Assembly (NCBI GenBank): GCA_902585415.1
Contig: CACIDN010000001.1
Span: forward strand, 46,001-110,000
Direction of reading: 5' to 3'
DNA from: an uncultured Pelagibacteraceae bacterium
GTDB lineage: Bacteria > Pseudomonadota > Alphaproteobacteria > Pelagibacterales > Pelagibacteraceae
Length of the DNA: 64,000 nucleotides
The notes below the pieces were generated by a model. It made no database searches. It had not been told where the DNA came from and saw only the letters and a program-made list of their open reading frames with translations. A program made the translations under genes and the position numbers. This document shows, piece after piece, positions 1-64,000 of the stretch (positions within the stretch are counted from its first letter, which is position 1; each line of letters begins with the position of its first letter).

Positions 1-244
1 CATTGTTAGAAATACCTAAATTAGAAATACTTTTACTCCATCGATCCTCAGATGGTAACATATGAGGAAGGTCAGTATATTTTTCTGATGTATCTTCTAA
101 ATCAAAAAAAACAGAGTTTGGAATGTGACTCTCTTTATATTCTAAATAAGGATCTCTTTTTTCAGATGGTAAATGCCATGAGGCATCAATTATTTTAAAT
201 TCTTTTAAATTTTTCTCTGCAAGATCTGTTGATATTAAACTCAT
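1..244 (-). CDS. Thiosulfate/3-mercaptopyruvate sulfurtransferase (rhodanese family), N-terminal part only; runs off the left edge
   Basis: Translated from the reverse strand: MSLISTDLAEKNLKEFKIIDASWHLPSEKRDPYLEYKESHIPNSVFFDLEDTSEKYTDLPHMLPSEDRWSKSISNLGISNN; rhodanese-type N-terminus. ATG overlaps the msrA stop. Confidence 0.8.
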   Translation of the reverse strand, partial: MSLISTDLAEKNLKEFKIIDASWHLPSEKRDPYLEYKESHIPNSVFFDLEDTSEKYTDLPHMLPSEDRWSKSISNLGISNN

Positions 245-687
245 AAATTTTTCATAAAATATTTTTGATGATATTCCTCAGCCTTACAATAGTTTAAAAC
301 CTCACTAATTTTTGTAACAATCTTACCTTTAAAATCTACATTTCTTTTTTTTAAAACTTTTTCAGCAATTTTTTCTTGGGATTTGTTTGTGTAAAAAATT
401 TCACTTCTATACTGATTTCCTATATCTGGACCTTGTCGGTTAAGAGTTGTTGGATCATGAAAATCAAAAAATAAATTTATTATCCCCTCGTATGATATTA
501 TACTTTCATCAAAATCTATTTTTACGACTTCAGCATGTCCTGTGGTTCCAGTACAAACCTCTTGGTAAGTGGTTTCTTTATTCTTTCCACCACAATATCC
601 AACTTCGGTTTTAGTTACTCCCTTTATTTCACCAAATTTACTCTCTGGTCCCCAAAAACATCCTAAACCTAATATTGCAATTTCCAT
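241..687 (-). CDS. msrA: Peptide-methionine (S)-S-oxide reductase MsrA
   Basis: GLGCFWGPE active-site motif, GYCGG, GHAEVV, YQKYF C-terminus. Confidence 0.95.
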   Translation of the reverse strand: MEIAILGLGCFWGPESKFGEIKGVTKTEVGYCGGKNKETTYQEVCTGTTGHAEVVKIDFDESIISYEGIINLFFDFHDPTTLNRQGPDIGNQYRSEIFYTNKSQEKIAEKVLKKRNVDFKGKIVTKISEVLNYCKAEEYHQKYFMKNL

Positions 688-730
688 TGATTATTAAATT
701 AAAGTATCTAAAAGTAGCGAAGTTAATCAT

Positions 731-1612
731 ATGCTCAGTAAAAATCAATTAGGTTTTTTGTACATGTTTCTATCAGTGTGCGCTTTTTCATTGATGGACA
801 TAATAGTCAAATGGACAGCTGATTACCCGCTAGGCCAAGTTTTATTCTTTAGGGGTTTTTTTGGAATAATTTTTTATTTCTTCATTATTCCAAAAAATAG
901 AATTAAAAATTTTTACCAAACAAAAAGGGCTTTATTACACCTTCTGAGATGTTTATCTGGCCTTATAGCTTTAATTGCTATTTTTATAGCTTTAAGAAAT
1001 TTACCTCTAGCAACAGTGGTTAGCATATCATTTGCTGCCCCGATTTTTACAACTTTTTTATCAATTTTTTTTCTAAGTGAGAAGGTCGGTTTATATAGAT
1101 GGTTAGCGGTCATAATTGGATTTATAGGAATTCTAATAATTACAGAGCCTGGTTTTGAAAGTTTGAACATTTATTATATTTTTCCTATAATATTTTGTAT
1201 TGGTTTGTCTTACGTAGCAATTGCTATAAGGCAACTCTCCTCAACCGAGCCCGTATGGTTAATTTCTTTAAATTTTTCAATTGCTATTACAATCGCTGGT
1301 CTATGTTCTTTGCCATTTGGATGGAAAATGCCAACTTATTTTGATTTTGTTATTTTATCCCTAGTGGGTTTTTTTGGAGGTGTTGCCAATCTGTGGTTAA
1401 GTCAATCATATAAATTTTCTGAAGTTTCTTTAGTAACACCATTGAAATATTTAGGTTTAGTATTCGCAATTTTTTTTGGATTTTTAATTTGGGGCGAGGT
1501 ACCATCTTTAAAATCATTATTTGGTGGTTTATTAGTTATTTTGTCTTCAATTATAATCTTTAGACGTGAACTAGTTGCAAAAAAACTATCTCCAGTACAA
1601 AGACATGAATAA
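731..1612 (+). CDS. DMT superfamily (EamA) transporter
   Basis: About 10 TM helices, internal EamA duplication, 293 aa. Confidence 0.85.
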   Translation: MLSKNQLGFLYMFLSVCAFSLMDIIVKWTADYPLGQVLFFRGFFGIIFYFFIIPKNRIKNFYQTKRALLHLLRCLSGLIALIAIFIALRNLPLATVVSISFAAPIFTTFLSIFFLSEKVGLYRWLAVIIGFIGILIITEPGFESLNIYYIFPIIFCIGLSYVAIAIRQLSSTEPVWLISLNFSIAITIAGLCSLPFGWKMPTYFDFVILSLVGFFGGVANLWLSQSYKFSEVSLVTPLKYLGLVFAIFFGFLIWGEVPSLKSLFGGLLVILSSIIIFRRELVAKKLSPVQRHE

Positions 1613-2231
1613 AAAACCAAAATATTGGTCTGAGGCGCTAAGATTTTTATCTAGAAAGGATGCTGTTATAAAAAAACTTATTTTAAAATATCAAGATAAA
1701 ACTCTATCAACCCGAAAGGATCTTTTTTACTCTTTATGTAAAAGTATTGTTGGCCAACAAATTAGTGTAGCGGCTGCAAACTCGGTTTTCAAAAAATTTT
1801 TGAAAATTTGTAAAGGAAAAATTAATCCGTTAAATGTTTTAATTTTGAGTAGTTATCAGCTTAAAAAATGTGGTTTAAGCAGACAAAAAGCAAAGGGTAT
1901 AAAAGAGCTAGCAAAAAAATTTAAAAATAAATCTTTCGATCCTAAAAAAATTACAAAAATGGGAGATGAAGAGGCAATAATCTATCTGTCTAATTTAAGA
2001 CAAATTGGAAGATGGTCCGCAGAAATGATTTTGATATTTAATCTTAATAGATCAAATATTTGGCCAATTCAAGATATTGGTCTTTTAAGAGCAATATCAA
2101 AAAATTATAAAACAAAATACCATCCTCCAAAAACTTTTGTGAAAAAGCTGAGTAAAAAGTTTACTCCTTATTGCACAGTGGCTACCTGGTATTTATGGAG
2201 ATCAATAGATGATGAACCAATTCAATATTAG
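1605..2231 (+). CDS. DNA-3-methyladenine glycosylase II / HhH-GPD family
   Basis: SIVGQQISVAAANSVF, LRQIGRWSAEMILIF helix-hairpin-helix and GPD-type region. ATG at 1605 is more likely than the ORF-track start at 1575. Confidence 0.85.
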   Translation: MNKKPKYWSEALRFLSRKDAVIKKLILKYQDKTLSTRKDLFYSLCKSIVGQQISVAAANSVFKKFLKICKGKINPLNVLILSSYQLKKCGLSRQKAKGIKELAKKFKNKSFDPKKITKMGDEEAIIYLSNLRQIGRWSAEMILIFNLNRSNIWPIQDIGLLRAISKNYKTKYHPPKTFVKKLSKKFTPYCTVATWYLWRSIDDEPIQY

Positions 2232-2232
2232 T

Positions 2233-3126
2233 TTAATCTAACCAATCTTTAAACTTAATTTCATTTTCAATAACATAGGTCGGAAGATTTGCTTTTGGAT
2301 AGATAATTAGTTTTTTTTTCTTTTCAGAAAATTTTTTCTCCTTTTTATCTGCAAACATATCATAAATAGTCTCGTTATTTTTCATCAATCTCGTTATTTC
2401 TTTTAACTCAATATTTTCAACTTCAAAATCTCTGTGGTGCAAATAAGATTTTAATTTGATCTCTACATCGACTGGATTTTTCAAATTTGAAAAATGCCAA
2501 CCACCATTCTTTATATAAACTTTATTAATATATTTTTTTTCTGAAAAAAAAGTATCAAGTCTCCAAAAATTAAATTTTTTATTTTTTATATTTCTAAGCC
2601 ATTGGGGAGATTTTAAATTTTTTTTTTTACAAGCCTTACTACCATACCATATAAAACCCTCAAGATATCTATTCAATTTGTAGTAAAAAATATTCTGTTC
2701 AAAAATAATTATATTGTTTTGTACTATAGCAAAATTTAAACCATTTAAATTTGGTATTTCATCAACATCTGAAATAATTATTACGTCATCCTCACTCGCT
2801 TTACTTAAACCATTGACAATTAAATTTCTTTGAAAATTCTCTCTCTTGTGTGCGTTATAAATAAGCTTAGATGAGATTGTTCCTTCATTGTCATTTTTAC
2901 TAATTTTTTCTAAGTTTTGTAGTTCTTCATCATGAACAATATAGATTATTTTGTTTTTGAATTTTGAGTATTTATTTATGTCAAATTTTAAGTCCCTCTT
3001 TTTACCGTTATGATAGAACTTGCTTTCAACAATTACGAAATAATCAACAAAATTTTTTAAGGAATTTAATCTTATATCTAATACAATATCTTCGTCATAA
3101 AACATGAAACAATCAAAGATTCGCAT
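2233..3126 (-). CDS. Glycosyltransferase family 17 protein
   Basis: MRIFDCFMFYDEDIVLDIRLNSL...VDYFVIVES...FHNGK; DVIIISDVDEIPN; GWHFSNL: GT17-like motifs. Confidence 0.8.
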   Translation of the reverse strand: MRIFDCFMFYDEDIVLDIRLNSLKNFVDYFVIVESKFYHNGKKRDLKFDINKYSKFKNKIIYIVHDEELQNLEKISKNDNEGTISSKLIYNAHKRENFQRNLIVNGLSKASEDDVIIISDVDEIPNLNGLNFAIVQNNIIIFEQNIFYYKLNRYLEGFIWYGSKACKKKNLKSPQWLRNIKNKKFNFWRLDTFFSEKKYINKVYIKNGGWHFSNLKNPVDVEIKLKSYLHHRDFEVENIELKEITRLMKNNETIYDMFADKKEKKFSEKKKKLIIYPKANLPTYVIENEIKFKDWLD

Positions 3127-3182
3127 AAAATTGATTTCTAACTCATATATCTTGATATATAAATCTAAAAATTAAATAATTT

Positions 3183-3716
3183 TTGATGAATAAAAAATTA
3201 ATTATTGATTGGAATATATATAATAGATCAATAGATCAGCTGGCTATTCAAATAAGTGAAAGTAGTTTTAAGCCTTCTTTTATAATTTGTATTGCCCGAG
3301 GCGGTTTGAGGGTAGGAGATGTTTTAAGTAGAATTTTTAATATAAAGTGTGGATATTTAGGTGTTGAAAGCTACTCGGCTGAAAAAGATAATCAAATTGC
3401 TAACAAACAAAGTGAATTAACTTTTGCCAGAGATCTTTCAACTACTACAAGAGAATATGGAGAAAATATACTAATTACAGATGATTTAATAGATACAGGC
3501 GTTACCCTTGAGAAAACTTTAACTTGGTTAAAAAATTATAAAGATTTCAAAGATAAAAAAATTAATTTCAAAACAGCTGTGCTTTATAAAAAAGAAAAAT
3601 CTAAATTTAAATCAGATTATATAGTTCATAATTTAAATAATAACCCCTGGATTGTTTTTCCATATGAACTAAGAGAATTGGTTTCAATAGATGATTTAAG
3701 AAAAGAATTAAAGTAA
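3183..3716 (+). CDS. Phosphoribosyltransferase (xanthine/hypoxanthine-type)
   Basis: PRPP-binding motif ILITDDLIDTGVTL and IARGGLRVGD. Confidence 0.85.
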   Translation: MMNKKLIIDWNIYNRSIDQLAIQISESSFKPSFIICIARGGLRVGDVLSRIFNIKCGYLGVESYSAEKDNQIANKQSELTFARDLSTTTREYGENILITDDLIDTGVTLEKTLTWLKNYKDFKDKKINFKTAVLYKKEKSKFKSDYIVHNLNNNPWIVFPYELRELVSIDDLRKELK

Positions 3717-3742
3717 AGGGGCTGTTTTATTAGACAGCCCCT
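3717..3742. terminator. Bidirectional intrinsic terminator-like hairpin between convergent genes
   Basis: AGGGGCTGT-tttattag-ACAGCCCCT, 9-bp stem, between convergent stops. Confidence 0.75.
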
Positions 3743-3750
3743 CTCAAATT

Positions 3751-5061
3751 TTACGCTATAAAAAAACTTATTACGCTCAATACTGATATCAACCAAATAG
3801 CTGGAGAAGTCGTGGATATTTTTCCAGTAAATATTTTAATTAAAGCATAAGATATAAAAGCCAAAGCAATTCCGTTACTTATGCTATAAGTGAGCGGCAT
3901 TGTTATCATTGCTACAATTGAGGGAGCAGATTCTGCTATATCATTCCACTCAATATCCGTAATGTTTCTTACAAAAAGAACAGCAACATATAGAAGTGCA
4001 GCTCCGTCAATTTCCTTAGGCAAACTTGTTGCAAGAGGAGAAAAGAATAAGCATGATAAAAACAGGACTCCAATTACTAAAGAGGTCATGCCCGTTCTCC
4101 CGCCCGCTTTAACACCAGCACCTGACTCTACATAACTTGTTACAGTAGTTGTGCCCATCATAGCACCAGCAACTGTAGCAACACTGTCAGACATCATGGC
4201 TTTATTTATATCTGTAACTCTACCTTTACTATCTACCTTTCCAGCAACATTAGCTACAGATGTTAATGTTCCTGCAGTATCAAAAAAATCAATAAATAAT
4301 AATGTGAAGACCACAGTTGACATACTTGCTGATAACGCCGCTTTTAAATCAAAATCAAATAAATATGTCATTGGCGGTGGTGAGCTTACTACTCCGTTAA
4401 ATTTTGCTAAGCCCGTTACCCATGCAATTATACTAAAAGCAATTATTCCAATTATAATATTTCCTTTAACTTTAAGTTTTTCAAGCACAACCATAGCAAC
4501 AAAAGCCAAGCACCCTAACAGTACTAAAGGATTTTTTAAATCACCGAGAGTTACTAAAGTAACCGGATGATCTCCAACAACTCCCATAATTTCCAATCCT
4601 ATTATGGCTAAAAACAGTCCTATACCTGCTCCAATTCCTAATTTTAAACTTTTTGGAATTGAGTTTATTAACCATGCTCTTAAAGGTGTAAGAGAAATAA
4701 TTAAAAATAATATTCCAGCTACTAAAACTGCACCTAAAGCAGCTTGTGGAGTGTAACCCATACCCGCAACTACACCAAAAGCTACAAAAGCATTTATTCC
4801 CATACCTGGAGCAAGTCCTATTGGCCATGTTTTTCCGTAAAAAGCCATTATGAAACAAGCAAGAGCGGTTGCTAAAATTGTAGCTGTAAATACTGCACCA
4901 AAATCAAAAAAACCTTTTTCAGGTCCAGCGAATTCCCCCGATAAAATAAAAGGGTTTAGGAACATTATATAAGCCATTGTTAGAAATGTAGTTAAGCCCG
5001 CAATAACTTCAGTTCTAAAATCTGTTTTATGTTTTTTATATTCAAAATATTTGTCTAGCAT
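3751..5061 (-). CDS. NCS2 family (AzgA-like) purine permease
   Basis: FRTEVIAGLTTFLTMAYIMFLNP; GMGINAFVAFG; LLFIDFFDTAGTL; TTTVTSYVESGAGVKAGGRTG. Confidence 0.93.
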   Translation of the reverse strand: MLDKYFEYKKHKTDFRTEVIAGLTTFLTMAYIMFLNPFILSGEFAGPEKGFFDFGAVFTATILATALACFIMAFYGKTWPIGLAPGMGINAFVAFGVVAGMGYTPQAALGAVLVAGILFLIISLTPLRAWLINSIPKSLKLGIGAGIGLFLAIIGLEIMGVVGDHPVTLVTLGDLKNPLVLLGCLAFVAMVVLEKLKVKGNIIIGIIAFSIIAWVTGLAKFNGVVSSPPPMTYLFDFDLKAALSASMSTVVFTLLFIDFFDTAGTLTSVANVAGKVDSKGRVTDINKAMMSDSVATVAGAMMGTTTVTSYVESGAGVKAGGRTGMTSLVIGVLFLSCLFFSPLATSLPKEIDGAALLYVAVLFVRNITDIEWNDIAESAPSIVAMITMPLTYSISNGIALAFISYALIKIFTGKISTTSPAIWLISVLSVISFFIA

Positions 5062-5186
5062 AATTCCTCCAGTTAAAAAAAAAATATCAGATTAATAAAA
5101 TAATTCCTTAATTAAATATTCTTTATTAACAATATTCAACTATAAGTTTATTTTTAATAATTTCTCCTATGCTAATATTCAACTTA

Positions 5187-5498
5187 ATGAAAAAAATAAT
5201 TAATACATTTTTGATTTTGTTATTTGTTCTTTTATCGTCCTGTGAAACGGTACAGAATAAAGCTGATGAAGTTATTCAAAAAGAGGATAAGTATTTAATG
5301 AAATTTCTAAATAAAAAAAAAGACTTATTGATTGCAGAATTTGGATACCCAGATTTAACAATGCCAAATGATGGAGAGCCACCTGGTTCGGGAAAAATTA
5401 TATATATTTCAAAGAAATATGGGATTAAATGTCAAAGAAGTTTTGAAATTGATGAAAGTGATTTTGTTGTAGGTTATTCCTCAAAAGGATGTTTTTAA
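5187..5498 (+). CDS. Small lipoprotein, function unknown
   Basis: MKKIINTFLILLFVLLSSC lipobox followed by about 85 aa. Confidence 0.65.
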   Translation: MKKIINTFLILLFVLLSSCETVQNKADEVIQKEDKYLMKFLNKKKDLLIAEFGYPDLTMPNDGEPPGSGKIIYISKKYGIKCQRSFEIDESDFVVGYSSKGCF

Positions 5499-5520
5499 CT
5501 TGTGGGTTTTACCCCACAAG
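5499..5520. terminator. Intrinsic terminator-like hairpin between convergent genes
   Basis: CTTGTGGG-ttttac-CCCACAAG. Confidence 0.65.
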
Positions 5521-5531
5521 CAAGGTTTGGC

Positions 5532-5978
5532 TTATTTAATTTGAATTAATTTTTTTTTCTTAAAATCCGGAACTATTCTTTCGCATTCAATAGTTAAAAG
5601 CCCATCTTTCAAATTAGCTTCACCAACTTTTACGTCTTCAGCAATTTTAAATGATCTAGTAAATTGTCTTTGAGATATTCCTTTATGTATAATCTCTCCA
5701 TTTTCGACAGTGTTATCAGATTTTTCAACATGCTTAGTTCTTACAGTTAAAAGATTGTCTTCATATTCTACTTCGACATCTTTTTTGTTAAATCCAGCAA
5801 GAGCTACCTCAATTGAATATCTATCTTTACCAGTCTTCCTAATGTTATATGGCGGATAATTTGACTGAGTTGTCAAACTTCCATTTCCTAGCATGTTTTC
5901 AAATTGCTCAAACATATCATCAAAACCAACAGAAAATGGTCTTAATGAATTAAAGATTGATAGATCCTTACTTGTCAT
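5532..5978 (-). CDS. Hsp20/alpha-crystallin small heat-shock protein
   Basis: YNIRKTGKDRYSIEVALAGFNKKDVEVEYEDNLLTVRT...GISQRQFTRSFKIAEDVKVGEANLKDGLLTIECERIVP. ATG at 5978 is preceded by AAAGGAGG. Confidence 0.93.
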   Translation of the reverse strand: MTSKDLSIFNSLRPFSVGFDDMFEQFENMLGNGSLTTQSNYPPYNIRKTGKDRYSIEVALAGFNKKDVEVEYEDNLLTVRTKHVEKSDNTVENGEIIHKGISQRQFTRSFKIAEDVKVGEANLKDGLLTIECERIVPDFKKKKLIQIK

Positions 5979-6045
5979 TTTTCCTCCTTTGTTAGCAAGG
6001 TTATTTAGTGTCCCATAAGGCAACACATAAATTTATATGGTAACT
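5979..6045 (-). promoter_or_regulatory. Putative ROSE-like RNA thermometer in the hsp20 5' UTR
   Basis: Reverse strand CCUUGCU-AACAA-AGGAGG immediately 5' of the ATG: C-G, C-G, U-A, U.G, bulged G, C-G, U-A, covering the SD. A further CCATA...TATGG stem lies upstream. Confidence 0.55.
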
Positions 6046-6072
6046 ATTTTTTAATTTTCAATATGTAATTTT

Positions 6073-6996
6073 TTATTTATTTTGCTGTAATGCTTTAACA
6101 TGCTCGTCTACACTTTCTGCTAGAGCATTTAAATCATAACCACCTTCTAAGATCGAAACTACTTTTTTATTATTATATTTATTTGTTGCAAGAAGTGTTC
6201 TTCTTGTAATTTCATAAAAATCTTTCGATTTTAATTTAAATTGTGCAAGTGGGTCATCCTGATGTGCATCGAAACCCGCCGAAAAAATTATAAACTCAGG
6301 TTTAAATTCATCTAACTTTCTTAAAACATGATTATATGCGTCAAAATAATTTTCAGAAGATGTGCCTGCTGCCAAAGGTATATTGAATATATTATTAAAC
6401 TTGCCTTTCTCATTCTCAGATCCGGTTCCAGGATAAAAAGGATACTGATGAGTTGATATATATAAAACTTTTTTATTATCGTAAAAAATGTCTTGAGTGC
6501 CATTGCCATGATGAACATCAAAGTCTATGATACATACTTTATTATAATTATATTTTTCAATTAAATATTGAGCCCCTATTGCTGCATTATTAAAAATACA
6601 AAAACCCATAGCTTTATTTTTTTCACAATGATGCCCAGGAGGCCTTACAGCACAAAATACATTATTAAATTTTTTGCTCTCCACGCCATCTATTGCTTTA
6701 ATTATAGAACCTACAGCATCGTATGTTGCGCTCTTACTTCCAGGAGATATAACAGTGTCTCCATCTAAAAATTTTAAACCACTAGACGGAAAAGAATTTT
6801 CTATGTTATCAACATAATCAGACCCATGAACTTTTTTTAATATTTTAAGGTCAAACTTTTCTGACTTAACCCATAATAAATTTTTCCTCTTTTTTAATTT
6901 CTTTACAACTGCCAAAACTCTTTTTGGTTGTTCTGGATGACCATTTCCAGTAATGTGATATTTTGATGTATCGGATGTTACTATTGCAGTACTCAC
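6073..6996 (-). CDS. Histone deacetylase family protein (class II HDAC / acetoin-utilization type)
   Basis: RPPGHHCEKNKAMGFCIFNN; IIDFDVHHGNGTQDIF; SAGFDAHQDDPLAQ; ILEGGYDL. Confidence 0.93.
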   Translation of the reverse strand: MSTAIVTSDTSKYHITGNGHPEQPKRVLAVVKKLKKRKNLLWVKSEKFDLKILKKVHGSDYVDNIENSFPSSGLKFLDGDTVISPGSKSATYDAVGSIIKAIDGVESKKFNNVFCAVRPPGHHCEKNKAMGFCIFNNAAIGAQYLIEKYNYNKVCIIDFDVHHGNGTQDIFYDNKKVLYISTHQYPFYPGTGSENEKGKFNNIFNIPLAAGTSSENYFDAYNHVLRKLDEFKPEFIIFSAGFDAHQDDPLAQFKLKSKDFYEITRRTLLATNKYNNKKVVSILEGGYDLNALAESVDEHVKALQQNK

Positions 6997-8150
6997 TTAA
7001 AGTATTCTTCTAATATTTCTGAATAAATTTTAGTTAAATTTTTTAAATCTTTTAAAGACACTGCCTCATCTATTTTATGCATAGTTTTGCCAACTAAACC
7101 AAACTCAAGGCAAGGTGATATCTTTCTTATATATCTTGCATCAGATGTGCCACCAGATGTTGACAGTTTAGGTTTAATTTTTGTATTCTTTTTAATAATA
7201 TTCTGAATTTTATAAACAAAACTACTCGGTTCACATAAAAATGCCTCTCCAGATACTTTATATTCAATTTCATGTCTAGATTTTTTCTTTCCACATATTT
7301 TTGAAAAAATAGTATTTAGTTTTTTCTTTAGAAATTTTGATTTATGTTTATTATTAAATCGTATATTAAAAGTGGCTTCCGCAGAACCTGGAATAATATT
7401 ATCTATATTGTTATTTATATTTATACTTGTAACTTCTAAGTTAGTTGGCTGAAAATTTTTTGTACCACTATCAAATCTTATATCTTTTAATTTTTTTAAA
7501 ATTTCTATTATAGTAGTAGACGGATTGTTGGCTCGATGTGGGTATGCAACATGCCCTTGAACACCCTTAACAACTAACTTTCCGGTTAAACTACCTCTTC
7601 TACCAATTTTAACCATCTCACCCAATTTATTAGGATTGGTTGGTTCCCCAACTAAACAAAAATTTATTTTTTCTTTTTTCTTTTTTAAATAATCTACCAG
7701 TTTTTTTGTTCCATTAACTGCATCGCCTTCTTCATCCCCTGTAATCAAAAAGCTTATTGAACCTTTAAAATTTTTATTTTTTATCAAAAAAATACTTACG
7801 GCAGATACAAAGGCTGCAATTGAACTTTTCATATCATTAGCACCCCTGCCAATTAAATGACCATTTTTAACTTTTGGTTTGAATGGGTTTACAGTCCAGT
7901 CATTTAAATTACCCGGAGGCACAACATCCAAATGTCCAGCATAACAAAAATTTGGACTTTTATTTCCCAATCTTGCATACAAATTTTTTACTGGTTTATG
8001 TTTTTTATCTTTAAAGATAATTATCTTGGTTCTAAAACCTAATTTTCTTAATTTTTTTTCAAGAAAATTCGTCACACCAGCGTCTATAGGTGTAATAGAT
8101 GGAAATCTAATTAGCTCTTTAGCTAACTCAAGCTCATTTATTTTTTGCAT
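6993..8150 (-). CDS. dapE: Succinyl-diaminopimelate desuccinylase
   Basis: YAGHLDVVPPG, GRGANDMKSSIAAF, LITGDEEGDAVNGTKK, STSGGTSDARYI; adjacent dapD. Confidence 0.95.
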   Translation of the reverse strand: MQKINELELAKELIRFPSITPIDAGVTNFLEKKLRKLGFRTKIIIFKDKKHKPVKNLYARLGNKSPNFCYAGHLDVVPPGNLNDWTVNPFKPKVKNGHLIGRGANDMKSSIAAFVSAVSIFLIKNKNFKGSISFLITGDEEGDAVNGTKKLVDYLKKKKEKINFCLVGEPTNPNKLGEMVKIGRRGSLTGKLVVKGVQGHVAYPHRANNPSTTIIEILKKLKDIRFDSGTKNFQPTNLEVTSININNNIDNIIPGSAEATFNIRFNNKHKSKFLKKKLNTIFSKICGKKKSRHEIEYKVSGEAFLCEPSSFVYKIQNIIKKNTKIKPKLSTSGGTSDARYIRKISPCLEFGLVGKTMHKIDEAVSLKDLKNLTKIYSEILEEYFK

Positions 8151-8152
8151 TT

Positions 8153-8980
8153 TTATTCTCTTAAAAGTTCATTTACCGAAGTTTTGGATCTTGTTTTTTC
8201 ATCAACTTGTTTAATTATTACTGCGCAGTATAGTGATGCTGCTGATGAATTATTTTTATCCGGTAAAGTTCCTGGCACAACAACTGAGTAAGGAGGTATT
8301 TTACCATAAGATATTTTTCCTGACTTCCGATCTACAATTTTAGTTGATTGACCAATGTACATCCCCATGCTCAAAACCGATCCTTCGCCAACGATTACTC
8401 CTTCAACTACTTCGGACATTGCACCTAAAAAAACGTTATCTTCAATTATTGTAGGCAATGCTTGAGCTGGTTCCAAAACACCTCCAACACCAGAACCTGC
8501 GGATATATGACAATTTTTTCCAATTTGACAACAGCTACCAGCTCTTGCGAAGGTGTCAATCATTGTGCCTTCATCGATGAATGCACCAATGTTTACATAG
8601 CAAGGCATTAATACAGCATTTTTCCCAATAAAAGATCCCTTTCTAACTGGAGAATTAGGAACCATTCTAAAGCCAGCTTTTTCATGATCCTCTTTAGACC
8701 AACCAGCAGTTTTACCTTTTAACAAATGTGCTTTGTCATACCAACTACTATAAGGGCCATTCAAATTTTCCATTGGATATATTCTAAAACTAAGCATAAT
8801 TGCTTTCTTAATGTGTTGGTGAGCAATCCATTGACCACTAATTTTTTCAGCTGCTCTAACTTTTCCGCTATCTAAGTCTGCAATTATTTGATTAACCGCA
8901 TTTTTAAGTTTTTGATCTGAACTAGGGCTAATTTGATCCTTAATTTCCCAGGCATCGTTAATAATTTTTTCTAAAGACAT
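8153..8980 (-). CDS. dapD: 2,3,4,5-tetrahydropyridine-2,6-dicarboxylate N-succinyltransferase
   Basis: Left-handed beta-helix hexapeptide repeats; RMVPNSPVRKGSFIGKNAVLMPCYVNIGAFIDEGTMIDT. Confidence 0.95.
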   Translation of the reverse strand: MSLEKIINDAWEIKDQISPSSDQKLKNAVNQIIADLDSGKVRAAEKISGQWIAHQHIKKAIMLSFRIYPMENLNGPYSSWYDKAHLLKGKTAGWSKEDHEKAGFRMVPNSPVRKGSFIGKNAVLMPCYVNIGAFIDEGTMIDTFARAGSCCQIGKNCHISAGSGVGGVLEPAQALPTIIEDNVFLGAMSEVVEGVIVGEGSVLSMGMYIGQSTKIVDRKSGKISYGKIPPYSVVVPGTLPDKNNSSAASLYCAVIIKQVDEKTRSKTSVNELLRE

Positions 8981-8983
8981 AAT

Positions 8984-9676
8984 TTACCTGTTTTTTAATA
9001 GCCTTATTTCTTTAAGAAATAAAGACAGATTTTCTATTTTATGAGAAATATAATCTTTATTAGAGTCTATCTTGCCAAAATGCTCATCATTAATCAGCCA
9101 AACTGTATAGCATCCTCTTTCATAACCAATACCTAAATTTTTTGCAATATCTTCAATATAGATCGTTTCTTTTGGATTTATCTTAAATTTATTGAGCATT
9201 AGATCAAAAGTCTTTGCCTCGGGTTTTGGGACATACCCAGCATCTTGAATATCGAATACTTTATCTCTTCCAAAAATGTCATATACTCCAAGGTGTGATA
9301 ATATGTTTTCAGCGTGTTCGGCACTCCCGTTAGTGAAAATAAACTTTTCCATATCTAAATTAATCAATTCATCTCTCATAATTTTATCTTCTTTCATAAA
9401 AGAGAGATCGATTGTGTGCACATATTTTAAAAATTCTTGAGGTGGTATGTCATGATGTATCATCAGCCCATTTAAACTTGTGTTATACTTATAAAAATAA
9501 TCAGTTTGTAATTTTTTTGCTTCATCTCGATTTATTTTAAGTCTTTCAGAAATAAATTGAGTCATACGATTGGATACTTGGCCAAATACTTTTTCTAATG
9601 AATAATTGTTATGTTTCCCGTAACATACTCCATCAAGATCTAATAATAGATATTTCATTTCTTTTAAATCTTTCAT
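8984..9676 (-). CDS. HAD family hydrolase, pyrimidine 5'-nucleotidase type
   Basis: LLDLDGVCYGKHN, FIFTNGSAEHAENIL, YIEDIAKNLGIG. Confidence 0.85.
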   Translation of the reverse strand: MKDLKEMKYLLLDLDGVCYGKHNNYSLEKVFGQVSNRMTQFISERLKINRDEAKKLQTDYFYKYNTSLNGLMIHHDIPPQEFLKYVHTIDLSFMKEDKIMRDELINLDMEKFIFTNGSAEHAENILSHLGVYDIFGRDKVFDIQDAGYVPKPEAKTFDLMLNKFKINPKETIYIEDIAKNLGIGYERGCYTVWLINDEHFGKIDSNKDYISHKIENLSLFLKEIRLLKNR

Positions 9677-10521
9677 TTTCTGATTAAAGTTCCTGATCCT
9701 TTATCTGAAAAAATTTCAAATAATATTGAATGTTTTTTTCTACCATCAATTATTGCAACAGCGGTTACTCCATTATTAATAGCGTCTAAACATGTATTAA
9801 TCTTTGGTATCATTCCCTCGGTTATTGTTTCATCTTTGATCATCTCTAGAATTTTGGAAGAGGAAACTTCTTGTATTAGCTTTTTATTTTTGTCTAAAAC
9901 TCCTTCCACATTAGTCATTAAAAGCAATCTTCTTGATTTGAGCGATTTAGCTATTGCCCCTGCAGCAGTGTCTCCGTTTATATTATAAGTTTGTAGATCT
10001 TTTCCTAATCCTAAAGGAGAAATTACAGGAATAAAATTTTCATTTAATATTTTATCAATAACATTAGTATCAATTTTTTTAGGCACACCTACAAAGCCCA
10101 ATTCACTTGACTCTGGGTCAACATAAATAATATTATTTTTTTTTGTATTAATTGAAACTCCTTTTGTCCCTTTTTCCTCTAATGATTTAACAATATCATT
10201 ATTAAAATCTATAAGAACATTTTCTACAATATTTATGATTTTTTTGTCTGTTACTCTTAAACCTCTTATAAACTTTGATTTAATGTTTGATTTATCTAAT
10301 TCTCTTTTTATTCTAGGACCTCCACCATGCACTATAATAACAGATAGCCTTAACTCGTTTAATATTTTTAAATCAGATATAAAATTATTAAAAATTTCTC
10401 TGTCAATAAATACGTTACCCCCGTATTTTATTACTATTAATTCATTTTTATATTTTTGAACGTATTTGTGAACTTCGTCAATAGGAGGACCATCTTTAGG
10501 TAAAATTTTTTCTAGTTCCAT
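9673..10521 (-). CDS. argB: Acetylglutamate kinase
   Basis: IVIKYGGNVF, VIIVHGGGPRI, NINGDTAAGAIAKSL, LMTNVEGVLD. Confidence 0.95.
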   Translation of the reverse strand: MELEKILPKDGPPIDEVHKYVQKYKNELIVIKYGGNVFIDREIFNNFISDLKILNELRLSVIIVHGGGPRIKRELDKSNIKSKFIRGLRVTDKKIINIVENVLIDFNNDIVKSLEEKGTKGVSINTKKNNIIYVDPESSELGFVGVPKKIDTNVIDKILNENFIPVISPLGLGKDLQTYNINGDTAAGAIAKSLKSRRLLLMTNVEGVLDKNKKLIQEVSSSKILEMIKDETITEGMIPKINTCLDAINNGVTAVAIIDGRKKHSILFEIFSDKGSGTLIRK

Positions 10522-12198
10522 TTAAGAGGCGGTTTTAACAGTAGTTCTTTTCATAATTACATACTGTTGGGCCATAGTAAGAATATTGTTTGCGGTCCAA
10601 TACAGCACAAGTCCTGATGGAAAAGGAGCTAAAATTATTGTTAAAAATAATGGAAAAAACATAAAAATTTTTTTTTGTATTTCATCCTGAGGGGCCGGAT
10701 TTAGTTTTTGCTGCAGCCACATTGTAAAACCCATCATTACAGGAAGAGCCCCAATAATCATGAAAGATGGTGGATCCCATGGAATTAAACCAAATAAATT
10801 AAAAATTGAAGTTGGGTCCTTTTCAGACAAATCTTTTATCCATCCAAAAAAAGGCTGATGCCTCATTTCAATTGTTACAAATAACATTTTATAAATTGCA
10901 AAGAAGAAGGGTATAGAAATCAAAATTGGTAAACAGCCTGATACTGGATTAATGCCTTCTTTCTTATATAGTTGCATCATTGCCTGTTGTAACTTCATTT
11001 TATCATCTTTGTGAATTTCTTTTAGACGAGCCATCTCGGGTTGAACTAACTTCATACGGCTCATTGATTTAAAAGCATAATTATTTAATGGAAAAAACGC
11101 TAATCTTAAACAGACAGTTATTAGTATTATTGCAATTCCATAATTACCTGCGAGTTTAAAGAAATAATCATTTAAAAAAAATAGAGGTTTTACTATCCAA
11201 TAAAACCAACCCCAATCAATTACAAGATCAAACTTTTTAAGACCTAAACTTTCATTGTAACCATCAATAACATTTACTTCTTTTGCTGCAACAACTACAT
11301 TAATAAGATTACTAATTTGGGCATTCGGTTTTGAGTCATAGGAGTCTGTTTCTATATAGTTTACTTTGAATTTTTCGTTGTATTCAAAGTCAGCTCTAAA
11401 TTTTTTATTTTTTTGTGGAATTATACTTGTTAACCAATATTTATCAGTTATTCCTAAAAATCCGTCATTAGCATTTATTGAATATTTTTTGTCTAAGATA
11501 TCTTTGTAATCTTTTTCGATCAGTTGATCATCTAAAACTCCAAGTGGTCCCTCATGTAAAATAAAAAAGTCTATAATCTCTGGAATTTTAGTTCTAATAA
11601 TTTGTGCATATGGGTAAAAACTATAAATCTTATCTGAACTATTTTTAATTTTTTGTTCTATGGTGAATAAATATTGGTTGTCAATTTTTATAATCTTCTC
11701 AAAAGTTAATCCCTGACTATTTTTCCAAATAAGTGTCACGTCATCATTTGGTGTAAGTTTTGAATTACCCTCAATTTTCCAAATTGTTTTATTATTAGGA
11801 ATATCTATATTTTTATTGTTAGATGCCCAACCAGACTCAATATAATAGCCATTTGAAGTTGATTTGGGATTTAATAAAGTTACGAATTGATTGGAGTCAA
11901 GTTGAGTTTTATATTTTTTGAAAATTAAATCATCTATAGCTGCACCTTTTAATGAAACTGAGCCCTTAATACTTTCATTTTCGAAATAAAATCTGTCATT
12001 TAATTTTAATGCTTCTTCTCTAGATAGATTGGTAATTTTTTCAGTAGTGTCTATATTTGGAGCATCACTATTGTTAACAATTTTTTCTTTTTCTTTTCTT
12101 TCTTTTATTTTTTCCGGTGATGGTTGAAAAAATAGGCTCCACATCACTATGATAGCTAAACTAAGAGATATAGCGGCAATTATATTTTTTGTATCCAT
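10522..12198 (-). CDS. yidC: Membrane protein insertase YidC
   Basis: C-terminal YidC/Oxa1 domain (NYGIAIILITVCLRLAFFPLNNYAFKSM, GCLPILISIPFFFAIYKML). Confidence 0.96.
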   Translation of the reverse strand: MDTKNIIAAISLSLAIIVMWSLFFQPSPEKIKERKEKEKIVNNSDAPNIDTTEKITNLSREEALKLNDRFYFENESIKGSVSLKGAAIDDLIFKKYKTQLDSNQFVTLLNPKSTSNGYYIESGWASNNKNIDIPNNKTIWKIEGNSKLTPNDDVTLIWKNSQGLTFEKIIKIDNQYLFTIEQKIKNSSDKIYSFYPYAQIIRTKIPEIIDFFILHEGPLGVLDDQLIEKDYKDILDKKYSINANDGFLGITDKYWLTSIIPQKNKKFRADFEYNEKFKVNYIETDSYDSKPNAQISNLINVVVAAKEVNVIDGYNESLGLKKFDLVIDWGWFYWIVKPLFFLNDYFFKLAGNYGIAIILITVCLRLAFFPLNNYAFKSMSRMKLVQPEMARLKEIHKDDKMKLQQAMMQLYKKEGINPVSGCLPILISIPFFFAIYKMLFVTIEMRHQPFFGWIKDLSEKDPTSIFNLFGLIPWDPPSFMIIGALPVMMGFTMWLQQKLNPAPQDEIQKKIFMFFPLFLTIILAPFPSGLVLYWTANNILTMAQQYVIMKRTTVKTAS

Positions 12199-12200
12199 AA

Positions 12201-12443
12201 TTATTTTTTGTTTTTTAAAGGCCTGTAACCTTCTCCTCCACCTAAAAATTTAATTGGATGACAAGTTATTAGCCTTAGAAGGCCTTTAATAGATCCTTTT
12301 AGAGGACCATAAGTTTTTAAACAATCAATAAAGTAATCTGAACAAGATGGAAAATATCTACAATTGTTCCCTAACAAAGGGGAAATTAAATATTGATAAA
12401 ATTTGATAATTTTAATTAGTATTATATTAATAAATTTGATCAT
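12201..12443 (-). CDS. yidD: Membrane protein insertion efficiency factor YidD
   Basis: [35 protein letters not shown]. Confidence 0.93.
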
Positions 12444-12781
12444 AAAATTTTTTTAAAACTTACATGCATTGTTTCTTTAATATCACTGTACTTACTATCT
12501 AAAACATTTTTTTTAGCAATAATTAAGTATGAATATTTTAAATTTATTTTGATAGATTTTAGAATATAGTTTATTATGTTTTTTAATCTCCTTTTAATTT
12601 TGTTTCTTTGAACTGCTTTTCCAAGCTTTCTTTTAGTAATAATACTTAAATTTAATCTATTGTTATTTTTATTTGACAGTTTTTTAAAAAAAATTGTAGA
12701 ATAATAATTATTGATTTTCTTTCCAGATAAAATTTTTTTGAAATCTTCGTTTTTAGAAAGATTTAAAATTTTAATACCCAT
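12440..12781 (-). CDS. rnpA: Ribonuclease P protein component
   Basis: [18 protein letters not shown] motif; between rpmH and yidD. Confidence 0.9.
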
Positions 12782-12915
12782 TATACGGTTAGTTTTTTTC
12801 TACCCTTTTTCCTTCTCCTTGATAGTAGTTTTCTCCCACCTTTTGTTTTCATTTTAGATCTGAAGCCGTGACGCCTTTTTCTAACAAGTCTGCTTGGTTG
12901 ATATGTTCTTTTCAT
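12781..12915 (-). CDS. rpmH: 50S ribosomal protein L34 (absent from the ORF track)
   Basis: Translated by hand: [44 protein letters not shown], 44 aa. Confidence 0.97.
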
Positions 12916-13001
12916 AGGTAATATTAAAATATTAGAATTTTCGGGTAGTTATAGAAAATATATATGTATAAGTACAGAAAATTTTTATAATACTTCAACA
13001 T

Positions 13002-13718
13002 ATGGAAAACACAAAAAAATTAAAAATTTATTTAGGTATTTCTTATATAATTTTGATATCCACATTCTTATATTATTTTTTTAGTAAATTTTCTTTACAA
13101 GAAGTATCAACTTATGAGTTTATAAAAAACAATGTAGACTACTTTTCTAATCTAAAAAGTAAAAATTACTTTACATTAATCATAACTTTTTTTTTCTTTG
13201 TAGTTATTTGGGTTTTGCTGCTGGGATTTGGTTCACCAGTCGCTTTAGCATCAGGTTTCATATTTGGAAAATGGATTGGCACAATCTTAATTGCGGTATC
13301 TATATCTATTGGTTCTTTATTACTATATTTAATTACTATTTTCTTTTTTAAAGATTTGGTTCACCAAAAACTTGGTGGTCGGATGGTTTTCTTAAAAGAG
13401 TTATTTAACAGAAATGAATTTTTATATTTTCTAGTTTATAGATTTGTTGGAGGAATACCTTTTTTTATAGCTAATACACTCCCTGTAATATTTAATATAA
13501 AAATAAAAAATTATTTTTTTGGAACTTTAATTGGCATGATACCTCAATTGTTTATTATGGTTTCAATTGGCAGTGGTCTTGAAAAAATTATTGATGCTAA
13601 TACTACTCCACCCTCATTTTTTGAAATAATTTTTTCTAAAGATATATATTTACCTCTTATAGCTTTCTTGTTCATAGTAATAATTAGCATTTTTTTAAAA
13701 AAGCAATTGTATAAATAA
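13002..13718 (+). CDS. TVP38/TMEM64 (DedA-like) family membrane protein
   Basis: SPVALASGFIFGKWIGTILIAVSISIGSLLLYL...YRFVGGIPFFIANTLPVIFNI. Confidence 0.85.
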   Translation: MENTKKLKIYLGISYIILISTFLYYFFSKFSLQEVSTYEFIKNNVDYFSNLKSKNYFTLIITFFFFVVIWVLLLGFGSPVALASGFIFGKWIGTILIAVSISIGSLLLYLITIFFFKDLVHQKLGGRMVFLKELFNRNEFLYFLVYRFVGGIPFFIANTLPVIFNIKIKNYFFGTLIGMIPQLFIMVSIGSGLEKIIDANTTPPSFFEIIFSKDIYLPLIAFLFIVIISIFLKKQLYK

Positions 13719-13724
13719 AATAAT

Positions 13725-13800
13725 TGGTGCCCCTTGCCCGACTTGCACGGACGACTTTTTCCTTACCATGGAAATACTCTACTACCTGAGTTAAAGGGGC
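13725..13800 (-). tRNA. tRNA-Thr (anticodon GGT), CCA encoded
   Basis: Cloverleaf GCCCCTT TA ACTC AGGTAGTA GAGT A TTTCC ATGGTAA GGAAA AAGTC GTCCG TGCAAGT CGGGC AAGGGGC A CCA; all four stems pair. Confidence 0.9.
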
Positions 13801-13898
13801 TTTTTAGAAGTGATCAATTTACTGTATAAAATTAATTTTTTCAAATTATTGCCTTATTTTTTTTTTTTAATATAAGTATAATTTTGTTAAGGAAATTT

Positions 13899-14093
13899 AT
13901 GGGAATTCACTACGATTATAAATCTACAAGAGGCGCCAAGGCTATGGAGAAGCAAGCTAAAAGAGAAAAAAAGCTTGCTGAGAAAAGAGCAAAAAAACAA
14001 CTTAAGTCTGGCTTAAATAAAAAAGAGGATGAAACAATCCCTATTGATCAAGTAGTCACACTAGAACACTTAACAAATCCTGAAAAAAAATAA
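13899..14093 (+). CDS. Small basic protein of unknown function
   Basis: MGIHYDYKSTRGAKAMEKQAKREKKLAEKRAKKQ...; short ORF with an ATG at 13899. Confidence 0.6.
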   Translation: MGIHYDYKSTRGAKAMEKQAKREKKLAEKRAKKQLKSGLNKKEDETIPIDQVVTLEHLTNPEKK

Positions 14094-14098
14094 CAAGA

Positions 14099-14209
14099 AT
14101 GAATAACAAAAGAAAGCCCTCAAAGCTTGATCTTGAAAGGGCTTTACGTCAAAACTTAAGAAAAAGAAAAATTTTCAAAAAACCAAAAAAAAAAAATGAT
14201 ACTAAATGA
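14099..14209 (+). CDS. Very small basic ORF (36 aa) overlapping the dcd start
   Basis: MNNKRKPSKLDLERALRQNLRKRKIFKKPKKKNDTK*; between 13899-14093 and dcd, not in the ORF track. Confidence 0.5.
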   Translation: MNNKRKPSKLDLERALRQNLRKRKIFKKPKKKNDTK

Positions 14210-14747
14210 TAAACAAATAAAAAAGTTATCTGAAGAAGAAGAAATGATAACACCTTTCGTCCCAGAAAGTATATCAAAAGGTATAAGTCACGGACTTAAC
14301 TCTTTTGGTTATGACTTAAGATGTGGCTCAGAATTTAAAATATTTACAAATATAAAAGGTGCTACAGCTGACCCAAAAAATTTTAGTGAGGATAATTTTG
14401 TGACAGTTAAAGGTGAAGAGTCCATATTAATACCTCCAAATTCATTTGCACTAGCAAGTAGTTTAGAATATTTCAAGATGCCAAGAAATGTCACAGGACT
14501 TGTTACAGCTAAATCTACTTATGCAAGATGCGGGTTAGGTACTCCTCCAACAGTTTTAGAAGCAGGATGGCATGGAAATTTAGTTTTAGAGTTTTCTAAT
14601 CACACAAGTAATTCTATAAAACTTTATGCCAATAGTGGCGCTGCACAAATATTATTTTTCAAAGGAGATCAACCGGAGGTTTCTTACTCAGATAGAAAAG
14701 GTAAGTATCATGGCCAAGTTGGAATTACTCTAGCAAAATCAAAATAA
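14196..14747 (+). CDS. dcd: dCTP deaminase
   Basis: GFDLRCG-like SYGYDLRCGSEF, AKSTYARCGL, LEAGWHGNLVLEFSN, GAAQILFF. Confidence 0.95.
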   Translation: MILNDKQIKKLSEEEEMITPFVPESISKGISHGLNSFGYDLRCGSEFKIFTNIKGATADPKNFSEDNFVTVKGEESILIPPNSFALASSLEYFKMPRNVTGLVTAKSTYARCGLGTPPTVLEAGWHGNLVLEFSNHTSNSIKLYANSGAAQILFFKGDQPEVSYSDRKGKYHGQVGITLAKSK

Positions 14748-16016
14748 ATGAAAAGATTTTTAATAAATGGCCCTAACAAAGGTGTTAAGGGTGAAATTAA
14801 TGTAAGTGGTGCTAAAAATTCTTGCTTGCCTTTAATGGCAGCTTCAATTTTGTTTAAGAAAAAAGTTATTTTAAGAAATGCACCCTTTGTGAAGGATGTT
14901 TTGACCATGAAAGATTTGCTTATATCTTTAGGTTCAAAAGTTGAGCTCATAAAAGAAAAAAAAATTATTAAAATAACAAATAACAAAAAACATAAATTAA
15001 TTGTTCCATACAATTTAGTTTCTACTATGAGAGCAGGCGTTTTAACAATGGGACCTTTATTAGCCAGATATCCAAAAAGTAAAATTAGAGTTGCTTTAGG
15101 TGGAGGTTGTGCTTTAGGTATTAGAGACACTTCTTGGCATCTTTCAGGATTTAAAAGTCTTGGTGCGGATAATACTCTTAACAGAGGTTATGTGAACATC
15201 TACTCAAAAAATGGTTTAAAAGGAAATATTTTTAAATTTCCAAAAGTTACTGTTACAGGAAGTTCAAATTTGATTATGGCATCAGTGCTTATAAAGGGAG
15301 AACACATAATCAAAAATATTTCAATAGAACCTGAAGTAAAAGATTTGATTAAGTTTTTAAATAATTCTGGGGCAAATATAAAGTTTATAGGAAAAAGATC
15401 TATAAAAATTCAAGGGGTTAATGAACTTGTAAATGGCGATCATACCATTATTGGTGATAGGATTGAAGCTTTTAGCTACTTATGTGTCGCTGCGATAACG
15501 AATGGAAAAATCAAGGTAAAAAAAGTTGATCCCAAATACTTAAATGCAGAATTAAGAATATTAAAAAAAATCGGATACAAAATAGAAACTAATGTGAATT
15601 CAATCATGATTTCACCAGGTAAAAAAACAAAACCTATATCAATTAAAACTGGTCCTTGGCCACAATTTGCCACTGACAATATGCCAATTATTCTCGCAGT
15701 TTTAACAAAGGTTTCTGGAAAAAGTGTAATTGAAGAAACAATATTCTCCAATAGATTTATGGCGGTCCCAGAGTTAAAAAGAATGGGCGCAAAAATATCA
15801 ATAAAAAAAAATAAGGCATTTGTTATTGGACAAAAAAAATTAAATGCTGCAGATTGTATTTCATCAGATTTGAGAACCACATTTTCAATAATCTTAGGAG
15901 CAATATCGGCCGAGGGATCTTCTACAATATCCAGAATTTATCATGGTTTAAGAGGTTATGAAAACTTAAAAATTAAGCTCAAAAAATTAGGTATTAAAAT
16001 CAAACTAAAAAAATAA
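14748..16016 (+). CDS. murA: UDP-N-acetylglucosamine 1-carboxyvinyltransferase
   Basis: INGPNKGVKGEINVSGAKNSCLPLMAASIL, GGCALGIRDTSWHLSGF, ATDNMPI. Confidence 0.95.
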   Translation: MKRFLINGPNKGVKGEINVSGAKNSCLPLMAASILFKKKVILRNAPFVKDVLTMKDLLISLGSKVELIKEKKIIKITNNKKHKLIVPYNLVSTMRAGVLTMGPLLARYPKSKIRVALGGGCALGIRDTSWHLSGFKSLGADNTLNRGYVNIYSKNGLKGNIFKFPKVTVTGSSNLIMASVLIKGEHIIKNISIEPEVKDLIKFLNNSGANIKFIGKRSIKIQGVNELVNGDHTIIGDRIEAFSYLCVAAITNGKIKVKKVDPKYLNAELRILKKIGYKIETNVNSIMISPGKKTKPISIKTGPWPQFATDNMPIILAVLTKVSGKSVIEETIFSNRFMAVPELKRMGAKISIKKNKAFVIGQKKLNAADCISSDLRTTFSIILGAISAEGSSTISRIYHGLRGYENLKIKLKKLGIKIKLKK

Positions 16017-16417
16017 TGCCCAAGAAATATTTAGCTAAAATTTTAGCAAGAGATTTGAATGGATTAAACCTGATTTCTTTATATTGTCACAAATCAATTT
16101 TAAAAGTATCAGACATTAAATTTCTAAAAAAAAATAAGATTTTTCTATTATCTTTACAGAGAAACTCAATTAAAGCCAAAAACAAAAATAAAGTATTGAG
16201 CATATGTAAATTCGAATTTATTGATCATGCTAGGTCAAAAAATATAAATCAATATTCATCAAAAGAAAACTTGTCACTTCTTGCTATAGATACTATTAAA
16301 ACAAAAAATTGCTTCGAATTTAATTTGTTATTTTCTAATAATGGCTTTATAACGTTATTCTCAGAAATTATAGAAGTTACACTTGAAGACTTAAAAGAAA
16401 TTAAAAATGATTTATAG
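16016..16417 (+). CDS. DUF2948 family protein
   Basis: Position between murA and hisD; ARDLNGLNLIS...ALEVIDVTLEDLKEI-like pattern. Confidence 0.65.
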   Translation: MPKKYLAKILARDLNGLNLISLYCHKSILKVSDIKFLKKNKIFLLSLQRNSIKAKNKNKVLSICKFEFIDHARSKNINQYSSKENLSLLAIDTIKTKNCFEFNLLFSNNGFITLFSEIIEVTLEDLKEIKNDL

Positions 16418-17687
16418 ATTAAACGCAAATAGTAAAAATTTTCAAAAGGATCTAATTAAAAAAATAAATAAGAGGTCAGTTTTTTCTGATAAGGATTATA
16501 ATGTTGCAAAAAAAATCATTTCAGATGTAAAAAAAAATGGTGATAAAGCAGTACTTAAATATGAAAAAAAATTTAATAAAAATAACAAGCTTAAAACAAA
16601 TAATGACAATTTAATTAGAAATATTAAAAAATTAAATCCAAAAGTAAAAGATTCTATAGATTTCGCATTCCAAAGAATTCTATCATTTCATAAAAACCAA
16701 AAGTCAAAAGACATTAAATTTTCAGATAGATTAAATAACAGAATTGATTACAAGTACAAACCGTTGAATTCAGTTGGAATTTATATACCTGGTGGCAATG
16801 CAAGTTTTCCTTCTACAGTTTTAATGAATGCAATTCCCGCTATGTTGGCAGGTGTTAAGAGAATTGTTATTGCTAATCCCGTAAGAGGTAAAGATCAAAG
16901 TGCTGCTGTTTTATACGCTGCTAAAAAGTGTGGTGTAAAAGAAATTTATAGAGTAGGCGGAGCACAAGCTATAGCCGCTCTTACTTACGGAACAAAAACA
17001 ATCAAACGAGTAGATAAAATAGTTGGACCAGGCAATATTTATGTCGCAGCAGCGAAAAAAATAGTTTTTGGTGAAGTTGGCATTGATATGATTGCTGGTC
17101 CATCGGAGATAACAGTCGTTGCAGATAAAACCTCAAATATAAAATGGGTTGCAGCTGACTTAATTGGTCAAGCAGAACACGATATTAATGCTCAATGCAT
17201 CCTTATTTCAAAGAATAAAGAATTAATTGATAAAGTTCAAAAAGAATTAGTAATACAGTTACAAAGTTTGCCACGTAAAAAAATTGCATTAGGTAGCTTA
17301 AAAAAAAATGGTTTATTGATTTTTGCAAATTCAGATAAAAAAATTTCTGATACTATAAACATTATAGCACCAGAACACTTAGAACTTAGTTTAGATAAAT
17401 ATAAATCTATTTTAAAAAATATAAAAAACGCAGGCTCGATATGTACTGGGAAATATTCAGCGATGGCTGTGACAGATTATTGTGCGGGTAGCAATCATAC
17501 TTTACCTACACACTCCTCAGCAAAATTTTTCAGCGGGCTATCTGTATTTGATTTTTTTAAAAGAATTTCTTATATAAATTTATCAAAAAAGGGTATTGAA
17601 ACTATTGGTGAAAAAGTTATAAATCTTGCAACTTATGAAGGTTTAGATGGACACGCTAAATCAGTTAAATTAAGAATAGGAGAATAA
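16407..17687 (+). CDS. hisD: Histidinol dehydrogenase
   Basis: SVGIYIPGGNASFPSTVLMNAIPA, VDKIVGPGNIYVAAAKK, DMIAGPSEITVVAD, DYCAGSNHTLPT. Confidence 0.96.
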   Translation: MIYRLNANSKNFQKDLIKKINKRSVFSDKDYNVAKKIISDVKKNGDKAVLKYEKKFNKNNKLKTNNDNLIRNIKKLNPKVKDSIDFAFQRILSFHKNQKSKDIKFSDRLNNRIDYKYKPLNSVGIYIPGGNASFPSTVLMNAIPAMLAGVKRIVIANPVRGKDQSAAVLYAAKKCGVKEIYRVGGAQAIAALTYGTKTIKRVDKIVGPGNIYVAAAKKIVFGEVGIDMIAGPSEITVVADKTSNIKWVAADLIGQAEHDINAQCILISKNKELIDKVQKELVIQLQSLPRKKIALGSLKKNGLLIFANSDKKISDTINIIAPEHLELSLDKYKSILKNIKNAGSICTGKYSAMAVTDYCAGSNHTLPTHSSAKFFSGLSVFDFFKRISYINLSKKGIETIGEKVINLATYEGLDGHAKSVKLRIGE

Positions 17688-17690
17688 TAT

Positions 17691-17906
17691 TTGACAAAAC
17701 AAGACTCTTTAGAATTTAAAGGAAAAGTTATTGATCTTTTACCAAATGCAATGTTTAGAGTAAAGTTGGAGAACAACCATATTGTAACTGCTCACACCGC
17801 AGGAAAGTTAAGAAAAAATAGAATTCGGGTTTTGCAAGGAGATAATGTTACAGTAGAAGTCACCCCTTATGATTTAACAAAAGGGCGTATCATATTTAGA
17901 TTTTAA
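17691..17906 (+). CDS. infA: Translation initiation factor IF-1 (TTG start)
   Basis: [60 protein letters not shown]. Confidence 0.95.
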
Positions 17907-17907
17907 T

Positions 17908-17982
17908 GGCCTTGTAGCTCAGTAGTAGAGCAGTACCCTGAAAAGGTATGTGTCGTAAGTGCGATTCTTACCAAGGCCACCA
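17908..17982 (+). tRNA. tRNA-Phe (anticodon GAA), CCA encoded
   Basis: GGCCTTG TA GCTC AGTAGTA GAGC A GTACC CTGAAAA GGTAT GTGTC GTAAG TGCGATT CTTAC CAAGGCC A CCA. Confidence 0.9.
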
Positions 17983-18089
17983 CCAAAGTGACATTAAGTC
18001 AATTTAAATTACTTGCATTAAATTTAGAAATCTAATAACAACCTTTTAGCTTAATTAAGCTTAAGTATAACAAACAAAGAAAGAGTAAA

Positions 18090-18299
18090 ATGAGTCTAAA
18101 AGGTAAAGTAAAGTGGTTTAATGGAAAAAAAGGTTATGGTTTCATTGAACGAGAAGACAAAGAAAAAGATGTATTCGTACATGCTTCAGCTGTAAGAGAA
18201 GCAGGTTTAAGATTCTTAAACGAAGGTGACGAGCTTACATTTGAAGTTGAAGACGGAGATAAAGGTCCTGCCGCAGTAAAACTGCAAAAAACCTCTTAA
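18090..18299 (+). CDS. Cold-shock domain protein (CspA family)
   Basis: [37 protein letters not shown]-like ending. Confidence 0.95.
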
Positions 18300-18317
18300 T
18301 TCTAATTCATCAAATTA

Positions 18318-18366
18318 ATTGTATAGGGATAAAAAAGCAAATGAGCTTCTAATATTCCTATACAAT
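18318..18366 (+). other. Imperfect hairpin downstream of the csp gene
   Basis: ATTGTATAGGGAT ... ATTCCTATACAAT with an inner AAGC-aaatga-GCTT hairpin; ATCAAAT/ATTTGAT flanks could extend it. Confidence 0.5.
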
Positions 18367-18407
18367 CAACTGTTGATTTATTTGATTAAACTGTTAATAA
18401 AATCGCA

Positions 18408-18482
18408 ATGATTAAGATTGTTAAAAACTTAGTATTATCTCACAGACACCATTTTCATGCTGGCTGCACGCTAGCTATTTAA
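18408..18482 (+). CDS. Putative His-rich leader peptide upstream of tRNA-His/hisS/hisZ/hisG
   Basis: ATG ATT AAG ATT GTT AAA AAC TTA GTA TTA TCT CAC AGA CAC CAT TTT CAT GCT GGC TGC ACG CTA GCT ATT TAA = MIKIVKNLVLSHRHHFHAGCTLAI*; hairpin GCTGGC-TGCAC-GCTAGC at 18459-18475 follows the His codons. Confidence 0.5.
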   Translation: MIKIVKNLVLSHRHHFHAGCTLAI

Positions 18483-18533
18483 TCATTATATAAATTTAAA
18501 AATATCCACAATTAGTATAAAACAAAGATAGGA

Positions 18534-18610
18534 GCACGGGTAGCTCAGTTGGTTAGAGCAGCGGTTTGTGGAACCGAAGGTCGACAGTTCGAATCTGTCC
18601 CCGTGTACCA
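18534..18610 (+). tRNA. tRNA-His (anticodon GTG), CCA encoded
   Basis: GCACGGG TA GCTC AGTTGGTTA GAGC A GCGGT TTGTGGA ACCGA AGGTC GACAG TTCGAAT CTGTC CCCGTGT A CCA. Confidence 0.95.
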
Positions 18611-18614
18611 AAAA

Positions 18615-19949
18615 ATGGAAAAGAAAAAAAAAATAAAACCTCTAAAAGAATTACCTTCAGGTTTTGAAGATAGAAAAGAAAAAGAACTTTTAATCAGAGA
18701 CTTCATAATTTTAAAGATTAAAGATGTAATGGTTAAGTATGGCTTTCAATATCTTGAAACACCAAGTTTTGAGTATACTGAAAGTATAGGTAAATTTTTA
18801 CCTGATAAAGAAAGACCTGGAGAAGGTGTATTTTCTTTTAAAGACGAAAACAAGTGGTTGTCTTTACGTTATGATTTAACAGCACCCTTGGCGAGATATG
18901 TTGCGAAAAATTTTAATGAAATACCAAAACCTTTTAAACGCTATCAATTAGGAACCGTATGGAGGAATGAAAAACCTGGACCAGGAAGATATAGAGAGTT
19001 TCTTCAATTCGATGCTGATTACGTAGGTACAAAAAATTTACAAGCAGATGCAGAACTATGTGTAATGATATCAGAAATCTTAGAAAATTGTGGCTTAACT
19101 AAAGATGATTACACAGTCAAAATATCATCTAGGACAATCACTGATGAATTATTTAAAAAACTAAAAATTCAGTCAAAGGAAAAAATTTTTATAATTCTTC
19201 GAGCTTTAGATAAAATAGATAGGTTAGGGTGGATAGAAGTAAAAAAATTGTTGGGTGAAGGTAGAAAAGATAAATCTGGAGATTATACAAAAGGAGCAGA
19301 ATTAGGCGATGATCAAATAAAAGCTATTGAAAGCTCTTTGAATGTTAACTCACCTCAGAGCGAGGATTTAAAACAAATAATAAAAATCTTTAGAGATTAT
19401 GAATTTGATAACTATAAGTTCGATCCTTCAGTAATAAGAGGTCTAGAGTACTACACAGGCCCAATATTTGAAGTTAATCTAAATTTCAGCGTAAAAAATT
19501 TAAAGGGACAAGTTATTCAATTTGGATCAATAGGTGGTGGAGGGAGATACGATAATTTAGTAAGCAATTTTGGCAATCTTGATTATCCGGCAACCGGCAT
19601 ATCAGTAGGTATAGATAGACTTGTGTTTGCACTGATGCAAAAAAAAGAATTTGATTTAAAAGTTGAGCGCCCTGTAATGATTAGTGTCTTTGATCAAAAT
19701 AATATGAAAAAATATATAGAAATACTTAAGAAACTAAGATCAGAAAATATCAGTTCAGAGATTTACCCTGGTGAGGGAAAAATAAAAAAGCAAATGGAAT
19801 ATGCTAATAGAATTAATTCTCCGTGTGTAATTTTTGCTGGCGAGGAAGAAATTAAAAACTCACAAATAAAAATAAAAGATCTTAAAACTGGGAAGGAAAC
19901 TAACATTAAAAATGAGAACATGGTCAATGAAATCAAAAAAATTATCTGA
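18615..19949 (+). CDS. hisS: Histidyl-tRNA synthetase
   Basis: LPSGFEDRKEKELLIRDFI; YDLTAPLARYVA; FLQFDADYVG; RGLEYYTGPIFEV. The ORF-track start at 18549 lies inside tRNA-His; ATG 18615 is preferred. Confidence 0.95.
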   Translation: MEKKKKIKPLKELPSGFEDRKEKELLIRDFIILKIKDVMVKYGFQYLETPSFEYTESIGKFLPDKERPGEGVFSFKDENKWLSLRYDLTAPLARYVAKNFNEIPKPFKRYQLGTVWRNEKPGPGRYREFLQFDADYVGTKNLQADAELCVMISEILENCGLTKDDYTVKISSRTITDELFKKLKIQSKEKIFIILRALDKIDRLGWIEVKKLLGEGRKDKSGDYTKGAELGDDQIKAIESSLNVNSPQSEDLKQIIKIFRDYEFDNYKFDPSVIRGLEYYTGPIFEVNLNFSVKNLKGQVIQFGSIGGGGRYDNLVSNFGNLDYPATGISVGIDRLVFALMQKKEFDLKVERPVMISVFDQNNMKKYIEILKKLRSENISSEIYPGEGKIKKQMEYANRINSPCVIFAGEEEIKNSQIKIKDLKTGKETNIKNENMVNEIKKII

Positions 19950-20979
19950 AAATATATTAAAGTCAATAAGATCAGAAGGTTTTAAGTATATTAATCTAGA
20001 TACAGTAATACAAACTAATCACATTGTTGAAAGATCTGGCGAATCATTTAGACGTTTCATTTTTTCTTTTAACGATCAGAAAGGTAATGAAATTTGTCTT
20101 AGACCAGACTTAACAATTGCATCATGCTTAAAATATTTACATGAGAAAAATAAAGTAGCCAAAAAAGTATTTTACAGTGGACAAGCTTTTAGAAAAACTC
20201 AAAAATTATCAGATAATATAATAAGAAATCAAATTGGTTTTGAAATTATTGGCTCAAACAAGGAAAAGTATGATGATAAAAAAATTATCAATACAGCTGT
20301 TAAATCATTATCGAAATTAAAATTTTCATCGGGTGTTTTGACCATTGGAAATATCGAAATATTTAAACTTCTATTGACTAAATTGGATATCCCTAAAAGA
20401 TGGAGATTGAGACTCCAAAGACATTTTTGGAGAGAAAAATATTTTAACGATTTATTAAAAAGACTAGAGACTAATTCTGACGTTGATCCAACTATTGTTG
20501 AAATAGATAAAAAAAAATATGAGGTAATGCTTAAACAAAAACAATCAAAAATTATTGCGGGGAGATCACTAAATGAGATTCTAAAGAGATTTAACGATAA
20601 AATAAATGATCCAAGAAGGCCTCGAAAAGGTAAAAATGTTGTAAAAATAATCAAAGAATTTCTAAAAATAGATTGTCCAATCAGTGAAGCATTTAAGAAA
20701 TTAAACCTTTTTTTTAAAAAATATAAAATTAATTTAAGAGTAGAAAAAAATTATTTTCCAATCTCTAAAAATAAATTTTCAAGATTAAATATAAAATATT
20801 CAGCTTCTTTTGGAAGGCAATTAGAATATTACACAGGTTTAGTCTTCAAAATTGATATTAAAATCAATTCAAATAAGATTAACATTATTAATGGTGGGAG
20901 ATACGATAACCTTATTAGCGATCTTGGATCGAATAAAAAAATACCAGCAGTTGGAGCAGCTATAAATTTAAATGATTAA
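19912..20979 (+). CDS. hisZ: ATP phosphoribosyltransferase regulatory subunit HisZ
   Basis: HisRS-like catalytic core (LRPDLTIASCLKYL, RQLEYYTGLVFKIDI, GGRYDNL) directly upstream of short hisG; ATG at 19912 or 19927. Confidence 0.88.
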   Translation: MRTWSMKSKKLSENILKSIRSEGFKYINLDTVIQTNHIVERSGESFRRFIFSFNDQKGNEICLRPDLTIASCLKYLHEKNKVAKKVFYSGQAFRKTQKLSDNIIRNQIGFEIIGSNKEKYDDKKIINTAVKSLSKLKFSSGVLTIGNIEIFKLLLTKLDIPKRWRLRLQRHFWREKYFNDLLKRLETNSDVDPTIVEIDKKKYEVMLKQKQSKIIAGRSLNEILKRFNDKINDPRRPRKGKNVVKIIKEFLKIDCPISEAFKKLNLFFKKYKINLRVEKNYFPISKNKFSRLNIKYSASFGRQLEYYTGLVFKIDIKINSNKINIINGGRYDNLISDLGSNKKIPAVGAAINLND

Positions 20980-21655
20980 TATCGGAATTCCCAGCAAAGG
21001 TAGATTAAGAAAAGATATATTGAAAATTTTTTCAAAAAATAGTTTACAACTTATATCTGAAAGAGGAGAAAGAGACTTGTTAGGGTCTGTCAAAGGATAT
21101 AAAAAAATAAACATTACTTATTTACACGCAAGAGAAATCGTTGAAAGATTAGGGGACGGAACTTTGGATATTGGTTTTTCAGGGTTTGATTTATTAAAAG
21201 AAAGTGCAATTAATGTGCAAAAAAAAATAGTAGTAAAACAAAAATATACTTTCGGTAAAGCCAATTTAGTAATTGCTATTCCCGATGATTGGATTGATGT
21301 TCAAACAATAGCTGATTTGGAAGAAATCGCATTTGAATTCAAAGAAAAAAAAAAAACTAGATTAAGAGTAGCAACAAAGTATCCAAATTTAACAACAAAT
21401 TTTATGTTTGAAAGAGGTGTTACACAATTTAAAATTGTAAAAAGTCTAGGTGCAACAGAAATATATCCATTCACAGGTTCTTCAGAAATTATAACGGATA
21501 TAACTTCTACAGGTGAAACTTTAAGAGCTAATAATTTAAGAATATTAAAAGACGGAGTGATGCTTAAATCTCAAGCATGTTTAATGATTTCCCAAAAAAG
21601 TCAAAAAAAGAGAGGTATTTTTAATATTATAAATAAACTTAATAAAATTGTATAG
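20972..21655 (+). CDS. hisG: ATP phosphoribosyltransferase, short form
   Basis: IGIPSKGRLRKDILKIF; RLRVATKYPNLTTNFMFERG; GATEIYPFTGSSEIITDITSTGETLRANNL. Confidence 0.94.
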   Translation: MINIGIPSKGRLRKDILKIFSKNSLQLISERGERDLLGSVKGYKKINITYLHAREIVERLGDGTLDIGFSGFDLLKESAINVQKKIVVKQKYTFGKANLVIAIPDDWIDVQTIADLEEIAFEFKEKKKTRLRVATKYPNLTTNFMFERGVTQFKIVKSLGATEIYPFTGSSEIITDITSTGETLRANNLRILKDGVMLKSQACLMISQKSQKKRGIFNIINKLNKIV

Positions 21656-21662
21656 TGTGAGC

Positions 21663-22712
21663 ATGGATTCGTTAATTATAATTTTAATTATTATCTTGCT
21701 TCTAGCTAACTTCTTAGCATTTGCACTTCTAATTAAGCGTAAACAACCTGAGCCAGTTAACAATGAACAAATTTTTAAAGACGAATTAAGTTCTTTAAAA
21801 AATACATTTAGCCTGTCTTTTGGGTCTATGAGCAAAGAAATAGCAAAAGATATGACCGGAGCTCTGACAAAAGTTGATGAAAAAGTATCAGTTTTTAATC
21901 AACAAGTAAGCGAGTTAAACAAAAGTCAAGATAACTTTAGTAGAATTTTGAGTGGAGTAAAATCATATGGAACTCTTGCGGAATTCGGATTAGGTGCACT
22001 TCTAAAAGATTTGTTACCAGCATCTCAATATATCGCAAATGCAAAAATGAAAGAGGATACTTCAGAAACAGTAGAGTTCGCTATTAAACTTCAAGATGTG
22101 ATGTTGCCAATTGATAGTCACTGGCCTGTTGAAAAATATAAAGCAATTGATGATGCATATAACGCCAATGACAAAGATGCACAAGCAGAGGCAAGGAAAG
22201 ATTTAGCATCAGCTTTTAGGTTAAAAGCTAAAACTGTTAACGCAAAATATATATCACCTCCAAAAAGTACAGATTTTGCAATTGTTTACGTTCCTACTGA
22301 GGGATTATTCTCAGAACTCTCTAGTTATAGAGACCCTAAAACTAAAGAGCTACTTTTACAGGAATTAAGAACTAAATATAAAGTTACAATTTCTGGCCCT
22401 AATACTTTATCTGCTTTATTACAATCCTATCATTTAGGATTTCAAACACTTAAAGTTCAGCAACATGCTACACAAATTTATGGTGATTTAAGAAATATAA
22501 GCTCAAGATTCGAAAAACATTTTGATGGAATAAAAGAACTTAGAAAAAAATTGGAACAAGCCATGCAAGTTACTGATAGTTTTGGAAGAGATGCAAGATC
22601 TATAATGAATACACTTAGGAATATTAAACATCCCGAACAAGTTGAAATAGTATCAAAAAATGAGAATGTTGAAAAATTAAATATACCAACCTCAAAACAA
22701 GCTAAAAATTAA
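21663..22712 (+). CDS. rmuC: DNA recombination protein RmuC family
   Basis: N-terminal TM, coiled coil, ESFALKLQD-like VEFAIKLQDVMLPIDSHWPVEKY, AIVYVPTEGLFSEL, ISGPNTLSALLQSYHLGFQTL. Confidence 0.9.
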   Translation: MDSLIIILIIILLLANFLAFALLIKRKQPEPVNNEQIFKDELSSLKNTFSLSFGSMSKEIAKDMTGALTKVDEKVSVFNQQVSELNKSQDNFSRILSGVKSYGTLAEFGLGALLKDLLPASQYIANAKMKEDTSETVEFAIKLQDVMLPIDSHWPVEKYKAIDDAYNANDKDAQAEARKDLASAFRLKAKTVNAKYISPPKSTDFAIVYVPTEGLFSELSSYRDPKTKELLLQELRTKYKVTISGPNTLSALLQSYHLGFQTLKVQQHATQIYGDLRNISSRFEKHFDGIKELRKKLEQAMQVTDSFGRDARSIMNTLRNIKHPEQVEIVSKNENVEKLNIPTSKQAKN

Positions 22713-22747
22713 TTTAAATTTTTTTAAATAGCTCTATAAACGATTTG

Positions 22748-23431
22748 ATGAAGTGGAACACCAAATTTGTCTATCCAAAATCAACAAGATCTTTGGTAAA
22801 AGGTTCAAGACATTATTTTTTAGATGGATCAAGTTTACCCTCAGTTACAACAATTTTATCAGCTACTAAAAGTGAAGAAGACAAAGCAGCAATTCTTGCC
22901 TGGAAACAAAGAGTAGGCAATGTTGAAGCAGAAAGAATTAAGAAAGAGGCCTCAGCTAGAGGTAGTTCAATGCACTCTTATCTAGAGCAGTTTTTATACG
23001 GAAAATTAAATCAAGAATTATTAGAAGACAACAATAAATCTAAAAAAATGGCAGAAGAAATTATTGATAATGGATTAAAAAATAAATTGCTAGAGATATG
23101 GGGTTCAGAAGCTACAATATATTATCCTGGTAAATACGCAGGTACTGCAGATTGTATAGGAGTTTATGAAGGCAAAGAATCAATTCTAGATTTTAAACAA
23201 AGCAATAAACCAAAAAAAGAGGAATATATAGAAGATTACTTTTTACAAATTGGAGCTTATTCTTTAGCTCATAATATTGTTTATAATTCTAATATTACCC
23301 AAGGCGTAATTTTATTATGTACTGTAGACAGGTTATTTCAAGATTTTAAAATTGAAGGTAATGAACTAATTAATTTTCAAAACAAATTTCTTGAGAGAGT
23401 TGAAAAATTTTATCACTTAATTAATAAATAA
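22748..23431 (+). CDS. PD-(D/E)XK superfamily (RecB/Cas4-like) nuclease
   Basis: GTADCIGVYEGKESILDFKQS (D...DxK) and QIGAYSLAH (QxxxY-type motif). Confidence 0.75.
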   Translation: MKWNTKFVYPKSTRSLVKGSRHYFLDGSSLPSVTTILSATKSEEDKAAILAWKQRVGNVEAERIKKEASARGSSMHSYLEQFLYGKLNQELLEDNNKSKKMAEEIIDNGLKNKLLEIWGSEATIYYPGKYAGTADCIGVYEGKESILDFKQSNKPKKEEYIEDYFLQIGAYSLAHNIVYNSNITQGVILLCTVDRLFQDFKIEGNELINFQNKFLERVEKFYHLINK

Positions 23432-23529
23432 TTATTTGACTTTACTTAAAATTAATATACTAAAAACTTACTTGCTACTTGTTTAGATGCGAGCCTTCAC
23501 ACCTTCCAAATAGCATTTATTTATAAATT

Positions 23530-24960
23530 ATGAACATTGTAATTTGGGATATAGAATCTTCAAGCTCAAGCACAGACTTTGGAAGTATTATTGAAATTGG
23601 TGGGATTTTAGTAGATGAAAACTTAATAGAAAAAGAGAGATTTAATTTAAGATGTAGACTTCCAGAAGGAGAAATTCCCCAATGTATGGCTCTTCTTGTA
23701 AACAAAACTGATGTTAACATGCTAACAAAAGCAAATCTAAGTCATTACCAAATGTTATCTCAAGTTGAAATGATTTTTAAAAAGTGGAGCCCTGCTATAT
23801 TCTTAGGCTGGTCCAATATAGGCTTTGACGATGAAATGATAAGAAAAGAGTTTTTCAAAGGCTTAAGATATCCATACATCACGAATTCTTCCCCTAACAA
23901 AAGACACGATGGGTTAAATATTGCTCGTGGTGCTTTTGCTTTGGATAACAAAATACTAAAAACTGAGACAAATATTAAAGGGAATGCTGTAATGAAGTTA
24001 GAGTCTTTAGCTAGGATGAACGGTTTTGAGACTAAAGGGGCTCATAGCGCATTATTTGATGCAGAACTTACACATAAAGTTTTAGGACTAATAAAGAATA
24101 AACAACAAGATACATGGGACAATTTTTTAAAGACCTCAAATAAGCTTGATACAGAGACGATGATAAAAAAAGAAAAAATTATTACACTTAACGAGTACTT
24201 TTATGGAAAATCAAGACTTTATCTTTGTGCTCCTCTTCATCCAAAATTTTGTATTCATCCAATATACCAATGGGGCCAGGCTGTCGACTTAAGAGTTGAT
24301 GTAGAACCTCTCCTGAAAATGTCTATCAATGAATTAAAATCTGAGATGAAAAAAACACCAAAATTTTTAAGGACTATTAGATCAAATAAAGCACCAATAA
24401 TAATAGGTAAAGAATATGGTATGAAAGTTGAGCCCTATAGCGCTATGGATATCTCTTTAATTAATAAAAGAGCAGAATTAGTAAATACTAATGAAAAATT
24501 TTCTGAGAATATCTTAACTGCGTTAAGAGAAATTGCTGAGGAAAAAGAGCAATCAAAATCTCAAGAAGATATAGAGCCAGAAGAAAGTATTTATGTAAAA
24601 TTTACCCCAAACAAAGACACAAATCTATTTCAAAAATGGCACGAAGCAGCATGGAACGATAAATTAAGATTACTAGATAAATTCGAGGATCAAAGAATGG
24701 TGGGATTTGGAAAAAAAATAATATTTCAAGAAGCCCCTCATGTATTACCTGAGTCTATGTTAAAAAAAATTAAGATAAAAATTGCAAAACGAATATTAAG
24801 TGAAAAAAAGGAAAAATGGTGGACTTGTAAGGAGTTCTACCACGAATGCGATAACCTTAGGGACAAATTTACTAATGAGTCTAACGAGGAAAGTTTAAAA
24901 TTTTTGGATCAACTTAATAATTATGTGATGTCAATTGAAAAAAAATATAAAAATGTTTAA
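23530..24960 (+). CDS. sbcB: Exodeoxyribonuclease I
   Basis: DEDD motifs: VIWDIESSSSSTDFG, GWSNIGFDDEMIRKEFF, GAHSALFDAELTHKVL. Confidence 0.88.
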   Translation: MNIVIWDIESSSSSTDFGSIIEIGGILVDENLIEKERFNLRCRLPEGEIPQCMALLVNKTDVNMLTKANLSHYQMLSQVEMIFKKWSPAIFLGWSNIGFDDEMIRKEFFKGLRYPYITNSSPNKRHDGLNIARGAFALDNKILKTETNIKGNAVMKLESLARMNGFETKGAHSALFDAELTHKVLGLIKNKQQDTWDNFLKTSNKLDTETMIKKEKIITLNEYFYGKSRLYLCAPLHPKFCIHPIYQWGQAVDLRVDVEPLLKMSINELKSEMKKTPKFLRTIRSNKAPIIIGKEYGMKVEPYSAMDISLINKRAELVNTNEKFSENILTALREIAEEKEQSKSQEDIEPEESIYVKFTPNKDTNLFQKWHEAAWNDKLRLLDKFEDQRMVGFGKKIIFQEAPHVLPESMLKKIKIKIAKRILSEKKEKWWTCKEFYHECDNLRDKFTNESNEESLKFLDQLNNYVMSIEKKYKNV

Positions 24961-25026
24961 TGTGGATAAAATAATTTAAATAATATTAAAACTTGAATAT
25001 ATAATAAAAATTTATATAAATAATTT

Positions 25027-25344
25027 ATGTCAACAATTAATATCACAGATAAAAATTTTGAGTCTGAGGTGATAAAGTCTGAAAAGCCAGTTGTTGTAGA
25101 TTTTTGGGCTGAATGGTGTGGACCTTGCAAACAAATAGGACCTATTCTAGAAGAAATTTCTGATGAATTGTCAGAAGTAGTTATAGCTAAACATAATATT
25201 GATACTGAACCAAACACCCCAACCAAGTATGGTGTAAGAGGAATTCCAACTATGCTACTTTTTTCTAAAGGTCAGCTAAAAGCAACGAAAGTTGGAGCAA
25301 CTACAAAATCTAACATTGTAGCCTGGATTAAAGAAAACATTTAA
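25027..25344 (+). CDS. trxA: Thioredoxin
   Basis: VVVDFWAEWCGPCKQIGPILEE; GIPTMLLF. Confidence 0.97.
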   Translation: MSTINITDKNFESEVIKSEKPVVVDFWAEWCGPCKQIGPILEEISDELSEVVIAKHNIDTEPNTPTKYGVRGIPTMLLFSKGQLKATKVGATTKSNIVAWIKENI

Positions 25345-25420
25345 TTAAGATTTAAAACCTCACCAGCTAAATAAAGACTTCCTGCACAAAGAAATATACA
25401 ATCTTCATCTTTATTATTTA

Positions 25421-26605
25421 TTAATAAAGACTCTTCAATGCTTCCAGCAGTGTGAATATTTCCTTTACCAAGTTTTTTTTAAATTCTTCTTTAGAGATTG
25501 AACTTTCTTGATTAGGAATGTCTACTAGAGTTATTGAGGATACGGAATTTTCAAACTGATTAACAAACTCTTTATGTGGTTTGTCACTCATCATTCCACA
25601 AATAAGATGTACTTTTTCGTTTTGTTGTCTAACCCATTTAGAAATTGAAATTGCAGAGTTGATATTATGACCTCCGTCTATGATAAGCCTATTTTTACCA
25701 ATTAAATTTTTTAATCTACCTACTTTTATTTCTTCTAAACGTCCTTTTAATCTCATTTTTTTCATACTGTTTTTGATATTTGCATTAGGTATATTAAATA
25801 TTTTTCTACTAGCAGCTATCGAGGTGCTTATATTATAAATTTGGTGATCACCAATTAAATTAGGCTGTGGTAATATTATTTCACCTAATTCATCTTGATA
25901 ATGAATAAAATTATTTTCAGATTTTGTTACATTAAAGTCATCACCAAAGAAATATTTTTTAGATTTATTTTCTATTAAAGATTTTTTAATTTTTGTTTTT
26001 ATTTCTGAATTCATTTGATTGTTGATGAATATATTAGATATCGGTAATGAACTAGTTTTTTCATAAATTACACCCTCTATCGTTTTATTATTCAACCAAT
26101 TTAAATGATCTAAGTGAATTACTCCTAAAAGAGTAAGCAAATTTTGTTTAAATACATTTGTACTGTCAAATCTGTGAAATAGACCAGCTTCAATAATATT
26201 TACATTATCCCTGAAATTTTCAGCATATTTTATAAAGGCGCATGTCAATATTTCAAAAACTGTAGCATTATCATCACCTAGAATTCTATCTACGTCCTCT
26301 AGAAGAATAGCGAGATCGTTTTCATCGATTTCTTTATTATTAAAAACAAATCTCTCCGTATACGATTGTAAATGAGGGGAAGTATATAAATTGTATTTGT
26401 AGCCTGATTCTTTTAAAATAGTGCTAAGAGCAGTGGCCATAGAAGCTTTGGAATTCGTTCCTACTACAGTTACAACATTTTTAAGTTTATTTTGTGGATT
26501 ACCTAATTTATTTAATAAATTAAAGGTTCTGTCTAGTGAGAGATCGATCTTTTTACTATGACGCTTCTCTATTTTCGATATTATTTTCTGAAGTTTTGTC
26601 ACCAT
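25421..26605 (-). CDS. folC: Dihydrofolate synthase/folylpolyglutamate synthase, apparently frame-disrupted near the C-terminus
   Basis: VVGTNSKASMATALSTIL, TSPHLQSYTERF, IIDGGHNINSA. The conserved C-terminal ...DCIFLCAGSLYLAGEVLNLN* lies in another frame at 25341-25470. Confidence 0.85.
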   Translation of the reverse strand: MVTKLQKIISKIEKRHSKKIDLSLDRTFNLLNKLGNPQNKLKNVVTVVGTNSKASMATALSTILKESGYKYNLYTSPHLQSYTERFVFNNKEIDENDLAILLEDVDRILGDDNATVFEILTCAFIKYAENFRDNVNIIEAGLFHRFDSTNVFKQNLLTLLGVIHLDHLNWLNNKTIEGVIYEKTSSLPISNIFINNQMNSEIKTKIKKSLIENKSKKYFFGDDFNVTKSENNFIHYQDELGEIILPQPNLIGDHQIYNISTSIAASRKIFNIPNANIKNSMKKMRLKGRLEEIKVGRLKNLIGKNRLIIDGGHNINSAISISKWVRQQNEKVHLICGMMSDKPHKEFVNQFENSVSSITLVDIPNQESSISKEEFKKNLVKEIFTLLEALKSLY

Positions 26606-27488
26606 CTTTTATTTTTACCTCAGTTTGTTTTTTTAGCAAGATAGATAACAAAATACCGATTTTTTCTGGCAAATCTTTTCTTTGAATTATTATGTCAACA
26701 AAACCACAGGCTTGAACGTGCTCTGATTTTTGAAAATTTTCTGGTAACTCTTCTTTAACAGTTCCCTCAATTACCCGTCTTCCCGCGAAAGCAATTAAAG
26801 TGCCTGGTTCAGCAATATGAATATCACCTAACATTGCATAAGATGCTGTAATTCCACCAGCAACAGGATCAGCAAACAAAACAATATAAGGAATTTTTCT
26901 AGCCTTTAACTCATTTATAGCAAGAGTTGTTCTTGTCATTTGATTTAAAGAAATTATAGATTCTTGCATTTTCATACCACCACCTGATGCAACAACTAAT
27001 AAAGGTTGTCTATTTTCGATTGAGTGTTGAGCAGCAAACAAAAAGGCTTCACCCTCCGCTGCACCAATGCTTGCTCCCATGTAATTAAAATCAGATGCAA
27101 TAACTGTTAATTTTATTTTATTTATAGATCCATCTGCTACTATCATACTACAATTTAATCCAGTTTTTTTTCTAGCACTACTCAATCTATCCTTATAAGA
27201 CTTAGAGTCAGTGAAATTTAATGGATCATCTGGGGGCATTGGTGTTCTTAAAATTTTATAATTTCCTTTACCAAATAATAAATCAAATCTTTGTTTAGGA
27301 TTAATCCTAAAATGTTTATGACATGGACCTGGGCATACCCATAAATTTTCCTCTAAATCTTTTTTTAAAATTGGACCTTTGCAGCAAGACGTCCAGTCAC
27401 TTTCCTCCATATCTTGAACCGTAGGTCTTTTCTTTAGTAGTTTTTTTATTTTTTGCCCAAAATCTAATGTTTTTTTTAACCAATTCAT
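26556..27488 (-). CDS. accD: Acetyl-CoA carboxylase carboxyltransferase subunit beta
   Basis: LFAAQHSIENRQPLLVVASGGGMKMQESIISLNQM, DPVAGGITASYAMLGDIHIAEPGTLIAFAGRRVIEGT. Confidence 0.95.
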   Translation of the reverse strand: MNWLKKTLDFGQKIKKLLKKRPTVQDMEESDWTSCCKGPILKKDLEENLWVCPGPCHKHFRINPKQRFDLLFGKGNYKILRTPMPPDDPLNFTDSKSYKDRLSSARKKTGLNCSMIVADGSINKIKLTVIASDFNYMGASIGAAEGEAFLFAAQHSIENRQPLLVVASGGGMKMQESIISLNQMTRTTLAINELKARKIPYIVLFADPVAGGITASYAMLGDIHIAEPGTLIAFAGRRVIEGTVKEELPENFQKSEHVQACGFVDIIIQRKDLPEKIGILLSILLKKQTEVKIKDGDKTSENNIENREAS

Positions 27489-28285
27489 AAAATTTTGTAT
27501 TTTAATTTTTTTACCATATTGCTGACCTTTGTGACAGGATTTTGTTTTTTTTTTAAACTATTAGTTATTTCCCTACAAATAGCACTTCCTACAACTAGCC
27601 CATCTGCAGCTTTCAAGTTTTTTATATTGTTTTTTGTAATACCAAAACCAATTACACAATTTTTAGAAGGGTTGATCCTTTTTATTTTTTTATAATTTGA
27701 AATTATTTTAAAAGGTGAAACTTTAAGCTTTCCCCCGGTTGTAGATAACATAGAAATATAATAAACCATTTCATGGGAGTCTCTAATAATTGATTTTAAT
27801 CGATTTTTCGAAGTAGTAGGTGAAATTAGCTGTACAAAAGAGATTGAATTTTTCTTGCATTTTTTTGCAAATTTTTTATTTTCTGGCCAAGGCAAATCTA
27901 CAACTATTAAACCGTCAACTCTATTTTTTTTACAATCTTTTAAAAATTTTGATTCCCCATATTGTAAAATCATATTAAAATAACCCATTAAAATTATTGG
28001 CTTTGAAAACTTGCTTTTTTTAAAATTTTTTACAATTTTTAATACATCTTTAAATTTAGTACCATTTTTTATAGCTCTATAAGAACTTGTCTGAATTTGT
28101 CCTCCATCAGCAATAGGTGTGTTATGTGGAAATCCAAGCTCACAAATATCAGCATGTTTAGATATAGATTTTAGAATTTCTAAAGAATTTTTTTTGGTGT
28201 TATCTCCAGCAACCGTATATGTTAACAATGCAGGTCTATTCTCTTTTTTTGCAAAACTAAACGCTTGCGAAATTGAACTAATCAT
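27485..28285 (-). CDS. trpA: Tryptophan synthase alpha chain
   Basis: CELGFPHNTPIADGGQIQTSSYRAIKNG; VGSAICREI. Confidence 0.94.
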   Translation of the reverse strand: MISSISQAFSFAKKENRPALLTYTVAGDNTKKNSLEILKSISKHADICELGFPHNTPIADGGQIQTSSYRAIKNGTKFKDVLKIVKNFKKSKFSKPIILMGYFNMILQYGESKFLKDCKKNRVDGLIVVDLPWPENKKFAKKCKKNSISFVQLISPTTSKNRLKSIIRDSHEMVYYISMLSTTGGKLKVSPFKIISNYKKIKRINPSKNCVIGFGITKNNIKNLKAADGLVVGSAICREITNSLKKKQNPVTKVSNMVKKLKYKIL

Positions 28286-29514
28286 AATGAAACACCTAAT
28301 TTTTTTTTTAAAATTTTTCGATCTTTGTATGCATCACCACAACTATTGACAATGACAATAGTATCCTTAGAAAATTTTTTAGACTCAGAAATTGCAACAG
28401 AAAAAGCATGACTTGGTTCGAGCGAGGGTCTTATGCTTTCATATTTTGATACAATTTTAAAAGCCATGAGAGCATCTTCATCACTTGCAGCTGTGTATCT
28501 TGCACGTTTAGTGTCTTTTAAAAAACAATGAAGAGGAGAGACTCCTGGATAATCTAAACCAGCAGAAATTGACTCTGTTTCCTCGATTTGACCTTCATTG
28601 TTTTGATTAACATATTGTGCCGCGCCATGCAAAATACCGATTTTTGATCTATAAGTTAGTGGCGCAGCATGTTTCTTACTTTTAGATGGTCCACCTGCTT
28701 CAACTCCTATAAATTCAACTTGTTTTTTATCATAATCCATAAATTCATTCCAAAAACCAAAACTTGAACTACCTCCTCCAACACAATTATAAAGTTTTAA
28801 CTTATTCGGTATTGTTCCAAATTCCTCTATAATTTGACTTTTTAATTCTCTAGAGATTTGACTAGTGGACCATCCACAAATTTTTACAAATATATTTGGA
28901 CCAACGGTAGAACCTACACACATCGCCGTAGTATCACAATTAGCAACCCAAAATCTCATACATTCAGAGACAGCATCTACTAAAGTCTGACTACCTGAAT
29001 AAACAGGAATAATTTCTGCTCCATTTCTTCTAATTGCCTGCACATTTGGTTGTTGCCTTTTAATGTCTTTTACACCCATAAATATTTTACACTTTAAACC
29101 AAACTTTTTTGCTGCCATGCTTAGCATTTTACCAGCGTAACCAGCTCCTGTATCTCCGCAAATAATTTTTTTACCTGATTTTTTTGCTAATAGACAATGT
29201 ACTGTTGCGTTATATATTTTGTGAGCACCTCCATTAGCATCTGAAACTACTTTTGACCATATTTCAGCTCCTCCTACAAATTTTGTTAAATTATTTAATT
29301 TTATAAATCTTGTAGGAACACCAACCCAATTTTTAAAATATTTATCCCTCTCACTTAAGAATTTTTTATCATTTTTAAGTTTATTGAATAAAATTTCTAA
29401 GTCGTGAATTGGTTTTTTTAAGGTTTCCGGAACAAAATTTCCACCAAATTTACCTCCCCAAAATCCAAATTTATCGTGTTGATCTAGAATGGATATTTTT
29501 TTTTTTAATTTCAT
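28282..29514 (-). CDS. trpB: Tryptophan synthase beta chain
   Basis: GGKFGGNFVPETL, GGAHKIYNATVHCLLAKKSGK, GGGSSSFGFWNEF, SAGLDYPGVSP. Confidence 0.95.
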   Translation of the reverse strand: MKLKKKISILDQHDKFGFWGGKFGGNFVPETLKKPIHDLEILFNKLKNDKKFLSERDKYFKNWVGVPTRFIKLNNLTKFVGGAEIWSKVVSDANGGAHKIYNATVHCLLAKKSGKKIICGDTGAGYAGKMLSMAAKKFGLKCKIFMGVKDIKRQQPNVQAIRRNGAEIIPVYSGSQTLVDAVSECMRFWVANCDTTAMCVGSTVGPNIFVKICGWSTSQISRELKSQIIEEFGTIPNKLKLYNCVGGGSSSFGFWNEFMDYDKKQVEFIGVEAGGPSKSKKHAAPLTYRSKIGILHGAAQYVNQNNEGQIEETESISAGLDYPGVSPLHCFLKDTKRARYTAASDEDALMAFKIVSKYESIRPSLEPSHAFSVAISESKKFSKDTIVIVNSCGDAYKDRKILKKKLGVSL

Positions 29515-30128
29515 GCTTTATTTATTTCATTTAAAAATTCATTAATTTTAATTTTACTTTTTTTTCCAGAAATATCCTCCAATCCTCCACTTATATCAAT
29601 AATATATTCTTTGTTTTTGAAATTCAAAATATCCTCAATTTTAATATTTCCGGCAATCATTTTTTTAAAATCAGAGGGCACATCCTCCAGTAAATTATGG
29701 TCAAAACCCATAGATTTTTCATAACCCTTTGAGTCAAATAAAATTATTTCTGAAAAGGGCAAGAATTTCTTATAACTATTTAAATCTTGATTATTACCTA
29801 TAGTGATAGCAGATATAATTTTCTTTCTATATTTTTCTTTTATTTGTTTTATCTCATCAGGAGAACAATCATAAACTTGATAGTAATCAAAATTTAAATA
29901 TTTTATTTCTTCTAATGTGTTTTTTGATGGTTTGACTAGTACCGCGACAAATTTAGATTTTTTTTTATCAATGTCTATTAATTTTTTCAGTTTATCTATT
30001 TTTACAAAACGTTTAGATTTTGAATAGTTTACAATAAAGCCAACATATTGAGGTGGAAATCTATGATTAACAATAAAGTTCAAAATTTCTGTATCAGAAA
30101 CACCACAAATTTTACATTCTAGTGTCAT
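29511..30128 (-). CDS. trpF: Phosphoribosylanthranilate isomerase, divergent
   Basis: KICGVSDTEIL N-terminus, YIIDISGGLEDISGKKSKIKI, position next to trpB; QLHG and GGTG motifs not conserved. Confidence 0.7.
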   Translation of the reverse strand: MTLECKICGVSDTEILNFIVNHRFPPQYVGFIVNYSKSKRFVKIDKLKKLIDIDKKKSKFVAVLVKPSKNTLEEIKYLNFDYYQVYDCSPDEIKQIKEKYRKKIISAITIGNNQDLNSYKKFLPFSEIILFDSKGYEKSMGFDHNLLEDVPSDFKKMIAGNIKIEDILNFKNKEYIIDISGGLEDISGKKSKIKINEFLNEINKA

Positions 30129-30796
30129 CTATTTAAATGATCACTTAAAATTTTGAAATTTCTTTTAATATTTCCCTTTGTTAAATCTCTACCAATAACA
30201 AGCCAATCGCTACCTTGATTAAAGGCTGCCTTAGGAGTCATAACTCTTTTTTGATCATCAACTTTCGAGGAAATCCTTATTCCAGGTGTTATAATCTCTT
30301 TATTAAAAATTTTTTTTATAAACCTAACTTCATGAGGACTACAAACAATTGCATCAAGTTTAGCTTGTTTTGCTAATTTCGTCTGCGATATTACGATTTC
30401 TTTTAAATGTCTATTATAACCAATACTTTTTAAATCCTTATTATCTAAAGATGTTAATGTTGTAACGCCTACTAATTTAATTTTACCGGATACTTTTTTT
30501 AATTTTTTCAAAGCCTTTAAGCCTGAAGATACATGAACTGTTAAATAATTAATTTTTAAATCTTTTAAAGCTAGTAAAGCAGAAGACATTGTATTTGGAA
30601 TATCATGTAGTTTTAGGTCAAGAAAAATAATTTTGTTTTTTAGTTTTGATATGAATTTTCTACCATTTTTTGAATTTAAAAATTCTAATCCAAATTTATA
30701 ACCTATTTTGAAATTATCTATTTTACTATTTTTAATAATTGACATTGCTCTTTTCTGAGATTTTGTGTCTATAGCAATAAAAATTTTATTTCTCAT
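30125..30796 (-). CDS. pyrF: Orotidine 5'-phosphate decarboxylase
   Basis: IFLDLKLHDIPNTM, LDAIVCSPHEV, ITPGIRI, DWLVIGRDLT. Confidence 0.95.
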   Translation of the reverse strand: MRNKIFIAIDTKSQKRAMSIIKNSKIDNFKIGYKFGLEFLNSKNGRKFISKLKNKIIFLDLKLHDIPNTMSSALLALKDLKINYLTVHVSSGLKALKKLKKVSGKIKLVGVTTLTSLDNKDLKSIGYNRHLKEIVISQTKLAKQAKLDAIVCSPHEVRFIKKIFNKEIITPGIRISSKVDDQKRVMTPKAAFNQGSDWLVIGRDLTKGNIKRNFKILSDHLNR

Positions 30797-31073
30797 TTAT
30801 TTTTTTAAATAACTCACTACTCATTTTAAAGTAAATATTTTTTTTTTGGGGAGAAATAATTTTGTCTCCGGTTTTGGGATTTCTTGAGTTCCTACTTTTT
30901 TGAACTTTTGGATAAAATATCCCCCATCTTCTTAATTCAACTCTTTCATTATTTTTTATGGCTTTCATAACCTCATGAAGAAAAATATTTATAAACTTTG
31001 ATAAGTCTTTTTTTAAGATATTTGGATATGTTTTTGATAATTGATTTAATATTTCTGACTTATTTACTGGCAA
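30786..31073 (-). CDS. HU/IHF family DNA-binding protein (IHF beta position)
   Basis: VELRRWGIFYPKVQKSRNSRNPKTGDKI; next to rpsA. Confidence 0.88.
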   Translation of the reverse strand: MPVNKSEILNQLSKTYPNILKKDLSKFINIFLHEVMKAIKNNERVELRRWGIFYPKVQKSRNSRNPKTGDKIISPQKKNIYFKMSSELFKKINEK

Positions 31074-31088
31074 TTGATTATGTTTATA

Positions 31089-32816
31089 CTATTTTTTTTC
31101 TTTTTTACCGCTCAACTTATCAGACAATGACGAAAAAGGTAAGTTTTTTCCAGAAAGAGGAGAGCTAAATTTAGAAACTGCCTCTTTATTTTGTATCTCT
31201 TCTAAAAGTTTTATACTTAATGAAACCTTTCTTTTTTCCATATTAAGTTCTGAAATTGCAGCGTCTATTCTTTCACCACCAACAAACCTAGATGGCCTTG
31301 CATCTGAAGATGAAACTGCAATTTGGGATTTTTTAATTTGTAAGGTGATATCGCATCCTTCAGGCTGAACAATTAATCCTTTATTGTCCGATGTAAGGAC
31401 TTTTACTGTTACGGTGTCATTAATTTTTTTATCTTTAAAATAATTAAATGGATCTTTTTTTGTTTGCTTTAAACCAACTCTAACTTTTTGAACTTCTTTT
31501 TTAATTTCTAATATTTTCACTTTTAACTTATCTTTTATTTTATAATTCTTTGAGGTTTCCTCTGGATTTCCTGTGTAGCTTAGATCATTAAAGTGAAGAA
31601 ATGCGTCTATTTCATAATCATCTAACTTTAGATAGATTGCGTAGTCATTCATGCTATTTATAACTCCTTCAATTTCAGATCCTACAGGATATTTCTTTTC
31701 TAGAGCATCAAAAGGATTTTCCTTTGTGAGTCTATGAGAAATTGCTATTCTTCTTTTCTCCTTATCAATTTCTGTTATAACGCAGTCTATTTTGTCACCA
31801 ACTTTAAAAAATTTTTTGGGTGTAATATTTTTCCTTGACCAACTTATTTCACTTGAGTGCAATAATGTTGTTAAACCAGGTTCCAGTTCGCAGAAAGCAC
31901 CAAAATCCATAATTTTAATTACTTTAGCTTCATATTTTTTATTAAGCTCATAATTGGAAATTTTTTCAAATGGATCGGGTGATAGTTGCTTAATGCTGCA
32001 ACCAATTTGTAGTTTTCCTTTGTCAACAGAGATAACAAGTAAGTCATGCTTATCTCCTATATTAAAAACTTCTTCAGGATGGTTAACTCTTGAATAACTA
32101 ATTTCTTGTAAATGTACTAAACAATCAAGCTCATTGTTAACATTAAAAAAACAACCAAAAGAGCTATAGCCCTTTACTACTGCATTTTTAATTATTTGAC
32201 CTTCTTTATACTTTTCGATTATTTTTGCTTTATCTTCTTTTTTATAAGTTGAGATAATTTGTCTTCTAGATACACATGCGTTACCTCTTACTCTATCCAT
32301 TTTAATTAAAGCAAATTTTTGTGGCTCGTTTATAAGATGAGAAATATCTTTTAGAGGTGTATCAGAAATTTGAGAACCAGGACAAAACATTAAAGAGCCA
32401 GTGTCGATATGCTCTACTATTACTCCGCCTTTACATTTACTTGTTATTTTACCCATAATAGGTTCATTACTCTCAAACGCTTTAACCAATATATCCCAAC
32501 CTTTTATTTTTTGGGCTTTACTAGCTGAAACTAAAACTTCTCCATTTTTATCTTCTATTCTCTCTAAAAGAACTTGTATTTTTTCACCTATTTCAACTTT
32601 ATTACTTAATCCTAAAGTTTTTAATTCATTTAAATCGATTATTGGTTCTGATTTAAGACCCTCAATAAATAAAAAAACGTATTTTTCGCTGACTTTAGTT
32701 ACAATACCCTCAATTATTTTACCCTCAACTAAATTTTTTGTTTTAGAAATTTGATTATTAAGAAGTTTTTCAAATTCTTTATTTCTGTCTGAGTTGGTAT
32801 CTTTGTATATTTCCAT
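31089..32816 (-). CDS. rpsA: 30S ribosomal protein S1
   Basis: Six S1 repeats, KGGVIVEHIDTGSLMFCPGSQ; internal start MEIYKDTN preferred over the TTG at 32855. Confidence 0.92.
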   Translation of the reverse strand: MEIYKDTNSDRNKEFEKLLNNQISKTKNLVEGKIIEGIVTKVSEKYVFLFIEGLKSEPIIDLNELKTLGLSNKVEIGEKIQVLLERIEDKNGEVLVSASKAQKIKGWDILVKAFESNEPIMGKITSKCKGGVIVEHIDTGSLMFCPGSQISDTPLKDISHLINEPQKFALIKMDRVRGNACVSRRQIISTYKKEDKAKIIEKYKEGQIIKNAVVKGYSSFGCFFNVNNELDCLVHLQEISYSRVNHPEEVFNIGDKHDLLVISVDKGKLQIGCSIKQLSPDPFEKISNYELNKKYEAKVIKIMDFGAFCELEPGLTTLLHSSEISWSRKNITPKKFFKVGDKIDCVITEIDKEKRRIAISHRLTKENPFDALEKKYPVGSEIEGVINSMNDYAIYLKLDDYEIDAFLHFNDLSYTGNPEETSKNYKIKDKLKVKILEIKKEVQKVRVGLKQTKKDPFNYFKDKKINDTVTVKVLTSDNKGLIVQPEGCDITLQIKKSQIAVSSSDARPSRFVGGERIDAAISELNMEKRKVSLSIKLLEEIQNKEAVSKFSSPLSGKNLPFSSLSDKLSGKKEKK

Positions 32817-32915
32817 TTTTTTAGAACTTTTAATTAAATTTAATAAATTAATCAAGAAACAAAAATAATTATGAGCAACGTATAATTCGCGATTTTTCTT
32901 AAAAAAAACGATTTT

Positions 32916-34247
32916 TTAGATTAAAGTGTATTTTGATCCAATTTTTTTTAGTAATTTCAAGAAAGAAGGGAAAGAACTTTTATACGAGTCTACATCATGG
33001 ATTATCCATTTACCCCCAAAACATAATGCAGCTATTACAGAGGTCATAAAAATTCTGTGATCTTTATAAAAATTTTTTACAGTTATATCATTTTCAATAG
33101 ACAATTTAGGGTTTCCAAATATCTTTAACGAACCATTTTTTTGAATAGTTTTTACACCCATTTTATTTAATATTTTAGAACCTAATTTAAGTCTTGGACT
33201 TTCTTTTTTATTCAATTCATTTAAATTTGTGAAATTAGATACTCCAGATGCTTTAGATGCTAATAAAAAAATGATCAAAAATTCGTCTATTGCATTACTA
33301 TTCAAACTTGATGGACAGTCGATAGCTTTCAATTTACTTTGGCTTTTTACAAAAACATCCCCAATCGCTTCTCCGTGTTTAATTCTTTTATTCAATATTT
33401 TAATCTTAGCACCCATTTTATTAGCTATTTTTATAAAACCAATTCTTGATGGGTTAATGTTTACATCTTTTATTTTTAATTTTGAATTACTTGACAATAA
33501 AGTAATGACTATAAAAAAAGCGCTTGAGCTAATGTCGCCAGGTATATTATATTTAAACGATTTAAATTGACATTCACCTTTTATTTTGATGGTGTCAAAG
33601 TTTTTATTTCTAATAATATTAATTGGTAATTTTAAATATTTAAAAAACTTTTCAGTGTGATCTCTGGATTTTTTAGCTTTAATAATGGTCGTGCCTGGTG
33701 AATTTAACGCAGCCAACATTACCGAACTCTTACATTGCGCAGACCCTTTTTGTTCAAAATAATTTATTGGTCTAACGTATTCTGAGCCTAATATTTTTAA
33801 AGGAAGTTTTGCACTACCATTGTTATAAAAACTTGCACCAAACTCACGTAAGGGTAAAGTTACCCTTTGAAAATCTCTTCGAGATAAACTTTTATCACCT
33901 ATAATCTTAATTAGGTTAGGAGTTTTAATTAATAATCCTAACAACAGTCTTGCGAAAGTTCCTGAATTACCTGCATTTATAATTATATTTTTTTTAAAAT
34001 CAAAACTGTTTAAACCTTTGCCATAAATGCTACATGATTTCCCTTTAATTAATATTTTTACTCCAAGTTTACGAAGTCCTAGAATAGTGCTTATTATGTC
34101 ATCTGATTTAGGAAGATTATCTATTTTACATATTCCATATGACTGAGATCCAATTAATAATGATCTAATTGATATGCTTTTGTCACCATCTACGGAGATT
34201 ACTTGATTAAAATTATTTATTTTATTTTCAACGACTATCTTTGCCAT
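32916..34247 (-). CDS. aroA: 3-phosphoshikimate 1-carboxyvinyltransferase
   Basis: GDKSISIRSLLIGSQSYG, INAGNSGTFARLLLGLL, GDKSLSRRDFQRV, QKGSAQCKSSVMLAAL. Confidence 0.93.
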   Translation of the reverse strand: MAKIVVENKINNFNQVISVDGDKSISIRSLLIGSQSYGICKIDNLPKSDDIISTILGLRKLGVKILIKGKSCSIYGKGLNSFDFKKNIIINAGNSGTFARLLLGLLIKTPNLIKIIGDKSLSRRDFQRVTLPLREFGASFYNNGSAKLPLKILGSEYVRPINYFEQKGSAQCKSSVMLAALNSPGTTIIKAKKSRDHTEKFFKYLKLPINIIRNKNFDTIKIKGECQFKSFKYNIPGDISSSAFFIVITLLSSNSKLKIKDVNINPSRIGFIKIANKMGAKIKILNKRIKHGEAIGDVFVKSQSKLKAIDCPSSLNSNAIDEFLIIFLLASKASGVSNFTNLNELNKKESPRLKLGSKILNKMGVKTIQKNGSLKIFGNPKLSIENDITVKNFYKDHRIFMTSVIAALCFGGKWIIHDVDSYKSSFPSFLKLLKKIGSKYTLI

Positions 34248-34252
34248 CTAAT

Positions 34253-35029
34253 TTAATTAAATTTAAAAGAATCTCCAAAGTAAGCTAACTTCGCATTTTG
34301 ATTTTTAACTAACTCTGATGGCGAACCTTTTGCTATAACTTTTCCATCTGACAGAACCATTGCAACGTCTACGCAAGTTAGTAGGTCTCTTGCTTGGTGA
34401 TCACATATGCAAATGGTTATCTTATTTTCAAACTGCAAGTTAACTATAATTTGTTGAAGCATTTTTATGGTCATTACATCTAAAGCAGCAAAACATTCAT
34501 CTAATAGAAGCAATTCAGGTTCTCCCAATAAAGCCATTGCAATCACCAATTTTTTTTTTTGCCCACCAGATAAAAATCTAGCTTTAATATCTGTGATTTG
34601 ATTTAACTCAAACTTAGATACTAAGTAATTAATTTTTTCAGCCCTTTTTCTGTGGTCATCAACTAAAACTTCTGCAACAGCATTTAAATTTTCAAGTAAA
34701 GTTAGGTCGTAAAAATAACCACCATACTGTGGAACATATCCAATTTTAAATTTTGATGTTCTTAAATAAATTGGATATTCATTTACTTCCTCATTGTTGA
34801 TAAAAATTTGACCATCGTCTGGTTTAATTAAACCAGTAATTAAATTAAATATAGTAGATTTACCAACACCATTTGGACCCAACATTCCAAATATTTCACC
34901 TTCATTAATATCAAAGCTTATATTTTCTAGTATTTGTCTTTTTTTAAATGATAAGCTAATATTTTTTAAGCTTAATATACTTTTTTTATTTTTAAAACTT
35001 TTAATACGAAATTTTTTAATTATTCCCAT
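34253..35029 (-). CDS. lptB: LPS export ABC transporter ATP-binding protein
   Basis: Walker A GPNGVGKST, SGGQKKKLVIAMAL, next to an LptC-like gene. Confidence 0.88.
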   Translation of the reverse strand: MGIIKKFRIKSFKNKKSILSLKNISLSFKKRQILENISFDINEGEIFGMLGPNGVGKSTIFNLITGLIKPDDGQIFINNEEVNEYPIYLRTSKFKIGYVPQYGGYFYDLTLLENLNAVAEVLVDDHRKRAEKINYLVSKFELNQITDIKARFLSGGQKKKLVIAMALLGEPELLLLDECFAALDVMTIKMLQQIIVNLQFENKITICICDHQARDLLTCVDVAMVLSDGKVIAKGSPSELVKNQNAKLAYFGDSFKFN

Positions 35030-35618
35030 TATTAATTACACTTTTAACCAAAATATTCTTATTTTTATCATCCATCAGGAACTTTGTACTCATATTCAAA
35101 AAATCAAAAAATATTATATCTGCTATTAATTCACTATTTCTATTTTTATAAACAACTTGATTATATAATTTTGCTTGCTGATTTTCGAAAGATAATTCTA
35201 AATTTTCTGAGTCTATAGAATGGTAAATATATTTCATTTTAACTGAACCTTGAAAAAAAGTATCAAAGTTTTCATTATTATACTTTGCTTTTTTTGATGA
35301 AATATAAATCTTTTCTCCATTAATAAGACTAATTTCAGCAGTTACATTATTCATAATTATAACATTTTTATCTTCCGAAGTGATTTCACCTTCTTTTGAC
35401 TCAATTTTGTATTTATTACCTTTTCTGTCAACAGATGAATATACTAAATCACTTATAAGGTCCTTTGAAGTTTTAGGTAAGCTTTTTTCTATTTTCTTGA
35501 TATTATTAGTATTTTTAATTTCCTCGACAGAAACTCTAAAATAATTAAAGTAAATGTAACTTATTAAAAATAGTACAACTAATAAAATCGCGTATTGAAT
35601 TAAACCTTTTTTGTCCAT
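35016..35618 (-). CDS. lptC: LPS export ABC transporter periplasmic protein LptC-like
   Basis: Single N-terminal TM, beta-rich LptC/OstA-like sequence between kdsD and lptB. Confidence 0.75.
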   Translation of the reverse strand: MDKKGLIQYAILLVVLFLISYIYFNYFRVSVEEIKNTNNIKKIEKSLPKTSKDLISDLVYSSVDRKGNKYKIESKEGEITSEDKNVIIMNNVTAEISLINGEKIYISSKKAKYNNENFDTFFQGSVKMKYIYHSIDSENLELSFENQQAKLYNQVVYKNRNSELIADIIFFDFLNMSTKFLMDDKNKNILVKSVINNGNN

Positions 35619-36610
35619 TATTGAATATTATTTTCAAGTAAATTGTGAATATGTACAACACCAATGGTCCTATTTTTGTTGGTATCTTTATGAACACATA
35701 GTGAAGTAATTCTTTTAGCGTTCATTAATGATAATGCTTTCGCAGCCAAGGTATCTTTGTTGACACTTATTGGATTTCTAGTCATTACTGTTTTAACTTT
35801 GAGATTATCTAGGTTACCCACTTTTTCATTTGTCCTTCTAATTTGCCCGTCAGTTATTATTCCACTAGTTTTTTTTAAGTTATTTTGCACAACCAATATG
35901 CCTAAATTTTTTTTTGTTATTATTCTAAGAGCTTTTTGCATATTCACGTTCTCGTTTATAAAAGGTATTTTTTTACCCTTTAGCATCAAATCTTCAACTG
36001 TTTTTAATTTTGCTCCAAGACTACCAGAGGGATGAAATTTTTTAAATTCTTTTTCACCAAATTTTTTTTGTTTCATTGTAGATATGGCAATTGCATCTCC
36101 AATAGCTAGTTGCATTATGGTTGACGATGTTGGAACAATATTCCCTGGTCCAGCTTCTTTAACTTCTGGCAGTAAAATTTTAATATCTGAGTTTCTATAC
36201 AATAATGAATTTTTCTTTGACACTATACCTACTAAAGTTATATTTTTATTTCTATTAGTATACTGAATTATATTTTTTAATTCAGCGGACTCTCCACTAT
36301 TACTTAATAATATTACAACATCGTATGAACTTATTTGACCTAAGTCTCCGTGAGAGCATGAGCTAGCATCCACAAAAAATGAGGGGGTTCCTACTGAAGA
36401 AAGAGTCGATGATATTTTTTTTGCAATTATTCCTGATTTACCAACACCTGAAAGTATTACTTTTCCTTTTTTACAATTTAATATTAAGTCTATTACTTCT
36501 TTAAAATTTTTATCAATCGATGATTTTAATTTTTGTAGTGATTTGATTTCCTCGTTTATTACATTCTTTGCAATTTTTTTGAATTTATTTTCTACCATTA
36601 ATGTGACCAA
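35618..36610 (-). CDS. kdsD: Arabinose-5-phosphate isomerase (KpsF/GutQ family)
   Basis: SIS domain VILSGVGKSGIIAKKISSTLSSVGTPSFFVDASSCSHGDLG plus two CBS domains. Confidence 0.92.
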   Translation of the reverse strand: MVTLMVENKFKKIAKNVINEEIKSLQKLKSSIDKNFKEVIDLILNCKKGKVILSGVGKSGIIAKKISSTLSSVGTPSFFVDASSCSHGDLGQISSYDVVILLSNSGESAELKNIIQYTNRNKNITLVGIVSKKNSLLYRNSDIKILLPEVKEAGPGNIVPTSSTIMQLAIGDAIAISTMKQKKFGEKEFKKFHPSGSLGAKLKTVEDLMLKGKKIPFINENVNMQKALRIITKKNLGILVVQNNLKKTSGIITDGQIRRTNEKVGNLDNLKVKTVMTRNPISVNKDTLAAKALSLMNAKRITSLCVHKDTNKNRTIGVVHIHNLLENNIQ

Positions 36611-37203
36611 ATATCGTCAGTAATATAATTGAAGTCTAATTTTACCCTTGTACCTAAAAATTTTAAACATTCTTTATACAGTTCTAATCTATTTTCTCTT
36701 TTTAGCATATTATTTAACAATTCATTTATTTTATGTAAATATATTACATCGTTCGCACAATACTTAATTTGTGCGTTAGAGAGCTCCCCACCAAAATCTG
36801 ATGTCTGTTGTTGTTTGCTTATATCTACACCAATAAACTCTTTAATTAAATCCTTCAATCCGTGCTTGTCTGTGTATTTTCTAATTATTTTAGATTGTAA
36901 TTTTGTATCCTCAATATTAACAACGTCAATTTGTAAATATTTTTTTATGAATAATAAATCAGCTCTCGCATAATGAAATATTTTTATGGTTGTGTTATTA
37001 GACAAAACTTTTTTTAGGTTTGGCGCTTCATATTTTGATCTATCTAATTGGACAATGTGTGCATCAGATTTACCAGAGGATATTTGAACTAGACACAACT
37101 TATCTCTTAAAAAGTTTAGACCTAAAAATTCACAATCTATTGCAATCTTGTTGCCAAATTCTAAATCTTTTGGTAAATCATTTTTGTGAAGCTTGATATC
37201 CAT
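36598..37203 (-). CDS. Ribonuclease D-like 3'-5' exonuclease
   Basis: IAIDCEFLGLNFLRDKLCLVQIS, IFHYARADLLFI, YCANDVIYLHKI: DEDDy motifs. Confidence 0.88.
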   Translation of the reverse strand: MDIKLHKNDLPKDLEFGNKIAIDCEFLGLNFLRDKLCLVQISSGKSDAHIVQLDRSKYEAPNLKKVLSNNTTIKIFHYARADLLFIKKYLQIDVVNIEDTKLQSKIIRKYTDKHGLKDLIKEFIGVDISKQQQTSDFGGELSNAQIKYCANDVIYLHKINELLNNMLKRENRLELYKECLKFLGTRVKLDFNYITDDIWSH

Positions 37204-37230
37204 AATTTTTACTAATACTTAAATATATAT

Positions 37231-38187
37231 ATGAAACCAAAAAATTGTCTAATTTTTGGCTCAAGTGGTCAAATTGGTCGAACGTTGATAAGAAAGCTCA
37301 CCCAGAAAAATTTAAAAGTTACTGCAGTCACAAGAAATTTACATCAAAAGGGTTATATATTAAAAACACAAGCAAATCCAGGATATTTAGATATTGTAGA
37401 AACAAATATATTCGATCTAAACAAAATTGATTTGTTAATAAAAAAAGCAGATGTATGTATAAATTTAGTTGGAATATTATTTGAGAAAGGTTCAAACAAT
37501 TTTACCAATATACATGAAAAATTCCCTAGCATGATTTCCAATCTTTGTGAAAAGCATAAAATTAGTAAATTTATTCACCTTTCAGCACTAGGTATTGAAA
37601 ATGCAAAAGACTCAAAATACGCTGCAAGTAAAATAAAAGGTGAAATTGAAGTTCGTAAACACTTTAAGAATGCTATTATTTTAAAACCATCCATTATCTA
37701 TTCTGTAGACGACAATTTTACAACTATGTTAATGAGTTTACTAAATTTGTCACCAATTTTCCCGTTGTATTATGGAGGTAAAACCAAATTTATGCCTTTG
37801 CATTGTGTGGATATATGTAATTTGATTTTTGACTTAATTGAAAGTGATGTAGAAGAAAAAACTATTGAATGCATTGGGCCAGAGGTATTTACTTTTAAAC
37901 AAATTATCGAAAAATTATTAAAATTAATAGAAAAAAAAAGATTTTTTGTACCTTTACCATTGTTTGTTGCAAATACAATGGCATTTTTTTTTCAACTTTT
38001 ACCCAAACCTTTGATTACAAAAGATCAAATAAAACTACTTTATTATGATAATATTCCATCAGGAAAATACAAAACAAACTTTGAAATTGGTAAAAAATTT
38101 GAACTTAATTTTGAAAAAGAAGTTGAAAAATATTGCTATATGTGGAAACAATCAGGCGAATATTCAAGAAAAAAACGAAAATTATGA
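37231..38187 (+). CDS. Complex I NDUFA9-like NAD(P)-binding protein
   Basis: CLIFGSSGQIGRTLIRKLTQKNLKVTAVTRN; FIHLSALGIEN; Rossmann fold. Confidence 0.82.
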   Translation: MKPKNCLIFGSSGQIGRTLIRKLTQKNLKVTAVTRNLHQKGYILKTQANPGYLDIVETNIFDLNKIDLLIKKADVCINLVGILFEKGSNNFTNIHEKFPSMISNLCEKHKISKFIHLSALGIENAKDSKYAASKIKGEIEVRKHFKNAIILKPSIIYSVDDNFTTMLMSLLNLSPIFPLYYGGKTKFMPLHCVDICNLIFDLIESDVEEKTIECIGPEVFTFKQIIEKLLKLIEKKRFFVPLPLFVANTMAFFFQLLPKPLITKDQIKLLYYDNIPSGKYKTNFEIGKKFELNFEKEVEKYCYMWKQSGEYSRKKRKL

Positions 38188-38441
38188 TTAGTTGGATTAT
38201 ATACATCTTGGTAACTTTTATACTTTTTTTTGTGTTATTTATAGCTTCTCAGGGAATCAATAGAGGCATAAAGGCAAAAAATCTAAATAATAAAAACCAT
38301 GATGATCCAAAGAGCAACAATCAAAATCTATCAGGTAAAATAAGTATTACCAACGAATTAACCAAACTCAATAAATTACATAGTGACGGTGTGTTAAATA
38401 AAAAACAATTTGAGGCAGCTAAAAAAAAAATATTAGGCTGA
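38184..38441 (+). CDS. Small membrane protein with C-terminal SHOCT-like domain
   Basis: N-terminal TM; ITNELTKLNKLHSDGVLNKKQFEAAKKKIL. Confidence 0.65.
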   Translation: MISWIIYILVTFILFFVLFIASQGINRGIKAKNLNNKNHDDPKSNNQNLSGKISITNELTKLNKLHSDGVLNKKQFEAAKKKILG

Positions 38442-38921
38442 CTTAATTTTTTTTTGTATAAACTTTGGGACCTCGGTGTCTTTTTCAATTACGTCTTCTT
38501 TTTTATTTTTAGGCTGAAATGCGTATAAAAGATGAAGCTTGCAATAGGAAAAATCTTTTAAAGAAGTTCTTCCGCAAAAATAGAAATTTTTTTCATCTGG
38601 ATGTCCAATTGGCCATTTACAAGAATTTTCATCCAACTCCTCAAGTTGTTTGGGATTTTCTGGTTCAAAATCTTTTTCTATGATCAGTGATTTAAATTTT
38701 CCTCTTTTAGTCCTTCTTGTATTTGAATTTTTTAATTTATTTGTTTGTTTACAATTTGAGATTTTTTTTGTTATAATTTTCCCTGATAAATTTAGTCTGT
38801 GAGCTTTTCCTATTACAGCATTTCTACTAACACCACCTAATATCCCTGCAATTTGGCTTGCTGTATTGCCTTTACCCCAAAGTGCTTTTAATTTTGCGAC
38901 CTTTTCCTCAGTCCAACTCAT
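38433..38921 (-). CDS. gcrA: GcrA cell cycle regulator family protein
   Basis: MSWTEEKVAKLKALWGKGNTASQIAGILGGVSRNAVIGKAHRLNLSGK; C-terminal CKWPIGHP...FCG. Confidence 0.92.
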   Translation of the reverse strand: MSWTEEKVAKLKALWGKGNTASQIAGILGGVSRNAVIGKAHRLNLSGKIITKKISNCKQTNKLKNSNTRRTKRGKFKSLIIEKDFEPENPKQLEELDENSCKWPIGHPDEKNFYFCGRTSLKDFSYCKLHLLYAFQPKNKKEDVIEKDTEVPKFIQKKIKSA

Positions 38922-39043
38922 TTGCTATATTTGGTTAATTTTCTTAATATATACACAATATATAGATAAAACGGATTTTATTGTATAACAAGTAAATTTT
39001 TTTATTTCTTAACAGGTTTAATGCAATATTAAGATTTATATCA

Positions 39044-39856
39044 ATGGTTGAATTAAATTCAAAATATAAAATTGGAAAGAGGCGGTTTGGGCTTGTAAAT
39101 TGGATTGGCTTCATATCTTTATATAAAAAGGAGACTTTACGTTTTTTAATTGTATCAGGTCAAACAATTTTGGGACCAGTTCTTACAGGAATTCTATTTT
39201 TAATTGTTTTATCTATCGCTTGGGGCGAGGATAGAGGAGAAGTTCTAGGTTTACCTTTCATAGAATTTTTAGCGCCAGGGCTTATATCAATGCAAGTAAT
39301 TCAACAATCTTTTTCTCATTCATCCTCTTCGCTGTTAGGTGGTAAAATGATGGGAAGCATTATAGATTTAATTGGAAGCCCTCTTTCGGCAGGAGAGGTT
39401 ACAATAGCTATCATTTTGGCTTCAGTAACTAGAGCATTTATAATTTGTGTTACGTCAATTTTTTGTTTTAACTTTTTTGTAGAAATAAGCATATTAAATT
39501 ATTATCAATTCTTTATTTTTTTGATCTTTTCCTCTTTTTTAATGGGAGCATTAGGTTTCATAGCTGGAATATGGGCTGATAGATACGATAATATGGCAAC
39601 TATTACTAATTTTATAATAATACCTTTATCTTTTTTATCAGGAACGTTTTATTCAATTGAAAGACTTCCAAATATATTAAAAGAAATGAGTTTTTATAAC
39701 CCTTTTTTTCATATGATTGATGGCTTAAGATATTCAATGATTGGTATTAGTGACGGCTCCACAATGTTTGGACTAATTTATCTATTATCTTTTAATTTAG
39801 TCTTGTGGTTGGTCGCTTATTATTTATATAAAATAGGATATAAAATAAAAACATGA
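39044..39856 (+). CDS. ABC-2 type transporter permease
   Basis: Six TM segments, GSIIDLIGSPLSAGEVTIAI, SFLSGTFYSIERLPNIL. Confidence 0.85.
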   Translation: MVELNSKYKIGKRRFGLVNWIGFISLYKKETLRFLIVSGQTILGPVLTGILFLIVLSIAWGEDRGEVLGLPFIEFLAPGLISMQVIQQSFSHSSSSLLGGKMMGSIIDLIGSPLSAGEVTIAIILASVTRAFIICVTSIFCFNFFVEISILNYYQFFIFLIFSSFLMGALGFIAGIWADRYDNMATITNFIIIPLSFLSGTFYSIERLPNILKEMSFYNPFFHMIDGLRYSMIGISDGSTMFGLIYLLSFNLVLWLVAYYLYKIGYKIKT

Positions 39857-41019
39857 GTAATTTAGCAAAAAATTATAATAGAAAGAAAATTTCGTTTAAA
39901 TATGGAAAAGGTGCCTATTTATTTTCAACTAATAAAAAAAAATATCTTGATTTCGTACAAGGTATAGCTGTAAATTCTTTGGGTCATGCCCACCCTAAAC
40001 TTGTATCGACTATTAGAAATCAATCACAAAAACTTTGGCACGTTTCTAACGCTTTCCAAATTCCAGAAGGCGAAAAATTAGCTCAAAAGTTATGTAAAAA
40101 AACTTTTGCGGATTATGTTATATTTCAAAATAGTGGTGCAGAGGCAACAGAAGCATCAGTTAAAGTGGCGAGAAGATATTTTTATTCTATTGGAAAACCA
40201 AATAAAAACCGGATTTTGTGCATTAAAAACTCATTTCACGGAAGAACATTAGCTGCAATTTTTGCTAGTGGTTCAAAAAAAATGACAGAGGGATTTGGAC
40301 CAAAGATAGCCGGTTTTGATCACTTCAAATTTGGTGATCATGAATCTTTAAAGAATAAAATAAATAAAAATACTGCAGCGATAATGATTGAAACTATTAT
40401 GGGAGAGGGAGGAATTAAAGTAATTCCAGACTGGTGTTTAAGAGAACTTAGAAAGTTGTGTGATAAAAAAAAAATTTTATTAATTCTTGATGAAGTACAA
40501 TGTGGAGTAGCAAGATCAGGTGATTTTTTTGCGTTCGAAAAATCAAAAGTTAAACCTGATATAGTTCCTATTGCTAAAGGAATTGGGGGTGGTTTTCCAA
40601 TAGGCGCAGTATTAATGAACAAAAAAGTTGCGACTGGTATAATCCCAGGATCCCATGGTTCAACTTTTGGAGGAAATCCATTAGCCATGTCTGTAGGCAA
40701 TACTGTGATGGATATAGTTTCTAATAAAAAATTTTTAAAAAACGTAAAGAATTTATCGAGATATTTTTTTTTAAATTTGAATAAAATTAAACACAAATAT
40801 CCAAACATAATTAAAGATATAAGAGGCAAAGGGTTGTTAATTGGAATTCAACTCTATAAAGATCCGAATATATTTATAAAAAAATTAATGGATAAAAGAT
40901 TGTTAACTATACGAGCAGCGGAAAATATTATTAGAATTTTACCACCTTTAAATGTTAAGAAAAAAGAAATAGATATTTCCATTAAAATCATATCAAAAGT
41001 TTGCGAGAACTTTAAATAA
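39853..41019 (+). CDS. argD: Acetylornithine aminotransferase
   Basis: FQNSGAEATEASVKVARRY, LILDEVQCGVARSG, PIAKGIGGGFPIGA. Confidence 0.93.
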   Translation: MSNLAKNYNRKKISFKYGKGAYLFSTNKKKYLDFVQGIAVNSLGHAHPKLVSTIRNQSQKLWHVSNAFQIPEGEKLAQKLCKKTFADYVIFQNSGAEATEASVKVARRYFYSIGKPNKNRILCIKNSFHGRTLAAIFASGSKKMTEGFGPKIAGFDHFKFGDHESLKNKINKNTAAIMIETIMGEGGIKVIPDWCLRELRKLCDKKKILLILDEVQCGVARSGDFFAFEKSKVKPDIVPIAKGIGGGFPIGAVLMNKKVATGIIPGSHGSTFGGNPLAMSVGNTVMDIVSNKKFLKNVKNLSRYFFLNLNKIKHKYPNIIKDIRGKGLLIGIQLYKDPNIFIKKLMDKRLLTIRAAENIIRILPPLNVKKKEIDISIKIISKVCENFK

Positions 41020-41949
41020 ATGAATCATTTTTTAAATTTAAAAGATATTAAAGTTTATGATTTAAGAAAAATATTGGCAGACGCAAAAAAAAGAAAAAAT
41101 TTGAGAAAAAAAATGAATACTTTAGAAATTGACAATGGATCACCCTTAAAAGATAAATTATTGATTCAAATGTTTGAAAAATCAAGTTTAAGAACTAGAC
41201 TGAGTTTTTATTTAGCAATTAAACAACTAGGAGGAGGCGCTGTGACACTTCGATCAAATGAACTTCATCTAGGGCATGGCGGTGAAAGTATCGAAGATAC
41301 TGCTAAAATCTTATCAACTTTTGGTGATGGTTTTATGTTTAGAACAGATAGTGATAAAAAAGTAGAAAAGTTTAAAACATATTTGTCAATTCCTTTAATA
41401 AATGGTTTAAGCCCGTCATCTCATCCAACTCAAGTTTTATCAGACATATTTACGGTTGAAGAGATAAAGAAAAAATCTATATCAAAATTAAAAATTTGTT
41501 GGATTGGTGATTCTAATAACGTGTTAAACAGCTTAATTGCTGCTTCTGTAAAATTTTCTTTTAAATTAAGTGTAGGGTGTCCAAAAAAATTTGGACCGAA
41601 AAAAGAAATTATGCACTGGGTAAAAAAAAATAAGAAAAAAGTATATATTTATAATGACCCAAAAAAAGCAGTGCATGGAGCGGATGTGATATTCTCTGAT
41701 AAAGTCATTTCTATAAACGATAAGGGAAATAAAAAATTAAAAATGAAAGAATTTAAAAAATTTAAAATTACTAACAAATTAATGAATTATGCTAACAAAA
41801 ATTGTATTTTTTTACATTGTTTGCCACGCGGTAATGAAGTTACAAATGAAGTTTTCTTAGGTAAAAAATCACATGTTTGGTTGCAAGCATCAAATAGAGT
41901 GCATGTGCAAAAAAGTATTTTATTGTATTGCTTTGGTAAATTAGGGTAA
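41020..41949 (+). CDS. argF: Ornithine carbamoyltransferase
   Basis: FEKSSLRTRLSF, HPTQVLSDIFT, HCLPRGNEVTNEVF. Confidence 0.95.
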   Translation: MNHFLNLKDIKVYDLRKILADAKKRKNLRKKMNTLEIDNGSPLKDKLLIQMFEKSSLRTRLSFYLAIKQLGGGAVTLRSNELHLGHGGESIEDTAKILSTFGDGFMFRTDSDKKVEKFKTYLSIPLINGLSPSSHPTQVLSDIFTVEEIKKKSISKLKICWIGDSNNVLNSLIAASVKFSFKLSVGCPKKFGPKKEIMHWVKKNKKKVYIYNDPKKAVHGADVIFSDKVISINDKGNKKLKMKEFKKFKITNKLMNYANKNCIFLHCLPRGNEVTNEVFLGKKSHVWLQASNRVHVQKSILLYCFGKLG

Positions 41950-42486
41950 AGGAAGAGGATTATCAGAGTATTTGTTCAAATATAAAATAACTGAAGCTCT
42001 ATCTTTTTCTTTCCTTAGACCAGCATAAGCCATTTTAGTACCCTTTATCCATTTTTGTGGTTTTATTAAAAAACCATTTAATTCCTCAAAAGACCAACTC
42101 TTTTCGTAATTCATCAGTGCTTTCGAATACTTATAATCTTCAATTGCCCCAATTTTTCTTCCGACAACATTATATAATGCAGGTCCTATGTTGTTGCCTC
42201 CACCAGCTTGTATGGAGTGACAAGCTGAACATTTTTTAAATACTTTTTCACCATGATTTATATCTGCTAAAGCCATTAAGGCAGAAATATCAATCTTTTC
42301 CTCAACTTGCTTAATTTTATCACCAACTACTTGCTTAATATCACCCTCAGGTATTTCAACTTTGTAAGCAGAACTCTCCAATTTTTCTACTTTAAATATA
42401 ACATTTGATATCTTACTAATCCCTATTATTAACAGCGCTACTAGAAGAATTGATGCTATAATTTTATTTAACTCAAATGAATCCAT
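41941..42486 (-). CDS. Membrane-anchored c-type cytochrome (CycM-like)
   Basis: N-terminal TM; CSACHS haem motif; GPALYNVVGRKIGAIEDYKYSKALMNY; KMAYAGL. Confidence 0.9.
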   Translation of the reverse strand: MDSFELNKIIASILLVALLIIGISKISNVIFKVEKLESSAYKVEIPEGDIKQVVGDKIKQVEEKIDISALMALADINHGEKVFKKCSACHSIQAGGGNNIGPALYNVVGRKIGAIEDYKYSKALMNYEKSWSFEELNGFLIKPQKWIKGTKMAYAGLRKEKDRASVILYLNKYSDNPLPLP

Positions 42487-42577
42487 TTCCTATATAATAC
42501 TAACATATAACATGTTAATTGAAAAAAATGCTAACAAAAAAAAGTTTGCGTCCCAAAGACGCACAACGTAACAAATT

Positions 42578-43318
42578 ATGTCTAAAACTATCATTTTAAT
42601 ACCATCCAGATTAAGCGCAAATCGTTTACCAAATAAACCTTTGCTTAAGATCAATGGTTTATCAATAATCCAGCATGTTTATAATAGAGCTAAAGAGTCA
42701 GGCGTTGGTAAAGTTTATGTTGCAACTGGTGACAAAAATATAGCTGAGGATATTAAAAAAATTAATGGCAAATGTATTATAACTAAAAGAAACCACAAGA
42801 CTGGCACAGATAGAATATTTGAGGCATACAAAAAAATTAGACATAAAGTTGATTGTGAGTACATAATTAATTTGCAAGGAGATGAGCCATTTATAGATCC
42901 ACTTGATATAGTTAATTTAAACAATAAGATTAAAAGTAAAAATTCTGACATTGGCACACTTGCCAGTAAAATTAAGAAAGAGCAATTTTCCGATATTAGT
43001 ATTGTAAAAGTTATCACCGAGCAAAACATAGTAAAAAAAAAAATATCTAAAGCAAAGAAATTTGCTCGAAATTGTAAATTTAATAAAAACAATAATATCT
43101 ATGCACATATTGGAATATATCAATACAAAACGTTAATTTTAGAAAAATTTATAAACTTTAAACAATCAAAAAAAGAGATCAAAAATAGACTTGAACAATT
43201 AAGAGCACTTGATAATGGTTTAAATATTGATGTAGTCTATACTAAAAATAACTCATTAGGCATAGACACAGTAAAGGATTATGTAGAAATAAAAAAAATT
43301 ATGGAATATAAAATTTAA
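42578..43318 (+). CDS. kdsB: 3-deoxy-manno-octulosonate cytidylyltransferase
   Basis: IPSRLSANRLPNKPLLKINGLSIIQHVYNRA; INLQGDEPFIDP; GIDTVKD. Confidence 0.95.
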   Translation: MSKTIILIPSRLSANRLPNKPLLKINGLSIIQHVYNRAKESGVGKVYVATGDKNIAEDIKKINGKCIITKRNHKTGTDRIFEAYKKIRHKVDCEYIINLQGDEPFIDPLDIVNLNNKIKSKNSDIGTLASKIKKEQFSDISIVKVITEQNIVKKKISKAKKFARNCKFNKNNNIYAHIGIYQYKTLILEKFINFKQSKKEIKNRLEQLRALDNGLNIDVVYTKNNSLGIDTVKDYVEIKKIMEYKI

Positions 43319-43321
43319 CAT

Positions 43322-44155
43322 ATGAAAATATTTTATCAAGGTTCTCCTGGAGCGTACTCACATTTAGCTGCTAAAAAAATTCATCCAAATAATGAATTTA
43401 TTCCATGCAAAACATTTGAAGAGTGTTTTAAAAATTGTAATCAAAATTCAAATTATAAGACTATAATACCTGTAGAAAATTCTATAGCAGGTAGAGTTGC
43501 TGATATTCAGTATTTAATTAATAAATATAAACTACAAATTTATGCTGAGCATTTTGAGGAAATAAAACATAATCTTATGGCAATAGAAGGTGTAAAAATA
43601 AAAAACATAAAATCTGTTAGATCTCACTCGCAAGCAATATCACAATGTCAGAAAATTATTAATGAATTCAAATTTGAGCCAATTATTGCTGCTGATACTG
43701 CTGGCAGTGCTAGGTTTTTGAGCGAAAACAAAATACGTAATGAGGCTGCAATAGCATCTGAGTTAGCTGCAAAAATATATAAATTAGAAATAATAAAGAG
43801 CAATATCGAGGATAATCATGGTAATGTTACAAGGTTTTTAATAATGGGAAAAAATGCAATTCATCCTGAATTTAAAAATAAAAATTATATTACAAGTTGT
43901 ATATTTAAAGTTAAAAATAAACCTGCTGCTCTGTATAAATGCTTAGGTGGCTTTGCTACGAATAATGTAAATCTGAGTAAATTAGAAAGTTTCTCAGATC
44001 AAAACAGTTTTGAGCAATATTTATTTATTTGTGAAATGTATGGACATATAGAGGATCCAAGAATTCAAAAATCCCTTGAGGAATTAGCTTTTCACACAGT
44101 ATCTTTAGATATATTGGGGGTTTACGAAGCAAGCAGATATAGAAACATAAAATAG
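43322..44155 (+). CDS. pheA: Prephenate dehydratase
   Basis: YQGSPGAYSHLAAKK, IPVENSIAGRV, SHSQAISQC, NVTRFLIM plus ACT domain. Confidence 0.94.
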   Translation: MKIFYQGSPGAYSHLAAKKIHPNNEFIPCKTFEECFKNCNQNSNYKTIIPVENSIAGRVADIQYLINKYKLQIYAEHFEEIKHNLMAIEGVKIKNIKSVRSHSQAISQCQKIINEFKFEPIIAADTAGSARFLSENKIRNEAAIASELAAKIYKLEIIKSNIEDNHGNVTRFLIMGKNAIHPEFKNKNYITSCIFKVKNKPAALYKCLGGFATNNVNLSKLESFSDQNSFEQYLFICEMYGHIEDPRIQKSLEELAFHTVSLDILGVYEASRYRNIK

Positions 44156-44203
44156 ATAAAAACTTTTCTTGTGGACTAGAAAATATTACTGTTATAATAA
44201 TTT

Positions 44204-44292
44204 GGGGGCCAATCAGGTGGTATTGCCATGAATTCCCCCAGGCTTGAAAAAGAGCAAGGGTAATGAGTATTTTCCAGGTTGGTTGGTCTCCT
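44204..44292 (+). ncRNA. ffs: Bacterial small SRP RNA (4.5S type)
   Basis: GGGGGCCAA pairs with TTGGTCTCC at the ends. Apical CAGG-CTT-GAAA-AAG-AGCA matches the SRP core CAGG-TCC-GGAA-GGA-AGCA with compensatory stem changes. Lies immediately upstream of dnaX. Confidence 0.85.
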
Positions 44293-44296
44293 TTAA

Positions 44297-45973
44297 ATGG
44301 AAATAAACAAAAAAATACTCGCAATTAAATATAGACCTCAGATCTTTGAAGACTTGATTGGTCAAGATATTATAGTTGAGGCGTTAAAAAAATCTATTAA
44401 ACAAAACTCCATACCAAATGCTTACCTCTTCACTGGCATTAGAGGTGTTGGTAAAACTACTGTTGCAAGAATTCTAGCAAAATCTTTAAATTGTCTTAAT
44501 AGACAAATTAATGATTGCAAAACTAACAAATGTAATAATTGTGAAGAAATTTCAGAGTCAAGACATATAGATGTTTTAGAGATTGATGCAGCAAGCAAAA
44601 CAGGAGTAGAAGATGTTAGAGATTTAATTGAATTTTCAAGATACCCGCCCACATCATCCAAATTTAAAATTTTTATAATTGATGAGGTACACATGTTAAG
44701 CAAGCAAGCGTTTAATGCATTATTAAAAACTCTTGAAGAGCCACCTAAATATTTAAAATTTATTTTTGCAACCACCGAAGTTACTAAAATACCAATTACT
44801 GTTCTTTCGAGATGCCAGCGATTTGATTTAATGAGAGTTGAATTTGATATACTCTTAAAGTTTTTAAAAGATGTTTTGAATTTTGAAAAAAACAACTTAC
44901 CAGATGATGTTATTAAATTGATAATTAAAATTTCCGAAGGCTCTGTAAGAGACGCGCTGTCGCTAATGGACAGAATTTTATTAAACACGTCAGAAGATAA
45001 TAAAAATGTTGATTTAAAATTGGCTTATGAAGTATTTGGTTATCTAGATAAAAGCTATTTGATAGACTTGTTAGAAAAACTATTAAAAGGTGATGAGGCT
45101 AATGTGATATCACAGTATAGAAATATTTATAACAAGGGTATTGAACCAAAACTTTTTTTAAATAATTTTTTAGAAATTATCTATTATTTAAAAAATTTAA
45201 AAAACTTTAAGAAAGAGTCATTTAGAGAATTAAATAATAATGAGTTCGAAAGTTTAGAAAAATTGTATGAAAGAGTTGATAATAAAACTTTATTTTTATT
45301 CTGGCAATTTACTGTTGATGCTATAAGTGAAATTAATCTAGTATCTAATCAAAATTTGTCGGTCGAAATGTTTTTAGTAAGATTATTATATCTAAAAGAT
45401 CATAATAAAAGTCCAAATGATAACTCTAATAAAATAATAAAGGGGATCGAAAATTTGGAAAAAAACAATCAAACTTTAGAGACAGATAAAAAAAAAGAAA
45501 ATTTAATGAATAATAACCAAGCCATAAATCAAATCAAAATTTCATCTCAGAAATTGACCGAAACTGATTTAAAAAAAAAAAATTTTGAAAGTAAAAATAA
45601 AATACAATCTATGTCTGATTTAATTGAAATATGCTCAAAGAAAAAAGAAATTGGGTTGAAATTTGAATTAGAAAATAACGTAAATTTAGTCAGTTTTAAA
45701 AGTAATCAAATTGAAATATCGTTTAATGATAACCTTGACAAAAATTTCGTAAAAAATTTAACGTCAAAATTGTCGGATTGGACTGGCGAAAGGTGGATAA
45801 TTACTTTATCAAAAAAAAGGGGCTCTCAATCAGTTAATGAAATTAAATTACAAAAAGATAAAAAAAAAATTAAAGAACTCGAGCAAAATAGCTCTTACAA
45901 AAAAATGTTAAAATTTTTTCCAGATGTTGAAATTGTAACAATTAAAAGTCTAGAAGAGGAACACGATGAATGA
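44297..45973 (+). CDS. dnaX: DNA polymerase III subunit gamma/tau
   Basis: KYRPQIFEDLIGQDIIVEALKKSI, FTGIRGVGKTTVARILAKSLNC, IIDEVHMLSKQAFNALLKTLEEPP. Confidence 0.95.
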   Translation: MEINKKILAIKYRPQIFEDLIGQDIIVEALKKSIKQNSIPNAYLFTGIRGVGKTTVARILAKSLNCLNRQINDCKTNKCNNCEEISESRHIDVLEIDAASKTGVEDVRDLIEFSRYPPTSSKFKIFIIDEVHMLSKQAFNALLKTLEEPPKYLKFIFATTEVTKIPITVLSRCQRFDLMRVEFDILLKFLKDVLNFEKNNLPDDVIKLIIKISEGSVRDALSLMDRILLNTSEDNKNVDLKLAYEVFGYLDKSYLIDLLEKLLKGDEANVISQYRNIYNKGIEPKLFLNNFLEIIYYLKNLKNFKKESFRELNNNEFESLEKLYERVDNKTLFLFWQFTVDAISEINLVSNQNLSVEMFLVRLLYLKDHNKSPNDNSNKIIKGIENLEKNNQTLETDKKKENLMNNNQAINQIKISSQKLTETDLKKKNFESKNKIQSMSDLIEICSKKKEIGLKFELENNVNLVSFKSNQIEISFNDNLDKNFVKNLTSKLSDWTGERWIITLSKKRGSQSVNEIKLQKDKKKIKELEQNSSYKKMLKFFPDVEIVTIKSLEEEHDE

Positions 45974-46283
45974 TTTTAGTAAAATACTAGAAAAGGCAAA
46001 AGAAATTGAAACTAAAGTTAAAGAGAGTCAACAAAAAATAAAAAATATTAAAGCAGAGGGAGTGTCAGGAGGTGGATCTGTAAAAATAATCTTAAATGGC
46101 GATGGAGAAATAGAAAAACTTCAATTATCAGATCAGATCTTAAAAGAAGATAAAAATTTTATTGAAGATCTAATAGTAGCTGCACACAATAATGCAAAAA
46201 ATAATTTAAAATCCAAAACTTCAGATGAACTTTCCAAAGTCACTGGTGGATTTGGTATTCCTGGATTTAAGTGGCCATTATAA
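45966..46283 (+). CDS. YbaB/EbfC family nucleoid-associated protein
   Basis: GEGVSGGGSVKIILNGDGEIEKLQLSD-like; dnaX-ybaB-recR synteny. Confidence 0.92.
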   Translation: MNDFSKILEKAKEIETKVKESQQKIKNIKAEGVSGGGSVKIILNGDGEIEKLQLSDQILKEDKNFIEDLIVAAHNNAKNNLKSKTSDELSKVTGGFGIPGFKWPL

Positions 46284-46286
46284 ATC

Positions 46287-46892
46287 ATGATGGAACTGAA
46301 AGAAATTGAACTATTAATAAAAGCTATATCTAAATTTCCGGGTTTAGGGCCAAAATCAGCAAAAAGAATTATTTTAAAACTGATTAATAATAAAGATGAG
46401 ATAATGAAGCCCACCATAAATGCTATGGCCAATGTATACAAAAATATTTCACGGTGTAATTATTGTGGTGCTTTAAAGTCTTTTAAAGATGGTTGTTCCG
46501 GCTATAAAAATTGTGAAAATTTACAAAAAAAATTTACTAAGATTTGTGTTGTTGAAAATGTTGCTGATCAATGGTGTATTGAAAGTACCAATATTTTTAA
46601 AGGTTATTTTCATATACTTGGTGGAACTATATCTGGATCTATCGAGAAAGAGCAAAGATTGATAATTGCCTCTTTAGTAGAAAGAGTGAAAAAACAAAAT
46701 ATAGAGGAAGTTATTGTTGCTACCAGTGCAACCGTTGAAGGCCAAACAACAGCCTTCTTTATAGAAGAAACTCTAAAAAACATAAATGTAAAAATATCTA
46801 AGTTAGCCCAAGGTTTGCCAGTGGGAGGTGAAATTGAAAGTTTAGACGATGGCACATTATTTTCGGCTTTTAAAAATAGGACAAAGCTTTAA
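46287..46892 (+). CDS. recR: Recombination protein RecR
   Basis: FPGLGPKSAKRIILKL, C4 zinc region CNYCG...C...C, YHVLGG-like FHILGGTISG, TVEGQTTAFFI, RLAQGLPVGGEIE. Confidence 0.94.
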   Translation: MMELKEIELLIKAISKFPGLGPKSAKRIILKLINNKDEIMKPTINAMANVYKNISRCNYCGALKSFKDGCSGYKNCENLQKKFTKICVVENVADQWCIESTNIFKGYFHILGGTISGSIEKEQRLIIASLVERVKKQNIEEVIVATSATVEGQTTAFFIEETLKNINVKISKLAQGLPVGGEIESLDDGTLFSAFKNRTKL

Positions 46893-49045
46893 TTTTTTTT
46901 TATACAACGGTTAGCATGTAGTAATGGCTCAGTGTATCCAGACGGTTGATCTTTCCCTTTGAAGATTAAATCACAAGCTGTCTTAAAAGCAACAGATTTA
47001 TCAAAATTTACTGACATTTTTTCATATTCTGGATCACCTTTGTTTTGATCGTCTACTATTTTTGCCATTTTTTTTAAAGTGTCTAAAACTTGAACAGATG
47101 TACATATATTATGGTGTAACCAATTAGCTATATGTTGAGAAGATATTCTTAATGTAGCCCTGTCCTCCATCAGTCCGATATTATTAATATCTGGAACCTT
47201 GGAGCAGCCTACACCACTATTAATCCATCTAACTACATAACCTAAAATTCCCTGGCAATTATTCTCGAGTTCGTTTCTAATTTCATCAACCGTCCAATTT
47301 GGTTTCGATATAATAGGAATAGATAGCAATTTATTTAAGTCAAATTTGATTTTTTTTTTAATTTTTTTGTGAATATCAAAAACATTTACTTTATGATAAT
47401 GCATAGCATGCAATGTTGCTGCAGTGGGCGATGGTGTCCATGCACAATTAGCTCCAGATTGGGGATGGCCTATTTTTTGCTTTAACATATCTTGCATTTT
47501 ATCTGGGGCAGCCCACATACCTTTTCCAATTTGTGCCTTACCAGAAAAACCACAATCCAAACCAGTTTTTACATTATTATTCTCATATGCGTTTATCCAG
47601 GCTGAATTTTTCATATCACCTTTTTTCATCATTGGTCCAGCTTCCATAGATGTGTGCATTTCATCTCCAGTTCTATCAAGAAATCCCGTGTTAATAAAAA
47701 CCACCCTTTTTTTAACCTTTTTTATACACTGTTTCAAATTAACACTTGTTCTTCTTTCTTCATCCATTATTCCTATTTTAATAGTGTTTTTTTTCAGTTT
47801 TAAAACTTCTTCAACTTTAGAAAAAATTTCATCAGAAAATCCTACTTCATCTGGCCCATGCATTTTAGGTTTTACAATATAAATAGATCCAGCTCTTGAA
47901 TTTCTCTTACTATTTATATCGTGTAGAGAAGCTGCAGAGGTTATAAATGCATCAAGTATACCTTCAGGTACAGGAGTTTTATCAGAGAATAGTATTGCTG
48001 GAGTTTTCATTAAATGCCCGACATTTCTATTAAGAAGTAAAGCTCTGCCATGTAATTTTAAATTTTTTCCATTTGAAGAAATATAGTTTCTATCTGAATT
48101 CAAAAATCTTTCATATTTTTTTCCTAACTTCGAAAACTTAACTTTTAAATTTCCTTTCATTAATCCTAACCAATTTCTGTAACCTAAAACTTTATCTTCA
48201 GCATCTACAGCAGCCACACTATCTTCATGGTCAACTATTGTTGAAACTGCAGACTCTATTACCAAATCACTTAGTCCAATTGGGTCATTATTGGCACTAA
48301 ATGCATATGGATTAATAATTAACTCTACGTGAAGATTATTGTTTATTAACAAAACACCTTTCAATTTTTTCTTATCCGATCTGTATCCTTTATATTGCTT
48401 ACTATTTTTTAGCTGAATGATTTTATTATCAATTTTTAAAACTAATTTATGATTTTGTATTTTAAGAGTATTTATTTTTTTCCATGAACCCGTTTTCAAA
48501 GGAAAAATTTCGTCAAGGAAATCTCTACAGTAACTTATTACTTTTCCACCCCTTATAGGATTATACCTGTTATCTAATTTTTCAGACCCTATGGCATCAG
48601 TTCCATAAAGCGAATCGTATAAACTGCCCCATCTAGCATTTGCAGCGTTTAAGGCATATCTAGCATTTGATATTGGGACAACTAATTGTGGTCCAGCAAT
48701 TTTGGATATTTCTTCATCAACACTTTTGGTCTGAATTCTAAAATTAGCAATATTTTTTTTTAGATAACCAATATCTAAAAGAAATTTTTTATATTTATTT
48801 ATATTAAATTTTTTTAATTTATTTTTTAAATGCCACTTATCTATTGAATTTTGAAATTCTTCTCTAATTTGTATTAATTTTTTATTTTTCTCTCTTAGAC
48901 TATAAAACGACCTGTCTAAACCAACCCAAAACTTGTTCGGACTAACTTTCGTTTTCTTTAAAAGTTCTTTATTAACAAAATTAAATAAAATTTTGCTAAC
49001 GAATAATTTGCCAATTTTTTTATAATTTTTTTTTATTTTATTCAT
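46889..49045 (-). CDS. glcB: Malate synthase G
   Basis: 718 aa; NARWGSLYDSLYGTDAI, GIMDEERRTSVNLKQCI, NTGFLDRTGDEMHTSMEAGPM, GANCAWTPSPTAATLHA. Confidence 0.96.
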   Translation of the reverse strand: MNKIKKNYKKIGKLFVSKILFNFVNKELLKKTKVSPNKFWVGLDRSFYSLREKNKKLIQIREEFQNSIDKWHLKNKLKKFNINKYKKFLLDIGYLKKNIANFRIQTKSVDEEISKIAGPQLVVPISNARYALNAANARWGSLYDSLYGTDAIGSEKLDNRYNPIRGGKVISYCRDFLDEIFPLKTGSWKKINTLKIQNHKLVLKIDNKIIQLKNSKQYKGYRSDKKKLKGVLLINNNLHVELIINPYAFSANNDPIGLSDLVIESAVSTIVDHEDSVAAVDAEDKVLGYRNWLGLMKGNLKVKFSKLGKKYERFLNSDRNYISSNGKNLKLHGRALLLNRNVGHLMKTPAILFSDKTPVPEGILDAFITSAASLHDINSKRNSRAGSIYIVKPKMHGPDEVGFSDEIFSKVEEVLKLKKNTIKIGIMDEERRTSVNLKQCIKKVKKRVVFINTGFLDRTGDEMHTSMEAGPMMKKGDMKNSAWINAYENNNVKTGLDCGFSGKAQIGKGMWAAPDKMQDMLKQKIGHPQSGANCAWTPSPTAATLHAMHYHKVNVFDIHKKIKKKIKFDLNKLLSIPIISKPNWTVDEIRNELENNCQGILGYVVRWINSGVGCSKVPDINNIGLMEDRATLRISSQHIANWLHHNICTSVQVLDTLKKMAKIVDDQNKGDPEYEKMSVNFDKSVAFKTACDLIFKGKDQPSGYTEPLLHANRCIKKN

Positions 49046-49150
49046 AACTTATAATATTTTAGTTTATTCTATATTTACAAGGTTTATTTATATAAATATT
49101 ACCACAATGATTATGTTGCCTTTTTTTAAATATAATGAATATTAATATAT

Positions 49151-50260
49151 ATGAAAAATTATTTAAAATTCGAAAATGAAATAAAAAATATGGAAGCGGA
49201 AATAGATAAATTAAAAGATCCTTTTAATAATGAGGGTATATCAACTGTTGATACTGTTAAAATTGATAAACTACAATCAGAACTTGATAAGAAGTTAAAA
49301 AAAATATACTCAAATCTTGATGCGTGGCAAACAACATTAGTGGCACGTCATGAAGAGAGACCAAAATCAAAATTTTTTATTGACAATCTCTTTGACAATT
49401 TTTTTCCGTTATCCGGCGACCGATTATTTGGAGAGGATAAATCCTCTATTGCGGGGTTGGCTAATTTTAACGGAAATTCAGTGATGGTAATTGGTCAAGA
49501 AAAAGGAGATGACTTAGATAGTAGGATTATAAGAAATTTTGGAATGATGAGACCAGAGGGATATCGAAAATCTATAAGACTTATGAAAATTGCTGATAAG
49601 TTTGGATTACCAGTGATAATGTTTATTGATACACCAGGTGCCTATCCAGGAGTAGGCGCAGAGGAAAGAGGACAAGCAGAGGCAATTGCTAAATCAATTG
49701 AATGCTCATTGTCTTTAGGAGTTCCAAATATTTCAATTATAATAGGTGAGGGTGGTTCAGGCGGGGCGATTGCGTTAGCGTCGTCTAATAAAATTTTAAT
49801 GTTTCAAAACGCTATTTACTCAGTCATTTCCCCTGAGGGATGTGCATCTATATTGTGGAGAGACCCAAAGAAAACTTTAGAAGCTGCTACTGCAATGAAA
49901 CTTACATCTAAGGATTTGCTAGAACTTGAAATTATAGATGAAGTTATTATGGAGCCTAGCGGCGGGGCTCACAGAAACAGAGATGAAATTCTATCAAAAC
50001 TTAAAGAGTCTTTAATTAATAATTTAAATGAATTAACTATAATGTCCAGACAGGAAATAATAACTCATAGAAAAAACAAATTTTTAAATATCGGAAGAAA
50101 TCAGACTATCTCTAATGGAAATTTATCGTCAGACGAATTATTTTCGGTGAATGTTAATAAAATTTTTAATATTAAAAACAAAATTAAAAGTAAAAAAATT
50201 TATATATTTGGACTAATTGTTGTAACTTTGATTTTATTTTTGTTGTTTATACAATCATAA
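49151..50260 (+). CDS. accA: Acetyl-CoA carboxylase carboxyltransferase subunit alpha with C-terminal TM extension
   Basis: SGDRLFGEDKSSIAGLA, FIDTPGAYPGVGAEERGQAEAIA, GEGGSGGAIALA, ISPEGCASILWRD; then an extra tail ending KKIYIFGLIVVTLILFLLFIQS. Confidence 0.95.
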   Translation: MKNYLKFENEIKNMEAEIDKLKDPFNNEGISTVDTVKIDKLQSELDKKLKKIYSNLDAWQTTLVARHEERPKSKFFIDNLFDNFFPLSGDRLFGEDKSSIAGLANFNGNSVMVIGQEKGDDLDSRIIRNFGMMRPEGYRKSIRLMKIADKFGLPVIMFIDTPGAYPGVGAEERGQAEAIAKSIECSLSLGVPNISIIIGEGGSGGAIALASSNKILMFQNAIYSVISPEGCASILWRDPKKTLEAATAMKLTSKDLLELEIIDEVIMEPSGGAHRNRDEILSKLKESLINNLNELTIMSRQEIITHRKNKFLNIGRNQTISNGNLSSDELFSVNVNKIFNIKNKIKSKKIYIFGLIVVTLILFLLFIQS

Positions 50261-52834
50261 TTTAGATAAAGATCCACAACAATTTTTGTATTTTTTTCCA
50301 GTTACTTGACATCTATCATTTCTAGATATTTTTTGATTTTTTTTTAAAACTAAAAGACAATTAGGATTATTTGAAATTTTAGAATTTTTTTTGTGATTTT
50401 TTTTTAGATCATATCCCTCAGTCACTCTAATATTAAGCAATAAAGTTATTGTGTCCTGTCTAATTTTCTCTAACAAATTTTCAAATAGATTAAACGTCTC
50501 TTTTTTATATTCAATTAGTGGATCTCTTTGTCCGTAGGATCTCAATCCAATCACTTGTCTTAGTTGTTCCAAATATTGAATATGGTTTTTCCAATTAAGA
50601 TCTATAATTTGTAAAAATATTTTCCTTTCTAGTTCATTGTTTCCAGCCTCAGTTAATACAGCTATTCTTTGTTTTCTTTTGTCATCAAATTTTTTTTTGA
50701 TAATATTTATTATTTCATTTTGTTTTAAGGATAATATTTCATTTAGATAACTTTTATCTTGGTTTTGAAGCAAATTTTCGAACTTATTTTGAAGAACTTT
50801 ATCTTTTTCAAGATTTAAGGAATCGTTTTTTTCTCTAATAATTTGATCAACTTCATCGTCAAGCAATTTATCCACAAAAATATATATATCTTTTGTGCTT
50901 AAAACTTTTTTTCTTTGGCTGAAAATTACTTGTCTTTGATCATTTAAAACATTATCAAATTTGAGCAGTGATTTTCTAATGTCAAAATTCCTAGCCTCAA
51001 CTTTTTGCTGTGCTCTCTCAAGTGCTTTATTAATCCATGGATGGTCAATACTCTCGCCATCTTTTAATCCTAGTTTTTCTAACATATTATTAATAGACTC
51101 AGATCCAAATATTCTCATCAAATCGTCCTCTAAACTAACAAAAAAAACTGAGTTTCCTTCGTCTCCTTGTCTTCCAGATCTACCTCTAGCTTGGTTATCA
51201 ACTCTTCGAGACTCCATTCTTTCTGTACCTATGACATATAGACCGCCAAGAGACTTAACTTTATTTCTCTCTTTATGTATTTCTGTATTTTTTAAACTGA
51301 TATTATCTTTTTCTTTGCCACCAAGCTTAATATCTACCCCCCTTCCAGATATACTAGTAGTTATTATCACAGAATTTAACTTTCCTGCATTTGCTATTAT
51401 TTCAGCCTCTCTTTGATGGTTTTTCGCATTTAAAACAGTATGCTCAATTTTATTCCTTTTCAAAAGTTTTGAATAAACCTCAGATTTATCAACACTAGAT
51501 GTAAAGACTAATAAAGGTTGACCTTTTTTATTACACTCTACAATTAAATTAATAATTGCATTTTGTTTTTCCTTCTCGGTTCTAAAAATTTGGTCGTTAA
51601 AATCTTTTCTTATCATTGTTTTGTTAGTTGGAATTGATATTACTTTTAAATTATAAATTTCAAAAAACTCTTGGCTTTCAGTTAATGCTGTACCGGTGCA
51701 ACCTGCAAGTTTATCGTATAATTTAAAATAATTTTGATATGTTATTGAAGCAAGTGTTTGATTTTCAATTTCAATGTCTACATTCTCTTTTGCTTCTATA
51801 GCCTGATGAAGACCGTCTGCGTAACGTCTACCTTCTAATATTCTACCAGAAATTTCATCTACAATTTTAATTTTCTTATCAACTAGAACATAGTCTTTAT
51901 CCTTTTTAAAAATAAAAATTGCTTTTAATGCTTGGTTCACATGATGAACTATATGTAAGTTCGCAGGATCATAAAAATTATTATTTTTAAGAATAGCAGA
52001 TTTTTTTAAAGTATTTTCTATATTATCTATTCCATCATTTGTTAAAATTATAGATTTGTCCTTTTCGTCAATTTCATAATCTGAAGATGATAAATTTTTT
52101 ACAACATTATTTATTGATTTATATTGCATGCTTGTATCCTCAGCTTGCCCAGAAATTACTAAGGGGGTTCTTGCCTCATCTATTAAACAAGAGTCGATTT
52201 CATCTACAATAGCATAATAACGTCCATTTTGAACAATTTGATTTAAAGAAAGCTTCATATTGTCCTTCAAATAATCAAAACCAAGCTCACTATTAGTTGC
52301 ATAAGTAATATCACAACTGTAATTTTTTAATCTCTCATTATCATTTTGATTATTATTAATGTAACCGCAACTTACTCCTAAGTAGTTATAAATTTTCGAC
52401 ATTTCATCACAATCTCTTTTAGCCAGATAATCATTTACAGTAACTATATGCACGCCTTTGCCAAAAAGTGAATTTAGATAAGCTGCTAAAGCAATTGTTA
52501 TAGTTTTTCCCTCGCCTGTCTTCATTTCAGCAATTTTTCCTTGATGTAAAACTATCCCACCGAGTATTTGTACATCGTAGTGTCTTTCTCCCCTTTTTCT
52601 TTTAGAAGCCTCTCTTACTAATGCGAAAGCCTCACAAATAATATCTTCTGTTAAATTACCTTGTCTTAATTTTAATTTTAACTCTTTGGTCTTCTCAGGG
52701 AATTCCTCGTCATCTAGCTTTTCAATTGTTTTCTCAAGGTTATTTACTTTTTTTAAAAGATATTGAATTTTATCAATTTCATTTTGGTTACTACTCTTAA
52801 AGATTTTACTTATAAAACTTATTGGATTTAGCAT
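50255..52834 (-). CDS. secA: Preprotein translocase subunit SecA
   Basis: GEGKTITIALAAYLNSL, VNDYLAKRD, QARGRSGRQGDEGNSVFFVSLEDDLMRIFG. Confidence 0.96.
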   Translation of the reverse strand: MLNPISFISKIFKSSNQNEIDKIQYLLKKVNNLEKTIEKLDDEEFPEKTKELKLKLRQGNLTEDIICEAFALVREASKRKRGERHYDVQILGGIVLHQGKIAEMKTGEGKTITIALAAYLNSLFGKGVHIVTVNDYLAKRDCDEMSKIYNYLGVSCGYINNNQNDNERLKNYSCDITYATNSELGFDYLKDNMKLSLNQIVQNGRYYAIVDEIDSCLIDEARTPLVISGQAEDTSMQYKSINNVVKNLSSSDYEIDEKDKSIILTNDGIDNIENTLKKSAILKNNNFYDPANLHIVHHVNQALKAIFIFKKDKDYVLVDKKIKIVDEISGRILEGRRYADGLHQAIEAKENVDIEIENQTLASITYQNYFKLYDKLAGCTGTALTESQEFFEIYNLKVISIPTNKTMIRKDFNDQIFRTEKEKQNAIINLIVECNKKGQPLLVFTSSVDKSEVYSKLLKRNKIEHTVLNAKNHQREAEIIANAGKLNSVIITTSISGRGVDIKLGGKEKDNISLKNTEIHKERNKVKSLGGLYVIGTERMESRRVDNQARGRSGRQGDEGNSVFFVSLEDDLMRIFGSESINNMLEKLGLKDGESIDHPWINKALERAQQKVEARNFDIRKSLLKFDNVLNDQRQVIFSQRKKVLSTKDIYIFVDKLLDDEVDQIIREKNDSLNLEKDKVLQNKFENLLQNQDKSYLNEILSLKQNEIINIIKKKFDDKRKQRIAVLTEAGNNELERKIFLQIIDLNWKNHIQYLEQLRQVIGLRSYGQRDPLIEYKKETFNLFENLLEKIRQDTITLLLNIRVTEGYDLKKNHKKNSKISNNPNCLLVLKKNQKISRNDRCQVTGKKYKNCCGSLSKL

Positions 52835-52902
52835 TTTCTAATTTTTCGTATACATTAGTATTTAAATAATTATATAGTTATAAAATAATTAATTTAAATA
52901 TC

Positions 52903-54204
52903 ATGGCCATAAATTTAAGCAATTTCTTGATTTCCAAAAAAGACAGCTCAAAAATGGCTGACTTTCAAGACTTAGATCATTTAGATGGACTATCAATATC
53001 TGTTACATCTGCAAATTTATACAATAATAATAGGGACGATCTTGTCCTATTTTATTTTAGAAATGGAGCAGAATATGCATCAGTCTATACTCAGTCAAAA
53101 GTAATATCTGAAAATATTAAATGGAATAAATCAATCAAGGGTAAAAAAATTAAAGCACTTATAGTAAACTCACGTAATGCTAACTGTTTAACTGGCTCAA
53201 GAGGTTATAACTCCCTAAAGGAAATTGCTGAGGAAACTTCAAAGTTATTAACCGATAAACAAAAAAAAGATGAAGATGACCCAAAAAAGATAAAATCTAG
53301 TGATATCATATTCGGTTGCACCGGAACCATTGGTGAGCCTTTCCCTTTAAATAAAATAAAATCGTCGGTTAAAGATTTAGTTGATAAAATAAAATATACT
53401 CAAAATAAATACATATGGATTAAAGCTGCAATGAGTATTTTAACAACTGACTTAAAACCAAAGCTAGCTATGGAGGAGTGTAAAATAGGAAATACAAAAA
53501 TTAAAATTTACGGTATAGCAAAAGGATCTGGCATGATTTTTCCTAATATGGCAACAACCTTAGCTTACCTCTTTACAGACGCAAATTTACCTTCAATAAC
53601 TCTTAAAAAAATATTAAAAAAAAATATTAATAACACCTTTAATGCAATCACTTGCGATGGGGATACAAGCACTAATGATATGATTACATTCTTCTCTACT
53701 GGTAGCGCAAAAAATAAGCAAATAACTAACACCAACGATAAAAAATTAAAAGAATTTGATAAATGTGTAAATAGTGTACTTTTGAATTTAGCTAAAAGAG
53801 TAGTAAGTGATGGTGAAGGAGCATCAAAATTTATTCAAATAGATGTATTAAAATGTAAAAGTGAGAATGATGCAAAAAAAATAGCTTTTTCAATAGCTAA
53901 CTCCCCTTTAGTTAAAACTGCTTTTGCTGGAGAGGATGCCAATTGGGGAAGGATTATGATGGCAATTGGAAAAACAAATATTGATATGAACTCTGATAAT
54001 ATAAGTTTATCATTCGGTGACCATAAAATACTAGAAAAAGGACAGCAAGTTAAGTTTTTGTCCGAGGAAAATTTAGGGAAGTATATGAAAAATGATAACA
54101 TTCATCTAGTTGTCGAGATGAATAACGGAAAAAAAAGTTTTACATGTTATACGATGGATTTTACAAATAATTACATCAATATTAACAAAGATTACAGAAC
54201 GTAA
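52903..54204 (+). CDS. argJ: Bifunctional glutamate N-acetyltransferase/amino-acid acetyltransferase
   Basis: NSRNANCLTGSRGY, GIAKGSGMIFPNMATTLAYLFTDA, TCDGDTSTNDM, GEDANWGRIMMAIG. Confidence 0.95.
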   Translation: MAINLSNFLISKKDSSKMADFQDLDHLDGLSISVTSANLYNNNRDDLVLFYFRNGAEYASVYTQSKVISENIKWNKSIKGKKIKALIVNSRNANCLTGSRGYNSLKEIAEETSKLLTDKQKKDEDDPKKIKSSDIIFGCTGTIGEPFPLNKIKSSVKDLVDKIKYTQNKYIWIKAAMSILTTDLKPKLAMEECKIGNTKIKIYGIAKGSGMIFPNMATTLAYLFTDANLPSITLKKILKKNINNTFNAITCDGDTSTNDMITFFSTGSAKNKQITNTNDKKLKEFDKCVNSVLLNLAKRVVSDGEGASKFIQIDVLKCKSENDAKKIAFSIANSPLVKTAFAGEDANWGRIMMAIGKTNIDMNSDNISLSFGDHKILEKGQQVKFLSEENLGKYMKNDNIHLVVEMNNGKKSFTCYTMDFTNNYININKDYRT

Positions 54205-54636
54205 ATGATTAAATATAAATTAGATTGCTCAGATTGTAATAAAGATTTTGACAGCTGGTTTTCAAATTCAAAGGAATATGAGAGATTAAAACGGAGAAAT
54301 TTAATCAGCTGTCATTTTTGTGGATCCAAAAAAATTAATAAATCTATAATGGCTCCGAATGTAAATAATATTATTAATAATAATAAAACTGAATTGTTAG
54401 CATCAAAAAGAAAGAGGGACATTAAAAGAAAAATTGAAAATTTCCAAAACTTTATAAAAAACAATTTTGAGGATGTAGGAAATAATTTTGCTTATGAAGC
54501 TAGATCATTGCACTATAATACGAAGGGATATAAAAAAGGCATTTTTGGTAGTGCTTCGAAAAAACAGATTAAAGAGCTTAATGATGAAGGTATAACGACT
54601 CAAATATTTCCATGGATTGAAAAAAAAGATAACTAA
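54205..54636 (+). CDS. DUF1178 family protein
   Basis: MIKYKLDCSDCNKDFDSWFSNSKEYERLKRRNLISCHFCGSKKINKSIMAP. Confidence 0.85.
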   Translation: MIKYKLDCSDCNKDFDSWFSNSKEYERLKRRNLISCHFCGSKKINKSIMAPNVNNIINNNKTELLASKRKRDIKRKIENFQNFIKNNFEDVGNNFAYEARSLHYNTKGYKKGIFGSASKKQIKELNDEGITTQIFPWIEKKDN

Positions 54637-55376
54637 AATTTTTTAAATTTTGCTAAATAATTAACAGAGGTATCATTTGAAATTTTCCACTCTCTAGTAA
54701 TGACATTAAATTTAACACCTTTTAAATCCTCTAACCTTAATAGGTTCTTTTTGCATATATTTATTAAGTCAATAGGCTCTACAAACATATTCCAATTATG
54801 TGTACCTATAGGAAGCCATCTAAGAACATATTCGGCCCCTACTATTGCAAATATAAAAGATTTAAGTGTTTTATTTAACGTTGCTATTATCATTATTCCA
54901 TTTTTTTTCAGGAATTTTGAACTTTTATTTAAAAATAAATCTACATTATCTACATGTTCAACTATTTCCATATTTAGTACAACATCAAATTTTGACTTAA
55001 ATTTGAAATTTTCAGGGGTTGCACAATAATAATTTATTTTAAGCTTACTTTTTTTTGCGTGAGCCTTGGCTATTTTGATATTTTTTTCTGAAGCGTCTAT
55101 TCCAATTACTTTTGCACCAAGTTTTGTTAAAGGCTCACATAAAAGGCCACCTCCACAACCAATATCTAAAATTCTAACATTTTTTAATGGCCTACTATTT
55201 GGCTTCATATTTTTGTTCATTAAAGTGTTTTTAATATAACGTAATCGCACTGGATTAAACTTATGCAAAGGTTTAAATTTACCTTCAGGGTCCCACCATT
55301 CCGAAGCTAACTTTGAAAACTTATCAATTTCTTTTTTGTTTATAGTTATATTTTTCATTGGTTGTTGACTTTGCAA
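54633..55376 (-). CDS. ubiG: Ubiquinone biosynthesis O-methyltransferase
   Basis: ASEWWDPEGKFKPLHKFNPVRLRYI, ILDIGCGGGLLCEPLTKLGAKVIGIDAS, LKGVKFN. Confidence 0.94.
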   Translation of the reverse strand: MQSQQPMKNITINKKEIDKFSKLASEWWDPEGKFKPLHKFNPVRLRYIKNTLMNKNMKPNSRPLKNVRILDIGCGGGLLCEPLTKLGAKVIGIDASEKNIKIAKAHAKKSKLKINYYCATPENFKFKSKFDVVLNMEIVEHVDNVDLFLNKSSKFLKKNGIMIIATLNKTLKSFIFAIVGAEYVLRWLPIGTHNWNMFVEPIDLINICKKNLLRLEDLKGVKFNVITREWKISNDTSVNYLAKFKKF

Positions 55377-55422
55377 ATAAGATGTATTTTATCTGAATAT
55401 AAAAATTAAATAAAAATTATCA

Positions 55423-56640
55423 ATGAAAATAATAGTTATTAAATTTGGTGGTACTTCAGTTGGAAATTTAAATAGAATAAAGAAAGTAGCAAACATTATT
55501 ATTTCTTATATCAAAAGAAAATATAAGGTTATTGTTATTTCTTCAGCGATGAGTGGTGTGACAAATGAACTGTTACTTAAGATTGAAAAAATTGCAAAAG
55601 AATTTCCTGACGCTGAAAAAGATGTAATTTTATCTACTGGTGAACAAGTTGCTAGTGCATTAATTGCGGGCAAATTAAATGAATTAGGATATATATCTAG
55701 ATCTTGGTTATCTTGGCAAATTCCTATATTGACCGAAGGTAAATATAATTCGTCAAGAATAACTAATATATACAAAAATAAAATTTTAAGTTATTTAAAA
55801 AAAGGTGGGACTCCTATAATTGCTGGGTTTCAAGGCGTTAATTCTGACAATAGATTAACAACTCTTGAAAGAGGTGGATCAGATGCAAGCGCAATAATGT
55901 GTGCAAAATTTTTTAAAGCCAAGGAGTGTATTATTTATACTGATGTTGAGGGTGTTTTTACTACGGATCCAAGATTAATAAAATCTGCAAAAAAAATTAA
56001 AAAAATTTCATACGAGGAGATGCTTGAAATGGCGTCATTAGGATCAAAAGTTATGCAACCAGCTTCGATTCAAGATGCAAGACTTAATAGAATTGATGTT
56101 AAAGTTAAGTCATCATTTAAAAAAAAAAGTGGAACATTAATTACCAAAAAAAAAAAAATTTTTAACAATAATGTTATTAGAGGCATCTCTTTTACTAAAA
56201 ATGATGCAAAGTTCACATTAGTTGGAATTAAAGATAGACCTGGTGTAGCAGCGGCTATTTTTAAACCTTTATATGAAAATTCGGTTAATGTAGATATGGT
56301 TGTACAAAATATATCTGGAATTGGAAGAGAAACTGATTTGACTTTTACAATTAAAATTGACGATCTTTACAAAACAGAAAAACTAGTAAAAAAGAATAAA
56401 TCGATTAAATTCAAAAAACTAATTATTGATAAAAATGTATCAAAAGTTTCTATTATAGGTGTCGGCATGATTACAACACCAGGTGTAACTTATAAAATGT
56501 TTCAAGCATTAGCACAAAAAAAAATAAATATTGAGGTAATTTCTACCTCTGAAATTAAAATATCTGTTCTTGTAAATAAAAAAAACCTAAAAAAATCAGT
56601 TGAAACACTGCATAAAGAATTTAAATTAGATAGCTTATGA
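55423..56640 (+). CDS. lysC: Aspartate kinase
   Basis: [47 protein letters not shown], two ACT domains. Confidence 0.95.
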
Positions 56641-57734
56641 GTTTACGACCTTATAGAGATATAATTAGAAAGAAAACTAAAGAGATTAAAGTTGGAGATG
56701 TTAAAATAGGAGGTCTTAATCCTATTTCAGTTCAATCTATGACAAACACAATTACATCAGACACTTTTTCAACCTTAAAACAAATTGAAAACTTGGTAAA
56801 TGAAGGTGCCGACTTAGTTCGTATATCTTGCCCTGATAAAGACTCTACAAAAGCATTAAAAGAAATATGCAAACAATCAGAGGTGCCAATAATTGCCGAT
56901 ATTCATTTTCATTACAAACGTGCATTAGAAGCCGCTGATAATGGCGCAAAATGTTTAAGAATCAATCCTGGCAATATTGGAAGTAAAAATAAATTAAGTG
57001 AGGTAATTAAAGCTGCAAAAAATAATGATTGTTCAATTAGGATAGGTGTGAATGCAGGTTCTCTAGAAAAAGATATACTCAAAAAATTTAGAGAACCTTG
57101 TCCAGAGTCTTTAGTTGAAAGTGCTCTGAGAAATATAGAATTAATTGAAGAAAATAACTTTAATAACATCAAAATTAGCGTTAAGTCATCTGATGTCTTT
57201 TTATCAATAGCTGCTTATAGGCAACTGTCAAAAAAAACTGATTATCCATTACATTTAGGAATAACCGAGTCAGGAAGCTTTATACCTGGAAGTGTAAAGT
57301 CCTCGATTGGATTAGGTATATTGCTTCTAGATGGTATTGGAGATACTTTAAGAGTTTCTCTTTCAGATGATCCTGTCAAAGAAATAAAAATTGGTAATGA
57401 AATTTTAAAATCATTAAATCTGAGATCTAGAGGTGTTACTATAATTTCTTGCCCATCATGTGCAAGACAAGGTTTTGATGTTATAAAAACAGTGAAAAAA
57501 CTTGAAGATGAATTATCGCATATAAGAACACCTATTACACTCTCAATTATTGGGTGTGTTGTTAATGGGCCAGGAGAAGCGGCCCAAACAGAAATCGGTA
57601 TTACTGGAGGAGGCAACGGAAGTAGCATGTTGTACCTTAGCGGAATTCAAAATAAAAAAATCGATAACAAAGATATGATTTCAAAAATAGTTTCTTTAGT
57701 AGAAAAAAAAGAAAAAGAAATTAAAGATAAATAA
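56637..57734 (+). CDS. ispG: 4-hydroxy-3-methylbut-2-en-1-yl diphosphate synthase
   Basis: [52 protein letters not shown]. Confidence 0.96.
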
Positions 57735-57744
57735 TAACGTAATC

Positions 57745-58839
57745 ATGATACCTATAGATAAAGTGAGAGATATAGTCACTAAACATAGTGTATTAGAAAA
57801 AAAATTATCATCAAAAACAATAGATAAAAAAAACTTTGCTAAAATTTCTAAAGAATATTCGAATTTAGGTTCAATTCTGACGGTCGCAAAACAATATTTA
57901 TCTTTTGATAAAACTAAAGAAGATTTAGAAAGGATTTTGTCAGACGATGATAATGATCAAGAAATTAAGGATTTAGCTAATTTAGAGTTAGATCAGTTAT
58001 GTGAAAATAGATCCATAAATGAAAAAAAATTAAAATTATTTTTACTTCCAAAAGATGAAGCAGATACGAAAAATGCAATTATCGAAATTAGAGCTGGAAC
58101 TGGAGGATTAGAAGCAAGTCTATTCGCTGCAGACCTATTTAAAATGTATGAAAAAGTTAGTAACAAAAAAAAATGGTTTATTGAAATTATAAGTATTTCC
58201 AAAAGTGATGCAGGGGGATTAAAAGAGGTAATTGCAACAATAAAAGGAGAAAATATATACTCTTCTCTTAAATTTGAAAGTGGGGTACATAGAGTTCAAC
58301 GTATCCCAGACACAGAAACCCAGGGCAGAGTTCATACTTCCGCGGCAACAGTTGCTGTTTTGCCTGAAGCTGAGGAGGTCGATTTAAAAATTGAGGATAA
58401 AGATTTAAGAATTGACGTATTCAGAAGTAGTGGGCCGGGAGGTCAGAGTGTTAATACCACTGACTCTGCTGTGAGGATAACCCATATACCCTCCGGAATA
58501 GTCGTTAGCCAGCAAGATGAAAAGTCACAAATTAGAAATAAAGAGAAAGGATTAAAAATCCTTAGGTCAAGATTATATGAATTAGAAAGAAAAAAAATAG
58601 ATGAAGCAAGATCAAAAGATAGGAAGAAGAAGATTGGGACTGGAGATAGATCCGAGAGAATAAGGACTTATAATTTTCCTCAAGGAAGAGTTACTGATCA
58701 TAGAATAAACTTAACACTTCATAAGCTAGATGAATTCATGGAGGGTGAGATATTTGATCAAATGATCGAAAATCTAAGTTTGCATGCCCAGGAAGAAGAT
58801 TTAAAAAATTTGAAAGATGAATTTAGTAGAAACTCTTAA
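57745..58839 (+). CDS. prfA: Peptide chain release factor 1
   Basis: [69 protein letters not shown]. Confidence 0.96.
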
Positions 58840-59662
58840 TTTAGGTTATAAAATTCTAAAAAAAAAAAATATTATTTCTTATAAAATAGATTCAGAAATT
58901 TTATTATGTGGTATTTTAAAAATTTCTAAAGAAAAAATGATGCTTAATTTAGAAAAAAAAATTAATAACAAAAATTTAAATAATTTTATATATCTTATAA
59001 ATAGACGTAAAAAAAACGAACCAGTTGCTTATTTGTTAAATAGAAAAGAGTTTTGGAAAAATCAATTTTTTATAAACAAGGATGTTTTAATTCCAAGACC
59101 AGAAACAGAACATTTAGTTGAAGCTGTTTTAAAATTAATTAACAAAAGAGAAAAAAAAAAGATATTAGAAATTGGAGTTGGATCTGGATGTATTCTTGTC
59201 TCTATTTTAAAAGAACGTGCTTTATGTAGTGCTATTGGGATAGATTGCTCTAAGAAAGCAGTAAAAATTGCACAAATTAATGCAAATTTACATCAAATTA
59301 ATAATAGAATAAAAATTATCAAATCAGATGTTGACAATTTTAAATCATATAAATATGATTTAATAATTAGTAACCCTCCATATATTGATAAGCATAATTT
59401 AAAATATTTGGGTGTAAGTAAATATGAGCCCAAAGTAGCTCTTGACGGAGGAATTAATGGAATTGAAATGTTAATGAAAGTAATAAAAAAATCCTCTTTT
59501 TTATTAAAAAATAATGGTAAATTAATTATTGAAATTGGGATAAATCAAAAATACAAATTAGTAAATTTTTTAAAAAAGAATAATTTTTTTATTAATAATG
59601 TTATAAAAGATTTAGCAAAACGTGATAGATGTATTGTTGCAACAAAAATTCTTAAACAATGA
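58817..59662 (+). CDS. prmC: Release factor glutamine methyltransferase
   Basis: [49 protein letters not shown]. Confidence 0.93.
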
Positions 59663-59973
59663 GAACTTTTAAAAATAATCAAAAAAGATATAGAAATAGG
59701 GGTGTTCAAGATAGACCTTTTAAAAGATCCACAGACATAAACAGTCTTAATTCTGATTTTGGAAATAGAGACAACGGTTTCAGAAGAAAAAATAATAGAA
59801 ATAACGGCAATGTAGAAAAATTAATAACCAAATACAATGAATTAGCTAGGGAGGCTCTGTCAAATGGTGATAAGATATTGTCTGAAAACTATTATCAGTT
59901 TGCAGATCATTTTTTGCGAATATTTACTGAGCAAAAAGAAAAATTGAAAGAAAAAAATTCAAATATTTCTTAG
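59659..59973 (+). CDS. DUF4167 domain protein
   Basis: VEKLITKYNELAREALSNGDKILSENYYQFADHFLRI. Confidence 0.82.
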   Translation: MRTFKNNQKRYRNRGVQDRPFKRSTDINSLNSDFGNRDNGFRRKNNRNNGNVEKLITKYNELAREALSNGDKILSENYYQFADHFLRIFTEQKEKLKEKNSNIS

Positions 59974-59979
59974 ATATCT

Positions 59980-61272
59980 TCAAAATTTTTCTATTAGATC
60001 CGACTTTAAAACATCTGTTTTTATTCTTACTATCTCAAAATATTCTCTATTCAATCCTTTTAAAGATTTCCCTGGGGGTAGCTTTAACAATTGTGAGTTT
60101 ATTTTTTTTCCATTTTCAATAACTTCGTAGTGTAAATGGGGACCTGTAGATAAACCTGTGGATCCAACGTATCCTATAATTTGTCCTTGCTTTATTCTTT
60201 TACCAGGAATTGCAATTTTTGAAAAATTTTTCATATGAGCATAAATAGTTTGATAAGTTTTATTGTGTTTTATTTTTACACAATTTCCACCACCTCCACA
60301 CCATCCAGCTTTAATTATTGTACCATCTCCTGACGCCATTATAGGTGTGCCTTCAGGTGCAGCAAAGTCTGTGCCTCTATGCATTTTATTATAACCTAGT
60401 ATTGGGTGCTTCCTCATTCCAAAAGATGATGATAATCTAGCACCATTAATTGGTGTTTTCATCAACGCTTTTTTTATACTTTTGCCGTTTTCATCGTAAT
60501 GTCCAATAAAATTTTTTTTTTGAAAATAGTAGAGTTGATTATTTTGCCCGCTCAACATTAAATTCGCATAAATTATATTCCCGTTACCATAAACTTTATT
60601 GTTTTTATCAACTAAAACTTCGTAAACTATTTGGAAAGTATCATTTTTTCTTATATCCCTTTGAAAATCTACTTGAAAACCGTATAATCTAGCAAAATCT
60701 ACTATAACATTTGGACTTATATTTTGATCTGTTGCACTTTTGTATAAACTCGATTTGATTGTGCCTTCCTTAAAAACTATTTTTTTAATTAAATTTGTAA
60801 TTATTATATTTTCTACGAATTCATCAAGTAAATTATCTCTTGATATTTCTAATTGTCTAGTACTAGATAAAGGAATAAGAACTTTCAATATTTTAATTTC
60901 TTTACCAGTATTTTCTAATTTTAAACTTAGTACTTGATTTTCTTTTATTTTATTTGTTTTAATTACTTCAGAAATTTTCTTTGTGTCTTTTTCAGATACT
61001 GAAAATTTTCTCAAAATCTTAACTATGTTATCCCCAGGCTTTACTTGATATTCTATATCCTTATATTTTGGGTTAAGATTTGAAAACCAAAAATTTAAAG
61101 ATTTTTTAAAATAAGTATTATTTATTACTTTAATATAATCGTTTTGTACCCTTTTTAGGTTGAAATTGTAAATTTGGGTTATAAATATTGAGATAATTAG
61201 TAAAAGAACTAAAAAAAATATCTCCAGATTACTTTTAAAAAAATTGACAATTTTAAGTTGAATAAATTTCAT
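59980..61272 (-). CDS. M23 family metallopeptidase
   Basis: GMRKHPILGYNKMHRGTDFAAPEGTPIMASGDGTI, QTIYAHM, GLSTGPHLHYEVIENG; N-terminal TM. Confidence 0.93.
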   Translation of the reverse strand: MKFIQLKIVNFFKSNLEIFFLVLLLIISIFITQIYNFNLKRVQNDYIKVINNTYFKKSLNFWFSNLNPKYKDIEYQVKPGDNIVKILRKFSVSEKDTKKISEVIKTNKIKENQVLSLKLENTGKEIKILKVLIPLSSTRQLEISRDNLLDEFVENIIITNLIKKIVFKEGTIKSSLYKSATDQNISPNVIVDFARLYGFQVDFQRDIRKNDTFQIVYEVLVDKNNKVYGNGNIIYANLMLSGQNNQLYYFQKKNFIGHYDENGKSIKKALMKTPINGARLSSSFGMRKHPILGYNKMHRGTDFAAPEGTPIMASGDGTIIKAGWCGGGGNCVKIKHNKTYQTIYAHMKNFSKIAIPGKRIKQGQIIGYVGSTGLSTGPHLHYEVIENGKKINSQLLKLPPGKSLKGLNREYFEIVRIKTDVLKSDLIEKF

Positions 61273-61360
61273 TATTTTTTAATTTTTTATTTCATTTTAA
61301 AAATTATGCAAAAAAACCCAAAAAATATGGCTTTTTTAACTGTTTTTTTAATCAAAATTC

Positions 61361-61388
61361 TTGATTTAGGTTGAATTTGTACTATAAG
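61361..61388 (+). promoter_or_regulatory. Putative sigma70-like rRNA promoter
   Basis: TTGATT - 16 nt - TATAAG upstream of the 16S leader. Confidence 0.4.
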
Positions 61389-61460
61389 CACTTTCTCCAA
61401 ACAATATAATTATTGTTATTATTAGGGCTTTACCTAATTAGCTATTTTAAAAGTAAATTT

Positions 61461-61490
61461 AAGAAGAGAAGTGTGGACGGTTAAGGTTAC
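61461..61490 (+). other. 5' half of the 16S processing stem
   Basis: AAGAAGAGAAGTGTGGACGGTTAAGGTTA is largely complementary to TAATGTTGACCGTCCGCATTTCTCTTCTT downstream of 16S (about 63091-63119). Confidence 0.7.
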
Positions 61491-61566
61491 CAAAATTTGT
61501 CGTACACACTTTAAACACATATAAATTATTCTTAGTTTATATGAAAGCTAGTGTGCGCCGTTTTTA

Positions 61567-63041
<1,475 letters not shown>

Positions 63042-63150
63042 TAAGGATGAATAAAGTTTCAAAAATTTTATTCTAAATATTTAACAGGTTAATGTTGACC
63101 GTCCGCATTTCTCTTCTTACATTTTTTTGTGTTTCTCTTAAATACAATGA

Positions 63151-63227
63151 GGGCCGGTAGCTCAGTTGGTTAGAGCACACCCTTGATAAGGGTGGGGTCG
63201 ATAGTTCGAGTCTATCTCGGCCCACCA
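63151..63227 (+). tRNA. tRNA-Ile (anticodon GAT) in the rRNA spacer
   Basis: GGGCCGG TA GCTC AGTTGGTTA GAGC A CACCC TTGATAA GGGTG GGGTC GATAG TTCGAGT CTATC TCGGCCC ACCA. Confidence 0.97.
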
Positions 63228-63236
63228 AACTTATCT

Positions 63237-63312
63237 GGGGGATTAGCTCAGCTGGGAGAGCGCCTGATTTGCATTCAGGAGGTCAGCGGTTCGATCCCGC
63301 TATCCTCCACCA
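63237..63312 (+). tRNA. tRNA-Ala (anticodon TGC) in the rRNA spacer
   Basis: GGGGGAT TA GCTC AGCTGGGA GAGC G CCTGA TTTGCAT TCAGG AGGTC AGCGG TTCGATC CCGCT ATCCTCC ACCA. Confidence 0.97.
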
Positions 63313-63370
63313 AGAAACACTTAGCTATTTTATTTGTAAATTTTTATAATAATTATCAATATCTATATCC

Positions 63371-63457
63371 GATTGTTCGAATAGATGAACAATCATGAAT
63401 GTTCATTTAAATGAACATTCTAAAAAATTTGATTCAAACACAGAATTTTTTTCTGTG
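63371..63457 (+). repeat. Three successive inverted repeats in the spacer just before 23S
   Basis: GATTGTTC...GAACAATC (63371-63394); perfect 24-nt palindrome GAATGTTCATTTAAATGAACATTC (63397-63420); CACAGAA-ttttt-TTCTGTG (63439-63457). Confidence 0.8.
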
Positions 63458-63464
63458 CATAAAT

Positions 63465-64000
<536 letters not shown>

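Follow-up and report, generated by a model that had tools for sequence, protein, structure and literature searches.

The leader of the enterobacterial his operon (Rfam His_leader, RF00514) is an attenuator that combines a short His-rich leader ORF with a series of alternative stems. Among related systems, the rhizobial trpL leader of S. meliloti (rnTrpL/peTrpL) gives a transcript that starts at the AUG of the leader ORF, that is, a leaderless mRNA (PMC7298713, PMC10117765). For the uORFC-8-2 motif, located upstream of cysS in Rhodobacterales, attenuation has been proposed (PMC8632094). A histidine leader peptide before hisS*/hisZ in Bacillus was found via premature intrinsic terminators, in a study that reported no similarity between leaders of Firmicutes and Proteobacteria (PMC2965389).

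The SAR11 leader described here, denoted hisL, would belong to this known type of amino-acid leader-peptide attenuator; the SAR11 version is apparently undescribed, as far as Rfam and the open-access literature that we searched can tell. Like the enterobacterial leader, hisL is a short His-rich ORF just upstream of histidine genes and presumably senses charged tRNA-His. Unlike it, hisL has no Rfam match, is predicted to be leaderless, carries 2-6 spaced His codons and a single hairpin inside the ORF rather than a series of alternative stems, shows no consistent U tract, and has tRNA-His-hisS-hisZ-hisG as its presumed target. With rhizobial trpL it shares the alphaproteobacterial background and a short leader ORF whose AUG starts the transcript (in SAR11, by prediction), whereas trpL senses Trp, is depicted with a transcription terminator and is unrelated in sequence. 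The uORFC-8-2 motif likewise places a leader ORF with key codons before an aminoacyl-tRNA synthetase gene, but concerns Cys, has two stems, always ends in a 3' U run and is reported from one order. The Bacillus leader, also a His-codon ORF upstream of hisS-family genes, is a Firmicutes case. hisL meets two of the general criteria for an attenuator, namely a conserved short ORF with clustered codons of the pathway and a covarying RNA structure beside them.

A cmscan of positions 17500-21700 against Rfam (E up to 1) matched only two tRNAs, with no His_leader and no T-box. No SAR11 His leader is described in the open-access literature searched, although absence there is not proof. hisL would be hidden from a 2009 survey of SAR11 RNAs, because tRNA-bearing intergenic regions were omitted from its candidate table (PMC2704228, Table 1), and no mention of a leader was found in a study of SAR11 tRNA-His and HisRS (PMC3937112).

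The histidine locus of the window

In the window, by which we mean the whole 64,000-nt stretch of DNA analysed, the locus comprises the following features.

18373..18400, + strand: predicted promoter P1 (TTGATT, 16 nt, TG-T-TAATAA), with 7 nt between its end and the ATG; assigned from sequence and TTG position
18408..18482, + strand: hisL leader ORF, 24 codons plus TAA, predicted leaderless; assigned from order-wide conservation
18441..18458, + strand: His codon cluster CAC AGA CAC CAT TTT CAT; assigned from sequence and from CAC/CAT exchange at conserved positions
18459..18475, + strand: hairpin GCTGGC-TGCAC-GCTAGC, 6 bp with a 5-nt loop, immediately 3' of the last His codon and within the ORF
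18483..18533, + strand: AT-rich conserved spacer preceding tRNA-His; TAGTAT at 18513-18518 is a possible -10 box of a second promoter (inferred)
18534..18610, + strand: tRNA-His (GTG), A73; G-1 not encoded
18615..19949, + strand: hisS, starting 4 nt past the tRNA CCA without room for a Shine-Dalgarno sequence; Pfam HisRS match
19912..20979, + strand: hisZ, HisRS-like regulatory subunit of ATP phosphoribosyltransferase; second HisRS-like protein by Pfam
20972..21655, + strand: hisG, ATP phosphoribosyltransferase; Pfam HisG match

The leader ORF translates to MIKIVKNLVLSHRHHFHAGCTLAI, with His at four of the six codons of the cluster. Its hairpin has a folding energy of -8.9 kcal/mol, and the stop codon lies 4 nt 3' of it, so that the hairpin sits inside the ORF, past the His codons. 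From the end of the ORF to tRNA-His the gap is 51 nt; upstream of the leader lie hisD and a cold-shock gene (Pfam). No viral relatives of hisG were found. The original prediction had described the ORF, its four His codons, the hairpin, the gap before tRNA-His and the promoter pair TTGATT-16-TAATAA, all of which held as described; the one refinement is that the hairpin, although past the His codons, still belongs to the ORF.

Two side observations concern this layout in the family of the window (f1). In 110 of the 112 f1 loci with a tRNA found by ARAGORN, the hisS ATG lies 3-5 nt past the CCA of tRNA-His (18608-18617 in the window), and hisS would therefore be nearly leaderless once the tRNA 3' end is processed. 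Past the cold-shock gene, an inverted repeat (TTGTATAGG..CCTATACAA; 18318-18367 in the window) is conserved in f1 loci without a U tract, and reads CGGGACA..TGTCCCG in other clades.

Conservation of the leader and its hairpin

For f1, the sequence upstream of hisS was read at 80 hisS loci from GTDB genomes and at further loci from other genomes. This catalogue holds 127 leaders, the window ORF among them, all in the same place, immediately before tRNA-His-hisS; many come from close relatives, and non-redundant subsets are used where stated. In 127/127 the frame runs open from the ATG past the His codons as far as the hairpin, with stops in the +1 frame at 124 loci and in the +2 frame at 102. 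The ATG was picked in frame with the His codons, and its independent support is the promoter position. N-terminus and length drift freely (MIKIVKNLVLSHRHHFHAG, MIENLKIINILNAKHHFAHAR, MLTRINIAISHTHSHRVHAK, MIIKKTLSTLRSHSHRMHAR, MNKNETNYRLNPGTLRLALRGTNRGVHAHFHAG), the ATG and the end of the last His being 39-93 nt apart. Each leader retains 2-6 His codons, a few loci going down to 2; the last adjoins the hairpin in nearly all loci and the first most often lies 14-18 nt from it. CAT and CAC are interchangeable and third positions are almost exclusively T or C, CAA accounting for just 3 of the CA-codons at two conserved His positions. At L004, with a loop one base shorter, and at L014, with a stop in the loop, the hairpin is kept and the C-terminal tail of the peptide is gone; thus, the tail is dispensable. 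One locus, L052, has lost the hairpin. The leader is retained although the HisS types span about 44-95% identity, the lower figure being measured against the window's HisS, and although the tRNA-His genes are very different.

Several further features of f1 loci were noted in passing. The leaders of L204-L218 are longer, at 33 aa, with an inner segment conserved in most (GTLRLALRGTNRGVHAHFHAG, up to the stop). Many genomes of the window's genus (L130, L133, L204-L218, L224-L243) have a very different tRNA-His (GCCCGGGTGGTGTAATGG, GCCGCCTTCGAATAATGG), and genomes with a divergent tRNA-His often carry a HisS only ~45% identical. ARAGORN missed the tRNA at 15 loci, some of which have a degenerate T arm (GTAGGAGCGTAACCTAC).

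At one and the same position, the f1 hairpin occurs with the arms GCTGGC/GCTAGC, GCTAGGC or GCTAAGC/GCTTAGC, GCAAGC/GCTTGC, ATAGCC/GGCTAT and ATGGCTG/CAGCTAT. In 12 equal-length sequences it is 100% paired, with 17 double-sided changes compared with 6.3 in shuffles and a covariation score of 0.77 compared with 0.35; slid versions score at most 0.16. This covariation supports the hairpin as a real structure at the RNA level. Four f1 hairpins have energies of -6.7 to -10.8 kcal/mol. The stop codon falls inside the hairpin in 31 of the 127 loci and 0-7 nt 3' of it in all others. A U tract is inconsistent across the 127 loci, which mostly have 2-5 U in the 8 nt past the hairpin, and it is this lack that makes intrinsic termination doubtful in f1; the window tail UAUUUAAU only just clears a permissive terminator scan (5 T in 8) and is not a U tract. 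Upstream of its leader, L130 has a GC-rich hairpin with a T9 run after it, and the lineage therefore seems capable of using canonical terminators.

Single-sequence folds gave no convincing alternative pairing or antiterminator with the spacer or tRNA in either f1 or f2, a second family of the order. A closing helix joining the start to the stop region, AUGAUUAA:UUAAUCAU, looked attractive in the window sequence, L026, L027 and L131 but was rejected, cognate partners not scoring significantly above mismatched ones (p ~0.075). Taken as a whole, the window leader has an unremarkable folding energy (z 0.44). Inspection by eye shows a further hairpin spanning the His codons in some clades (CACTC-TCACA-GAGTG, CATTC..GAATG, CACAC..GTGTG, GCAAAA..TTTTGC), but not in the window's.

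In f2, 29 counterparts precede hisS without tRNA-His in between; longer flanks, available for nine f2 loci, place tRNA-His >1.4 kb upstream in eight and show none in L121. These leaders are short, typically 11 codons, and of HHHYH type (MFKFKHHHYHI, MIVYTHHHIHI, MIKLLHHHYHI, each then ending in a stop). A covarying 9-bp stem starts right after the leader stop and is analogous to the f1 hairpin, with a different sequence and stem. The f2 5' end often folds on itself, the AUG pairing with the His codon CAU (AUGUUUA..UAAACAU), although weakly (~-3 kcal/mol). As side observations, 3' of the leader stem in L114-L122 a conserved CNACCCC(C) is followed by T-rich DNA, past which a second small inverted repeat precedes hisS (TAGTATC..GATACTA in L121). 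Outside these families, a criterion that detects 112 of the 127 f1 and all 29 f2 leaders found no His-rich ORF at 48 alphaproteobacterial hisS loci. No leaders were seen before ilvB, leuA or pheS in the window's genome, where the hit for trpE was cut off by the end of a contig.

Promoter position and predicted leaderless start

Of 54 non-redundant f1 upstream regions, 48 have the TTG of the -35 element at -36, -35 or -34 from the ATG; in f2 it is at -36 or -35 in seven of nine rows, the remaining two (L116, L117) being anchored on the wrong ATG. Because this position is fixed relative to the ATG, transcription is predicted to start at or next to the AUG, yielding a leaderless mRNA, as the original prediction had proposed; 5' ends remain unmapped. 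Scoring of E. coli-type promoter hexamers was set aside in favour of the anchored TTG histogram, as it was overall not above shuffles and failed in f2. In the conserved f1 spacer, a TAnnAT-like box stands at near-constant distance before tRNA-His, and a second promoter inferred from it could possibly bypass the leader. Separately, in L026-L031 an inverted repeat (TTGCAAAGTAA..TTACTTTGCAA) lies 5' of the leader ATG across the predicted promoter and is possibly an operator.

Proposed mechanism and alternatives

We consider it likely that hisL is a leaderless His leader peptide acting as a ribosome-mediated, His-tRNA-sensing attenuator of tRNA-His-hisS-hisZ-hisG. The evidence is comparative only, without RNA, protein or expression data: the conserved coding frame, the His codons, the covarying hairpin and the fixed promoter distance are shown, whereas translation, stalling and control of downstream expression are inferred, not measured. 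The alignment across SAR11 that the original prediction had called for, with frame, His codons and hairpin kept as the flanks drift, was passed by 127 f1 and 29 f2 loci. The f1 loci bear out its warning that the mechanism may not be classical U-tract termination. Its interpretation, that ribosomes stalling on the His codons could control the cluster, is supported but still rests on inference.

In the proposed mechanism, a ribosome would load at the RNA 5' end and translate toward the His codons, where a shortage of charged tRNA-His would make it stall. The last His codon touches the hairpin, so that stalling on this codon would put the ribosome over the 5' arm and hold the hairpin open. With His-tRNA plentiful, the ribosome would reach the stop in or next to the hairpin and leave, and the hairpin could form. 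Its state would set how much RNA polymerase or intact transcript enters the downstream genes, histidine shortage being expected to raise expression; whether it would act by termination, pausing, Rho or RNA decay is undecided. One weakness of this masking model is that, by standard footprint arithmetic, the hairpin would stay uncovered if the ribosome halted at the first His codon; the f2 stem would be covered by a ribosome sitting at the stop.

The same sensor may possibly work in the opposite geometry, the hairpin being an ON structure that forms upon stalling at the first His codon, is masked by a ribosome at the stop, and protects the RNA or prevents Rho-dependent termination. The usual spacing of first His codon and hairpin, past the usual footprint edge, fits this reading, as do a stop always within reach of the f1 hairpin, the f2 stem beginning right after the stop codon and the missing f1 U tract. 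Against it, the ON geometry does not need the last His codon to abut the hairpin as it does in nearly all f1 loci, and no known factor has been identified. On balance, the abutting His codon favours an OFF hairpin opened by the stalled ribosome in f1, whereas the f2 spacing is better suited to an ON hairpin.

It is unlikely that the leader's control is limited to a minor P1 transcript, or that the leader yields a small leaderless RNA, with tRNA-His and hisS expressed mainly from a second promoter in the AT-rich spacer. The box, its near-constant distance to tRNA-His and the conserved spacer speak for this, and in S. meliloti the trpL attenuator RNA and peptide function in trans (PMC7298713); however, there is no evident -35 element, and conservation of the His codons would be unexplained without a regulatory output. 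Less plausible still, and very improbable, is a non-coding structured RNA or DNA site with the His codons as by-product. The f1 hairpin is indeed conserved, overlaps the coding part and outlasts the C-terminal peptide in L004 and L014, but the frame is kept at every f1 locus with stops in the other frames, third positions are almost only T or C, and f2 has the same kind of His-rich frame despite its different sequence and stem. A chance His-rich ORF can be all but dismissed. One sequence by itself could arise by chance; yet the leader alone among 651 window ATG ORFs of 9-45 aa reaches 4 or more His in 8 codons, a single ORF with 4 or more His in 6 codons turned up in 20 random windows drawn from a first-order Markov model, and conservation of the leader across the order already refutes this reading.

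Returning to the preferred attenuator, a bolder reading, which we advance while leaning against it, is a minimal device that needs no refolding: a single hairpin lacking a U tract would be combined with a leaderless ORF that stops on or beside it, such that ribosome position alone would decide. Both the very tRNA being sensed and a hisS left near-leaderless by tRNA excision would then belong to the regulated unit.

SAR11 ranks among the most abundant kinds of cell on Earth, and its set of regulators is believed to be small. If the attenuator reading is true, leaderless leader-peptide attenuation would reach beyond the rhizobial trp case, and a conserved, translation-based His sensor in a streamlined genome would provide control of biosynthesis without regulatory proteins.
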